48,999 nt of DNA from Paludibacteraceae bacterium (GTDB lineage Bacteria; Bacteroidota; Bacteroidia; Bacteroidales; Paludibacteraceae). Made by a program: the position numbers and the translations under genes. This document shows, one piece after another, positions 1 through 48,999 of this stretch; within the stretch, counting starts at the first letter, position 1; every line of letters starts with the position of its first letter. Under the pieces are notes generated by a model. The model was not told the DNA's origin, made no database searches, and was given only the letters and a program-made list of their open reading frames with translations. The stretch is from assembly GCA_024399835.1 (NCBI GenBank), contig JAKSNK010000012.1:1-48999 (forward strand). The letters are read 5' to 3'.

Positions 1-114
1 GCTCTGCAAGAAGTGATGATGAACGGCAATGTTCGCAAATTTATGCACAACGGTCGTATCATGATTCTGAAGGGCGACAAGATGTTCAACCTGCACGGTA
101 TGTTGGTAAAATAA
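1..114 (+). CDS. C-terminal end of a secreted protein (gene cut by window edge)
   Basis: Frame 1 is open from the first base to a TAA at 112-114 and encodes 37 residues. The end contains RKFMHNGRIMILKGDKMFNL followed by HGMLVK. This matches the C-terminal signature of four other exported proteins in the window: two surface proteins at 14.8-20.2 kb, endonuclease I at 25.1 kb and the propeller-like protein at 29.0 kb. The shared pattern is a basic residue, then [ND]G, a hydrophobic pair, and [YF][NT]xxG close to the end. I infer the tail of a secreted, possibly T9SS-exported, protein. The catalytic or binding part lies outside the window, so the function is unknown. A strong terminator follows directly. 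Confidence 0.6.
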   Translation, partial: ALQEVMMNGNVRKFMHNGRIMILKGDKMFNLHGMLVK

Positions 115-139
115 TATCTTAGTTACAATATCCAATTAA

Positions 140-170
140 GACGCTCACAGTCCTGTGGGCGTCTTTTTTA
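140..170 (+). terminator. Rho-independent terminator
   Basis: An 11-bp stem (GACGCTCACAG with CTGTGGGCGTC, one G-T pair) has a 2-nt gap and is followed by a T run at 164-169. It ends the partial gene at 1-114 and isolates it from rpsA. Confidence 0.85.
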
Positions 171-221
171 TATCTAAAAACGCAGGATAATAGATAAATA
201 TCTATTTTTCTGTCTGATTTA

Positions 222-253
222 TTTGTATATGTCATTTTTTATTTGTACCTTTG
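222..253 (+). promoter_or_regulatory. Bacteroidota-type promoter for rpsA
   Basis: TTTG at 222-225, a 20-bp spacer and TACCTTTG at 246-253 fit the Bacteroidota consensus TTTG-N19-21-TAnnTTTG exactly. Transcription should start near 257, which leaves a leader of about 175 nt before rpsA. Confidence 0.75.
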
Positions 254-365
254 TGAACTTTTTGCGGGTATGTGGGCATACGCCTGCATAGGTGCGCGGA
301 AAATATATTGTTTAACCCTTTAGCGTTTGGGTAGTGCAGATACCTGTAACCTCTCGACAATGTAT

Positions 366-426
366 AATTCGACCGTCGGTCGACCGTCGGGAAACACACG
401 GTAAAAACACGGACCAAACACCCTAT
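366..426. repeat. Family A 11-bp palindromic repeat in the rpsA leader
   Basis: Two tandem copies of TCGACCGTCGG occupy 369-390. They are followed by degenerate units carrying AAACAC and by AAACACCCTA just before rpsA. The same core plus an AAACACCCTA-like flank recurs inside the PAP2 gene (14254-14363) and, as a close variant, inside dapA (35607-35688). TCGACCGTCGGTCGA is an odd-length palindrome, so the transcript could fold here. Confidence 0.8.
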
Positions 427-431
427 CTGTT

Positions 432-2252
432 ATGGCAGAAAATCTTTCTCTCCAGAACTTCGACTGGGATGCCTATGAAAATGAGAAAAAAGGCACATTA
501 AACGAAGAAACACTCGGTAAGTATGAAGCATCATTGAGCGCCATCAAAGACCACGAAGTCGTTGAAGGTACCGTAATGTCTATCAACAAACGCGAGGTAG
601 TAGTCAATGTCGGTTTCAAATCCGACGGTATTGTTCCTGCAGCCGAATTCCGTTACAACCCGGATTTGCAAGTAGGTGACAAGGTAGAAGTTTACATTGA
701 GAGCCAAGAAGACAAAAAAGGTCAGTTGGTTCTTTCACACAAAGAAGCCCGCGCTTCCCGCAGTTGGGACCGCGTCAATGAGGCATGCAACGCCGGCGAA
801 ATTGTTAACGGCTTCGTTAAATGCCGTACCAAAGGCGGTATGATCGTAGATGTACTCGGCATGGAAGCATTCCTGCCCGGTAGTCAAATCGATGTTAAAC
901 CCATCCGCGATTACGACCAGTTCGTCGGCAAAACGATGGAATTCAAAATCGTCAAAGTTAACGACGAATTCCGTAATGTCGTTGTTTCCCACAAAGCCCT
1001 TATCGAGGCAGAGTTGGAAGCTCAGAAGGCAGAAATTGTCAGCCACTTGGAGAAAGGTCAAGTATTGGAAGGTGTCGTTAAGAACATCACCAACTATGGC
1101 GTATTTATTGACTTGGGCGGCGTAGACGGTTTGATTCATATCACCGACTTGAGCTGGGGTCGCGTCAATGACCCGAAAGAGATTGTATCTCTGGACGAAA
1201 AAATCAATGTTGTTATCTTGGACTTCGACGACGAGAAAAAGCGTATCGCTCTCGGCTTGAAGCAACTCACTCCTCATCCATGGGATGCTTTGGACGCAGA
1301 CCTCAAAGTGGGCGACAAAGTAAAAGGTAAAGTCGTTGTGATGGCAGACTACGGAGCATTCGTAGAAGTGGCTCCGGGCGTAGAAGGTTTGGTTCATGTC
1401 AGCGAAATGAGCTGGAGCCAGCACTTGCGCAGCGCTAACGACTTCCTCAAAGTAGGTGACGAAATAGAAGCCGTTATCCTGACTTTGGACCGCGAAGAGC
1501 GCAAGATGAGCTTGGGTATCAAGCAACTGAAAGCCGATCCTTGGGAGAATGTAATGGACAAATATGCTGTCGGCACTCGCCACATGGCTCGCATCCGCAA
1601 CTTCACCAACTTCGGCGTATTCGTTGAAATAGAAGAAGGCGTTGACGGTCTGATTCACATCAGCGACCTGAGCTGGACCAAGAAAATCAAACACCCCAAC
1701 GAGTTCACCTCTATCGGCGCAGAAATCGAAGTTGTCGTATTGGAAATCGACAAAGAGAACCGCCGCTTGAGCTTGGGTCACAAGCAATTGGAAGACAATC
1801 CTTGGGAAGAGTTGGCAGCTAAATACGGCATCGACTCCGTAGTAGAAGGCAAAATTATCGAAATGAGCGACAAGGGCGCAGTCATCAGTTTGGAAGAAGG
1901 TGTTGAGGGCTTCTGCACATCACGCCACCTCCAAAAAGAAGACAAAGAGGCACCTGCTGCCAAAGTCGGCGACACGATGGACTTCAAAGTGATTGAGTTC
2001 AACAAAGATGCCAAACGCATTCTGATGAGCCACTTGCGCACTTGGGAAGCCCGTCCTGAAGCTCCTGCTAAAGAGGGCAAACCTGCCGCAAAGAAAGAGG
2101 CAGCTCCCGAATTGCCCAAAATGGAGAAGACAACTCTTGGCGACCTGAGCGTATTGGCAGACCTGAAAGCTTCGATGGAAGAAAAAACCGCAGAAGCTAA
2201 ACCTGCTAAAAAAGCAAGCAAGAAAGCCGCTAAAGAAGAAGCTGCTGAATAA
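432..2252 (+). CDS. rpsA: 30S ribosomal protein S1
   Basis: A 606-residue protein with six S1 (OB-fold) RNA-binding domains at roughly residues 38-105, 120-190, 208-280, 293-365, 380-452 and 467-537. The repeats are visible as recurrent YG(V/A)F(V/I)...GVDGLIHISDLSW-type blocks. S1 binds mRNA on the small ribosomal subunit and helps unfold leaders during initiation, which matters in Bacteroidota because Shine-Dalgarno sites are weak. The C-terminal 60 residues are Lys/Ala/Glu-rich and look disordered, as in other Bacteroidales S1 proteins. It is monocistronic, with its own promoter at 222-253 and terminator at 2271-2304. The leader is unusually long and carries a palindromic repeat, so autoregulation through the leader is possible but only inferred. 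Confidence 0.97.
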   Translation: MAENLSLQNFDWDAYENEKKGTLNEETLGKYEASLSAIKDHEVVEGTVMSINKREVVVNVGFKSDGIVPAAEFRYNPDLQVGDKVEVYIESQEDKKGQLVLSHKEARASRSWDRVNEACNAGEIVNGFVKCRTKGGMIVDVLGMEAFLPGSQIDVKPIRDYDQFVGKTMEFKIVKVNDEFRNVVVSHKALIEAELEAQKAEIVSHLEKGQVLEGVVKNITNYGVFIDLGGVDGLIHITDLSWGRVNDPKEIVSLDEKINVVILDFDDEKKRIALGLKQLTPHPWDALDADLKVGDKVKGKVVVMADYGAFVEVAPGVEGLVHVSEMSWSQHLRSANDFLKVGDEIEAVILTLDREERKMSLGIKQLKADPWENVMDKYAVGTRHMARIRNFTNFGVFVEIEEGVDGLIHISDLSWTKKIKHPNEFTSIGAEIEVVVLEIDKENRRLSLGHKQLEDNPWEELAAKYGIDSVVEGKIIEMSDKGAVISLEEGVEGFCTSRHLQKEDKEAPAAKVGDTMDFKVIEFNKDAKRILMSHLRTWEARPEAPAKEGKPAAKKEAAPELPKMEKTTLGDLSVLADLKASMEEKTAEAKPAKKASKKAAKEEAAE

Positions 2253-2270
2253 GCAACCGACATAAACAAA

Positions 2271-2304
2271 AAAATAGCAATTCAAATGAGTTGCTATTTT
2301 TTTT
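2271..2304 (+). terminator. Rho-independent terminator of rpsA
   Basis: A 10-bp stem AAAATAGCAA/TTGCTATTTT (2271-2280 with 2291-2300) has a 10-nt loop and continues into a T run to 2304. Confidence 0.85.
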
Positions 2305-2334
2305 GTGCTTTTTACGGGAAAAAATAAAAAATCA

Positions 2335-2366
2335 TTTGTATATGTGATTTTTTTTTTGTATTTTTG
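2335..2366 (+). promoter_or_regulatory. Promoter of the MBL-glycosyltransferase-M23 operon
   Basis: TTTG at 2335-2338, a 20-bp spacer and TATTTTTG at 2359-2366 match the Bacteroidota consensus. The predicted start near 2370 makes the ATG at 2393 a better start codon than the in-frame ATG at 2375. Confidence 0.75.
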
Positions 2367-2392
2367 TAGTCAATTTGATTATTTGGGTAAAA

Positions 2393-3226
2393 ATGTCGGA
2401 AGAACAAGCCATATTTAGATGTTTTGCGAGCGGAAGCAGTGGCAATTGCTATTACTTGGGTACTCGTACGCGCGGCATACTAATAGATGCCGGTATAAGT
2501 GCGCGTGCCATCCAAAAAAACCTGCGGGAAATGGGGTTGGATTTTCAAAACATTATGGGTGTTTTGGTTACTCATGACCATGCCGACCATATTCGCGCCG
2601 TAGGTACATTGGGCGAAAAAGTACACATCCCTATTTACACTACGCGTCTCATTCACGAAGGCATAGACCGCAACTACGGCGTGCAGGAAAAACTGCGCAC
2701 CTCCAGAAGATATATAGAAAAAGGTGTTCCTTTTGAGCTGTTCGGAATGGATATAACCACCTTCGGAATCAGTCACGACTCCACCGAGTGTGTCGGCTAT
2801 GTGATTGATGTTCAGGGACAACGGTTCATGATTGCTACCGACTGCGGTGAGCCCAATCATGACTTGGAAGCTTTTCTCCAGACTGCCAATCATATTGTCC
2901 TGGAAGCCAACCACGATGAGATGATGTTGCTCAACGGACCTTATCCCACCTATCTGAAAGAACGCATCTTGTCGCCACGGGGGCACCAAAGTAATGACAC
3001 TTGCGCCACGCTGCTCAAAAGCAACTACCACGACGGTATGAGAAACATATTCTTGTGCCACCTTAGCAAAGAGAACAACGACCCGGAAATTGCTCTGAAT
3101 ATAGTGGTTGACCAACTGGAGTCCGTTGGAATCATGCAGGGGAGAGATGTTTTTGTACGCGCATTGGACAGAACAACCCCAAGTCCTGTCTATGAACTGA
3201 ACGACGAGATAATAACGCAAGATTAA
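2393..3226 (+). CDS. MBL-fold metallo-hydrolase (YycJ/WalJ-like)
   Basis: A 277-residue metallo-beta-lactamase-fold protein. The metal-binding signature THDHADH lies near the start of the fold. Further metal-site positions are suggested by GISHDSTE, IATDCGE and the late CHLSKENN segment. Overall it resembles the YycJ/WalJ group of putative exonucleases or phosphodiesterases that act in the cytoplasm. There is no signal peptide, since the protein opens MSEEQAIFRCFASGSSGN. An upstream in-frame ATG would add six residues but falls about 5 nt from the predicted transcription start, so 2393 is preferred. It heads a likely operon with the glycosyltransferase (23-nt gap) and the M23 lipoprotein. The substrate is not evident from sequence. 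Confidence 0.9.
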   Translation: MSEEQAIFRCFASGSSGNCYYLGTRTRGILIDAGISARAIQKNLREMGLDFQNIMGVLVTHDHADHIRAVGTLGEKVHIPIYTTRLIHEGIDRNYGVQEKLRTSRRYIEKGVPFELFGMDITTFGISHDSTECVGYVIDVQGQRFMIATDCGEPNHDLEAFLQTANHIVLEANHDEMMLLNGPYPTYLKERILSPRGHQSNDTCATLLKSNYHDGMRNIFLCHLSKENNDPEIALNIVVDQLESVGIMQGRDVFVRALDRTTPSPVYELNDEIITQD

Positions 3227-3249
3227 CATAAGTCTAAACAGATACCATT

Positions 3250-3987
3250 ATGGATACAAAACTGGTAATTATCCCAACTTACAACGAGAAGGAAAACATT
3301 GAAGCCATCATCGGCGCCGTGATGAACCTTCCTATCGAGTTTAATGTGCTGGTCATAGACGACGGTTCGCCCGACGGCACTGCTGCGATTGTCAAACGCA
3401 TGATGGAAGGCGGCTGCAAAGACCGCTTGTTTATCATCGAACGCAAAGGCAAACAAGGACTCGGAACGGCTTACATCACCGGTTTTAAGTGGGCTATCGA
3501 GCATGAGTATGACTACATTTTTGAGATGGACGCGGACTTTAGTCACAACCCTCTCGACCTGCTCAAACTCTATGATGCTATCGCCAATTCCAATGCCGAT
3601 GTCGCTATCGGTAGCCGGTACCTGACAGGCGTCAATGTGGTGAACTGGCCAATGGGTCGCGTGCTGATGTCCTATTTCGCCAGCAAGTATGTTCGCATGG
3701 TGTTGGGCGTTAAAATATATGACACTACCGCCGGTTTCGTTGGGTATCGTCGCCATGTACTCGAAACTATCGAATTGGACAAAATACGCTTTAAGGGGTA
3801 TGCCTTCCAGATAGAGATGAAATTTACCGCCTCACAAATCGGTTTCCGTATAAAAGAAGTGCCTATCATCTTCGTCAACCGCCAAAAAGGTACCAGCAAG
3901 ATGTCAGGAGGCATATTCTCGGAGGCGTTGTTAGGCGTAATCAAATTGAAAATAAGTAGTTGGTTCAGAAAATACCCGGAGATTTAG
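3250..3987 (+). CDS. Polyprenol monophosphomannose synthase-like glycosyltransferase (GT2)
   Basis: A 245-residue GT-A-fold glycosyltransferase of the Dpm1-like branch of family 2. It shows the N-terminal IIPTYNEKENI, the nucleotide-binding VLVIDDGSPDGT and the DXD-type metal motif in EMDADFSHNP. No C-terminal membrane segments follow the catalytic domain, as in soluble bacterial Ppm/Dpm1 homologues. Members transfer mannose or a related sugar from GDP-sugar to polyprenyl phosphate, giving a lipid-linked donor for periplasmic glycosylation. That could feed the O-glycosylation known in Bacteroidota, but the actual sugar is inferred only. Its TAG stop lies within the TTTAGAG repeat at 3985-4020. 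Confidence 0.92.
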   Translation: MDTKLVIIPTYNEKENIEAIIGAVMNLPIEFNVLVIDDGSPDGTAAIVKRMMEGGCKDRLFIIERKGKQGLGTAYITGFKWAIEHEYDYIFEMDADFSHNPLDLLKLYDAIANSNADVAIGSRYLTGVNVVNWPMGRVLMSYFASKYVRMVLGVKIYDTTAGFVGYRRHVLETIELDKIRFKGYAFQIEMKFTASQIGFRIKEVPIIFVNRQKGTSKMSGGIFSEALLGVIKLKISSWFRKYPEI

Positions 3988-4020
3988 TTTAGAGTTTAGA
4001 GATTTAAGTTTAGAGAAGTG
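3985..4020 (+). repeat. TTTAGAG 7-bp repeat between glycosyltransferase stop and M23 start
   Basis: Three TTTAGAG units and one degenerate ATTTAAG-like unit run from the glycosyltransferase stop codon to the start region of the M23 gene. The repeat thus provides both a stop codon and part of the next translation initiation region. Confidence 0.65.
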
Positions 4021-5205
4021 GAGAAGTTAAAGGAGTTAATAGTATTGGTGCTGGCAGGTCTGTCTGTGGTGGCATGCGGCAATAAAAATGCAGGGCAGGA
4101 AACAGAACAACCTGCCCCACGGATAGAATATGGAATCATGGTGGACTCGTTTCGCGTGGACACCGGATGTGTGCAAGAGGGACAAACATTGGGAGGTATA
4201 TTCAATAACTTAGGCGCTACACAATCGCAAATAGCACAAATATGTATGCTTCCCCGTGAGCAGTTCGATTATCGCCAATTGCGACCGGGAAAAACTTATT
4301 ACGCTTTCTTCCATAATGACACCTGCGGAATGGAGCAGTTATGCTACTGGGTTTATCTCAAAGATATACGCGAGGCAGTCATCTTGCATCTGCAGGATTC
4401 ACTACATGTGGAACGCATCGTCAAACCTATAGACACTATCCCTCAACAGGCAAGTGCCGTAATCGAAAGCAGTTTATGGAATGCCATGGTGGGCAATAAC
4501 CTTCCCATCGATTTGGCACTGGAACTGAGCGAAATATATGCGTGGACGATTGACTTTTTCGGTTTGCAGAAAGGCGACAGCATTCGTGTTTACTATGACG
4601 AACATCAGATAGAAGGCGAAGTCATCGGCATCGGGCGTATTTATGCCGCTAATTTCTATCACGCCGGCAAGTGGCAAGAAGCATTCTATTTCAACCATAC
4701 TTATTATGACGGCGATGGCAAGTCGCTGAAAAAAGCATTCCTTAAAGCGCCACTCAACTACAAACGCATTTCTTCGCGCTTTACATACGCACGCAAACAT
4801 CCTATTTTTAAGACCGTTCGTCCTCATACAGGGGTCGATTATGCCGCGCCTATGGGTACGCCTGTGGTTAGCATTGGTGATGGAGTGGTAGTAGAAAAAG
4901 GTTATAAAGGCGGTGGCGGAAATACCGTTAAAATCAAGCATAACTCGACTTATACAACCGCATATTTGCACTTGAGCAAATACGGCAAGGATATCGCTGT
5001 CGGCAAACATGTCATGCAAGGGCAAGTGATTGGCTATGTCGGTTCGACGGGCAATTCTACCGGACCGCACCTCGATTTCCGTATTTGGAAAAACGGGTCG
5101 CCGATTGACCCGCTCAAATTGGTCAGCCCGCCGACAGAACCGGTTCCAAATAATATGCGCGCCGAGTTTGATAGTATAGTAACTGTCTATCGTAGTCATT
5201 TGTGA
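4018..5205 (+). CDS. M23-family peptidase lipoprotein (LytM domain)
   Basis: A 395-residue predicted lipoprotein. A GTG start (no better ATG in frame) leads into a short hydrophobic segment and the lipobox SVVAC near residue 20. The middle section is a Bacteroidota-specific region including LSLRQ-like and IYAWTIDFFGLQKGD blocks. The C-terminal third is an M23/LytM domain with HTGVDYAAPMGTPV (first metal ligands His and Asp), TAYLHLSKYG and GPHLDFRIWKNG. M23 enzymes cut peptidoglycan cross-links. Here the usual HLH motif reads HLD, replacing the histidine that normally binds zinc, so activity is uncertain and a regulatory or scaffold role is possible. It is the third gene of the operon that starts at 2393. 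Confidence 0.9.
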   Translation: MEKLKELIVLVLAGLSVVACGNKNAGQETEQPAPRIEYGIMVDSFRVDTGCVQEGQTLGGIFNNLGATQSQIAQICMLPREQFDYRQLRPGKTYYAFFHNDTCGMEQLCYWVYLKDIREAVILHLQDSLHVERIVKPIDTIPQQASAVIESSLWNAMVGNNLPIDLALELSEIYAWTIDFFGLQKGDSIRVYYDEHQIEGEVIGIGRIYAANFYHAGKWQEAFYFNHTYYDGDGKSLKKAFLKAPLNYKRISSRFTYARKHPIFKTVRPHTGVDYAAPMGTPVVSIGDGVVVEKGYKGGGGNTVKIKHNSTYTTAYLHLSKYGKDIAVGKHVMQGQVIGYVGSTGNSTGPHLDFRIWKNGSPIDPLKLVSPPTEPVPNNMRAEFDSIVTVYRSHL

Positions 5206-5329
5206 TCTAATATATAGCACAATCGCGTAACTTGTCTTGCAAAAGTGTATTGCTACGAACCTTAGAGCATATCGTTAAAAAGAAAAAACGCAAAAAAAGC
5301 ACTTTTTTATGCATTTTTTTGCTCAAAAA

Positions 5330-5361
5330 TTTGCTCATGTCAAAAAAAAGTAGTACCTTTG
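5330..5361 (+). promoter_or_regulatory. Promoter of tRNA-Val
   Basis: TTTG at 5330-5333, a 20-bp spacer and TACCTTTG at 5354-5361. The rest of the 5206-5413 gap is A/T-rich and holds no gene that I can see. Confidence 0.75.
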
Positions 5362-5413
5362 CACTCGCTTTCGGAAAGGAAATGTGTTCTGCTCACAAAC
5401 CGAGGTAATACTC

Positions 5414-5488
5414 GGGCGTTTAGCTCAGCTGGTTTAGAGCATCTGCCCTACAAGCAGAGGGTCGGCGGTTCGAATCCGTCAACGCCCA
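5414..5488 (+). tRNA. tRNA-Val (anticodon TAC), with C at position 33
   Basis: A 75-nt cloverleaf. The acceptor is GGGCGTT/AACGCCC, the D-arm GCTC...GAGC, the anticodon stem TCTGC/GCAGA with loop CCTACAA, and the T-arm GGCGG-TTCGAAT-CCGTC. The discriminator is A and CCA is not encoded. The anticodon TAC reads valine codons. Position 33, almost always U in tRNAs, is C here. It has its own promoter and terminator. Confidence 0.93.
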
Positions 5489-5490
5489 CA

Positions 5491-5517
5491 AGAGACTCAA
5501 GATTGAGTCTCTTTTTT
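5491..5517 (+). terminator. Terminator of tRNA-Val
   Basis: A 10-bp perfect stem AGAGACTCAA/TTGAGTCTCT (5491-5500 with 5503-5512) is followed by a T run. Confidence 0.85.
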
Positions 5518-5613
5518 GTTTTGGTATAGGATTGGTGTTAATGCTGCACATTAATACGGCTGTGGTGGTTGCTTAGCCGTGCGAATCCATCAATAAGGCG
5601 GTGGCGGAATATG

Positions 5614-6027
5614 TCAAAGCAAGGAGGTAATGCCTTCTTCCAAATCATGATAGGTAGTTTCAAAATCGCCGGAGTACCAAGGGTCAGCAACATCGCGAGG
5701 TAGGAGCAACTGCACCTTGGGAGACAATTTAGGCAGATTGCGGATATTATATCGCTCCATACAAATAATATGGTCGTAGCGGTCGTAATCGGCAAGGGTA
5801 ATTTGCCGTGCCGAATGAGGCGTAAAAGGTATATTATGAGCAGTAAGGCAGCATTTGGCAGGAGGGTAGATATCGTTACCCAATTCTTCAGTTGATGTGG
5901 CGCAAGAGTCAATAATGAACTCCGCTTCGCGTCCTTGCTGACGGACTGCATGTTTCATCATCATCTCTGCCATAACAGAGCGACATATATTCCCGTGACA
6001 AACGAATAAAATCCTGGTCATCTTCAT
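5614..6027 (-). CDS. Low-molecular-weight protein-tyrosine phosphatase
   Basis: A 137-residue cytoplasmic protein. The N-terminal P-loop reads VCHGNICRS (CX5R, with the catalytic Cys and Arg) and the general-acid loop is DPWYSGDF near residue 118, so the active site looks complete. At 137 residues it is slightly shorter than the usual 150-160 because the last helix ends soon after the EEGITSLL segment. Enzymes of this family dephosphorylate phosphotyrosine proteins, in bacteria often tyrosine kinases linked to polysaccharide export, but no such kinase is in the window. Its start overlaps the EamA stop by 4 bp, so it is translationally coupled as the third gene of the AraC-EamA-phosphatase operon. 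Confidence 0.92.
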   Translation of the reverse strand: MKMTRILFVCHGNICRSVMAEMMMKHAVRQQGREAEFIIDSCATSTEELGNDIYPPAKCCLTAHNIPFTPHSARQITLADYDRYDHIICMERYNIRNLPKLSPKVQLLLPRDVADPWYSGDFETTYHDLEEGITSLL

Positions 6028-6923
6028 TTTTTATGGCAGAGGAATAATCCGGAAATGATGATGGTGATGCCCAGCCATTTGCCCCAAGGCAACTGTTCTG
6101 AAAAGCCAAGCAACATAATCAATGCCGTGAAAACCGGGCGGATATTATTGAAAATATTGGCTTTCACTACACCCACAATACGGACTCCGTAACAATACAG
6201 CATAAACGCTACCGCCGAGGACATAACCGCCAAATATGCCAGCGATTGCCATTCTGCCACTATCCCTTGTGCAATCGTATGTACCGTTTCCGACCGCATG
6301 TCCGTAAATGCCCACAAACCGCAGAAAAGCACAAAAGAAACAATTTGCGTATAGAAAATAATAGTCAGTGGATTATACCTTTCCGGAATACGACGCAGCA
6401 TCACATTTGCACTCAACGCGAACATTACCGCCACTACCGCCAGCAATACCCCCCACGAGTTACCGACAGCAAAGGTCTCTGTTCCGACCAATACCAAAAC
6501 AGCTACGCCGACGGTGGAAACCAAGATGCCTGCGAACATGCGGGGAGTCTCTTTTTCCCGAAGGAATATCCATCCGAACAACGGAGCCAGCACAGGCGCA
6601 ACGGACAGCAGCGTTTCCGCGATAGTGGGCGTGGAAATCAAATCATAGGTGTAAGTCTCTGCCAAGTAGTAAAGAAAGGGCTGAAACAACCCTGCAAGGA
6701 AGAAAAGTGGCAGGTCTTTCTTATTCGCCTTCTGTAAGCAGAACAAGGTACTACGACGGGCTACCACTCCGATGATGAACATGAACAGCACCGACAACGC
6801 AAAACGGACAACAATCAATGTCAGTGGGCTGAATGAAGTCAATGCTTCCTTGACGGCAATGCCCGATGCCGACCAGATAATCATTGACAGGACAATGGCA
6901 CTATAAGGCAGTAGTTTTTTCAT
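6024..6923 (-). CDS. EamA-family (DMT) transporter
   Basis: A 299-residue membrane protein with about ten hydrophobic helices in two repeated five-helix halves, each an EamA domain. The first half has a typical IIWSASGIAVKEAL entry and the second starts after the loop at about residue 150. The family exports small metabolites, amino acids or nucleotides across the inner membrane, and the substrate cannot be read from sequence. It overlaps both neighbours by 4 bp (the AraC regulator upstream and the tyrosine phosphatase downstream), which indicates one transcript. The AraC protein encoded first may control its expression in response to the exported compound. Confidence 0.92.
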   Translation of the reverse strand: MKKLLPYSAIVLSMIIWSASGIAVKEALTSFSPLTLIVVRFALSVLFMFIIGVVARRSTLFCLQKANKKDLPLFFLAGLFQPFLYYLAETYTYDLISTPTIAETLLSVAPVLAPLFGWIFLREKETPRMFAGILVSTVGVAVLVLVGTETFAVGNSWGVLLAVVAVMFALSANVMLRRIPERYNPLTIIFYTQIVSFVLFCGLWAFTDMRSETVHTIAQGIVAEWQSLAYLAVMSSAVAFMLYCYGVRIVGVVKANIFNNIRPVFTALIMLLGFSEQLPWGKWLGITIIISGLFLCHKK

Positions 6924-7822
6924 TGAACGGGATTCAAAGGTATTGAACTATGTTGGCGGAACTGTAAAGGTGATGTGCCCAAGTGATGTCGGACATATTT
7001 GCAGAAAAAAGAGACATTGGGGAACTCCATCTGATAGGCAATTTCCTTAATGCTATCGTTGGTATGCAACAGCTTGTCCTTGATTCGTTCCACCACCACT
7101 TCGTTGATGAGTTGTGAAGCCGATTTATGGCATTTCTCCTTGCAGATTACTCCCAAGTATCGTGGTGTAATGGCTAATTGAGAAGCATACCAATCCACAT
7201 TACGATGGGTAGAGTGGTTATTCTGCAATAATTCGAGGAAATTGTGAAAGATGTAGTCGGTTTGGTTGACATTGTTGTGTTTGTTCTGCTTCACATCGCG
7301 GATTTCCTCTACATTGTCGAGGTATGCCAGTACTTCTAATGCGGCAGCTTGTGCGATAGCTCGTAAGATTTGTTTCTGATACGCGAGAGGCGAAGTGTCC
7401 AAATAGGTGGAAAGTAACTGAAAATAGGCGATAAAGAGTTTTTCCTGTTCTTCCTTGAGGTGAATAACGGGGTGTCGCTGTACGAATAGTTGTTTTTCCC
7501 ACCAATGTGATTCGTAATTGAAGCAGCTGAGTACGAGTTCGTCAAATAGTTTTTCGGGAGCGCATAGTACAAAAGAAAGGAAGTCGGGAGTCCTCATATA
7601 ATGTCCAAAGAGGAAATTGGGCTGACAAATGAACATGTCGTGTTCTTGAATAAAATGTACTTCGTTGTTGATATTGATTTGCATACTTCCCTGCTTGCAA
7701 TAGAGTACACAGAGTGCAGGAATGCGTTCTTTTAGATTATAGATATGTTCTTTGTCTACAGCGGCTTGCAGGTCGTCAATCTGATCGGTAAGCAGAATGA
7801 TATTGGCAATCTTTTGTAACAT
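6920..7822 (-). CDS. AraC-family transcriptional regulator
   Basis: A 300-residue protein. The N-terminal half is a cupin-like sensor with a run of beta strands (SMQININNEVHFIQEHDMFI). The C-terminal 100 residues form the AraC DNA-binding domain with two helix-turn-helix motifs. The second reads SIKEIAYQMEFPNVSFFCKY, followed by the usual LGTSPLQFR end. It is first in an operon with the EamA transporter and tyrosine phosphatase, and is transcribed divergently from the lipoprotein/RND efflux operon at 8027. AraC proteins commonly regulate adjacent or divergent transporters, so both operons are plausible targets. The effector is unknown. Confidence 0.93.
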   Translation of the reverse strand: MLQKIANIILLTDQIDDLQAAVDKEHIYNLKERIPALCVLYCKQGSMQININNEVHFIQEHDMFICQPNFLFGHYMRTPDFLSFVLCAPEKLFDELVLSCFNYESHWWEKQLFVQRHPVIHLKEEQEKLFIAYFQLLSTYLDTSPLAYQKQILRAIAQAAALEVLAYLDNVEEIRDVKQNKHNNVNQTDYIFHNFLELLQNNHSTHRNVDWYASQLAITPRYLGVICKEKCHKSASQLINEVVVERIKDKLLHTNDSIKEIAYQMEFPNVSFFCKYVRHHLGTSPLQFRQHSSIPLNPVQ

Positions 7823-7851
7823 GCTATTCCTATTCTTGTGTAATTAGAATA

Positions 7852-7884
7852 CAAAAGTACTATTTTTTTTTGATATTTCACAAT
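7852..7884 (-). promoter_or_regulatory. Promoter of the AraC-EamA-phosphatase operon
   Basis: Read on the minus strand, TACTTTTG (7859-7852) is preceded at 21 bp by a TTG-containing element near 7884-7881. It lies about 30 bp upstream of the AraC start. Confidence 0.6.
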
Positions 7885-7977
7885 CTATTTGTACTTTTTA
7901 TGGTCTAAATATGTATTTTTTTTCCTTTTGAACATTAAATACTACAAATAGGACATCGCTATATGAAAAAAATGTAG

Positions 7978-7985
7978 TATTTTTG
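7978..7985 (+). promoter_or_regulatory. -7 element for the lipoprotein/RND efflux operon
   Basis: TATTTTTG matches the TAnnTTTG element, 41 bp before the ATG at 8027. No good TTTG is seen 19-21 bp upstream, which would suit an activator-dependent promoter. The 7823-8026 gap otherwise holds only A/T-rich divergent regulatory DNA. Confidence 0.5.
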
Positions 7986-8026
7986 CACTTGCTTAATGCA
8001 AAATATACATCTTAAACTATTTATTT

Positions 8027-8500
8027 ATGCTGAAATCAAAGTTTGCAATGTCGTTGGTAGTATGCGCCGTGACATTAGTGAGTTGTTCTGAATCCAATTC
8101 TATACGAATGCTGACAGGTGATTATTCGTATAAGACGAGTGGTACTGTAGTAGTGGGCGATAGTGTGTCTATGACGCTTCTATTGCCTAACGAAATAGGA
8201 CAATTGTCCATTGTCAGTTTGCATAATAAAGCCACTAACGACTCGGTTTTGCTCACTTTTAATCCATTGGGCGGACAAGTCTTTACGACTACGGGAGTTG
8301 TTTGTGGAAATAAAATAGAGGTTCAGCCCTTTCAACGATATATCCAGGTGGATTTGGCAGATTTTTTAGTGGATATATCGGGTGAAGCGACTCAACAAGA
8401 TGATGTTGTTGTTTTTCGCTGGAAGTATGCAGGTAAGGGTCAACTGCTGCAAGTTCCTCTCGTGAGTGAGGATGTTATGACGATTGCGAAAATCAATTAG
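8027..8500 (+). CDS. Small predicted lipoprotein of unknown function
   Basis: A 157-residue protein with a signal peptide and lipobox LVSC near residue 20, so it is probably anchored in the outer or inner membrane facing the periplasm. The rest is rich in short beta-strand-like segments (for example SYKTSGTVVVGDSVSMTLLL) and probably folds as a beta sandwich or small barrel. I do not recognise a family. It is the first gene ahead of the RND pump, 36 nt upstream of the adaptor gene, and likely shares its transcript. A role in sensing or accessory function for the pump is inferred from position only. Confidence 0.75.
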   Translation: MLKSKFAMSLVVCAVTLVSCSESNSIRMLTGDYSYKTSGTVVVGDSVSMTLLLPNEIGQLSIVSLHNKATNDSVLLTFNPLGGQVFTTTGVVCGNKIEVQPFQRYIQVDLADFLVDISGEATQQDDVVVFRWKYAGKGQLLQVPLVSEDVMTIAKIN

Positions 8501-8536
8501 ATATTAAATGTTAAGACTAGATATTGAATTAAATAT

Positions 8537-9580
8537 ATGAGAAGTAGGTATATACAATATGCAGTACTCTCCCTTTGTACCTGTGGACTGATAGGATGTC
8601 AACTAAAGCCCACAGAGAAGGAACAAGAGCGTATTTTCCCTGTAGATATACAATACATAGATACCATTTCGTGTGTGCATACGCATACATACGTAGGTAA
8701 TATAGAGGAATCAAGTTCGTTGCAACTCTCGTTTCCCACGGGTGGAAGACTGACCCGAATCTGTGTGCAAAACAATCATTTTGTTCAAGAAGGGCAATTG
8801 TTAGCACAAGTAGATGCTACGCAGGAAACCAGTATGCTGCAAGCGGCTCAAGCCAAGTTGCTCCAAGCCAAAGATGGCTATGTCCGGGCTGAACAGGTTT
8901 ATCGTGACGGGGGATTGACGGAACTCAAGTGGGTAGAGATAGGAACGAATCTTAAGGAAGCCCAATCCTCTGTAGCAGCACTTGAAAAGCGAGTAAAAGA
9001 TTGCAACCTTTATGCTCCAAGTAGTGGTGTCGTTTCCTCTATTCAAGGTAGTGTCGGTGAGAATGTGGCTCCAAATCAAGTAGTTCTGACCTTGTTGAAT
9101 ATCAACGGAATGAATGTGTCGTTTACCGTTTCCGAAAAAGATATTTCATCTATTTGTTTAGGCGATACGGCAATCATGACCGTCTCGGCATTGGGCGATA
9201 TGGAAATGCGCGGTATAGTTACTGAAAAGAAACTAACGGCTGAACCACTTTCGCATGCTTATGTCGTAAAAAGTAGAATTTTGTTACCTGATTCGTTGCG
9301 TCATGTTCTATTGCCTGGCATGGTGGCGAAGGTGCGTTTGACAACTCAAGCGACCAAGGGGTATATGTTACCTGCACATTGTGTGCAACTAATGCCTGAC
9401 GGAACGATGGTTTGGGTCGTACAAGACGGTAAGGTGCAACGCCGGATGGTGTCTAATTGTATCTTTATCAACGAGTTTGTCATGGTACAGGATGGACTGA
9501 ACAGAGGGGATAGTGTAGTTGTATCCGGGCAACATAAGTTGTTTTCCGGTGCACGGGTTCAAATTAACGAAAAGCGATGA
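8537..9580 (+). CDS. RND efflux periplasmic adaptor (membrane fusion protein)
   Basis: A 347-residue HlyD/AcrA-type adaptor. The signal peptide has a lipobox-like LIGC, giving a lipid-anchored periplasmic protein. Then come a split biotinyl-lipoyl domain (FPTGGRLTRICVQNNHFVQE and later YAPSSGVVSSIQGSVGENVA), an intervening alpha-helical hairpin of about 60 residues, a beta-barrel domain and a membrane-proximal domain ending near HKLFSGARVQINEKR. Adaptors of this kind bridge the inner-membrane RND pump to the TolC channel. Its stop overlaps the pump gene by 4 bp, and the helical hairpin is short, as in many Bacteroidota adaptors. Confidence 0.93.
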   Translation: MRSRYIQYAVLSLCTCGLIGCQLKPTEKEQERIFPVDIQYIDTISCVHTHTYVGNIEESSSLQLSFPTGGRLTRICVQNNHFVQEGQLLAQVDATQETSMLQAAQAKLLQAKDGYVRAEQVYRDGGLTELKWVEIGTNLKEAQSSVAALEKRVKDCNLYAPSSGVVSSIQGSVGENVAPNQVVLTLLNINGMNVSFTVSEKDISSICLGDTAIMTVSALGDMEMRGIVTEKKLTAEPLSHAYVVKSRILLPDSLRHVLLPGMVAKVRLTTQATKGYMLPAHCVQLMPDGTMVWVVQDGKVQRRMVSNCIFINEFVMVQDGLNRGDSVVVSGQHKLFSGARVQINEKR

Positions 9581-12500
9581 GGAAGCAGAAACGCAACCAT
9601 ATTGAGAATGCCATGACCAATCACGGACTGATCTTTTTTATTGTGTCCGTATTGGTGGCTCTTGGTTTATGGAGTTTGCCACATCTCAACAAAGACGAAT
9701 TCCCACAATTCACTATTCGTCAGGGAGTAATTGCTGCCATTTACCCGGGTGCTACAGCCGAGGAGATAGAGTTGCAAGTAACGCAACCATTGGAGGAGTT
9801 CCTGTTTACATACGAAGAAATAGACAAGCAGCATACACATTCAGAGACACGAGACGGGGTGGTGTATATCTTTGCCGATTTGCGTAATGATGTAGAGCGC
9901 AAAGATGAGGTTTGGGCAAAGATCCGTGCCGGACTGAATCTTTTCAAGTTGACCTCTCTCCCCCAAGGTGTGCTGCAAGTGGTGGTCGTAGATGATTTTG
10001 GCGCAACATCCAGTATATTGCTTGCTGTAGAGAGCGAAGAGCGTAGTCCGCGTGAATTGGAAGATTACACTCGCGAATTGGCAAGTCGATTACGGACGAT
10101 TCCCGAAATGGGAAATATCAAGATTTTAGGTCAGCAAACTGAAGAAATCGCGGTTGAGATTGATGCCAATCGCCTGTCGGTATATGGTATAGACCAAAAG
10201 ACGATGTTGGCGCAAATGGCATTGCAAGGTTTTCGTACTATCGGCGGTTCGATAGGCAATACGAATACTATGATTCAGGTAGCATTGCCGTATCGGACGG
10301 AAGAGGAAGTTGAAAACCAAATTATATTCAGCAACCCGGTGGACGGCAGTGTTGTGCGTGTCAAAGATATTGCTACCGTCACACGCAGATATGCCGGTAG
10401 CTCCAAGTTCGTAGATTTCTATGTTTCTGACTCTCTGAATGCACATGTCTCGAAGGCGTCGTCTCTAATTGTTGATATTCAGATGGTGCCCGGAAATAAT
10501 ATTGTGGATTTTGGGGAGAAAGTGGATAAGATACTTACGGAAGCGCGAACTTCGTTGCCACAAGACCTGCAGTTTCATCGTATTACAGACCAGCCCAAGG
10601 TTGTTAATGATTCCGTATGGTCTTTTATGGGGGATATCGGGCTATCAATGTTGGTCGTTATAGCCGTAATGTTGCTTTTATTCCCCATTAAAACCGCTTT
10701 AGTGGCAGGTCTGGGTGTACCTATCTGCACGATTATCACTTTCGCGTTGTTGTATTTTGCCGGTATTGAACTCAATACGGTCACATTAGGTGCCCTGATT
10801 GTGGTATTGGGCATGATTGTAGATAACTCCGTAATCGTAGTGGATGGCTATTCCAATACATTGGAACAAGGACATTCGCGTTGGTATTCGGCTGCAGTAT
10901 CTACGAAAGAACTATTTGTACCGATGGTAGTGGCAACCTTCTCCATATCGGGAATGTTCTTCCCGATGACGAAGATTATTACCGGACCGTTAGGAGAGTT
11001 TATTCAGTCCTTCCCATGGACTATTTGTTTTGCCCTTGGGGTGAGTATTTTCTATGCTGTTTGGGTTACACCATATTTGGCTACGCGTATGATAAAACGC
11101 AAAACAGAAGCCGATATGAATGTGATAGAACGAGGGCAAAATGTTTTCTTCGGTTGGTTGCAACGCGGGTATCATGCCTTGTTGGCATTGTGCTTCCGTT
11201 TCCCGTGGCTAACAATAGGCATAACGCTGGCATCCTTGATTTTGGGCGTTTGTCTATTTACGCAGCTTAATGTGCAGATGATGCCCAAAGCAGAGCGCAG
11301 TTGTTTCGCAGTGGAGATTCACCTGCAAGAGGGAAGTTCGCTGAGCGAAACGGCAGTGTTGAGTGATTCATTGGCTCGTATGCTGGTTACGGATAGCCGC
11401 ATCACCTCCATTACCAATTTTGTAGGACAGGCATCTCCGCGTTTTCATGCTACCTATACTCCACAAATGGCAAGTGACAACTATGCACAATTTATAGTCA
11501 ATACCAGTTCGCAAAAAGCTACGGCTGATTTGCTTGCCGAATTGACACCATGTTATGAAAATTATTTTCCTAATGCGTATATTCGTTTTAAGCAGATGGA
11601 TTATCAAGCCGTGAAGAACCCTGTGGAAGTATATCTCAAGGGTGATGATTATGCGGTACTAAGCGAGGTGGCAGATTCGCTGCGCAGTTATCTCGGATCA
11701 CAAAATGAAGTTACATGGGTACATGACGATTATTCTGAATGTGTACCATCTATACGGATTCGTTTGCGTGAAGATGAAGCACAGCGTTTAGGTGTCACTC
11801 AAGCGATGCTTTCTCTTTATCTCAATAGCATGCTTGGCGGACAGACACTCACCACTTTGTATGAGGGTGAACATGCCATTCCCGTGGTACTCTATACCGA
11901 GGGGGCTAACAGGTTGGATTATGATGCCTTGGGTGACCAATTGGTGCCAACCGCATTTCCTAATGTGTGGGTACCACTACATCAAGTGGCTGATTTGGAA
12001 CCGTCGTGGCATCACAGTAATCTGACACGCTGGAATAGTGAACGCACTATTACGGTAGGTTGTGATTTGAGTGGTAACACATCACAGCCCGTGGTGCAGA
12101 AGAAAGTAGAACAATGGTTTGAACAGCATTATCCTATTCTTCCTGAGGGTGTGCGTGTGGAATACGGGGGACTATTGGCAGTCAATAATTCCTGCATCCC
12201 ACAGATTGTAATGGCTATCTTGGCAGCCATTGCGGTCATGTTTATCGTGCTACTTTACCACTTTAAGAAAGTAAGTATATCGCTTCTGACTTTATCCAGT
12301 TGTCTATTGACCTTGTTTGGCGCATTTTTAGGGTTGTACATTTTTGATTTGGACTTCTCCATAACAGCCGTATTGGGCATCGTGGCATTGATTGGCGTGA
12401 TAGTCCGCAATGCAATCATGATGTACGAGTATGCTGAAGAACTGCGTTTTGAGCACCATGAGTCGGTACATGATGCGGCATTTGACGCCGGTCTGAGGCG

Positions 12501-12687
12501 CATGCGCCCGATTTTCTTGACTTCTGCCACTACTGCCTTGGGTGTCATTCCAATGATTATTGCACATACTTCGCTATGGATGCCTCTTGGAGTAGTCATC
12601 TGTTTGGGAACGTTCTTTACTTTGCCTCTTACACTGACTTTCTTACCTGTAATATATTGGAAAGTATATGAGAAAACGACAGCTTAA
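9577..12687 (+). CDS. RND-family efflux permease (AcrB/HAE1-like)
   Basis: A 1036-residue inner-membrane pump with the standard arrangement. TM1 lies near residues 15-35, followed by a large periplasmic porter loop to about 335. Then come TM2-TM6 with the signature VVLGMIVDNSVIVVDGY in TM4, a second periplasmic loop (about 555-860) and TM8-TM12 ending in TFLPVIYWKVYEK. It would use the proton gradient to expel drugs, bile salts or other amphiphiles through the adaptor and TolC partner. It overlaps the adaptor by 4 bp and the TolC gene by 20 bp. The length and motif pattern fit hydrophobe pumps better than heavy-metal pumps, but the substrate is not determined. Confidence 0.95.
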   Translation: MRKQKRNHIENAMTNHGLIFFIVSVLVALGLWSLPHLNKDEFPQFTIRQGVIAAIYPGATAEEIELQVTQPLEEFLFTYEEIDKQHTHSETRDGVVYIFADLRNDVERKDEVWAKIRAGLNLFKLTSLPQGVLQVVVVDDFGATSSILLAVESEERSPRELEDYTRELASRLRTIPEMGNIKILGQQTEEIAVEIDANRLSVYGIDQKTMLAQMALQGFRTIGGSIGNTNTMIQVALPYRTEEEVENQIIFSNPVDGSVVRVKDIATVTRRYAGSSKFVDFYVSDSLNAHVSKASSLIVDIQMVPGNNIVDFGEKVDKILTEARTSLPQDLQFHRITDQPKVVNDSVWSFMGDIGLSMLVVIAVMLLLFPIKTALVAGLGVPICTIITFALLYFAGIELNTVTLGALIVVLGMIVDNSVIVVDGYSNTLEQGHSRWYSAAVSTKELFVPMVVATFSISGMFFPMTKIITGPLGEFIQSFPWTICFALGVSIFYAVWVTPYLATRMIKRKTEADMNVIERGQNVFFGWLQRGYHALLALCFRFPWLTIGITLASLILGVCLFTQLNVQMMPKAERSCFAVEIHLQEGSSLSETAVLSDSLARMLVTDSRITSITNFVGQASPRFHATYTPQMASDNYAQFIVNTSSQKATADLLAELTPCYENYFPNAYIRFKQMDYQAVKNPVEVYLKGDDYAVLSEVADSLRSYLGSQNEVTWVHDDYSECVPSIRIRLREDEAQRLGVTQAMLSLYLNSMLGGQTLTTLYEGEHAIPVVLYTEGANRLDYDALGDQLVPTAFPNVWVPLHQVADLEPSWHHSNLTRWNSERTITVGCDLSGNTSQPVVQKKVEQWFEQHYPILPEGVRVEYGGLLAVNNSCIPQIVMAILAAIAVMFIVLLYHFKKVSISLLTLSSCLLTLFGAFLGLYIFDLDFSITAVLGIVALIGVIVRNAIMMYEYAEELRFEHHESVHDAAFDAGLRRMRPIFLTSATTALGVIPMIIAHTSLWMPLGVVICLGTFFTLPLTLTFLPVIYWKVYEKTTA

Positions 12688-14041
12688 TATTATATTTATT
12701 TGTGTCTTTGTGTGCGTAGCCAACACAACGATAGCGCAATCATTGTCGTTGGACAGTTGCTTGCGGTTGGCAGAGCAGAATAATCGCGATTTGGCGCGGT
12801 CAGCACTCTCCGTAGAGAAAGCACAACAGGTGCGTGCCGAAGTGCGCACGAAGTATTTCCCACAAGTCAATTTGACGGGAATGGGCTTTCACTCCCTCAA
12901 GCCACTCGTGCAAGTAGGAGTAGAGGATGTCCCCAATGCTACCGCAAGGGATATACTGAATACGCTATATGCTAATTATGGTGCTGCATTAGGACTGGAC
13001 AAGACAATCGGTTTTATGCAGCATGGTGTAGTAGCAACCGTCTCGGTACTACAACCAATCTATATGGGAGGAAAGATTGTAACCGGCAATAAATTAGCAC
13101 AATTGGGCGTTGAGGCAGAGCGTCTGCAAGCAGATATTCAACACCGAGACATATTGCTGAGCGTGGAAGAAAGTTATTGGTTAGTAGTCAATCTGGAAGC
13201 CAAACATCAGACAGTTCAGTCGGTGAGTTTGCTGCTTGACACTTTGCATACGATGGTAAATAGTGCAGTCAATGCAGGGCTGGCATTGCATAATGATTTG
13301 CTAATGGTGGAAATGCGTCAGGACGAATTGGCAGCCCAAACGCTGCAACTCAATAACGGCATAATACTGGCTCGCCGGGCACTCTTTCAAAGTATAGGCA
13401 TTGCCTATTCTGATACGCTGCAATTGAGTGATACGATAAGTTGTAAGCAGGATACTTTATCTTCGTCGGTAGATTCCCGTCGTCCTGAATCCGAACTACT
13501 TTCGTTGCAAGTTCACGCAGAGCAACTAAAACGGCGAATGATTTTGGCAGATGCCTTACCACAAGTGGCTTTAGGAGGTATCTATGGCTATATGAATTAT
13601 CTGGCACCCTTTTCGCAAAGTGGCGGTAGTCAGTTTGTTACCACCACTCAAAATAAGTATTTGAACGGTTTTGTAGGTGTGACGGTTCGTGTTCCTTTAA
13701 CCGACTGGTGGGAAACGGGACATAAACTAAAAGAACACGAGATAATGATTCGTCAAGCAGAATTGCAGCAGAAAGATTTGGAAGAAAAGATGCGATTGCA
13801 GGAGCAGCAGGCATTTGACCATGTAATGGAAAGTGCTGCACTAATTAAACAATACGAACATTCGTTGCAACATGCCCAGGAGAACTTGCGTCTCGCGCGA
13901 GTAAATTATCAAGCAGGAATGATGACTATATCTGATTTACTGCAATCTCAATCGTTGTTGCTGCAAGCGCAAAATAACCTTACTGATGCGCTTATACAAC
14001 ACCGTATCGCCTATCGCACCTATTGGGCATTAAGGCAGTAG
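12668..14041 (+). CDS. TolC-family outer-membrane efflux channel
   Basis: A 457-residue protein with an N-terminal signal peptide (cleavage probably after TTIAQ) and two related outer-membrane-efflux repeats of long amphipathic helices. The pattern SLDSCLRLAEQNNRDLARSA opens the first repeat, and a helix rich in Gln/Leu (QAELQQKDLEEKMRLQEQQ) marks the second. Three such proteins would form the trans-periplasmic tunnel used by the RND pump encoded immediately upstream. The start codon lies 20 bp inside the pump gene, so translation is coupled. The 3' end converges on and overlaps the PAP2 gene by 22 bp, with no terminator between them. Confidence 0.93.
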   Translation: MRKRQLNIIFICVFVCVANTTIAQSLSLDSCLRLAEQNNRDLARSALSVEKAQQVRAEVRTKYFPQVNLTGMGFHSLKPLVQVGVEDVPNATARDILNTLYANYGAALGLDKTIGFMQHGVVATVSVLQPIYMGGKIVTGNKLAQLGVEAERLQADIQHRDILLSVEESYWLVVNLEAKHQTVQSVSLLLDTLHTMVNSAVNAGLALHNDLLMVEMRQDELAAQTLQLNNGIILARRALFQSIGIAYSDTLQLSDTISCKQDTLSSSVDSRRPESELLSLQVHAEQLKRRMILADALPQVALGGIYGYMNYLAPFSQSGGSQFVTTTQNKYLNGFVGVTVRVPLTDWWETGHKLKEHEIMIRQAELQQKDLEEKMRLQEQQAFDHVMESAALIKQYEHSLQHAQENLRLARVNYQAGMMTISDLLQSQSLLLQAQNNLTDALIQHRIAYRTYWALRQ

Positions 14042-14856
14042 TTTTTGTTACGGCGGATAAGATTCCAATTCCAAAAGGCAGTATTTTCAATCTTCGGTAC
14101 GGCGTAGAGTAGGGCAATGGTGGTGCCAACACCGATGACTGCTCCGCCGAGGATGTCTTCGGCAAAGTGCTGATTGAGATAGATACGCGAATAGGCCCCC
14201 AAAACCGCCAACAAGAAGCAAAAGAGGTCTATAAGGACATACCAACCTCTAATTCGACCGTCGGTCGACCGTCGGTCGACTGTCGGTAAACACCCTACTA
14301 ACTGCTGCTTCATCCTTCGACTCGCCGTCGGCTCGCCGTCGGCTCGCCGTCGGCAAACACCCGTACAGATATCGGTCCATTCACAGAGAACAATCGCCAA
14401 TGTCAAAAACAGAGCAAAAAAAGTAGTCGTATGTCCGCTGGGGAAGGAATACCATTGACTCAATTCCACTCCGTCCACAAACTGCAACTGTATATCCGGC
14501 GCATAACGCGAAAAATACAAATACGGGCGGTCGGTATTGAAAATATACTTGACAATCTGTCCAACCAATCCACTTAACAAAACATCCGCCAACAAGAAAG
14601 AAGCCCAACCTGCCTTATAAAAAAGGAGTAGGGCAACAATCACATAAGGCACCCATTCGCCGACATGCGTGTAAGCAGCATAGAAACAATCTTCAAAAGG
14701 CGTATGCGTGGCATTGAGGCGCAGATGCAAGTCAATCTTGTCGTAATAACCGATACAGCAAAGAAGACCGATGCAGAACACCAGCGACAGCAGAACAAAA
14801 ACCCCGCTATATTTAATCCACTTTTTCTCCAAGAGTATTGTATAAATCACCGTCAC
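14020..14856 (-). CDS. PAP2-family phosphatase with an in-frame repeat insertion
   Basis: A 278-residue membrane protein with five or six helices and a complete PAP2 active site: KYIFNTDRP (KX6RP), FPSGH and SRIYLNQHFAED (SRX5HX3D). The family dephosphorylates lipid phosphates such as undecaprenyl pyrophosphate or phosphatidylglycerol phosphate at the periplasmic face. Between PSGH and the SR motif sit about 40 extra residues, including CRRRADGEPTASRR and GCLPTVDRRSTDG, encoded by the family A repeat (14254-14363). They fall in a loop between helices and spare the catalytic residues. The annotated ATG lies 44 bp inside the preceding surface-protein gene; a TTG eight codons later (LEKKWIKYSG) is an alternative start. 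Confidence 0.88.
   Translation of the reverse strand: MTVIYTILLEKKWIKYSGVFVLLSLVFCIGLLCCIGYYDKIDLHLRLNATHTPFEDCFYAAYTHVGEWVPYVIVALLLFYKAGWASFLLADVLLSGLVGQIVKYIFNTDRPYLYFSRYAPDIQLQFVDGVELSQWYSFPSGHTTTFFALFLTLAIVLCEWTDICTGVCRRRADGEPTASRRMKQQLVGCLPTVDRRSTDGRIRGWYVLIDLFCFLLAVLGAYSRIYLNQHFAEDILGGAVIGVGTTIALLYAVPKIENTAFWNWNLIRRNKNYCLNAQ
14254..14363. repeat. Family A repeat inside the PAP2 coding region
   Basis: Three 11-bp units of the TCGACCGTCGG type (14254-14286) are followed by AAACACCCTACTA. After an 18-20 bp spacer come three CTCGCCGTCGG units (14321-14353) and another AAACACCC. The stretch is read through on the minus strand in the PAP2 frame, adding PTVDRRS- and RRRADGEPT-like peptides. 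Confidence 0.85.
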
Positions 14857-15595
14857 GCATGATGTACATGTTGCCGTCGTGCATTACTTTTCTTGCACTC
14901 TCATCGTCTCGGAAAGGATTGTCCATCTGACTTTCTCCCGTGAGGTTGAGTCGGCAAGAGCGTAGCCATTGTCCATTTGGCATCAGTACCAATACTTCGA
15001 TGTATTGGTTGGGTTCAAAGCCGGCATTCTGATAATAGATAGACTGACTTTGTTCGGGCTTGAGTTCTCCGTCAATGAGCCACTGATACCCGCGTATGTC
15101 GTATTGCTGAATGGCAGCAAGTGTGACACCGACCACATTGTCGTATTTTTGGTGCATGATAGAGTTCGGGAGCCGTACGAAGATAGAAATGGGGAAGGAC
15201 AAAGTCTGCATGCAGATAGGATCGTGCACTTCGATATGTCCGTTAAGAATACCCGGTTCAAACTCGCTGACATTGAGCAAGAAATAAGTATAGTCGGAAG
15301 AAACGGTCATTTCAAATTCCCGTTGCTCACCATGCAGATTGGTGACAAAGACGGCGCGGTCAATCTCTCCCTTATGGAAGAAGAAGTCAATGAGAATGGA
15401 AGTTTGTCCGTCGCACTCAGGATCAACCTCGGTCGGTACTTCCAAATCAAGGCAATAGACGATATTGATATGGTAATTGACGACGCTATCGCAGTTTTGA
15501 CTGTTCATGTAGGTATAAGAACGGTCGGCTGTCTCGTAAATCCATTCGCCGTTGAGCAGGAAGGAGTCCTTGGCAGTAATCTCAAGGTCGGTCGG
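14813..15595 (-). repeat. Homogenised C-terminal module, copy 1
   Basis: About 783 bp match 17502-18284 at a constant offset of 2689 bp. By eye, roughly the first 675 bp carry only one difference, a synonymous Val codon change three codons before the stop. A handful of substitutions appear in the last ~110 bp, and similarity then drops abruptly. This indicates recent duplication or gene conversion. Confidence 0.9.
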
Positions 15596-17497
15596 CACAG
15601 AAGCCATACGGTGGTAAACAGTAAAGACTTTGACAGAGTCGCAATCGTAAGTTATCGTATCAGACGAGATGAGTTCGCCCGTATAATCGTAAGGTTCGCA
15701 ATAGGAAGTGTCACGGAAGATAGTGTCGGGCTTGCTGACATAGAAAGAGACACGCAAGTTCTCGCTGTTCTCCATGCGCGTGCAGGAGTTGATATAAGTG
15801 GCAGTAACCATCATATCGTACCACCCCTTGGTCTCATACACATGCTTGGCAGTAGAAGTCGCAAGTATATCCGATGTTCCGTCGCCATAGTCATAAGTTA
15901 CTTTTTGGTAGGTGTTGTGCCCGATATTCAGTTTGACTTCAACGGTGTCTCCTGCGCAGAAATGTGTAGAAGCGACACTATCAATGCCCACGGGAATGCC
16001 ATTAAGCATGATGCTTCGGCTGACCGTAGAAGAACCGCAAGAGTAAGCATACGATTCGCGTTCGCCATAACCGTACACATGTGCGAGGAAACCCATATCG
16101 CCATGCAAGTGGTAGTTGCAAGGCGTTCTGAGAATTTGGTCCTCCAGTTGAATACGCGCGAAACTATAGTCAGGATTACCACTAATCGGGTGGAAAGAAG
16201 ATGCTATGTTGGTCGCCGGCGCGTTGTTGGAAGTCAGCTGCATAGACGGCACATTTGCCGTAGGAGTGACAATGTTGACATAGTGCAACTTAGCCAACGA
16301 GGTATGATATGTAGAGAAAGTAATGTCCGTAATGACCTGCTCAATCGGACTGACCCACAACATAGCCGGGTCGCTGACCAAGGTATCGGAACTGACTTTG
16401 GGAACGACATTGTCGTAGCGGTTGGAAACCATAAAGATGTGTATGCCGGCAGGGCATGAAGTGGTCAAATAGCACGACGAATCAACCACCAAAGGCAAGG
16501 GCAGTTCGCCGTTGTAACGGGATTGTCCCGGATTGTCGGCGCAATATGCGAGTGCTTCACCTATTTCAAATTCCCAATACTGCTTGGGTTCTTTGGAGAA
16601 ATCGAAGGTATGAACCAAAACCTGTTCGCCATCCTTGGAATTGACATACACTTCCGTTCCGTCGCTGATAGCCATGACGGCAACAATGTCACGGCGGTGG
16701 TGTTTGGAAGCGGTAATGGCAAATTCGTTACCCCAATAAGCCAAAGGCATGGCTTGCGAGAACAGATGGTCACGGTCTCGCACCGAGTCGGGCAGGTTGG
16801 TATGCGGGCAGCCCTGGAAAATGGCAATGGGTTTGCCGTCACGAGCCGTAACACGCGTACCGCTAAGGTCTGCCTTATAACCGTCCTTGAGACCCGTCCA
16901 TACATAATAGACTTGCCCCTTGTTGAGCGTAGCGGTCTGATGACCTGTCTTGTTGCCGCTAGTGGTGGCTGTCAGGTAATAGTCCACTACCGTATTATCT
17001 TCCACGGCTACAATAGCAAAGTGCGACCCCTGCGGTTTGCCTTCGTGGTCGGAAGGGCGATAGGTCTGAATGAGATAGTCGTCCAACAGCGAAGATGTAG
17101 GCAGGATATTGGCAGCATCAAAGGATTTATCTCTGTAGTTACCGGCAAAAAGCGAAATATCCGCCGTAGCAGTAACATGCAGAGCCGTATAAGTGGGTGT
17201 CTCGTTGGTAGTGCTATAGCAACTATTCCAACTGCCCTGCGGAATCAGCACCTCTTGTGCCGACCCGGCTGCCAAATTGACCTGAGTATTATAACCCGTG
17301 GAGGGGTTGGTTACTGTAACTACGGTTGCCTGCATGGAGGAGAATGTCAAGCGCAATTCTTGAGGACCTCCATCGTTCTCACTTGCACGCAAGAAAGTAA
17401 CCCAGAAATCTTTGCCTTCAGTAGAAGGTGTTTGGGCTGTCAGTTGAAAACTAATCATGAGCGGCAACAAAAGTGCCAATAACCATTTGTTTTGCAT
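14813..17497 (-). CDS. Giant secreted surface protein 1 (IgGFc-binding-like + PKD)
   Basis: An 894-residue exported protein. A signal peptide (cleavage near LTAQ) is followed at once by STEGKDFWVTFLRA, the hallmark opening of the IgGFc-binding-like domain found in Bacteroidota surface proteins, spanning roughly residues 25-480. A PKD-type domain with VTYDYGDGTSD lies near residue 540. The last 260 residues are a module almost identical to that of the neighbouring paralogue (codons differ mainly near its start), ending in the short tail RKVMHDGNMYIMRDGDLYNT plus LGEKVD. I infer a cell-surface or secreted adhesin-like protein; the ligand is unknown. It is separated from paralogue 2 by 4 bp and its 3' end overlaps the PAP2 start. 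Confidence 0.85.
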   Translation of the reverse strand: MQNKWLLALLLPLMISFQLTAQTPSTEGKDFWVTFLRASENDGGPQELRLTFSSMQATVVTVTNPSTGYNTQVNLAAGSAQEVLIPQGSWNSCYSTTNETPTYTALHVTATADISLFAGNYRDKSFDAANILPTSSLLDDYLIQTYRPSDHEGKPQGSHFAIVAVEDNTVVDYYLTATTSGNKTGHQTATLNKGQVYYVWTGLKDGYKADLSGTRVTARDGKPIAIFQGCPHTNLPDSVRDRDHLFSQAMPLAYWGNEFAITASKHHRRDIVAVMAISDGTEVYVNSKDGEQVLVHTFDFSKEPKQYWEFEIGEALAYCADNPGQSRYNGELPLPLVVDSSCYLTTSCPAGIHIFMVSNRYDNVVPKVSSDTLVSDPAMLWVSPIEQVITDITFSTYHTSLAKLHYVNIVTPTANVPSMQLTSNNAPATNIASSFHPISGNPDYSFARIQLEDQILRTPCNYHLHGDMGFLAHVYGYGERESYAYSCGSSTVSRSIMLNGIPVGIDSVASTHFCAGDTVEVKLNIGHNTYQKVTYDYGDGTSDILATSTAKHVYETKGWYDMMVTATYINSCTRMENSENLRVSFYVSKPDTIFRDTSYCEPYDYTGELISSDTITYDCDSVKVFTVYHRMASVPTDLEITAKDSFLLNGEWIYETADRSYTYMNSQNCDSVVNYHINIVYCLDLEVPTEVDPECDGQTSILIDFFFHKGEIDRAVFVTNLHGEQREFEMTVSSDYTYFLLNVSEFEPGILNGHIEVHDPICMQTLSFPISIFVRLPNSIMHQKYDNVVGVTLAAIQQYDIRGYQWLIDGELKPEQSQSIYYQNAGFEPNQYIEVLVLMPNGQWLRSCRLNLTGESQMDNPFRDDESARKVMHDGNMYIMRDGDLYNTLGEKVD

Positions 17498-17501
17498 AGA
17501 A

Positions 17502-18284
17502 TTAATCTACTTTTTCTCCAAGAGTATTGTATAAATCACCGTCACGCATGATGTACATGTTGCCGTCGTGCATTACTTTTCTTGCACTCTCATCGTCTCG
17601 GAAAGGATTGTCCATCTGACTTTCTCCCGTGAGGTTGAGTCGGCAAGAGCGTAGCCATTGTCCATTTGGCATCAGTACCAATACTTCGATGTATTGGTTG
17701 GGTTCAAAGCCGGCATTCTGATAATAGATAGACTGACTTTGTTCGGGCTTGAGTTCTCCGTCAATGAGCCACTGATACCCGCGTATGTCGTATTGCTGAA
17801 TGGCAGCAAGTGTGACACCGACCACATTGTCGTATTTTTGGTGCATGATAGAGTTCGGGAGCCGTACGAAGATAGAAATGGGGAAGGACAAAGTCTGCAT
17901 GCAGATAGGATCGTGCACTTCGATATGTCCGTTAAGAATACCCGGTTCAAACTCGCTGACATTGAGCAAGAAATAAGTATAGTCGGAAGAAACGGTCATT
18001 TCAAATTCCCGTTGCTCACCATGCAGATTGGTGACAAAGACGGCGCGGTCAATCTCTCCCTTATGGAAGAAGAAGTCAATGAGAATGGAAGTTTGTCCGT
18101 CGCACTCAGGATCAACCTCGGTCGGTACTTCCAAATCAAGGCAATAGACGATATTGATATGGTAATTGACGACGCTATCGCAGTTCTGACTATTCATGTA
18201 GGTATAAGAACGGTCGGCTGTCTCGTAAATCCATTCGCCATTGAGCAGGAAGGAATCCTTGGCAGTAATCTCGATGTCGGTCGG
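17502..18284 (-). repeat. Homogenised C-terminal module, copy 2
   Basis: Partner of the module at 14813-15595. The shared block begins exactly at the stop codon and ends within the coding region of both genes, so the exchange replaced whole C-terminal domains. Confidence 0.9.
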
Positions 18285-20168
18285 TTTGGACTCACGGCGC
18301 ACGAAAGTGCTGGTGATGACGATAGAATCGCAGTTATAGCGAACCGTATCGGTGATAGTATCTGTGGTAAGAGGATCGTCCCAAGGAATACATTTGGATG
18401 TCTCGTGCTTGATAATCTCTGCTTTGTCCACATAGAAAGAGAAGTGTACTGCCTCAGCCGGATAAACGGTCTCAGGGCAGTCCTTGTGAGCATAGACATT
18501 AGCAATGACATCGTACCAACCCTTGGTTTCGTATTCGTGGATGGTTTGCGGTGCACCATTGTATTCGGTGATACCATCGCCAAAGTCCCAATCGACTTTG
18601 TCGATAATATCCGTTCCGACCTGTGCATCAAACTCAAGAAGTGTATTGATACAGAAACGATTTTCTCCACGGAGACCGTCGGTAAAAGTCATACCGTCCA
18701 GGTTAATGGCTCGCTTGACAGCAGCCGAACCGCACGAGTAGGCATAAGATTCGTTGTTACCACTACCATAGACATGTGCGACAAAGCCGGTCTTGCTGGA
18801 CATGGTATAAACTTTGTCGGGATTGGGTTGGTCGGTATCCACCAAGAATAACTGTGCATAAGAGTATTTGGTGTTGCCCGGGACTGGAGTGAAAGTAACA
18901 GGTATATTCGCCCGTTGGTCAGACTCAAGGTGGAAAGTGGCTATGTCGGAAGTAAGGCAGACAATATCCACATAGTGCCTGTTGGTGTGTCCTGAAGTTC
19001 CTGAAGTACCGCATGCGCCGAAGGTAATCTTGTTGATACGCTGTTGCAGCGGTGCAATCCAAACCATGGACGGGTCACCAATCTTGGTTGTTTCCGAGAA
19101 TCGATATTCACTACTAACATCGTAACTGAAAACGGCGCAAGGACACGAAGTCTGAATATAGTGCGCAATGCCATTGTAAATATCCGGTATATCCCGTCCT
19201 GCCTTGGTATGAATCTCCTTGATAGTGGGAGCCAAGTCCTCAGAAATCTCAAATTCGTATGTTTCTCCTGCATTGAGGAAAGTGACATGCCGATTGTCTA
19301 TTCTGATATCTGTGGCGTCTTCGAGTGCCGTGATACGCACGCGGTTGGCATCCCGTTCTACCGAGCGGGTAACTACGAACTCGTTGCCCCAATAATCGAC
19401 AGGCATGGCTTGCTCATAGAGACAGTCACGGGCAGATTTGCCGCCGGGAACCTGTGTAAAGTCAGCACCGGAGAAAACGGCAATCTTCTTGCCGTTACGC
19501 GCCTTGACGGTAGTTCCTGAGAAAGACTTGGTGTTGGTAGAAATGACCTGATAAGTCTGTCCCTTATGCGCCAAAGTGATGTTGTAAGGCGTATTGGCAG
19601 CCCGTCCGCCAATGCTGGGGGTAGAGAGGTTAATATCAACGGTGGTATTATCCTCTGTAGCACAAATGACGAATACGCTATGTGCATCTCCCTCAGAGTT
19701 GAAAGTAGGGTAGTCCTGCAACATGTATTCGCTCTGAATAGCCGTGACGGGCAGTATATTGCTAGCATCATAGGAGTACTCCATACGCATGGCGGCATAC
19801 ACGGACACATCTTCAGATGCCTGCACCAAAATACCATAAGGGTTGGTTTGTTCGTTAGCCGAATTGGCATTCCAATTGGTGTTGTACCACACATTGTCGG
19901 GTATATCGTCAATGATGGTCCAACTATCGGCTTGAATCTGTCGCGGTTGGTCCACCCAGTTGCCTGCAGGAGCAGAGAGTTGCACGGTACAAGCTTTCTT
20001 GGCAGAGATAGCAATGAAAGGATTGAAAGCAGATATGTCTCCTCCGGGTGCATTTGCCAGTCCCAATGCCACCCAGAAAGTTTTACCTTCGGTAGATGCT
20101 TGCGCCATAGCTTGTTGGCAAGCTATAGTGACAAGCATTGTTATTGCTAAAAATAGATGTTTTTTCAT
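17502..20168 (-). CDS. Giant secreted surface protein 2 (IgGFc-binding-like + PKD)
   Basis: An 888-residue paralogue of protein 1. The signal peptide ends near AMAQA, then STEGKTFWVALGLANAPG starts the IgGFc-binding-like region (about 25-480). A PKD-like domain with VDWDFGDGITEY sits near residue 545. Residues 629-888 are the module shared with protein 1. The N-terminal parts of the two proteins are clearly diverged (different lengths of loops, little identity outside motifs), in contrast with the almost identical tails. It is preceded by the ompA-like gene (7-bp gap) and followed by protein 1 (4-bp gap), so all are likely co-transcribed. Function beyond surface display or adhesion is not evident. 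Confidence 0.85.
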   Translation of the reverse strand: MKKHLFLAITMLVTIACQQAMAQASTEGKTFWVALGLANAPGGDISAFNPFIAISAKKACTVQLSAPAGNWVDQPRQIQADSWTIIDDIPDNVWYNTNWNANSANEQTNPYGILVQASEDVSVYAAMRMEYSYDASNILPVTAIQSEYMLQDYPTFNSEGDAHSVFVICATEDNTTVDINLSTPSIGGRAANTPYNITLAHKGQTYQVISTNTKSFSGTTVKARNGKKIAVFSGADFTQVPGGKSARDCLYEQAMPVDYWGNEFVVTRSVERDANRVRITALEDATDIRIDNRHVTFLNAGETYEFEISEDLAPTIKEIHTKAGRDIPDIYNGIAHYIQTSCPCAVFSYDVSSEYRFSETTKIGDPSMVWIAPLQQRINKITFGACGTSGTSGHTNRHYVDIVCLTSDIATFHLESDQRANIPVTFTPVPGNTKYSYAQLFLVDTDQPNPDKVYTMSSKTGFVAHVYGSGNNESYAYSCGSAAVKRAINLDGMTFTDGLRGENRFCINTLLEFDAQVGTDIIDKVDWDFGDGITEYNGAPQTIHEYETKGWYDVIANVYAHKDCPETVYPAEAVHFSFYVDKAEIIKHETSKCIPWDDPLTTDTITDTVRYNCDSIVITSTFVRRESKPTDIEITAKDSFLLNGEWIYETADRSYTYMNSQNCDSVVNYHINIVYCLDLEVPTEVDPECDGQTSILIDFFFHKGEIDRAVFVTNLHGEQREFEMTVSSDYTYFLLNVSEFEPGILNGHIEVHDPICMQTLSFPISIFVRLPNSIMHQKYDNVVGVTLAAIQQYDIRGYQWLIDGELKPEQSQSIYYQNAGFEPNQYIEVLVLMPNGQWLRSCRLNLTGESQMDNPFRDDESARKVMHDGNMYIMRDGDLYNTLGEKVD

Positions 20169-20175
20169 ATAAGAA

Positions 20176-22374
20176 TTACAATATTTCTATTTCTACACGG
20201 CGGTTGTTCTGACGACCTTCGTCGGTATCGTTGGTATCGATAGGACGGCTTTCACCATAACCTTCAGCTTCGAGACGGTCGGCAGCTATACCACGCTGGA
20301 TGAGTTCGTCGCGAACGGCGTTAGCACGGCCTTCGGAAAGTTTTTGGTTAGCTGCATCTTTACCTACGCTGTCGGTGTGACCCATAATCTTGATACGGAT
20401 ATCCGGGTTATGAGACAGGAACTCGTAGAGGTCAGTCATCGATTGCTCACTCATAGGCAGAATCTTGGTCTTGTTGGTAGCGAAGAACATATTCTTGAGG
20501 ATAAAGACTTCACCTTTCTTGATAGGAATAAGATCTACTACCATGTTGTCACCTATGTTGGTAACGATAGCGTCGTACGGTTCGTAACCGATTTGCTCGA
20601 TATGCAGGGCATACAGGATGGTGTCTTGCAACATGGTGTTAGCAGCACCGTTGGCAGTATCGGTCATAAGAGCCATCAAGTCGTCGGTAGCGCCACGGCG
20701 GCGTACCTGTACTTTGGCAGGTAGAGGCGAGAGAGTCTCTGCATTACGCACGCGTACATTAAATATAGGTCTATGGCGGAGTTGCAAGGTTGTATCCAAC
20801 AGGAAACCGTCAGAAGGAATGGTGAAAGTAGCTGTAGCAGGATAGAAATCTTGCATAGCGAGACGAATCTCATAGTCACCTTTGGCAAGTTTTTGTGCTT
20901 TTTGACCATTCTTCATCTCCATCGGTTTGAGCACGACTTTGCCAGTCTTGGTGTTGACGATTTCGAGCGTAGCGTTGAGGCGCTCAGCATTGGCTTCGTT
21001 TTCCACCTTGAGGTCCAAGTATGAAGGTTGAGGCGGCACTTGACGAGGAGTCTTGCCTGGTACTTCGAATTGTATGGTGAACTTAGCACCGACGAAGAGG
21101 TTGGTCATCTTAGCAGCTGCACCGTTGATAGCATAGAGGGTGTTGGTACCATAAGGATGGGTGTCATTGCCGTTGAAAGTAATGGGCAGACCGGCTTCGT
21201 TGTGGTTCATATTCAGCAATTCATAGTCAGCAAACAGAGCTACACGATAGTGGATATGTTCGCGACCAAAGGGTAAGCGTTCACCGGGTTTAACTTTGAC
21301 TTTCTTATTCTCGTCGGGTGCTTGTTGTAACCACTCGTCAAGATCTACACCCAATTCGAGGCAAGCAGAAGCGGTAAGCGGATTGAGCTTGAAACCGCCC
21401 TTGTTGTCAGCAGGTACATCAACGACACCGCCACCATATTGGTGCATGTAAGCGTTGTCTTCGATAACCCAATCGTATGTACCTTTTTGCTTGTAGCCAA
21501 ATGGCAACGCATAGCCGATACGGGCACCGACAAGGAAGTAGTAGCGTGAGAATTGTGCACCGAGCATGATAGGCAACTGGAGCATGCCGATATTGCGTGT
21601 TTCAGCCACATTGTCGGTAAGGAAGTAGTGAGTCTGTACACGATTAGTAGGCAGTACATCGTACATACGCTGCTCTGCAAAACCGTATTTGGTTTTTGAA
21701 TTGAAGAAATCAAATTCGAGACCTGTTTCGAAGAGGAAATGGTTGACCTCAAGTTGATAAGTGGCTTCGAGTCCGGCACCGACACCACCAATGAGCTTCT
21801 TGTTCATAAGTGGGGCATCAGCCGCTGTGGAACCTTCACCAAACTCTTTTAGATTGTCAAACATGGCATCATAACCCAGTCTTGGAGCAATGTTGAAGTA
21901 ACTGATTACCTCGGGGCGCTCTTTTTTAGGTTCGTCCTGTTGCGGAGCACGGAGGGCAGCCAATTCAGCTTGCTCTTGTGCTTCTCTTTCAGCTTCTATC
22001 TTGGCTTTTTCTGCAGCGCGTTGAGCGGCTACGCGTTCGCGTTCCTCTTGTACTTTTGCGCGCTCGGCAGCGGCTTTAGCAGCTTCTTTCTGCCGTTCGG
22101 TATTAACTTTCTCTCGCTCGGCAGCAGCTTTGGCAGCTTCTTTTTGCCGTTGTGCAGTTGCTTTTTCGCGTTGTGCTTTGGCTTTTGCCTGCTCTTTGGC
22201 ACGCTTTGCAGCTGCTTTTTCGCGTTCTTTTTGCTTTTTTGCTTTCTCTTTAGCTTTTTGCTTTTGAGCAGCGGTCATTTCTTTTTTCTCGGCAGCGTTA
22301 ACCGTTGTGATAGTTGTTGCGCTGAAACCTACAAGGAGGCCGATTACGAGTAATGTACGAAGAATATGTTTCAT
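20176..22374 (-). CDS. OmpA-family outer-membrane protein with a long charged N-terminal helix
   Basis: A 732-residue protein. The signal peptide ends near VNAAEKK. Residues 30-150 form a highly charged Lys/Glu/Ala/Arg helix containing three near-copies of an 18-residue unit (AQRQKEAAKAAAER, TERQKEAAKAAAER, ...). A beta-rich region of about 300 residues follows and may be an outer-membrane barrel. Next comes a carboxypeptidase-regulatory/PEGA-like stretch around 480-610. The C-terminal OmpA domain has FFATNKTKILPMSE, MGHTDSVG and LSEGRANAVRDEL, including the Asp and Arg that bind diaminopimelate in peptidoglycan. It probably ties the outer membrane or the co-encoded surface proteins to the wall. 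It is flanked by paralogues 3 and 2 in one operon. Confidence 0.9.
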   Translation of the reverse strand: MKHILRTLLVIGLLVGFSATTITTVNAAEKKEMTAAQKQKAKEKAKKQKEREKAAAKRAKEQAKAKAQREKATAQRQKEAAKAAAEREKVNTERQKEAAKAAAERAKVQEERERVAAQRAAEKAKIEAEREAQEQAELAALRAPQQDEPKKERPEVISYFNIAPRLGYDAMFDNLKEFGEGSTAADAPLMNKKLIGGVGAGLEATYQLEVNHFLFETGLEFDFFNSKTKYGFAEQRMYDVLPTNRVQTHYFLTDNVAETRNIGMLQLPIMLGAQFSRYYFLVGARIGYALPFGYKQKGTYDWVIEDNAYMHQYGGGVVDVPADNKGGFKLNPLTASACLELGVDLDEWLQQAPDENKKVKVKPGERLPFGREHIHYRVALFADYELLNMNHNEAGLPITFNGNDTHPYGTNTLYAINGAAAKMTNLFVGAKFTIQFEVPGKTPRQVPPQPSYLDLKVENEANAERLNATLEIVNTKTGKVVLKPMEMKNGQKAQKLAKGDYEIRLAMQDFYPATATFTIPSDGFLLDTTLQLRHRPIFNVRVRNAETLSPLPAKVQVRRRGATDDLMALMTDTANGAANTMLQDTILYALHIEQIGYEPYDAIVTNIGDNMVVDLIPIKKGEVFILKNMFFATNKTKILPMSEQSMTDLYEFLSHNPDIRIKIMGHTDSVGKDAANQKLSEGRANAVRDELIQRGIAADRLEAEGYGESRPIDTNDTDEGRQNNRRVEIEIL

Positions 22375-22393
22375 TGTTGTGTCCTCCTATAAA

Positions 22394-24973
22394 TTATTTG
22401 CTGAATACTAAGAATTTGAATGTGCGTTTATGACCTGCATCGACTTTTAGAATATACAATCCTGCACGAACAGGTGCTTTGATTAGTCCACCACCTTCCG
22501 GCAGATTTGCTTCGGCATATACATTGCCGTCCGGTCCGTACCAAGTGGCTGTACCTTCGGCAAGTGCGTTAACAAAGACTTGATCGCCTTCCTTGGCGCT
22601 ATTGGCACCGATTAGGATAGCTTCGCTATCAGCCCGGTAGATGAGGTTATCGTTCTTATCGGGGTTTAAATAGATTGGGCAAGAGCAATAACGGAAAGGA
22701 GCTTGTCCCTCTTTGCTTACGGTGAAACATACAACATAACCGATACCGGCATCAGTTGCAGCAGGTAAGTGTAATACAGAGTTTCGTTGGTCAGGCAGCG
22801 TGTCTCCGTTGGCTGTCCAAACGAAATCAGACAGTATTTGGTCGGGGAAAGAATCGCGCATAATGCCTATGACATTGGCAAAGCGCTGTTCCATAAAGTT
22901 GATGTCATAGAACAAGGAGAATTCCAAAGTGGTATCCAAGACGCTGGTCGGGCACTCAGATCCGACATGCATGTTGATACCATAAGGTTTGCGGTTTTGA
23001 GCGGTAGTCGGTACATCAATATTGAGTACGCTATCGGATATGACATGAATCATATTATCTTTGAATCCATCCGCTAAAGCATCACTATTGAAGGTAAGTT
23101 TGACGCTGTCGCTACCGAATTGCACATTCTTGGATCCACTCATGTAAATGGTATAGGTGGTAGGTTCACCCTGATGGGTGCAAGTGGGCATATCACCACG
23201 GACACTTACTTTGTATTTACCGATGTTCACCACGAAGGCGATACTATCAAAGTCGTGAGATTCAATCATACCCTGCAGGCAATCATCTACGGCTGTCGGG
23301 TCGCGGAATATCTTTACATAAGCGTAGTAGGTACCACCGACTTCGTACACATGGTTGATAGAGTCTAAGTCAAGAGCCATAGTATCTTTGCCGTCGCCGA
23401 AGTACCAGTAAATGCTATCGTATATGTAATTAACCTCTGCTTTGTAAGGAATGGTGTCATCACCGCAGAGTTTGGCGGTAGAACCGCTGACATATTTCAC
23501 ACCGTTGATGTAGATGGCAGCAGACAAGTCGCGGGTGTTACCGCCGGCAGGATAACCGTAACTCTCTTTTTCACCAAAACCATATACATGAGCGATAAAA
23601 CCTTCGTCACCACTCATGGTGTGGGTCATGTTCTCAATCTTGATACGAGCATACGAGTATTCGTTGTTGCCATTCACGGGTTGGAACTCGCTACTGATGT
23701 CGTTGCCGTCCAATATCATACTGCCTACGCCGGAAGTAGTGGTAACGATGTTGAGATAGTGGTCGTTTACCTGTTTGGTTTCGAAGTTACCAAAAGTCAT
23801 ACTCGTCATAGTCTGCTCAATAGGGTTTACCCAAATTTCCGACGGGTCACCGTTACAATAGTTGGAATTGACATTTTTGATTTTGTCGTGATCGTAGCGG
23901 TTGCTGGTCATGAACAGGTGAACTGCACAAGGACAACTCGTCTCGATATAGTGACTGACTCCCTCAAAATAGCGGTGTCCGTCACCAGCATAGTTGGTCA
24001 TAGCATCTTTGGCACCAAAGTCAAATTCGTAAGTGTGGTGAATATCTTTGGAGAAATCAATCATAGCAACGGAGTCGCCATCAATGTAAATGATGGTGCT
24101 ATCTACAACGGACTGAATACGCACTTTGTCGATACGCTCCCAGTTGCCAACCTGATCGTCAATCGTGGTGAGTGAAGAAGTGACAGCAAAATGTTTGCCC
24201 CAATAGTTGATAGGCATAGCTTGTGAATAGATGTGGTCACGGTCACGAGTGCTATTAGGAATATTGGTGTGTACATCACCATTGAAGACAGCGATTTTTT
24301 TGTTGTCACGAGCTTTAACAATCGTACCCGAAAAATCGGCAGCATCACCGGCACGCCCCATACCTGTCCAAACATAGAAAACTTGTCCTTTTTTCATCTT
24401 TGGGGTAGTGTATGTTCCTCTTGCGCTATTCTTGCTGGAGTTGACGGAAAGAGTATAATCTACCTCTACATCGTCTTCTGCTGCAATAATAGCGAAATGT
24501 GTTCCCTCAGAATCCCCTGAGCCATCGTGATTGGTAGGGGGATAGCATTGAATACGATATTCACTACGGAGAGCAGCAGTAGGCAGAATGGCTGCTACAT
24601 CGAAAGATTTGTCCCGATAGTTGGCAGCGATGACTGAAATGTCGTTATCCGATGTGATATGCAGGGCATTGTTGCTTACGATTTCTGCTTCTGCATCTGA
24701 TACATAGCAACTGGGTTTGTCGTTTGTTACAACCAATGATTTGATGTCGTTGGGATCTAATGTGACTGTTTGGTCATATCCCGTGTATTCATTGGTGATA
24801 TGCACCTCTGCTGCTTGTTTAGACGAAAAAGTCAAACTTAATTCAGTAGGGTTGTTGTCATTGGCTCGCATCAATGTTACCCAGAAATCTTTACCTTCTG
24901 TGGATTGCGCCACGAGGAGTTGAGGCAAGAGTAGTGCCCCGATTAACAGACTAAAGAAGAATTGTTTTTTCAT
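22394..24973 (-). CDS. Giant secreted surface protein 3 (IgGFc-binding-like + PKD, T9SS-type tail)
   Basis: An 859-residue protein opening with a signal peptide (ends near LLVAQ) and STEGKDFWVTLMRANDNNPT, the same entry as proteins 1 and 2. The IgGFc-binding-like region runs to about residue 480. A PKD-like segment (IYWYFGDGKDTM) lies near 530, and two beta-sandwich-like segments follow. Unlike its paralogues it ends with a type-A-like sorting domain: GGLIKAPVRAGLYILKVDAG, then a final hydrophobic strand and Lys. That suggests export by T9SS and anchoring at the surface. It is first in the operon, 19 bp upstream of the ompA-like gene, with a candidate promoter about 80 bp upstream. Confidence 0.85.
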   Translation of the reverse strand: MKKQFFFSLLIGALLLPQLLVAQSTEGKDFWVTLMRANDNNPTELSLTFSSKQAAEVHITNEYTGYDQTVTLDPNDIKSLVVTNDKPSCYVSDAEAEIVSNNALHITSDNDISVIAANYRDKSFDVAAILPTAALRSEYRIQCYPPTNHDGSGDSEGTHFAIIAAEDDVEVDYTLSVNSSKNSARGTYTTPKMKKGQVFYVWTGMGRAGDAADFSGTIVKARDNKKIAVFNGDVHTNIPNSTRDRDHIYSQAMPINYWGKHFAVTSSLTTIDDQVGNWERIDKVRIQSVVDSTIIYIDGDSVAMIDFSKDIHHTYEFDFGAKDAMTNYAGDGHRYFEGVSHYIETSCPCAVHLFMTSNRYDHDKIKNVNSNYCNGDPSEIWVNPIEQTMTSMTFGNFETKQVNDHYLNIVTTTSGVGSMILDGNDISSEFQPVNGNNEYSYARIKIENMTHTMSGDEGFIAHVYGFGEKESYGYPAGGNTRDLSAAIYINGVKYVSGSTAKLCGDDTIPYKAEVNYIYDSIYWYFGDGKDTMALDLDSINHVYEVGGTYYAYVKIFRDPTAVDDCLQGMIESHDFDSIAFVVNIGKYKVSVRGDMPTCTHQGEPTTYTIYMSGSKNVQFGSDSVKLTFNSDALADGFKDNMIHVISDSVLNIDVPTTAQNRKPYGINMHVGSECPTSVLDTTLEFSLFYDINFMEQRFANVIGIMRDSFPDQILSDFVWTANGDTLPDQRNSVLHLPAATDAGIGYVVCFTVSKEGQAPFRYCSCPIYLNPDKNDNLIYRADSEAILIGANSAKEGDQVFVNALAEGTATWYGPDGNVYAEANLPEGGGLIKAPVRAGLYILKVDAGHKRTFKFLVFSK

Positions 24974-25054
24974 AATGTTGATGTATTTGTTGTTATTTTT
25001 CGAGTTCTCTTCTTTTTTGCCGCATTAGGCAATATAATTTAATATTTCACGATG

Positions 25055-25062
25055 CAAAATTA
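25055..25062 (-). promoter_or_regulatory. Candidate -7 element of the surface-protein/OmpA operon
   Basis: TAATTTTG on the minus strand fits TAnnTTTG. No TTTG sits at the ideal 19-21 bp distance (the nearest, at 25090-25087, is 24 bp away). The rest of the 24974-25121 gap is A/T-rich without a visible gene. Confidence 0.45.
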
Positions 25063-25121
25063 CAAAATCTTTCGCATACGCGCGTGCAAAAATTGTCGGA
25101 ATATGTGTAAATTTTGACATA

Positions 25122-26846
25122 TTACTTTTTAGGATGCCCCAACAGGGTATAGGTTCTGTTGTCACGGCGAATAACAACAACACCATTTCGCAATTCTTTG
25201 GTTATTGAGGAAGGGGTCTTAGGCGATGTGGATAATCGGGTTGGAATGATTCCTGTTCCAACCACACGAATGGTGTTGGTCGGGCGCAGGTTATGGGGTG
25301 TTACACGATAATAAACGATAGAGTCTTTGGGTAATCCGCAAACTACCGAAGCACTCGTTCCTGTCACTTCTCTCGGATAATCCGATAGGGAAGTCTCTAT
25401 AGTCTGTTCGTCCCCTGTGTAGAGGAAAACTTGCTGCAACGAGATACGATGATAATTACCACTCTTGCCAACTTCTTTCTGCCATAAAGAAATCGTATCT
25501 GTTTCCTCGGGAATGGGGAATACATATATTTGCTCGTCCAGTACCAGCGGCTGAGAGGCAATAATTGCGCCATTATTCCCTTTGACGATGAGTTCTGCCG
25601 TGGCATCGCTTTTGAATACGCAGCATTTGACGGCAAGATATGTGTTGGCTGCAGCTTTGCCAAAATCAGTAATGCGCAGTTGCTTTAAAGCCGAAGTGGT
25701 GGACATGCAAGTTGCATAGGAACCGTCCATATTGCCATAAGTGGATGGTGTTCCGTCTGCATTGAGCCAACTCAGTTGCGGAATGGTGTCCAAAACGGAA
25801 TTCTTAAAACCCCACATTGCAACCAATGTGTCGTTATGACCCGTTATTTCTCGTGTGAATACATCCAAATCATACGATTCGCTTCCTGTATTGCTCCAAT
25901 GAGCGGTAAAACCTGTTGTCGTAATACTATCTGCCTCGTATGCGGTAGGATTGGTTGTACTAACAGGTATTGGATACTCGGGCGAGGTGGTACACATTAA
26001 ATCTGCCAACACCACTGCCTGTCCTTGTTTGTTTCCCCAAATATATTCCACCAATTCGGGGTACTCAATAAACGGATTGCGGTTATGCTGAATGGACGAA
26101 ACGGCATTTAGACGGTTAATCTCTTTTTTGCTCACAGGGTCAATGCGGTGCCAATTGAGCAAGATTTGAATCAGGTAGGGAGAGAGTGTCTTGTAGGAAG
26201 AGTTGTTGACATAAGCAGCATAATCAGAAACCCATTGCAGATCTTCATACGCAGTGGCGATATAAAAGTATGCCCGTGCAAAATCGCCCTTATACTCGTC
26301 ACAAACACAAAATGCGTAACTATTCCATGTCGTATCCCGTCCCATGAAGAACAGACCGTTGTTCACTTTGGACGAGTCCGCCAAGATGCCGGGAGGGTAG
26401 TTGGATTTATTATTATTTGCAATTCGGTCAGCAGGGCATAGATGGTATAAGTCTTTATACGCATCATTGTCTGTGCCGCCCCACCAAGATTTGGGAAAAC
26501 TATGCTCAATGTCCAAACCCGCCACGCTGCCATAGTTGATGGGAAAATAGCGTTTAGTGGCGGAATACATGTCCCAAACCGTCCCGTCGGAACGAATATC
26601 CGTTGAGTTAAAGCCCATCCATGTGCAAGGTTTAGGGTCTCCTATTTTCCACTCTCCCGATTTATTGGTAGAGTGGGCATCATAGCCGTATTTCCACCGT
26701 TCACCGCCTTTGACTATATCGTGCAAGGTAGATTTAAGCAATGAGTCCGCCTTACCATCTATCGCATCGTAATATCCCACAGGGACAGGTTCTGCGTAAA
26801 GAAAAGTGGCAATTGCCAATAAAACGAAAGGAATGATTCTTTTCAT
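25122..26846 (-). CDS. Secreted endonuclease I-family nuclease
   Basis: A 574-residue protein with a signal peptide (ends near FLYAEP). Residues 25-300 form an endonuclease I domain with the active-site block LDIEHSFPKSWWGG, then YKDLYHLCPADRIANNNKSN. This is the EHxxPKS...N...N pattern of bacterial DNA/RNA-cleaving periplasmic or extracellular enzymes. A beta-sandwich (carbohydrate-binding-like) domain occupies about 305-450, then a fibronectin-like segment. The end, ELRNGVVVIRRDNRTYTLLG plus HPKK, is the short tail shared with other secreted proteins here. A role in degrading extracellular nucleic acid for phosphate or nucleosides is inferred. It stands alone, with a repeat array between it and pssA. 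Confidence 0.9.
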   Translation of the reverse strand: MKRIIPFVLLAIATFLYAEPVPVGYYDAIDGKADSLLKSTLHDIVKGGERWKYGYDAHSTNKSGEWKIGDPKPCTWMGFNSTDIRSDGTVWDMYSATKRYFPINYGSVAGLDIEHSFPKSWWGGTDNDAYKDLYHLCPADRIANNNKSNYPPGILADSSKVNNGLFFMGRDTTWNSYAFCVCDEYKGDFARAYFYIATAYEDLQWVSDYAAYVNNSSYKTLSPYLIQILLNWHRIDPVSKKEINRLNAVSSIQHNRNPFIEYPELVEYIWGNKQGQAVVLADLMCTTSPEYPIPVSTTNPTAYEADSITTTGFTAHWSNTGSESYDLDVFTREITGHNDTLVAMWGFKNSVLDTIPQLSWLNADGTPSTYGNMDGSYATCMSTTSALKQLRITDFGKAAANTYLAVKCCVFKSDATAELIVKGNNGAIIASQPLVLDEQIYVFPIPEETDTISLWQKEVGKSGNYHRISLQQVFLYTGDEQTIETSLSDYPREVTGTSASVVCGLPKDSIVYYRVTPHNLRPTNTIRVVGTGIIPTRLSTSPKTPSSITKELRNGVVVIRRDNRTYTLLGHPKK

Positions 26847-26870
26847 AGATATTTATACTAATTGGTGGTG

Positions 26871-26964
26871 GCTTAACGGTGGCTTCTACTCCCGTTCTAC
26901 CCCCGTTAAGGTATCGCTATACTACCGCTATACTACCGCTCTACTACCGATGTTCTACCGATAA
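26871..26964. repeat. Family C repeat array at the pssA 3' end
   Basis: Two modules. 26871-26906 holds 11-bp-phased units of the CTACTCCCGTT type; 26911-26964 holds units of the CTATACTACCG/CTACTACCGAT type. The last five codons and stop of pssA lie inside the array. The same two modules occur in reverse orientation and swapped order at 47891-47995. Apart from this array the 26847-26943 gap is empty. Confidence 0.8.
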
Positions 26965-27654
26965 GAGCAGGTTAAGGGTAACATACCACAAAATAACGCC
27001 TGCACCGGCAGCCAAACCAAATTCGATATGCTGATAACGAATCGCCTCAAAGATGCAGAAAACGACCAAGACAAGCGCACCAATGAGGAACATAAACTTG
27101 TCGGCATTGTCGTGCCAAGTGAGATTGTGGAACTTCAAACTGAAGAAAGGTATTTCAGCGAGTAGCAAATAACAACTGAGCCAACTGATTGCGACCAGTA
27201 CCCATGGCATCCAAACGGCAGTCATCATTTGATAGGGCATGCAACAGAGAGATGCCCAAAAAATAGCGTTAGCAGGAGTCGCCAGTCCGATAAAACTGCT
27301 GGTCTGCCGTTCGTCAAGGTTGAACTTGGCAAGGCGCAAGGCAGAGAAAGCAGCCATGGCGAGAACGAGCAGCGACCACCATCCGATGAGCGGACGCAAG
27401 TAGCAACTGAGTGCCATAGCCGGCGCAAGACCGAAAGTGATGTCGTCGGCGAGAGAGTCAAGTTCGATGCCCATCTTATTGCCTACACCGAGTGCGCGGG
27501 CGGTCATTCCGTCGAAGAAATCGAAGAAAGCGCCGAGCAAGATAAGCGCAAAAGCCCATACAAAGGCGTTTTGGGTCGCCATAAAAGTTGCAACAGCACC
27601 ACAAAGAAGGTTGGCGCAAGTAAAAGAATCGGGAATCAGTCGTTTGGTATTCAT
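26944..27654 (-). CDS. pssA: CDP-diacylglycerol--serine O-phosphatidyltransferase
   Basis: A 236-residue integral membrane protein with about eight helices. The CDP-alcohol phosphotransferase signature is complete: DFFDGMTARALGVGNKMGIE followed by LDSLADD, i.e. D-x2-DG-x2-AR-x8-G-x3-D-x3-D. It makes phosphatidylserine from CDP-diacylglycerol and serine, the precursor of phosphatidylethanolamine, at the inner membrane. It follows the MFS gene by 5 bp on the same strand and probably shares its promoter at 29001-29032. The C-terminus SVEHR and the stop are encoded by the family C repeat, so the last residues are probably not native. Confidence 0.93.
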   Translation of the reverse strand: MNTKRLIPDSFTCANLLCGAVATFMATQNAFVWAFALILLGAFFDFFDGMTARALGVGNKMGIELDSLADDITFGLAPAMALSCYLRPLIGWWSLLVLAMAAFSALRLAKFNLDERQTSSFIGLATPANAIFWASLCCMPYQMMTAVWMPWVLVAISWLSCYLLLAEIPFFSLKFHNLTWHDNADKFMFLIGALVLVVFCIFEAIRYQHIEFGLAAGAGVILWYVTLNLLLSVEHR

Positions 27655-27659
27655 GATGA

Positions 27660-28970
27660 TTATTTTAGTTGTTTATATGCATAATAAGTTACTATAAAAG
27701 TTGTGATACTGCACGCATTTGCTATCCAAAAAAATGTATTATATCCCCATGTCAATTCTATTTTTCCTGCTATAAAACCAGGTATCATCATACTTAATGC
27801 CATAAAGGCAGTGCAGATTGCATAATGAGATGTTTTATATTTTCCATCGGAAACATGTATCATATACATCATATAGGCGGTAAATCCATATCCGTAGCCC
27901 AATTGCTCAAATCCGATAGCAGAACCGATTACCCATAGCGATGTGGGTTGAAAATAACTTAAATATACATACACGAAACTTGGTAGGGTAAGAGCAAGTG
28001 CCATTCCCCAAATAGAACGTTTGAGTCCTTTATGAGCAATTACTAAACCTCCCATAATACCACCTGTTAATAAGCAAATAACACCAATCGTTCCATATAA
28101 TAATCCATAGACACTGGTACTCATCCCCAATCCGCCACCAAAAATTTGTCCGTTAACGATACTCGTCTGTCTAGCATCCACCAAGAAAGCAGGACACAGC
28201 TTGACCAAAAATCCTTCACTTAAACGATATAGGAGCATAAAGCAAATAGCCAATACGATTCCTGGTTTGGTAAAGAATGAGATAAATGAGTTACATAATT
28301 CTTTCCATATAACAGAATTATCAATGTCAGAGGTTGTGGGTGTGTCTTCACATTTTGGCAGGACAAAATAGTGATAGATTCCGAAGAAAAAGAGAAGGAT
28401 AGCTGTGATAGCAATTGTCACTTGCCAAGATAGGGGAATGTTTTCTGTTTGATTCTCAATAGTTCCCGCAATATAGACTAGAATGCCTTGCGAGAAAACG
28501 CTGGCTATACGATAAAATGTGGAACGAATGCCTACAAATGCTGCTTGGCTAGTTTGATTATGTGCGAGCAAATAAAAACCATCTGCTGCTATGTCGTGTG
28601 TGGCAGAGGCAAAAGCTGATAGAATAAATAGAATAAGGGTAAACTTAAACATTTCTATCGAAGTGCCTTTTGTTTGTATTAATGTCGCATCTGGATGTGG
28701 GAGAGTGATGACTAATAGAACACAAAGAACGGCTAGTACTAATTGTGTGGTGATAATCCACCAGCGTTTAGTTTTAAACACTTCTACAAATGGACTCCAT
28801 AAAAATTTGAGGAACCAAGGAAAATAGAGTAATGTAGTGAAAAAAGATAAGTCATCGTTAGGTACACCCATCTTGGCAAATAATAGTACAGATATACTAT
28901 TTACTAAAAAGTATGGAATACCTTCAAAAAAATACAGCGTTGGTACCCACCACCAAGGAGAACGATTCAT
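27660..28970 (-). CDS. MFS transporter (AmpG/PAT-like)
   Basis: A 436-residue, 12-helix membrane protein. It opens with MNRSPWWWVPTLYFFEGIPY and has the loop LWSPFVEVFKTKRWW, both typical of the AmpG-like MFS proteins of Bacteroidota. That group imports muropeptides or related compounds, though the substrate here is unproven. The longer reading frame begins at 29003, but that ATG lies within a terminator hairpin and at the promoter -7 box. The ATG at 28970 is therefore the better start, with a leader of about 27 nt. The gene is visibly more A/T-rich than pssA and the surface-protein genes around it, which could reflect transfer or membrane-protein codon bias. Confidence 0.88.
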   Translation of the reverse strand: MNRSPWWWVPTLYFFEGIPYFLVNSISVLLFAKMGVPNDDLSFFTTLLYFPWFLKFLWSPFVEVFKTKRWWIITTQLVLAVLCVLLVITLPHPDATLIQTKGTSIEMFKFTLILFILSAFASATHDIAADGFYLLAHNQTSQAAFVGIRSTFYRIASVFSQGILVYIAGTIENQTENIPLSWQVTIAITAILLFFFGIYHYFVLPKCEDTPTTSDIDNSVIWKELCNSFISFFTKPGIVLAICFMLLYRLSEGFLVKLCPAFLVDARQTSIVNGQIFGGGLGMSTSVYGLLYGTIGVICLLTGGIMGGLVIAHKGLKRSIWGMALALTLPSFVYVYLSYFQPTSLWVIGSAIGFEQLGYGYGFTAYMMYMIHVSDGKYKTSHYAICTAFMALSMMIPGFIAGKIELTWGYNTFFWIANACSITTFIVTYYAYKQLK

Positions 28971-28973
28971 ATT

Positions 28974-29001
28974 AAAAAAAGCAGCCGTCATAAACGGCTG
29001 C
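28974..29001 (-). terminator. Terminator of the 29048-30619 gene
   Basis: On the minus strand the 9-bp stem GCAGCCGTT/GACGGCTGC-type hairpin (29001-28981) runs into seven T residues (28980-28974). Its first base coincides with the end of the -7 element of the next gene. Confidence 0.85.
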
Positions 29002-29032
29002 AAAGTTACTGAAAATATTTGATATTTCCAAA
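29001..29032 (-). promoter_or_regulatory. Promoter of MFS-pssA overlapping the terminator
   Basis: On the minus strand TTTG (29032-29029), a 20-bp spacer and TAACTTTG (29008-29001) form a perfect match to the consensus. Transcription would begin near 28997, inside the terminator hairpin of the upstream gene. Confidence 0.75.
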
Positions 29033-29047
29033 TATTTATGCGGAATT

Positions 29048-30619
29048 TTACATCTTTTGTCCTTGCACGGTGTAAATATCCGATTCGTGGAGGAGGTAGA
29101 GACGACCGTTGCGTATGTATTTCGTTGTTTTGGGACGCTTGAAGACCAATTTGAGGGCTGTGTTTGTAGAATCTTTTTTGCGATAAACCTTAATCTCAAG
29201 CAGATAAGTGCTCGTGTTACCCGACCGACCGAGATATAGCGCATCAGTGCTTTCAGTCAGCACAAACGATTGTGCGGAAGGCATACTTTCTGTATCTGTT
29301 TCGGAGTCCATGAAGTCCTCAGAAGTATAGATTGGCTGCCCGTCGATACCGGTATAGACAGCGACTGCACCACGTTTGCCGCTATCACCACTCTTAATAT
29401 ATCCAGTAACTACAACGCTGTCTCCTGCTTGAAAACCGCCTTGTGCCGGGAAAATCTCAATGTAATTATAGGTGGTCACATTGTCTTTGGTAGAGGAAAA
29501 ACTATTGGAGAATTTGACCGCTTTAGCCGGTTTGCTGCCTGCCACTTTGCCGCCCTCTCCAATGGTGGTTGATCCCCCTAACTGATGTGTGCCGACATTG
29601 TTTTGCAAATCGTAGATGATGTCACATGTAGGGTCGTCAGAGATAGGAACGAAAGGTGTGTCGCCGCCTCCAGTTTCGCCGCCTCCACCTTGTTCTTGAC
29701 TACTGTTGGCAGGACGAGTGTATTTGTAGATGGGAACATCATCTGTTTGATCACTGGTTGTATAGAAAGTCAAACTATCTAACCAAGCTACAGATTCTCC
29801 TTGTTTTTCTTCTTTGTAGGCAGCTATTTGCTTGGGCGCGCGTGCAACGGTAGCAGTCAAACTCTCGTTGCCTTGGCGTTCCCAAATGAGGGCAAAGGGT
29901 TTGTTCTTGATAATCATCCATTTGCCATCGGGTGAGATGTCGCCTGCGGTGCAATAATCGAAGTTATCGCCACTTTGACCTAACTCCTGCACTTTGGTCA
30001 GTTTCTGCACCGATGTGCCATAGTTAGTGGCAAAGGGCAGTTTATAAAGTGTGCAAACACCACCTTCCACTTTATCAACTACATAGAGTATCTGTTCTAT
30101 GTTATCGTACATCAGTGTTTCGGTGTTGTGTGCTTTGTTGTCGGGATAACCGAATTTGATGTAGTTGACAGCGATGTTTTTGCTGCCGTTTGTGATGGCG
30201 GGTTCCTCGAAATAGTAGATGATGTAGTTGTCCTTGTATTTGAGTTTATTGTCACCTACGGCACCTACAAAAACATAGTTTTTGTTGTTATAAACGCCAG
30301 TACAAATATCTTCCCAATCATCGCGAGAGGTGGTTCCGCTATTGAAAGTAAGGGTCATCACCTTCGTACCATCCGGATTAATGGCTGTGATGCCTTTAAA
30401 ATCTGCATTCTCGTCTCCGTGAATCCAGAGATAACCAGGGGTCGTGCGACTGCAAGCCATACCCGATACTTCCGTGATGACATTTTTGTACGCTGTTCCG
30501 CACTCTGAACGAGTGAAACGCGAATCTTGAGTTAATGAACCACCATTGTACTTGATAGATGCTCCAAAAACGGACATGGTCATCATGACCATTGCCATCG
30601 AAAAAAGACCTTTTTTCAT
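29048..30619 (-). CDS. Secreted protein with propeller-like N-terminal half
   Basis: A 523-residue exported protein. The signal peptide ends near SVFGAS. Residues 25-300 contain repeated beta-strand blocks with ISPDGKWMIIKNKPFALIWE and ITAINPDGTKVMTLTF, suggesting a beta-propeller related to esterase/phytase-like or WD-type folds. A Gly-rich linker (QEQGGGGETGGGDTP) leads to a beta-sandwich domain of about 140 residues. The end, KYIRNGRLYLLHESDIYTVQ plus GQKM, is the short secretion-type tail. No catalytic motif is recognisable and I do not assign a function. A terminator follows it at 28974-29001; it is not coupled to the foldase gene upstream, whose own terminator lies at 30687-30721. Confidence 0.75.
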   Translation of the reverse strand: MKKGLFSMAMVMMTMSVFGASIKYNGGSLTQDSRFTRSECGTAYKNVITEVSGMACSRTTPGYLWIHGDENADFKGITAINPDGTKVMTLTFNSGTTSRDDWEDICTGVYNNKNYVFVGAVGDNKLKYKDNYIIYYFEEPAITNGSKNIAVNYIKFGYPDNKAHNTETLMYDNIEQILYVVDKVEGGVCTLYKLPFATNYGTSVQKLTKVQELGQSGDNFDYCTAGDISPDGKWMIIKNKPFALIWERQGNESLTATVARAPKQIAAYKEEKQGESVAWLDSLTFYTTSDQTDDVPIYKYTRPANSSQEQGGGGETGGGDTPFVPISDDPTCDIIYDLQNNVGTHQLGGSTTIGEGGKVAGSKPAKAVKFSNSFSSTKDNVTTYNYIEIFPAQGGFQAGDSVVVTGYIKSGDSGKRGAVAVYTGIDGQPIYTSEDFMDSETDTESMPSAQSFVLTESTDALYLGRSGNTSTYLLEIKVYRKKDSTNTALKLVFKRPKTTKYIRNGRLYLLHESDIYTVQGQKM

Positions 30620-30686
30620 ACCTTTGTTGTGTTCATATGCGCGTGTGCGCGTTTTCTTTATAGTATTGTGTGTTGGTTTATAAACA

Positions 30687-30721
30687 AATCAAGCAACGCG
30701 CTAAAGTGGCGTTGCTTGATT
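30687..30721 (-). terminator. Hairpin terminator after the PpiD-like gene
   Basis: A perfect 13-bp stem AATCAAGCAACGC/GCGTTGCTTGATT with a 9-nt loop lies just past the stop at 30739. The T tract on the minus strand is broken (TTGTTTAT), so efficiency may be moderate. Confidence 0.7.
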
Positions 30722-30738
30722 GAATATTTATGTTGCAA

Positions 30739-32742
30739 TTATTGGAAATTGCTTCGGTTGTCCTCGATATCTGCTTTGTCTTGCAAATAGGAGATTGCCT
30801 GATAGGGCAGCGAGTAGGAGTAGCGCATGTTCATCTGCTGAATCATAGCGGCGTCATCCTGTTCGGCAGCTGCGGCATTCTGTGCGCCGGGAATGAGCAT
30901 ATATACGCCCTGTTCACCTTTAACGGGTGCGCTCAATTGTCCTTGTGCAGTAGCAAATGCGACACCTACAACGGCGGGCTCCATACCGGCATTGCCAAAT
31001 ACGCTGCCTCCCATATTGATACCTTCGGCTGTCTGAATTTCGCTTGCTGCCAATTGTGCTGCTTCTTCAAGAGTCTTGGCAGCGCTGAGATTAGCTATCA
31101 TCTGCTCGGCTTTTTTGTCGCGGATAGCGAGTGCGCGCAATTCGCCTTCAACCTCGCTCATACGGCGATAATCACCATCGCTTGCTTCGGTCAGAATAGC
31201 GATAATGAACTGGTCACCGCACTCATATACATCGCTGATGTCGCCTTCTTTGGCTTCAAATGCCCAACGAACGATAGGACGGCTCTGCTTGAGTTGACCG
31301 ATTTTGTATTGGTTCTTATCCATATTGTAAGCGGGGTGCATAGGCATGCCTTCGTTTTCGGCAGCGGCACGGAATTGCTCTTCGGTGGGGTTAGCCACGA
31401 TGAACTGTTTGGCTTTGTTGTAAAGGATAGAGTAGGTCTTGGAAGAAGGATCCACTTTGCGCTCCAGCATGGCGATTTTAACGCGTGGAGAAGATTTGGC
31501 GATGTCCACACATTCGAGAGTAAGTTCGCCCATACCCTGTGCCACGGTAAATTGCTCGCCTTTCTTGGCTGTGAATGCTTTCTCTGCTATGTTTTGAGGA
31601 AGCATGGCTTCGGTGTACCACAAGGGCTCTTGTTCGTCCTGTCCTTCGGCAACTACGCGCAGTTGGACGGAGTCGGGCATGTTGTAACCGCATTCCACAA
31701 GCCGTGCCATACGATAAATACCGTTGTCAAAGGTGAGAGGCATAAAGGCATCCTTGTGTGCACCTGCACCAAAAGCAAAGTCCTTGTATGCTGCGGGGAT
31801 AGTGGCTTCGGAGTAGTTGCGTCCGTCATACATAACATCAGAGTTAGGGTTGACAACGAGTGCAACATCTTCGGTAGATTGAAGTTCCTGCTCCAATGCC
31901 TTCATTTCTGCTTCGGCATTTTGGAAGTCTTCCTCAGAAGGCACGATAGCAAAACTGATATAGTCAACAGAGCGGTTGGGGGTCTGTTTGTAGAGTTGCT
32001 TGCGCTGGTTGTAGATCTTTTTCATGTCCACCTCTTTGACACTAACGGTCGAATCGGCAATAGCGGAGTAGGGTTGCATGATGTATCGTGCATCCACAGA
32101 AGTCTGATTGGCGATGAATTGATATTTAGCATCAATATTGTTAGCCGTGATAAGTTGTTGCAGCAATCCTGTGTATTTCTCCTGCATGCGTGTGAGACGG
32201 GTAGCATTCTCCCAATACATCCAATAAGTCTTGGCTTGTTTAAGGTTGGCTGCCTGCTCTTCGTTTTCGGCTTCTTGCTCCAACGAGTGTAAGAAGCGTA
32301 CCAAATTTTCGCTGCTGAACTGTCCGTTTTCGTCGCAGAAAGCACGGCGTTGACGGATGAGCTGGTGAGGGTTCTTGCCGATGCACAATTCGCTGAGTTC
32401 GTCGGCGGTAACATCCATACCGATTTTTTCGCATTCTGCGCGAAGCGTCCAATCCATCGCCATCATGTTCCACACCTGGTTGTTGATTTGGCTTGCCATG
32501 TCTTCGTCCTGATCGGTGCGCCCTGTTTCAATTTTGTACACTTCGGTGAGTTGCTCTTTTGCAGCTTCCCAGTCGGTATAGTGCACTTTGTGCCCTTGAA
32601 TGGTGCCGACATATTCGCGACTGCGGTTAAAGAAACTACTTCCCGAATTGAGGAAGTCACCTAAGATAAATGCCAACATAGCCAATCCTACGATAACGAG
32701 CAGGATAACGCCATGATTTCTAATTTTTTGTAAAGTTGCCAT
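30739..32742 (-). CDS. PpiD/SurA_N-type periplasmic foldase with reduced PPIase domain
   Basis: A 667-residue protein with a single N-terminal anchor (VILLVIVGLAMLAFILGDFL, residues 12-31) and a large periplasmic part. Residues 33-330 match the SurA_N/PpiD chaperone region, rich in helices. In relatives a parvulin domain of about 110 residues, with a RHIL-type motif, follows. Here the region after NMPDSVQLRV is only about 70 residues. It keeps the C-terminal parvulin-like strand pattern (PLWYTEAMLPQNIAEKAFTA) but lacks the central helices, so catalysis is doubtful. The C-terminal part (about 430-667) is the second foldase half. It probably helps fold outer-membrane and surface proteins. It ends at a strong hairpin and is 16 bp downstream of the lipoprotein gene. 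Confidence 0.87.
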   Translation of the reverse strand: MATLQKIRNHGVILLVIVGLAMLAFILGDFLNSGSSFFNRSREYVGTIQGHKVHYTDWEAAKEQLTEVYKIETGRTDQDEDMASQINNQVWNMMAMDWTLRAECEKIGMDVTADELSELCIGKNPHQLIRQRRAFCDENGQFSSENLVRFLHSLEQEAENEEQAANLKQAKTYWMYWENATRLTRMQEKYTGLLQQLITANNIDAKYQFIANQTSVDARYIMQPYSAIADSTVSVKEVDMKKIYNQRKQLYKQTPNRSVDYISFAIVPSEEDFQNAEAEMKALEQELQSTEDVALVVNPNSDVMYDGRNYSEATIPAAYKDFAFGAGAHKDAFMPLTFDNGIYRMARLVECGYNMPDSVQLRVVAEGQDEQEPLWYTEAMLPQNIAEKAFTAKKGEQFTVAQGMGELTLECVDIAKSSPRVKIAMLERKVDPSSKTYSILYNKAKQFIVANPTEEQFRAAAENEGMPMHPAYNMDKNQYKIGQLKQSRPIVRWAFEAKEGDISDVYECGDQFIIAILTEASDGDYRRMSEVEGELRALAIRDKKAEQMIANLSAAKTLEEAAQLAASEIQTAEGINMGGSVFGNAGMEPAVVGVAFATAQGQLSAPVKGEQGVYMLIPGAQNAAAAEQDDAAMIQQMNMRYSYSLPYQAISYLQDKADIEDNRSNFQ

Positions 32743-32758
32743 AATATATTATTTTAAT

Positions 32759-33781
32759 TTATTTCCTTGAATGTTTATCTCCGCCGATAGAAATAGACTT
32801 GATAGTCCATTTTGGGGCAGATTGTGCGGTACTCTTATACACAAATGCTACGCGCATGTTCGCGCTTGCGTATGCACTAATATCTATAGTGTTCGCTTTG
32901 TATCCGGGAATCGTGCCGCCGTTGAAATTGGGAATGTCGATGTCCGTCCAATTGACGCCGTCGCTGCTTACTTTGAGTAGGAGCTGTTCGTGTATGTCGG
33001 TGGCAACACCTTGTTCTATATTCTTGATATAATGGTTCTCAAATTCCAACTTGGGCGATTGCAGTTTCATGGCAGGTATGTTGAAGACAGGTGAAACGAG
33101 CCATGTCTCTCCTGCGAGGCGTGCGCCTTCGGGGCTGACTGCCTGTGCAACTACGGCATAGTCTTCACCGTCTTTTACGGTCTTCCATACATTGACACCC
33201 GGGTCAGATTTGACAACCGTTTCCCAGTCGCCCAATCCGTTTGAGAAATCTGCCGTATAGACCGGTTCGAATTTAATGGGGTAAGGATTGTCGTTGGTGG
33301 TATAATACAGGAACGGAGAACTTTTTCCGTCTGTTTCGATTGTTCCGTTGTAGTTGTAAAGTTTGCAGCAGACGACAACGAAATCTCCAATCTCAATGTC
33401 TTCCGCATTGAAATCTCCCCCGTTGAGTCCTTTGATTTGGTAGGCATAGAAGTCGATGTTAGCCATCTTGCTGTCTTGCATGTAGAAATATGCCTTATGT
33501 TCTTTGGCAATTCCTGTAGCATGTTTGTCAGGATGAAAACTCTTGACAAGTCCCTTAATATAATACATTTGGGTGGACGCTTGCCCGCTATTGAGTGTTT
33601 TGCCGATTTTTAACGCTTCCTGAACGGTAATGGCATTGGCAGGTATATTCATGCCTGTGCAGTCAACCGTGTCGTACAAATGGATATCCTCTACCGGTCC
33701 CGAAGGAAAATCGTTGTGTTCGCACGCGCATAATGCGACGGCGAAAACGAAAATGAGTGATTTAAGTGCGTTTGTGTTCAT
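32759..33781 (-). CDS. OB-fold lipoprotein with a C-terminal jelly-roll domain
   Basis: A 340-residue lipoprotein starting MNTNALKSLIFVF with lipobox ALCAC at about residue 20. Residues 40-170 fit the OB-fold region found in Bacteroidota lipoproteins of the DUF5689/DUF6359 type (ALKIGKTLNSGQASTQMYYI...VVVCCKLYNYNGTIE). Residues 175-340 resemble a cleaved-adhesin or discoidin-like jelly roll (ADFSNGLGDWETV, TWLVSPVFNI, LLLKVSSDGVNWTDI). The longer reading frame would start at 33793, which lies inside the promoter -7 box, so 33781 is chosen. Even this gives a leader of only a few bases. Function is likely surface binding of a glycan or protein, inferred from fold class. It is 16 bp from the PpiD-like gene and probably co-transcribed. 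Confidence 0.8.
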   Translation of the reverse strand: MNTNALKSLIFVFAVALCACEHNDFPSGPVEDIHLYDTVDCTGMNIPANAITVQEALKIGKTLNSGQASTQMYYIKGLVKSFHPDKHATGIAKEHKAYFYMQDSKMANIDFYAYQIKGLNGGDFNAEDIEIGDFVVVCCKLYNYNGTIETDGKSSPFLYYTTNDNPYPIKFEPVYTADFSNGLGDWETVVKSDPGVNVWKTVKDGEDYAVVAQAVSPEGARLAGETWLVSPVFNIPAMKLQSPKLEFENHYIKNIEQGVATDIHEQLLLKVSSDGVNWTDIDIPNFNGGTIPGYKANTIDISAYASANMRVAFVYKSTAQSAPKWTIKSISIGGDKHSRK

Positions 33782-33790
33782 AATAGTGCA

Positions 33791-33822
33791 CAAAAGTACA
33801 CTTTTTTCGCGATATATGCAAA
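33791..33822 (-). promoter_or_regulatory. Promoter of the lipoprotein-PpiD operon
   Basis: Minus-strand TTTG (33822-33819), 20-bp spacer, TACTTTTG (33798-33791). The expected start near 33787 leaves about six bases before the ATG. Confidence 0.75.
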
Positions 33823-33859
33823 CATTTTTATAAAAAAATGATTTTTTTTCTTAAAATTA

Positions 33860-33890
33860 TTTGGTAATCCAAAAAAATGTAGTATCTTTG
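33860..33890 (+). promoter_or_regulatory. Promoter of the infC-rpmI-rplT operon
   Basis: TTTG at 33860-33863, a 19-bp spacer and TATCTTTG at 33883-33890, 20 bp before the infC ATG. Confidence 0.78.
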
Positions 33891-33909
33891 CACGAATTTT
33901 TGAACATAG

Positions 33910-34476
33910 ATGGCTTATCCACAACCCAACCCCAATCCTGCGACCCCTCGTCGCGGACGCGTAGAAAAAGAAATGCCGAACAGGATTAACGATAAAATCC
34001 GCGGCGTGAGTCAAGTTCGCCTTGTAGGCGACAATGTTGAGCAGGGTATCTACTCTTATCAGGAGGCAATCCGCATCGCGGATGACATGAATCTTGATTT
34101 GGTAGAGATTAGTCCCAATGCGGATCCTCCCGTATGCCGAATTATTGATTATCAGAAGTTCCTGTATCAAAAGAAGCGTAAGGAAAAGGAGCAGAAAGCC
34201 AACTCGAAGAAAATCGATGTGAAGGAGATTCGCTTCGGACCTCAAACCGATGAGCATGACTATCAGTTCAAATTGAAGCATGCGATGGAGTTCCTGAAGG
34301 ACGGCGATAAAGTGAAGGCGTATGTTTTCTTCCGTGGCCGTTCCATCTTGTTTAAAGAACAAGGCGAGGAATTGCTGGCACGATTCTGCCAAGATTTGGA
34401 AGAGTGCGGCAAGCCCGAAGCAACGCCCAAACTGGAGGGCAAGCGCATGATTGTAATGCTCGCACCTAAGAAATAA
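33910..34476 (+). CDS. infC: Translation initiation factor IF-3
   Basis: A 188-residue protein with the two IF-3 domains. The N-terminal domain covers about residues 25-100 ([19 protein letters not shown], then [20 protein letters not shown] at the linker) and the C-terminal domain about 105-188 ([20 protein letters not shown]). A Pro-rich leader of about 20 residues precedes the first domain. IF-3 binds the 30S subunit, prevents premature 50S joining and checks initiator tRNA. It starts with ATG rather than the rare codon used in enterobacteria, so that form of autoregulation is not expected. It is first in the classic infC-rpmI-rplT operon. Confidence 0.97.
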
Positions 34477-34484
34477 GGGTGCTA

Positions 34485-34544
34485 AACATAACATCAACAT
34501 AACATGAAGAACGGTCGTTAGGCCACCAATGGCTGCCTAAGACC
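34485..34544 (+). promoter_or_regulatory. infC-rpmI intergenic repeat and hairpin
   Basis: An 11-bp direct repeat (AACATAACATC and AACATAACATG, 34485-34506) precedes a stem. GGTC-g-TTAGGC (34513-34523) pairs with GCCTAAGACC (34535-34544). No T run follows, so it is not a terminator. A leader structure for control of L35/L20 is possible. Confidence 0.45.
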
Positions 34545-34577
34545 TAATTATTAATAACAATTTAAATTTATAACAAA

Positions 34578-34775
34578 ATGCCAAAGGTAAAAACTAATTC
34601 CGGTGCTAAAAAAAGATTCACTCTTACCGGAACCGGTAAGGTAAAGCGTAAACACGCTTACCACAGTCACATTCTGACGAAGAAGACCAAAAAGCAAAAA
34701 CGTAATCTTGATCACGTTGCTATGGTCGACCAAACGAACATGCGTAGTATCCGCGAAATGCTGTTGCTGCGCTAA
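34578..34775 (+). CDS. rpmI: 50S ribosomal protein L35
   Basis: A 65-residue, highly basic protein. It opens with [20 protein letters not shown] and continues with [20 protein letters not shown], the standard L35 sequence. It is a structural protein of the large ribosomal subunit. It sits between infC and rplT, with a 101-nt upstream gap that holds a direct repeat and a hairpin, and a 28-nt gap to rplT. Confidence 0.97.
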
Positions 34776-34803
34776 GTATTAACCACCAAAAAATTTACAG
34801 ACT

Positions 34804-35154
34804 ATGCCAAGATCAGTAAATCACGTAGCTTCTCGCGCTCGCCGCAAGAAGATCATGAGACTCACAAGAGGTAATTTTGGTGGCCGTGCCAACGTTTGGA
34901 CTGTCGCCAAGAACACACTGGAGAAAGGTCTCCTTTACGCTTATCGCGATCGTAGAAACAAGAAACGCAACTTCCGCGCTTTGTGGATTCAGCGTATTAA
35001 CGCAGCCGCTCGCTTAGAGGGACTGAGTTACAGCCAGTTGATGGGTGCGTTGAAGAAAGCAGGTATTGTCATCAACCGCAAGGTGTTGGCTGACCTCGCT
35101 ATGAACCAGCCGAAAGCATTCAAAGCTATTGTTGACAAAGCTAAGAAAGCGTAA
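34804..35154 (+). CDS. rplT: 50S ribosomal protein L20
   Basis: A 116-residue, Arg/Lys-rich protein with the L20 signature. It opens with [20 protein letters not shown] and has the long basic N-terminal helix and the globular C-terminal part ([20 protein letters not shown]). L20 is needed early in 50S assembly, and in other bacteria it represses its own operon by binding the mRNA leader. It ends the infC operon and is followed by a terminator. Confidence 0.97.
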
Positions 35155-35172
35155 ACATTCTGTGACAAAATG

Positions 35173-35204
35173 AAAAAAGGCGAACCGAACGGCTCGTCTT
35201 TTTT
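35173..35204 (+). terminator. Terminator of the infC operon
   Basis: A stem built from AAAAGGCGA-CCG and CGG-TCGTCTTTT, with small internal mismatches, ends in six T residues. Confidence 0.75.
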
Positions 35205-35217
35205 GTTGGTTAGGGTT

Positions 35218-35300
35218 TGACAAACTTGGGAAATTTGGCAAACTTGGGAATTTTGGTAATCCCTATGAGTTCCGCAAGTTATGTGAGTTTGGCAAGTTCG
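35218..35300. repeat. AACTTGGGAAATTTGG-type repeat at the dapA 3' end
   Basis: Two clear 17-bp-spaced copies of CAAACTTGGGAA(A/T)TTTGG (35220-35256) are followed by looser copies (CCGCAAGTTATGTGAGTTTGG) that run across the dapA stop codon and its last residues (ELAKLT). Confidence 0.6.
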
Positions 35301-36232
35301 GCATGTAAATCTGCCTCAAGTTGGTCTGAAGCAGGGACGAGAGGAAGACGAAGGGTGTTGGAAACAAGTCCTTTTTGACTCAAAACCGCCTTGATGCCTG
35401 TGGGATTCCCTTCGCGGAACAACAAATGCACCAATTCGGCATATCGTGCCTGCAATGATTCGTCCTGTTGACGGACAATCTGCCCGAACTCACATGGAAA
35501 AGCGTTGGATGCCACGCTGATTAGTCCGCTACCTCCTGCCTGCATCACTTCGACCGCTATGCCGTCGTCTCCGCTGATGACCATCAAAGGTGCTTCATCT
35601 GTGCTTTCGCCGTCGGTTCGCCGTCGGCTCGCCGTCGGCAAGATACCGTTCGACCGTCGGTCGACCGTCGGCAAAGACCCTACTAAACCCAACAAGTGAT
35701 GTATCTGCTCAAGGTTACCGCTTGCCTCCTTGATGCCTATCACTTTGTCCGGCATGGTTTGCCAAATGCGGATGACCGTTTCGGGCAGCATATTGACCCC
35801 CGTTCTTCCCGGTACATTATACAAAATGACAGGCACGGGACTCGCCTCTGCTATTGCTACAAAATGGCGGTACAGTCCCTCCTGATTGGGTTTGTTGTAA
35901 TAGGGGCACACGCTGAGAACCGCGGCAAAGTGCGCCTGTATCCATTCTCTCTGCTCGTGTAATGTATGCACGACTTGTGCCGTGCAGTTGCCTCCGCAAC
36001 CCAATACCAGCGGCAAACGCCCTGCTACACGGTCGATAATAAACTGACCGACCGACCGTTTTTCTTCGTCGGTCATGGTGGCTGCTTCGCCCGTGGTGCC
36101 TAACACTACCAAATAATTCACATGATGGGCTATTTGCTCGTCCAACAGCCGTTCCAACGATGCAAAATCAATCTCACCGTCCGGCTTGAACGGCGTAATC
36201 AATGCCGTGCCTAATCCGCGTAATTGTTCCAT
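35279..36232 (-). CDS. dapA: 4-hydroxy-tetrahydrodipicolinate synthase with an in-frame repeat insertion
   Basis: A 317-residue TIM-barrel enzyme starting MEQLRGLGTALITPFK. It condenses pyruvate with aspartate semialdehyde in lysine and diaminopimelate synthesis. Key residues are present: GTTGEAATM, the catalytic Tyr in ILYNVPGRTG and the Schiff-base Lys in VIGIKEASG. After this Lys strand, about 26 extra residues (including SLPTVDRRSNGILPTASRRR) are encoded by the family A repeat before the barrel resumes at PLMVISGDDG. Without them the length would be about 291, normal for DapA. The reading frame extends upstream to 36340, but the promoter at 36250-36281 excludes that start. It is expressed divergently from the nuclease gene. 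Confidence 0.95.
   Translation of the reverse strand: MEQLRGLGTALITPFKPDGEIDFASLERLLDEQIAHHVNYLVVLGTTGEAATMTDEEKRSVGQFIIDRVAGRLPLVLGCGGNCTAQVVHTLHEQREWIQAHFAAVLSVCPYYNKPNQEGLYRHFVAIAEASPVPVILYNVPGRTGVNMLPETVIRIWQTMPDKVIGIKEASGNLEQIHHLLGLVGSLPTVDRRSNGILPTASRRRTDGESTDEAPLMVISGDDGIAVEVMQAGGSGLISVASNAFPCEFGQIVRQQDESLQARYAELVHLLFREGNPTGIKAVLSQKGLVSNTLRLPLVPASDQLEADLHAELAKLT
35607..35688. repeat. Family A repeat inside dapA
   Basis: Three (T/C)TCGCCGTCGG units (35607-35639), an 11-bp spacer, two TCGACCGTCGG units (35651-35672) and the CAAAGACCCTACTA flank. It has the same ingredients as at 14254-14363, with the two subtypes in swapped order relative to coding direction, and is translated in the same PTVDRRS phase. 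Confidence 0.87.
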
Positions 36233-36249
36233 TTGTTCGAAATTTTGTG

Positions 36250-36281
36250 CAAAGATAAGGAAAAATTTGGATATATCCAAA
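36250..36281 (-). promoter_or_regulatory. dapA promoter (half of a symmetrical divergent pair)
   Basis: Minus-strand TTTG (36281-36278), 20-bp spacer, TATCTTTG (36257-36250), 18 bp before the dapA ATG at 36232. Confidence 0.78.
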
Positions 36282-36297
36282 TAATTTTGTAACTTTG
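36266..36297 (+). promoter_or_regulatory. Promoter of the nuclease-ligA operon (half of a symmetrical divergent pair)
   Basis: TTTG (36266-36269), 20-bp spacer, TAACTTTG (36290-36297). Its TTTG and that of the dapA promoter are the two ends of the perfect 16-bp palindrome TTTGGATATATCCAAA. Confidence 0.78.
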
Positions 36298-36320
36298 CAC
36301 GCTCAAGTGATAAATTCATA

Positions 36321-40081
<3,761 letters not shown>

Positions 40082-40082
<1 letters not shown>

Positions 40083-40504
40083 TGTTTGAGCATAAGACCA
40101 TTCGTTGGATAGTATTGATAGCCATTGTCGGGATTCTCGTTTATGTGCTGATTCTGTTGAAGGGCGAGGACGGGCGTTCCATCCTTTTTCACCCCGTTAC
40201 TCCGCAGCAGGAGTATGTGACGGCGGATGTGGATAGTGCTATCGAGCGCCGCAATATGCGTCGTGCCAACAATGCCAACGAGCGCAAAGATACGATTATC
40301 AAATACGAATCCAATGTCTCTTTTATCGCCACATCGGATTCGGACTCGCTGGCGATGTATGAGGTGCATCGTGAGACTGCGCATGCGGTCAATCTGGATT
40401 TGACCGAAGAGAAAGAGCATGTATTCTTTACATGGGATGATATTACTGCCTATTTCCGGTTTATAGGCGAAACGATAGGAAATATATTTAATAAAAAGAA
40501 ATAG
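40082..40504 (+). CDS. Single-pass membrane protein of unknown function
   Basis: A 140-residue protein with one N-terminal membrane helix (IVLIAIVGILVYVLILL, residues 10-26). A charged periplasmic or cytoplasmic stretch follows, rich in Arg/Asn/Glu, and a C-terminal amphipathic segment ends GNIFNKKK. No family is recognised. It overlaps DUF6913 at TAATG and lies 2 bp before the aminopeptidase gene. The compact spacing shows that it is part of the operon and probably real. Confidence 0.7.
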
Positions 40505-40506
40505 AT

Positions 40507-42318
40507 ATGACTGTTAATGAGCGTGTGTCCGCCTTGCGGGTACTGATGAAAAAGAACGGATTGTCGGCATACATTATCCGAGGCACCGACCCTCATGCCA
40601 GTGAGTACATGGCTCCGCATTGGATGGAAATGTCATGGATTACCGGCTTTTTAGGCGAGTCGGGTACTGCCGTTGTTACGATGGACCAAGCGTTGCTGTG
40701 GACGGATAGCCGGTATTATTTGCAAGCCGGCGAAGAGTTAAAAGGGTCGGAATATAAACTGATGCGTGAGAGCGATGTTGATTGCCCCACTATAGCCGAA
40801 TGGCTGCTTTCAACTTTCAACTTTCAACTTTCAACTAAAATAGGTGTCAATCCTGAAATGTACAGCATAGACGGCTACCGCCTGCTGCAAACCGAACTGG
40901 AAGACGGAGGTTTGCGCCTGATGTCTATTGACCTGATTGCTCCTATATGGACAGAGGGACGCCCCGACATTCCCATGAACCCGTTGTATATTTACGAGGA
41001 CTGCTATGCCGGCGAGCGCGTGGGCGCTAAACTTGAGCGCGTGCGTGACATGCTGTCTGCCCATCGTTGCGATGCGTTGGTAATAGCCGAACTGGACGAG
41101 ATAGGTTGGCTGTTGAATATACGCGGCACGGATGTTGATTATACGCCTTGCGTGATTGCTTATTGTGTGGTGGAAAAGACCCGTTGCACATTGTTTGTCG
41201 ATTCGCGCAAAGTCTGCGATGCCGATGCCGCCGTATTGCGTGGCAAAGGGGTCGAACTGATGCCTTATCATGCCGTGTTTGATTATTTGAAAAATATCTC
41301 TGCCACGCGTGTGATGATGGACGGCAATCGTGTGAACGAAGCGCTGTACGAGTGTGTGTTGTCGTCGGTCAGTCATGCGGCATGCAAAGTGGTGACTCCC
41401 AGTCCGCTGCAGGTGATGATGTCTGTCAAGAACGATATCGAGTTGGCTGGTACGCGCCTTGCCATGCGGCAGGATGCTGTTGCCCTGACGCGCTTCTTCC
41501 GTTGGTTGGAAACGGAAGCACTTCAGTCGCCTCAGACGGAGATTACCTTGGCAGACCGGTTGCACGCTTACCGTGCTATGGGTACGCACTTTACGGACGA
41601 GAGTTTTGGCACGATAGCCGGTTGGAATGCCAACGGCGCTATTGTGCATTATGCCGCCAAACCCGAATCGTGTGCTGCTATTACAGGCAATGGCGTATTG
41701 CTGCTTGACTCGGGCGGACAGTACCTGGACGGAACTACCGATATAACCCGTACCGTGTGGGTAGGCGACGAAAAAGCTATTCCTGCCCAACTCAAACGCG
41801 ACTTTACTTTGGTGCTCAAGGGACATATAGCCCTTGCTCGTGCACGCTTCCCGAAGGGCACGCGAGGCAACCAGTTGGATGTGCTGGCGCATCAGTTCAT
41901 GTGGGCGGAAGGTGTGACTTACGGACACGGTACGGGGCACGGAGTGGGGCACTTTATGGGCTGCCACGAGGGACCGGCTAATATCCGTACGGATAATAAT
42001 ACCAATCCTATTCATTTGGGCAATGTCTTCTCCGACGAACCGGGTATTTACCGTGCCGGCGAATACGGTATTCGTACCGAGAACCTGATTGCCACGCGCC
42101 AAGCCGCTCCTTCGCCCCGTAGTACGGGAGAAACTTATTACGAATTTGAAACACTCACGCTCTGTTTCTACGATAAACGCCTGATGGAGTTCTCTATGCT
42201 CACGCCTGACGAGGTGGCATGGATTAACGACTACCATGCTTGGGTGGAACGCGAGGTAACTCCGTTGCTCAACGAGGACGAAGCAGCGTACTTGCATACC
42301 AAATGTTTACCCATTTAA
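40507..42318 (+). CDS. M24-family aminopeptidase P with a 7-bp repeat insertion
   Basis: A 603-residue enzyme of the long aminopeptidase P type. It has two N-terminal creatinase-like domains (about 1-310), the catalytic pita-bread domain (about 315-540) and a C-terminal extension typical of the long form. Metal ligands are visible: Asp in LDSGGQYLDGTTDITRT, His in GHGTGHGVGHFMG, and Glu in FSDEPGIYRAGEYGIRTENL. It removes N-terminal residues preceding proline, in the cytoplasm. The stretch STFNFQLSTK in the first N-terminal domain comes from four TTTCAAC units (40808-40835) and adds about nine residues without disturbing the frame. Its TAA stop lies within the 8-bp repeat that leads into nadC. 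Confidence 0.94.
   Translation: MTVNERVSALRVLMKKNGLSAYIIRGTDPHASEYMAPHWMEMSWITGFLGESGTAVVTMDQALLWTDSRYYLQAGEELKGSEYKLMRESDVDCPTIAEWLLSTFNFQLSTKIGVNPEMYSIDGYRLLQTELEDGGLRLMSIDLIAPIWTEGRPDIPMNPLYIYEDCYAGERVGAKLERVRDMLSAHRCDALVIAELDEIGWLLNIRGTDVDYTPCVIAYCVVEKTRCTLFVDSRKVCDADAAVLRGKGVELMPYHAVFDYLKNISATRVMMDGNRVNEALYECVLSSVSHAACKVVTPSPLQVMMSVKNDIELAGTRLAMRQDAVALTRFFRWLETEALQSPQTEITLADRLHAYRAMGTHFTDESFGTIAGWNANGAIVHYAAKPESCAAITGNGVLLLDSGGQYLDGTTDITRTVWVGDEKAIPAQLKRDFTLVLKGHIALARARFPKGTRGNQLDVLAHQFMWAEGVTYGHGTGHGVGHFMGCHEGPANIRTDNNTNPIHLGNVFSDEPGIYRAGEYGIRTENLIATRQAAPSPRSTGETYYEFETLTLCFYDKRLMEFSMLTPDEVAWINDYHAWVEREVTPLLNEDEAAYLHTKCLPI
40808..40835 (+). repeat. TTTCAAC 7-bp tandem repeat inside the aminopeptidase gene
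   Basis: Four perfect copies of TTTCAAC. They encode part of STFNFQLST in the first N-terminal domain, away from the metal site. Confidence 0.85.
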
Positions 42319-42353
42319 CCAATTAACCGATTAACCAATTCCCCGATTTACCA
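42313..42353 (+). repeat. Family B 8-bp repeat spanning the pepP stop and nadC start
   Basis: Five consecutive 8-bp units (ATTTAACC, AATTAACC, GATTAACC, AATTCCCC, GATTTACC) begin at the aminopeptidase stop and end one base before the nadC ATG. They form the whole intergenic spacer and leave no Shine-Dalgarno-like site. Confidence 0.8.
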
Positions 42354-43214
42354 ATGAATACTACCGAATTAAACAAATTGATTGACCTCTGGTTTGAAGA
42401 GGATATACGCGACGGTGATCATACTTCGCTCAGTTGCATACCTGAGACGCAAATGGGTACGCAACAGTTGATAATCAAGGCAGACGGTATCCTTGCCGGC
42501 GTAGAGGTGGCTAAGGAGATTATTCGCCATTTTGACCCCGAGTTGCAGTTTGAGGGCTTTATTGCCGACGGTGCAGAGGTGCATAAGGGCGATATCGCTT
42601 TCCGTGTGACGGGCAAGGAGTTGTCGCTTTTGCAGGTTGAGCGCACTATGCTCAATATCATGCAGCGCATGTCCGGCATTGCCACTACCACTCATCGTTA
42701 TCAGTCTCTGATAGCCGATACCAAGTGCCATGTGCTGGATACACGCAAGACGACACCGGGACTGCGTTATTTGGAGAAGGAAGCCGTGCTGATTGGTGGC
42801 GGTATGAACCATCGTATCGGACTGTTTGACATGATTCTGCTCAAGGATAACCATGTCGATTTTGCAGGAGGTATAACCAATGCCCTTGTGCGTGCGCGTG
42901 ATTATTGTATTAGGAATAATAAGGACCTCCGCATCGAGATTGAGACGCGCAATCTCAAGGAGATAGAGGAGGCATTGCGAACCAATATCCCCGATCGTAT
43001 CATGTTGGACAATTTCTCGCCCGAACGGACGGCGCAAGCGGTTGATTTTATTCGCAATTGGACTTGCGGTAAGTACATCGAAATCGAGTCCAGTGGCGGT
43101 ATTACCATTGATACGCTGCGTGACTATGCTGTCTGTGGCGTGGACTTTGTGTCTGTGGGCGCACTTACTCATAGTGTCAAATCGTTGGATATGTCATTTA
43201 AAGCCGTAAAATAA
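42354..43214 (+). CDS. nadC: Quinolinate phosphoribosyltransferase (carboxylating)
   Basis: A 286-residue enzyme of NAD synthesis that converts quinolinate and PRPP to nicotinate mononucleotide. The N-terminal sandwich domain covers about 1-110. The barrel carries the family motifs RKTTPGLRYLEKEAVLIGGG and HRIGLFDMILLKDNH, IEIETRNLKE, and IESSGGITIDTLRDYA with the late SVGALTHS. All substrate-binding Arg/Lys/His positions expected in these motifs are present. No nadA or nadB is in the window. It overlaps argS at TAATG. Confidence 0.96.
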   Translation: MNTTELNKLIDLWFEEDIRDGDHTSLSCIPETQMGTQQLIIKADGILAGVEVAKEIIRHFDPELQFEGFIADGAEVHKGDIAFRVTGKELSLLQVERTMLNIMQRMSGIATTTHRYQSLIADTKCHVLDTRKTTPGLRYLEKEAVLIGGGMNHRIGLFDMILLKDNHVDFAGGITNALVRARDYCIRNNKDLRIEIETRNLKEIEEALRTNIPDRIMLDNFSPERTAQAVDFIRNWTCGKYIEIESSGGITIDTLRDYAVCGVDFVSVGALTHSVKSLDMSFKAVK

Positions 43215-45079
43215 TGAAATTAGAAGAAATACTTAAATCTCAAGTCATAGAGGCGGTTAAAGCCCTCTACCAAATCGAAGCAACGGATTCGATGATTCAG
43301 TTGCAGAAGACCCGTCCCGAGTTTGAGGGACATATTACATTGGTGGTCTTCCCTTTTGTCAAACTTGCCCGCAAAGCGCCTGCCATGGTGGCGCAGGAGA
43401 TAGGTGACTACCTTACCGGTTCCCCGATTCACCCCTTTCCCGATTCCCCGATTCACCGATTCACCGGTTCACCGCTAATCAGCTCCTTTAACGCCGTTCA
43501 GGGCTTCCTCAATCTCACTATTGCCGATTCGTATTGGTTGCAAGTCCTTGGCGAAATAGCCGATGATCCTCATTACGGTATGGTGTCTCCTTCGGAGGAA
43601 ACCCACGGAAGGGGCTTGATGATGGTCGAATACTCCTCTCCCAATACCAATAAACCCCTTCATTTGGGGCATGTGCGCAACAATCTGCTGGGCTATTCAA
43701 TCGCCAAGATTCAGGAGGCAAACGGCTGGCAAGTGGTCAAAACGAACATTGTCAACGACCGTGGCATACATATCTGCAAATCCATGTTGGCATGGTTGCG
43801 CTTCGGCAATGGCGAGACGCCCGAAACAAGTGGCAAGAAGGGTGACCACCTCATTGGCGATTACTATGTGCGCTTTGACAAGGAGTACAAAAAGGAAGTC
43901 GCTGACCTGATGGCACAGGGCATGGACGAAGATACTGCCAAGCGCGAGGCGCCGCTCATGAAGGAGGCACAAGCCATGTTGTTGCGTTGGGAACAGGGCG
44001 ACCCTGAGGTGCGTGCGTTGTGGGAGAAAATGAATAGTTGGGTCTATGCCGGTTTTGACGAGACTTATCGCATGATGGGTGTCAGTTTCGACAAGATTTA
44101 TTACGAGTCCAATACTTACCTTGAGGGCAAGTCCGAAGTTGAGAAGGGACTGCAGTCGGGTGTTTTCTACCGCCGTCCCGATAATAGTGTTTGGGCGGAC
44201 CTCACCCCGGACGGCTTGGACGAAAAACTCTTGCTTCGCCAGGACGGCACTTCGGTCTATATGACGCAGGATATCGGTACTGCCAAACTGCGTTTCCGGG
44301 ATTATCCTATCGACAAGATGGTTTATGTCGTGGGCAACGAGCAGGAGTATCATTTCAAGGTTTTGTCTATCTTGCTGGACCGTCTGGGTTTCCCCTTTGG
44401 CAAGGAACTCGTGCATTTCTCTTACGGTATGGTCGAACTGCCTAACGGCAAGATGAAGAGCCGTGAGGGAACGGTTGTGGATGCCGATGACCTGATGGCA
44501 AGCATGATTGCCGACGCCAAGGAGATTAGCAAGGACAAGGTCAATACATTGCCGGATATTACCGAGCAGGAGGCGGACGATATTGCCCGCAAGGTCGGAC
44601 TGGGTGCGCTCAAGTATTTTATCCTCAAGGTCGATCCGCGCAAGAATATGCTGTTCAACCCTGCCGAGAGTATTGATTTCAATGGCAATACGGGACCGTT
44701 TATCCAATATACCTATGCCCGTATTCAGTCTGTCTTGCGCAAATCCGATTCCCCGCTTCCCCGATTCACCGATTCCTCGATTCCCCGATTCACCGATTCA
44801 CCGATTCACCTCAACTCCAAGGAGTTGTCGCTCATTCAGCGCTTGAGCGAGTTCCCCTCTGTGGTCCGTCAGGCAGGTGATGAGTTTTCTCCGGCGGTTA
44901 TCTGTAATTATGCGTATGCGTTGGCGCAGGATTTCAATTCGTTCTACCATGATTATTCGATTTTGAACGAGGAGAACGGTCAGGTGCGTGCTTTGCGTAT
45001 CATGTTGTCTGCTTCGGTGGCTAAGGTGATTGCTGCGGCGATGTCTCTGCTCGGTATCGAGGTCCCCGAACGCATGTAG
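43214..45079 (+). CDS. argS: Arginyl-tRNA synthetase carrying two repeat-encoded inserts
   Basis: A 621-residue class I synthetase. It has an N-terminal additional domain (1-110), a Rossmann catalytic core with SSPNTNKPLHLGHVRNN (HIGH-type motif) and GKMKSREGTVVDADDL (KMSKS-type motif), and a C-terminal anticodon-binding helical domain. Two stretches are foreign to the family: SPIHPFPDSPIHRFTGSP in the N-terminal domain (about residues 74-92) and SDSPLPRFTDSSIPRFTD with SPIHL between the core and the anticodon domain. Both are encoded by the family B 8-bp repeat. The inserts avoid catalytic motifs. Relatives are, from memory, about 20-25 residues shorter. It lies between nadC and GH105 in one operon. 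Confidence 0.96.
   Translation: MKLEEILKSQVIEAVKALYQIEATDSMIQLQKTRPEFEGHITLVVFPFVKLARKAPAMVAQEIGDYLTGSPIHPFPDSPIHRFTGSPLISSFNAVQGFLNLTIADSYWLQVLGEIADDPHYGMVSPSEETHGRGLMMVEYSSPNTNKPLHLGHVRNNLLGYSIAKIQEANGWQVVKTNIVNDRGIHICKSMLAWLRFGNGETPETSGKKGDHLIGDYYVRFDKEYKKEVADLMAQGMDEDTAKREAPLMKEAQAMLLRWEQGDPEVRALWEKMNSWVYAGFDETYRMMGVSFDKIYYESNTYLEGKSEVEKGLQSGVFYRRPDNSVWADLTPDGLDEKLLLRQDGTSVYMTQDIGTAKLRFRDYPIDKMVYVVGNEQEYHFKVLSILLDRLGFPFGKELVHFSYGMVELPNGKMKSREGTVVDADDLMASMIADAKEISKDKVNTLPDITEQEADDIARKVGLGALKYFILKVDPRKNMLFNPAESIDFNGNTGPFIQYTYARIQSVLRKSDSPLPRFTDSSIPRFTDSPIHLNSKELSLIQRLSEFPSVVRQAGDEFSPAVICNYAYALAQDFNSFYHDYSILNEENGQVRALRIMLSASVAKVIAAAMSLLGIEVPERM
43418..43473 (+). repeat. Family B repeat inside argS, first site
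   Basis: Seven 8-bp units (consensus GATTCACC/GATTCCCC, one degenerate CCTTTCCC) read through in the ArgS frame as an Ile/Pro/His/Phe/Ser-rich peptide. Confidence 0.87.
44747..44810 (+). repeat. Family B repeat inside argS, second site
   Basis: Eight 8-bp units of GATTCACC type (GATTCCCC, GCTTCCCC, GATTCACC, GATTCCTC ...), encoding a Ser/Pro/Arg/Phe/Thr/Asp peptide ahead of the anticodon-binding domain. Confidence 0.87.
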
Positions 45080-45085
45080 AATAAC

Positions 45086-45121
45086 TTGCTCAACCTGCTC
45101 AATATGCTCAACCTGCTGTTG
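45086..45121 (+). repeat. CTCAACCTG 9-bp repeat forming the GH105 start
   Basis: Units CTCAACCTG, CTCAATATG, CTCAACCTG and a partial CTG lie directly after the argS stop and encode LNL/LNM/LNL triplets. A related sequence (CAATCTGCC, CTCAATCTG) recurs at about 46603-46630 and 46909-46936. Confidence 0.65.
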
Positions 45122-46450
45122 CTACACTTTGCGCTCCTTTTTCAACCTGCCGCCAATTATGCCGAATTGGTGCTGAATAGTTGTCTCTCCAATTACCGTT
45201 GCAATACCAAACCGGCAAGCTCGGTGGGGTTGGACTATGTCTCCGGCTTGGTGATGAAGGCGACTGTTGAGGCGGTACAGGCGCAGCCGGATAATCAGGG
45301 GGCTGAGAACTGGTATAGGGAGGTACGGGATTATGGCAATGCTTATTGGAGCGCCGTTCCCGAACAGCCGAAGGACTTGGATATATTGAATGCCTGCAAG
45401 CTCTATTTCGGTCTGCGCGATGTGGCTGTTTCCGGGCGTTTCGGCAGCGATACGAAGACTGTTGCGGCATGTGATTCGGCGTTAGGCAGGGCGGCACGGG
45501 CGTTGGCGTATTACGACCGGACTTATCGTATCTCCGACTCTGTTTCGCTTGCGTACGACGGTTCGCTCTTCTATTCGGGCGGCTGGTGGCATAAGGGCAA
45601 GTATGTCAACGAGATGTGGTGTGACGGGCAGTATATGGGACCGGCTCTGTTGGCGCAGTTGTTGGCACGGGGCTATGTGCCCGAAGGCAGAACGGCTGAC
45701 GAGTGGTGGCAACTGCTTGTGCACCAGTTTGATATTACTTGGTACCAACTCTGGAATCCTTACGACCGCCTGCTTTACCATGCTTTCTCTGCTTCGCCTG
45801 AGTCGGATGCGGCGTGGGCTGATTTGGACTCTGCTGCCTGGCATTATGGAACCAGTTCGGAGTATTGGAGTAGGGCAGTAGGGTGGTATATGCTGGCATT
45901 GGTGGATGTGCTTGAGGCGATGGAGCAAACCGGTGTCTCTACTCGGCATGGCTTGACTTTGGCGCGTGAACGGTTAACTTTCTATCTGCGCCGGTTGGCA
46001 GCAGGAGTGGCGGCGCGACAGGACGCTGCTTCGGGGTGCTGGACGCAGTTGTTGCAGTACCCGGTGGGGTATCAGCCGGAGGGGTGTGATAAGAGCAATT
46101 ATTTGGAGGCAAGCGGCTCGGCGTTGTTTACGGCATGCTATTTGAAGGCGTTACGCCTGCATTTGTTGCCGGATGGTGTGTATCGTCCTTTGGCGGAGCG
46201 TGCTTTTAGGGGACTGGTGGAGCAGTTTCTGACGGACGAAGTGGGAGACGGCAATCGTCTGGCGTTGGTGCATAGTTGTGCTTCGGCAGGTCTGAGTGAC
46301 ACGAGAAAGGGCGATGCGGCGTATTATCTGTGTGGCAAGGATGTCACGCAGATTAACGATTATACGGAGGGTAAGATTCTCGGTGCTTTTGTCATGGCTG
46401 CCACCGAATATTTTCTGTCCGCCACCGAATACACTAATGCTCACCATTAG
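45104..46450 (+). CDS. GH105 unsaturated glycuronyl hydrolase
   Basis: A 448-residue (alpha/alpha)6-barrel protein of the GH88/GH105 type. The family landmarks are present: NEMWCDGQYMGPALLAQLLA (catalytic Asp region), the His in LLYHAF, EYWSRAVGWYMLALVDVLEA, and SNYLEASGSALFTACYLKAL. These enzymes remove unsaturated uronic acid from oligosaccharides released by pectin or other polysaccharide lyases, in the periplasm or cytoplasm. The start is MLNLLLLHFALLFQPA, a short hydrophobic segment that may serve as a signal peptide and comes largely from the 9-bp repeat. The TTG at 45086 would lengthen it by six residues. It is the last gene of the operon, 24 bp after argS at the chosen ATG; no lyase or SusCD pair is nearby. 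Confidence 0.9.
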   Translation: MLNLLLLHFALLFQPAANYAELVLNSCLSNYRCNTKPASSVGLDYVSGLVMKATVEAVQAQPDNQGAENWYREVRDYGNAYWSAVPEQPKDLDILNACKLYFGLRDVAVSGRFGSDTKTVAACDSALGRAARALAYYDRTYRISDSVSLAYDGSLFYSGGWWHKGKYVNEMWCDGQYMGPALLAQLLARGYVPEGRTADEWWQLLVHQFDITWYQLWNPYDRLLYHAFSASPESDAAWADLDSAAWHYGTSSEYWSRAVGWYMLALVDVLEAMEQTGVSTRHGLTLARERLTFYLRRLAAGVAARQDAASGCWTQLLQYPVGYQPEGCDKSNYLEASGSALFTACYLKALRLHLLPDGVYRPLAERAFRGLVEQFLTDEVGDGNRLALVHSCASAGLSDTRKGDAAYYLCGKDVTQINDYTEGKILGAFVMAATEYFLSATEYTNAHH

Positions 46451-46462
46451 TACTTTGTCCCC

Positions 46463-46645
46463 GCTTCCCCGGTTCACCGATTCACCTTTTTTTATCACTA
46501 CTGCCTGCATTGGTGTGTTTCACCCTATTGGGCACTCCGCTCCGCTGCTTGCCGGTAGGGTTCTCCACACTTATGCAGTCAGCACGAAAATACAAGGTTC
46601 ACAATCTGCCAAAACTGCTCAATCTGCTTTTGTATTCTTTGTTTT
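46463..46645 (+). repeat. Dispersed duplicate block, copy 1
   Basis: Begins with family B units (GCTTCCCC GGTTCACC GATTCACC), continues through ATCACTACTGCCTGCATTGG and ends near CTCAATCTGCTTTTGT. It is repeated at an offset of 306 bp (46767-46951). The inner part is nearly identical. Confidence 0.88.
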
Positions 46646-46766
46646 TTTTGTGGTGCCTATTCAGGTACTCTTTCGACACCGACGATGTATCGTTCTTTTG
46701 TCGAAAAGAGACCGATATAGGCACTTGTGATTTCAAAATCGGACGCTTGTGATTCAAAGAAAACTC

Positions 46767-46951
46767 GCTTCCCCAGTTTACCGATTCATCTTTTTTTTTA
46801 TCACTACTGCCTGCATTGGTGTGTTTCACCCTATTGGGCACTCCGCTCCGCTGCTTGCCGGTAGGGTTCTCCACACTTATGCAGTCAGCACGAAAATACA
46901 AGGTTCACAATCTGCCAAAACTGCTCAATCTGCTTTTGTGTCCTTTGTCCT
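46767..46951 (+). repeat. Dispersed duplicate block, copy 2
   Basis: Copy of 46463-46645, with more divergent family B units (GCTTCCCC AGTTTACC GATTCATC) at the front and a different sequence after the shared end. Preceded by GTGATTCAAAGAAAACTCG, which also occurs at 47031-47049. Confidence 0.88.
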
Positions 46952-46973
46952 TTTGTGGTGTCTTGATTGGATG

Positions 46974-47014
46974 GTTTTGCCGCCTCGCGACGAGTCGCGC
47001 TTTTGCGGCAAAAA
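46974..47014. repeat. Large nested inverted repeat (REP-like hairpin)
   Basis: A perfect 10-bp outer stem GTTTTGCCGC/GCGGCAAAAC encloses an inner 6-bp stem CGCGAC/GTCGCG. No T run follows on either strand, so it is not a standard terminator. Confidence 0.6.
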
Positions 47015-47049
47015 CTACCCAACAAGACATTGTGATTCAAAGAAAACTC

Positions 47050-47262
47050 GTTTCACCGGTTCACCGATTAAATTCTGTTCGTACCACAAAACTCTTATAT
47101 TCCCTCAGCGTTGGTGCGAGCTTATTATTTATTATTTATTATTTATTATTTATTCCGTTTCCCCGGTTCACCGATTAAACTCTGTTCGTACCACAAAACT
47201 CTTATATTCCCTCCGCGTTAGTGCGAGCTTATTATTTATTATTTATTGTCTATTATTTATTT
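47050..47262 (+). repeat. Two tandem copies of a ~107-bp block ending in a TTATTAT 7-bp repeat
   Basis: Copies start at 47050 (GTTTCACC GGTTCACC) and 47157 (GTTTCCCC GGTTCACC). Both pass through CTGTTCGTACCACAAAACTC and CTTATATTCCCTC and end in runs of TTATTAT. Only a few substitutions separate them. Confidence 0.87.
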
Positions 47263-47317
47263 CCGCCTCCTTCGGTTTGCTCCGACGAAAAAACATGTTT
47301 TATAACATATTTTTAAA

Positions 47318-47349
47318 TTTGCATATATCAAAACTTTTTTGTAATTTTG
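47318..47349 (+). promoter_or_regulatory. Promoter of the nucleotidyltransferase gene
   Basis: TTTG (47318-47321), 20-bp spacer, TAATTTTG (47342-47349), 37 bp before the ATG at 47387. Confidence 0.75.
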
Positions 47350-47386
47350 CAGCGCAAAATGATTGAAAGGCAAAAGTTGCTAAAAA

Positions 47387-47680
47387 ATGAAAAAAACTGA
47401 AACTTATATTTCCCTGCTCAGACAAAATGCTGATGAATTGAAAACCAAGTATGGCATTACGATGATGTGCTTGTTTGGTTCTGTGGCTCGTGGAGAGCAA
47501 CATGAGGGTAGTGATGTGGACATATTTGTGGATATGCCTCCAACATTGCGTCAAGTGGGAGGAGCTGAAATTTATTTGCGGCAGTTGTTGGGTTGTGATG
47601 TGGATTTAATTCGTAATCACAAAGGGTTAACTCCCTTGTTTAGAAAACAAATAGAACAGGATGGAATCAATGTCTTCTGA
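47387..47680 (+). CDS. MntA-type nucleotidyltransferase (putative antitoxin)
   Basis: A 97-residue minimal nucleotidyltransferase. The motif LFGSVARGEQHEGSDVDIFV supplies the GSxxRG loop and the two metal-binding Asp, and a third acidic position occurs in GCDVDLI. Such proteins pair with HEPN RNases (HepT) in toxin-antitoxin modules and inactivate the toxin by adding AMP to it. Here the partner downstream survives only as a C-terminal fragment in another frame (47680-47811), so the antitoxin seems orphaned. It has its own consensus promoter and sits between a repeat-rich gap and a surface-protein gene. Confidence 0.88.
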   Translation: MKKTETYISLLRQNADELKTKYGITMMCLFGSVARGEQHEGSDVDIFVDMPPTLRQVGGAEIYLRQLLGCDVDLIRNHKGLTPLFRKQIEQDGINVF

Positions 47681-47811
47681 AAATATTGAGATATCATATA
47701 GCGCATGGCTATTTTGAAATAGATGTGGATTATGTGTTTTCTACTATCAAAACAGATTTGTTGCCCTTGCAGCACGCTGTAAATACATTGATAAATATCT
47801 TATCGAAATAA
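47680..47811 (+). pseudogene. HepT (HEPN toxin) C-terminal remnant
   Basis: In a frame different from the preceding gene, 43 codons read KILRYHIAHGYFEIDVDYVF and continue to a TAA at 47809-47811. The RYHIAHGYFEID block matches the RX4-6H active-site end of HEPN/DUF86 toxins, and the amphipathic C-terminal helix follows. The N-terminal two thirds, normally about 70 residues, and any start codon are missing, which points to a deletion. The catalytic motif itself is retained in the fragment. Confidence 0.7.
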
Positions 47812-47857
47812 TATTAATTAACAATTTTATTAACAATTTAAACAACAATTATTGCTT

Positions 47858-48999
47858 ATGAAAAACAACTTTTTTAATTCAGTCATTAACCGTGGTTTTA
47901 ACGGGGGTAGAACGGGAGTAGGAGCTCCGGTTACCGACACGTGTTCTTCCCATGGTCTTATCGGTAGTATATCGGTAGTAGAGACTACTGTTAAGCATCA
48001 GTCTTTATCTTTCCGCCGTGTCGCCATGCTCCTCTTTGTCATACTCCTCTCCATTGGGAATATGTGGGGAACAATAGTAACTTATTCGTTTTCTGCTACT
48101 GAAATCAAGGCGGGAACAACAAAAGGAACTGTTACGGTCTCAATGAAGGGATGTACCGATAAAACTGGTGATCCACAACAAATATGTAAGGATGGTAGCA
48201 CTAAGGTAAAAGAAGGTGTTATTCAGATAGCAAATACTGCTGGCACGAGTTGGGATGATAAATGTGTTGTTATTTCATCAACGAGTGTTATTGAATCCTT
48301 TAATGTGCATGGTGCTCCTAATACTGACGCATCAAAAAAATATGCTGTAATTGGGTGGAAGGGAACTCCTAGCGCAACATTCGATGGTAAAACAACATTG
48401 ACATTACCATCTCGTGCGAATGCTTGTAGTGATGCTTATTCAGGAGAAATAACACCACTTGATGCTGATAGTAAAAAAACTATTAAGAATGTTCGCATTT
48501 ATCGTCAAGTGAAAGTGTCTGCTACTAAATTTGAAGGAAGTTCAACTTTAGGTGATGGTCAAACAGGGCAGATTGCCGATATCTCTGTGACTGTTAATGA
48601 AATTCCGACCTCTTGCACCGTTACTTTCTATAAAAACGATGGTACGGATGCTACTGCTACTCAAACTAATATAACCCCAAGTACGCCTACTTCTCTAAGA
48701 ACGCTCTCTGATATTGATTGGTCTCGTACTGGCTATGACTTTGATGGTTGGGCAGAAAGTGCAAGTGGCGATGCTGTATATGAAGATGGCGGCTCTATCA
48801 CTCTTACCTCAAACAAAGACCTTTATGCCCACTGGACTGCTAAAACTTATGACATTACCTTAGATGCCAACGGCGGTGCTGCTGATGGTTCGGCTACGGT
48901 TGTCTATGATGGCGGTGTCACTAGTTATACTCCTGCAACTCCTGCTGGCGAAGGACAAACACTTCTTGGCTATTTCAGTGCTACCACAGGTGGCAACAA
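47858..48999 (+). CDS. InlB B-repeat surface protein, N-terminal part (continues past window)
   Basis: An open frame of 380 codons to the window edge. The start MKNNFFNSVI is followed by about 42 residues encoded by the family C repeat (including GFNGGRTGVGAPV and GLIGSISVVETTV). The hydrophobic signal segment RVAMLLFVILLSIGNMWG comes only after that, so the extension precedes a normal-looking signal peptide. A beta-rich region of about 190 residues comes next, then InlB B-type (Listeria-Bacteroides) repeats: CTVTFYKNDG...YDFDGWAESASG...LYAHWTAKTY and a second beginning ITLDANGGAADG. These proteins are exposed at the cell surface. A downstream ATG (at the MLLFVIL segment) is an alternative start that would exclude the repeat. 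Confidence 0.82.
   Translation, partial: MKNNFFNSVINRGFNGGRTGVGAPVTDTCSSHGLIGSISVVETTVKHQSLSFRRVAMLLFVILLSIGNMWGTIVTYSFSATEIKAGTTKGTVTVSMKGCTDKTGDPQQICKDGSTKVKEGVIQIANTAGTSWDDKCVVISSTSVIESFNVHGAPNTDASKKYAVIGWKGTPSATFDGKTTLTLPSRANACSDAYSGEITPLDADSKKTIKNVRIYRQVKVSATKFEGSSTLGDGQTGQIADISVTVNEIPTSCTVTFYKNDGTDATATQTNITPSTPTSLRTLSDIDWSRTGYDFDGWAESASGDAVYEDGGSITLTSNKDLYAHWTAKTYDITLDANGGAADGSATVVYDGGVTSYTPATPAGEGQTLLGYFSATTGGN
47891..47995. repeat. Family C repeat array in the N-terminus of the InlB-repeat gene
   Basis: Module 1 (TAACGGGGGTAGAACGGGAG, 47898-47919) and module 2 (CTTATCGGTAGTATATCGGT, then AGTAGAG, 47957-47983) are the reverse complements of the modules at 26871-26964, in the other order. 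Units again step by 11 bp. Confidence 0.8.

Follow-up and report, generated by a model that had tools for sequence, protein, structure and literature searches.

An array of short repeats inside dapA

What kind of DNA adds about 25 residues to DapA without closing its reading frame, how far has it spread, and what becomes of it once it sits in a gene? The question arose from a stretch of 48,999 nucleotides of a Paludibacteraceae genome (contig JAKSNK010000012.1; the whole stretch is called the window below), where the frame for 4-hydroxy-tetrahydrodipicolinate synthase (dapA, 35282-36340, minus strand; Pfam DHDPS, 2e-64) remains open across an insert of tandem repeats. The likely start is an internal Met (MEQLRG) at 36232, giving a protein of 317 amino acids with the insert included. 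This gene is the single DapA match at E <= 1e-40 in the window's own genome (G000), an assembly of 1,759,035 bases (1.76 Mb) in 46 contigs that is 85% complete.

The element lies on the plus strand, within a minus-strand gene, and has five consecutive parts: a left arm or leader (GGTGCTTCATCTGTGCT, 35589-35605), an array of three B units of the form YYCGCCGTCGG (TTCGCCGTCGG, TTCGCCGTCGG, and CTCGCCGTCGG; 35606-35638), an 11-bp spacer that is not itself a unit (CAAGATACCGT, 35639-35649), an array of two A units (2 x TCGACCGTCGG, 35650-35671), and a right arm or tail (CAAAGACCCT, 35672-35681). The left arm bears the signature A[CT]N6T and can be aligned with a sister species, the right arm bears the signature [CGT]AA[AG], and the spacer recurs in three more composite arrays of the same genome (L018, L021, and L023). 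A first-pass annotation had described five palindromic 11-bp units at this place. Five units are indeed present, but they are of two kinds with a spacer between them, and while the A units form a palindrome (TCGACCG-T-CGGTCGA), the B units fit that description just loosely. The palindromes in the units have perfect arms of 7 nt or imperfect arms of 10 to 15 nt at 85 to 92% identity, with 0 to 1 nt between the arms or an overlap. As DNA, the fold z-scores of three arrays were -1.44, 0.04, and -2.63, the first being that of the dapA copy (-2.21 as RNA), and part of the sister species' dapA array scored -2.48.

At the protein level, the insert reads ...HHLLGLVGSLPTVDRRSNGILPTASRRRTDGESTDEAPLMVISGDDG... 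and precedes the SGDD strand. In an alignment with the best solved DapA chain (3pb2, from Thermotoga maritima), query residues 220 to 249 stand opposite chain residues 183 to 187, a net insert of 25 residues, and the loop is 28 residues longer than the shortest loops of aligned relatives. Taking the roughly 26 residues estimated earlier from 317 leaves about 291, the usual DapA length that had been expected without the insert. Going by the layout of the fold, the insert presumably falls before the SGDD strand and after the helix that follows the strand with the Schiff-base lysine; the catalytic motifs look intact.

A dispersed family with a common architecture

Within the window, TCGACCGTCGG occurs 12 times at up to one mismatch, compared with 0.45 matches expected, and none of 100 shuffles reached 12. 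Five of the 12 matches read on the minus strand; four of these are A arrays seen from the opposite side, and the fifth is a lone unit at 6508. As had been noticed at the outset, the element is present at two window loci besides dapA. One is an A2 array (two A units) at 369-390 on the plus strand, 41 bp upstream of rpsA (432-2252), whose product has six S1 domains. The other, at 14023-14883 on the minus strand, is the gene of a PAP2 phosphatase and carries an A3 array in frame at 14254-14286 and a B3 array at 14321-14353, both on the plus strand; the sister species has A4B3 there, with one B unit variant. In the assembly as a whole, searches at up to three mismatches returned 56 hits for the A 22-mer and 31 for the B 22-mer, while the reversed-pattern controls returned 0. 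Merging the hits gave 37 places, many of them outside the window; the repeat family seen in the window is real. Of these 37 places, 33 were followed through every analysis below; the other four, all A places, were added late, after the work on arms, layout, split genes, and the sister species.

The general form of the family is a leader of about 11 to 17 bp, 2 to 8 tandem 11-bp units (A and/or B), and a tail of about 10 bp. The arms are conserved, with the left signature in 32 of 40 arrays and the right signature in 39 of 40. No inverted-repeat ends were found in these 40 arrays, since the complementarity between the two arms of an element (3.83) was like that with the arms of other elements (3.96) or with shuffled arms (3.98). 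An uptake-sequence role was considered and dropped, because the window holds one lone unit only, and this with 1 mismatch. A scan of the window for known RNA families at gathering scores returned one tRNA and nothing else, and two 22-mers had 0 exact matches in a search of viral contigs from which near records may have been left out.

Insertion into genes in every phase

Nineteen of the 37 places are inside genes whose frame stays open, where "inside" was judged partly from the open frame itself. With names read in part from Pfam hits, the array-bearing genes encode or are trmO, an amidase-SPOR protein, ispG, the PAP2 phosphatase, dapA, a serine dehydratase, a family-9 glycosyltransferase, a RecD-like helicase, an LD-carboxypeptidase, obgE, folC, a DsbD-like protein, mnmA, ileS, an NRPS condensation domain, a polyprenyl synthase, prmC, a second class I tRNA synthetase (L271), and one protein without a Pfam match. 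Pfam hits were thus obtained for 18 of the 19, and the remaining one (L054) has an alignable orthologue in the sister species. Some of the arrays are located between or beside the Pfam matches instead of within them, e.g., in obgE, the DsbD-like protein, and the polyprenyl synthase. The remaining 18 places are intergenic or uncertain (L014 and L038 lie near an N terminus, L020 at a C terminus), and among the 15 of these that were checked, none showed a gene plainly split by an array. Relative to the host gene, 15 of the 19 in-gene arrays are antisense and 4 are sense (two-sided sign test, 0.019).

The in-gene arrays occur in all three phases, and the units themselves indicate how this can be. 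An A array is free of stops: whichever of the three frames is used, one strand encodes PTVDRRSTDGR cyclically and the other STVGRPSVDRR. The unit length of 11 shares no factor with 3, so that each step to the next unit shifts the frame; as the units also lack stops, each strand of an array yields the same cyclic peptide of 11 residues whichever frame is used. An insertion can therefore be read in any frame, and only its total length matters. Taken together, the existence of the repeat family and its in-frame retention in essential proteins are strongly supported.

Distribution in the genus and repeats in the same loops of relatives

Among 120 genomes searched, the A 22-mer was found within two mismatches in 26, all of them among the 73 genomes of the genus (the window's own included) and none among the 47 others, so that the repeat family is confined to one genus in this set. 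Exact matches came from named records of horse-faeces and roe-deer Paludibacteraceae, of Candidatus Colicola coprequi, and of RUG281. Units vary by genome, and among the matches listed the variants were TTGACCGTCGG, TCGACCGTCGT, and GCGACCGTCGG. Of 49 arrays in loci of other genomes (a set that counts one locus or more, L072/L129 among them, twice), 24 fall within long open reading frames, and all six proteins scanned from these 24 frames had Pfam hits.

DapA is matched at 1e-40 in 59 of 76 genus genomes, and 29 relatives having a locus were aligned with the window's protein. The residues of the insert are present in 0 of these 29, and the sister species carries an insert of rearranged units at the same site; likewise, no relative in the dapA and ispG alignments has an A/B insert apart from the sister species. 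The DapA loop varies in length among the relatives, and some loops carry 16-mers (GGTCTGTCAGCGAAGC), 7-mers such as AGTCAAG, or runs resembling AATTAAAA. In the equivalent loops, TRF detected tandem arrays in 8 of 34 dapA genes (own and sister genes included, L203 [= L098] excluded), 15 of 30 ileS genes, and 3 of 30 ispG genes (own gene included in both). Array density per kb was 6.15 in the loop against 0.099 in the rest of the frame for dapA, 9.8 against 0.209 for ileS, and 3.83 against 0.023 for ispG, in loops that were picked for follow-up because G000 carries inserts there; many of the ileS arrays counted as elsewhere fall in two other variable loops. The TTGACCGTCGG form is located in the same ileS loop of three other species. 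The picture is thus wider than the first reading of the window had it, in that some of the same loops carry other repeat families in other species.

Three further observations go beyond the window. IleRS proteins across the genus (L168 to L197) have arrays near residues ~230, 775, and 1020, built from 7- and 11-bp units of many sequences. The Candidatus Colicola coprequi record (G125) has two dapA-like genes (L201 and L204) whose loops differ in length; they are separated by about 3 kb of the same contig. An array of the heptamer AACTTTC is also frequent in some other families of the order, with 49, 26, and 9 hits in G106, G109, and G112; the dispersal of 7-bp arrays was checked for one unit only, and the reversed-pattern control for the 7-mer search is uninformative, the unit being its own mirror image by rotation.

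Same sites, different arrays in a sister species

Most of the window has a collinear counterpart in 60 kb of contig C34 of the sister species (G123, Horse_feces148), in whose genome 27 array loci were counted. By their flanking DNA, 13 of these loci match the 33 G000 loci compared, with piece identities of about 69 to 91%; at the intergenic pairs, L020/L208 above all, the exact site is less certain. Ten of the 13 pairs are in genes, and in all 10 the frame is open in both species and the protein can be aligned on both sides of the array. The in-gene pairs have dN/dS values of 0.05 to 0.21, which are only indicative because synonymous differences amount to 0.49 to 0.73.

Arrays at the same site often differ in make-up between the two species. 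Content or order differs at dapA, prmC, folC, PAP2, sdaA, ileS, and ispG and is unchanged at obgE (A2), trmO (A2), and L054 (B3). In dapA, the arms align and both inserts measure 66 bp, yet G000 has B3-spacer-A2 and G123 has A3B3, i.e., the opposite order of unit types. A length of 66 bp is also shared at prmC (B2A4 in G000 versus A3B3 with two variant units in G123), whereas folC has B3-spacer-A2 versus A4B4, and spans differ at folC (66 bp in G000 and 88 bp in G123), PAP2 (100 and 77 bp), ileS (33 and 22 bp), and ispG (22 and 33 bp). Among composites with a spacing of up to 16 bp, the order was B to A in 6 of 6 cases in G000 and A to B in 8 of 8 in G123 (Fisher, 1/3003, with the cut picked post hoc); at any spacing, the contrast is weaker, with 7 B to A and 6 A to B in G000 against 0 and 12 in G123.

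We also considered whether arrays are being homogenized overall within each species. The edit distance between arrays was 0.32 for the same site between species and 0.47 to 0.50 between sites within a species, so that concerted evolution of the arrays as a whole is unsupported, and the species signature is restricted to composite order and unit variants. At one place an entire element differs: the A2 element upstream of rpsA is absent from G123, a net difference of 49 bp. This pair of occupied and empty sites implies that whole elements come or go, here through either a loss in G123 or a gain. No target-site duplication was seen at this one pair, whose flanks have diverged.

Enzymes that could move the elements

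Neither Y1_Tnp nor the reverse transcriptase model RVT_1 had a match in G000, and a resident Y1/RAYT transposase or reverse transcriptase is therefore not supported as the driver, although a missing gene is possible given that the assembly is 85% complete. Across the genus, Y1_Tnp matched in 23 of 76 genomes (19 above the cutoff) and RVT_1 in 20 of 76. The array-rich genomes G004 and G068 have a match to neither, and the array-carrying genomes G009, G022, and G035 have one Y1 match apiece and none to RVT_1.

Origin and turnover of the arrays

We favor, with a probability of roughly 0.62, the explanation that these repeats are a dispersed leader-array-tail family, tolerated in loops and kept in frame by selection, whose arrays are replaced in place by homology-driven exchange. 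New copies would enter as whole elements, selection would then purge those that break frame or fold, leaving survivors in loops, and resident arrays might be rewritten by ectopic gene conversion or unequal recombination between the dispersed arrays. We infer this exchange, which probably takes place, from arms that stay site specific while composite order is species specific. A broader version, which we advance tentatively and with the odds somewhat against it, is that the loops of essential enzymes in this genus are continually overwritten: dispersed arrays, built from nontriplet units (of 7, 8, 11, or 16 bp, among other lengths) and open in every frame, would enter tolerant loops and then be replaced by copying from arrays elsewhere in the genome, so that loop sequence would follow the current repeat pool of the species and not the history of the gene.

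The arms conserved on both sides, the short odd palindromes of the A units, and the presence or absence of a whole element upstream of rpsA would also fit a nonautonomous transposable repeat like REP/RAYT elements or MITEs, inserted whole by a transposase acting in trans and differing later by ordinary decay. A Y1 match exists in 23 of the 76 genus genomes, including the array-carrying G009, G022, and G035, but the array-rich G000, G004, and G068 lack one, the arms have no inverted-repeat complementarity (3.83 versus 3.98 when shuffled), and a reversal of unit order at one site is not decay; we regard this origin as rather unlikely. An ancestral longer array that was trimmed differently in each lineage could imitate rewriting, and a long composite per site (e.g., B3-A3-B3), of which each species kept another part with no exchange between loci, would account for the greater likeness of same-site arrays and for the colinear arms in dapA. 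It would, however, require the loss of opposite sides at dapA, folC, and prmC in the two species with 66 bp left in both at dapA and prmC, and a B-A-B array is found in none of the 33 + 27 loci, which makes differential deletion improbable as well.

Adoption of the inserts for a function in the interaction, regulation, or stability of the enzymes might explain why the same sites are retained in two species and why 15 of 19 in-gene arrays are antisense. Since the host enzymes are unrelated, most gene sites shared by the two species are unlike in the peptides they contain, and aligned dapA and ispG relatives other than the sister species have no A/B insert, we consider such a role very unlikely. 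Local replication slippage in tolerant loops, as in ordinary microsatellites and without any dispersal, would be consistent with the unrelated short tandem units in relatives' loops and may account for some 7-bp arrays. As a general account it is extremely unlikely, and for the A/B family it is refuted by the same 22-mers at 37 places with conserved arms, to which the 49-bp presence/absence difference at rpsA adds. The idea that the insert goes untranslated, through ribosome bypass or splicing from the mRNA, draws on its being short and partly structured; bypassing would have no need of the stop-free frames kept in the genes, and we hold its probability to be close to negligible.

Comparison with known repeats

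The family invites comparison with several known repeat systems. The Rickettsia palindromic element (RPE) folds as one stable hairpin. RPEs are elements of ~150 bp that encode a conserved peptide in Rickettsia (PMC10969869), and RPE-4 and RPE-6 are CGTC tagged with no linked transposase (PMC10969869, PMC3733652). The likeness to RPEs that the first-pass annotation had drawn holds: ours, too, are dispersed repeats in frame in many unrelated, conserved protein genes (19 places), and the reading as a protein-invading family comparable to RPEs is supported. The differences are tandem 11-mers of 22 to 100 bp, frame-independent peptides, divergence between sister species, and DNA fold z-scores (-1.44, 0.04, -2.63, and -2.48) that do not match a single stable hairpin. 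REPs bear a GTAG or CGTC tag that stays unpaired, they are mostly intergenic, the CGTC-tagged ones have 8- to 9-bp stems with 4- to 5-nt loops and no linked transposase, and many of the intragenic GTAG- or CGTC-tagged REPs (Opitutus, Thauera, R. conorii, and others) add 20 to 30 residues (PMC3733652). The window's family resembles these in consisting of short dispersed palindromic repeats within open reading frames. It differs from such tagged REPs in its head-to-tail arrays, in having CGTC inside the palindrome, and in the 19 of 37 places in genes; from GTAG REPs with a RAYT in that the 85% complete G000 has no Y1_Tnp match; and from MITEs in that terminal inverted repeats are absent. The kind as such is already established by RPEs and intragenic REPs (PMC10969869, PMC3733652).

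The nearest architecture is that of BrickBuilt in Porphyromonas gingivalis, also of the Bacteroidales, with a leader, a spacer-less tandem repeat, and a tail in 19 copies in one strain (PMC4596501). The leader-array-tail form, documented here by arm signatures in 32 and 39 of 40 arrays, is common to both; unlike the 23-bp units, inverted-repeat ends, and always intergenic position given there for BrickBuilt (PMC4596501), our family has 11-bp units, no inverted ends, and 19 of 37 places in genes. The nearest dispersed nontriplet tandem repeats are the G-rich heptameric repeats of Xanthomonas and Nostoc (PMC4692102). They share with our arrays the genome-wide dispersal and nontriplet period but are described as underrepresented in coding regions, whereas the arrays studied here lie inside essential enzymes. 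In the open-licence literature, we found no report of in-frame repeats in these bacteria, which is weak evidence of novelty.

Through this family, a single genus with more than 70 searchable genomes provides numerous natural insertion points in essential enzymes, and matching sites offer occupied, empty, and rewritten states. Three questions thereby become open to testing: how foreign peptides are accommodated in proteins, whether units readable in any frame are at an advantage within genes, and by what route short repeats disperse when no transposase is evident. The family also advises caution, as differences in loop length and extra residues in such proteins are not necessarily adaptive.

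Other repeats in the window

Several other repeats were observed in the window. The arginyl-tRNA synthetase gene (43202-45076, plus strand) has two in-frame arrays of 8-bp units (CCGATTCA/CCGATTCC) at 43415-43474 and 44745-44807; the sister's gene is without the first and has at the second a different sequence with a 24-bp repeat (TRF). In the M24 peptidase gene (40495-42315, plus strand), CTTTCAA is repeated 4.3 times in frame at 40807-40836, and the collinear place in the sister species holds GAATTGA x6. A further 11-bp array (CGCTATACTAC) lies at 26915-26960, and the sister species has a near-identical unit at roughly the collinear position. Two 300-nt stretches (14808-15107 and 17497-17796), 2.7 kb apart, are 99% identical, and 47049-47261 is a 107-bp tandem duplication with 7-bp runs within it.
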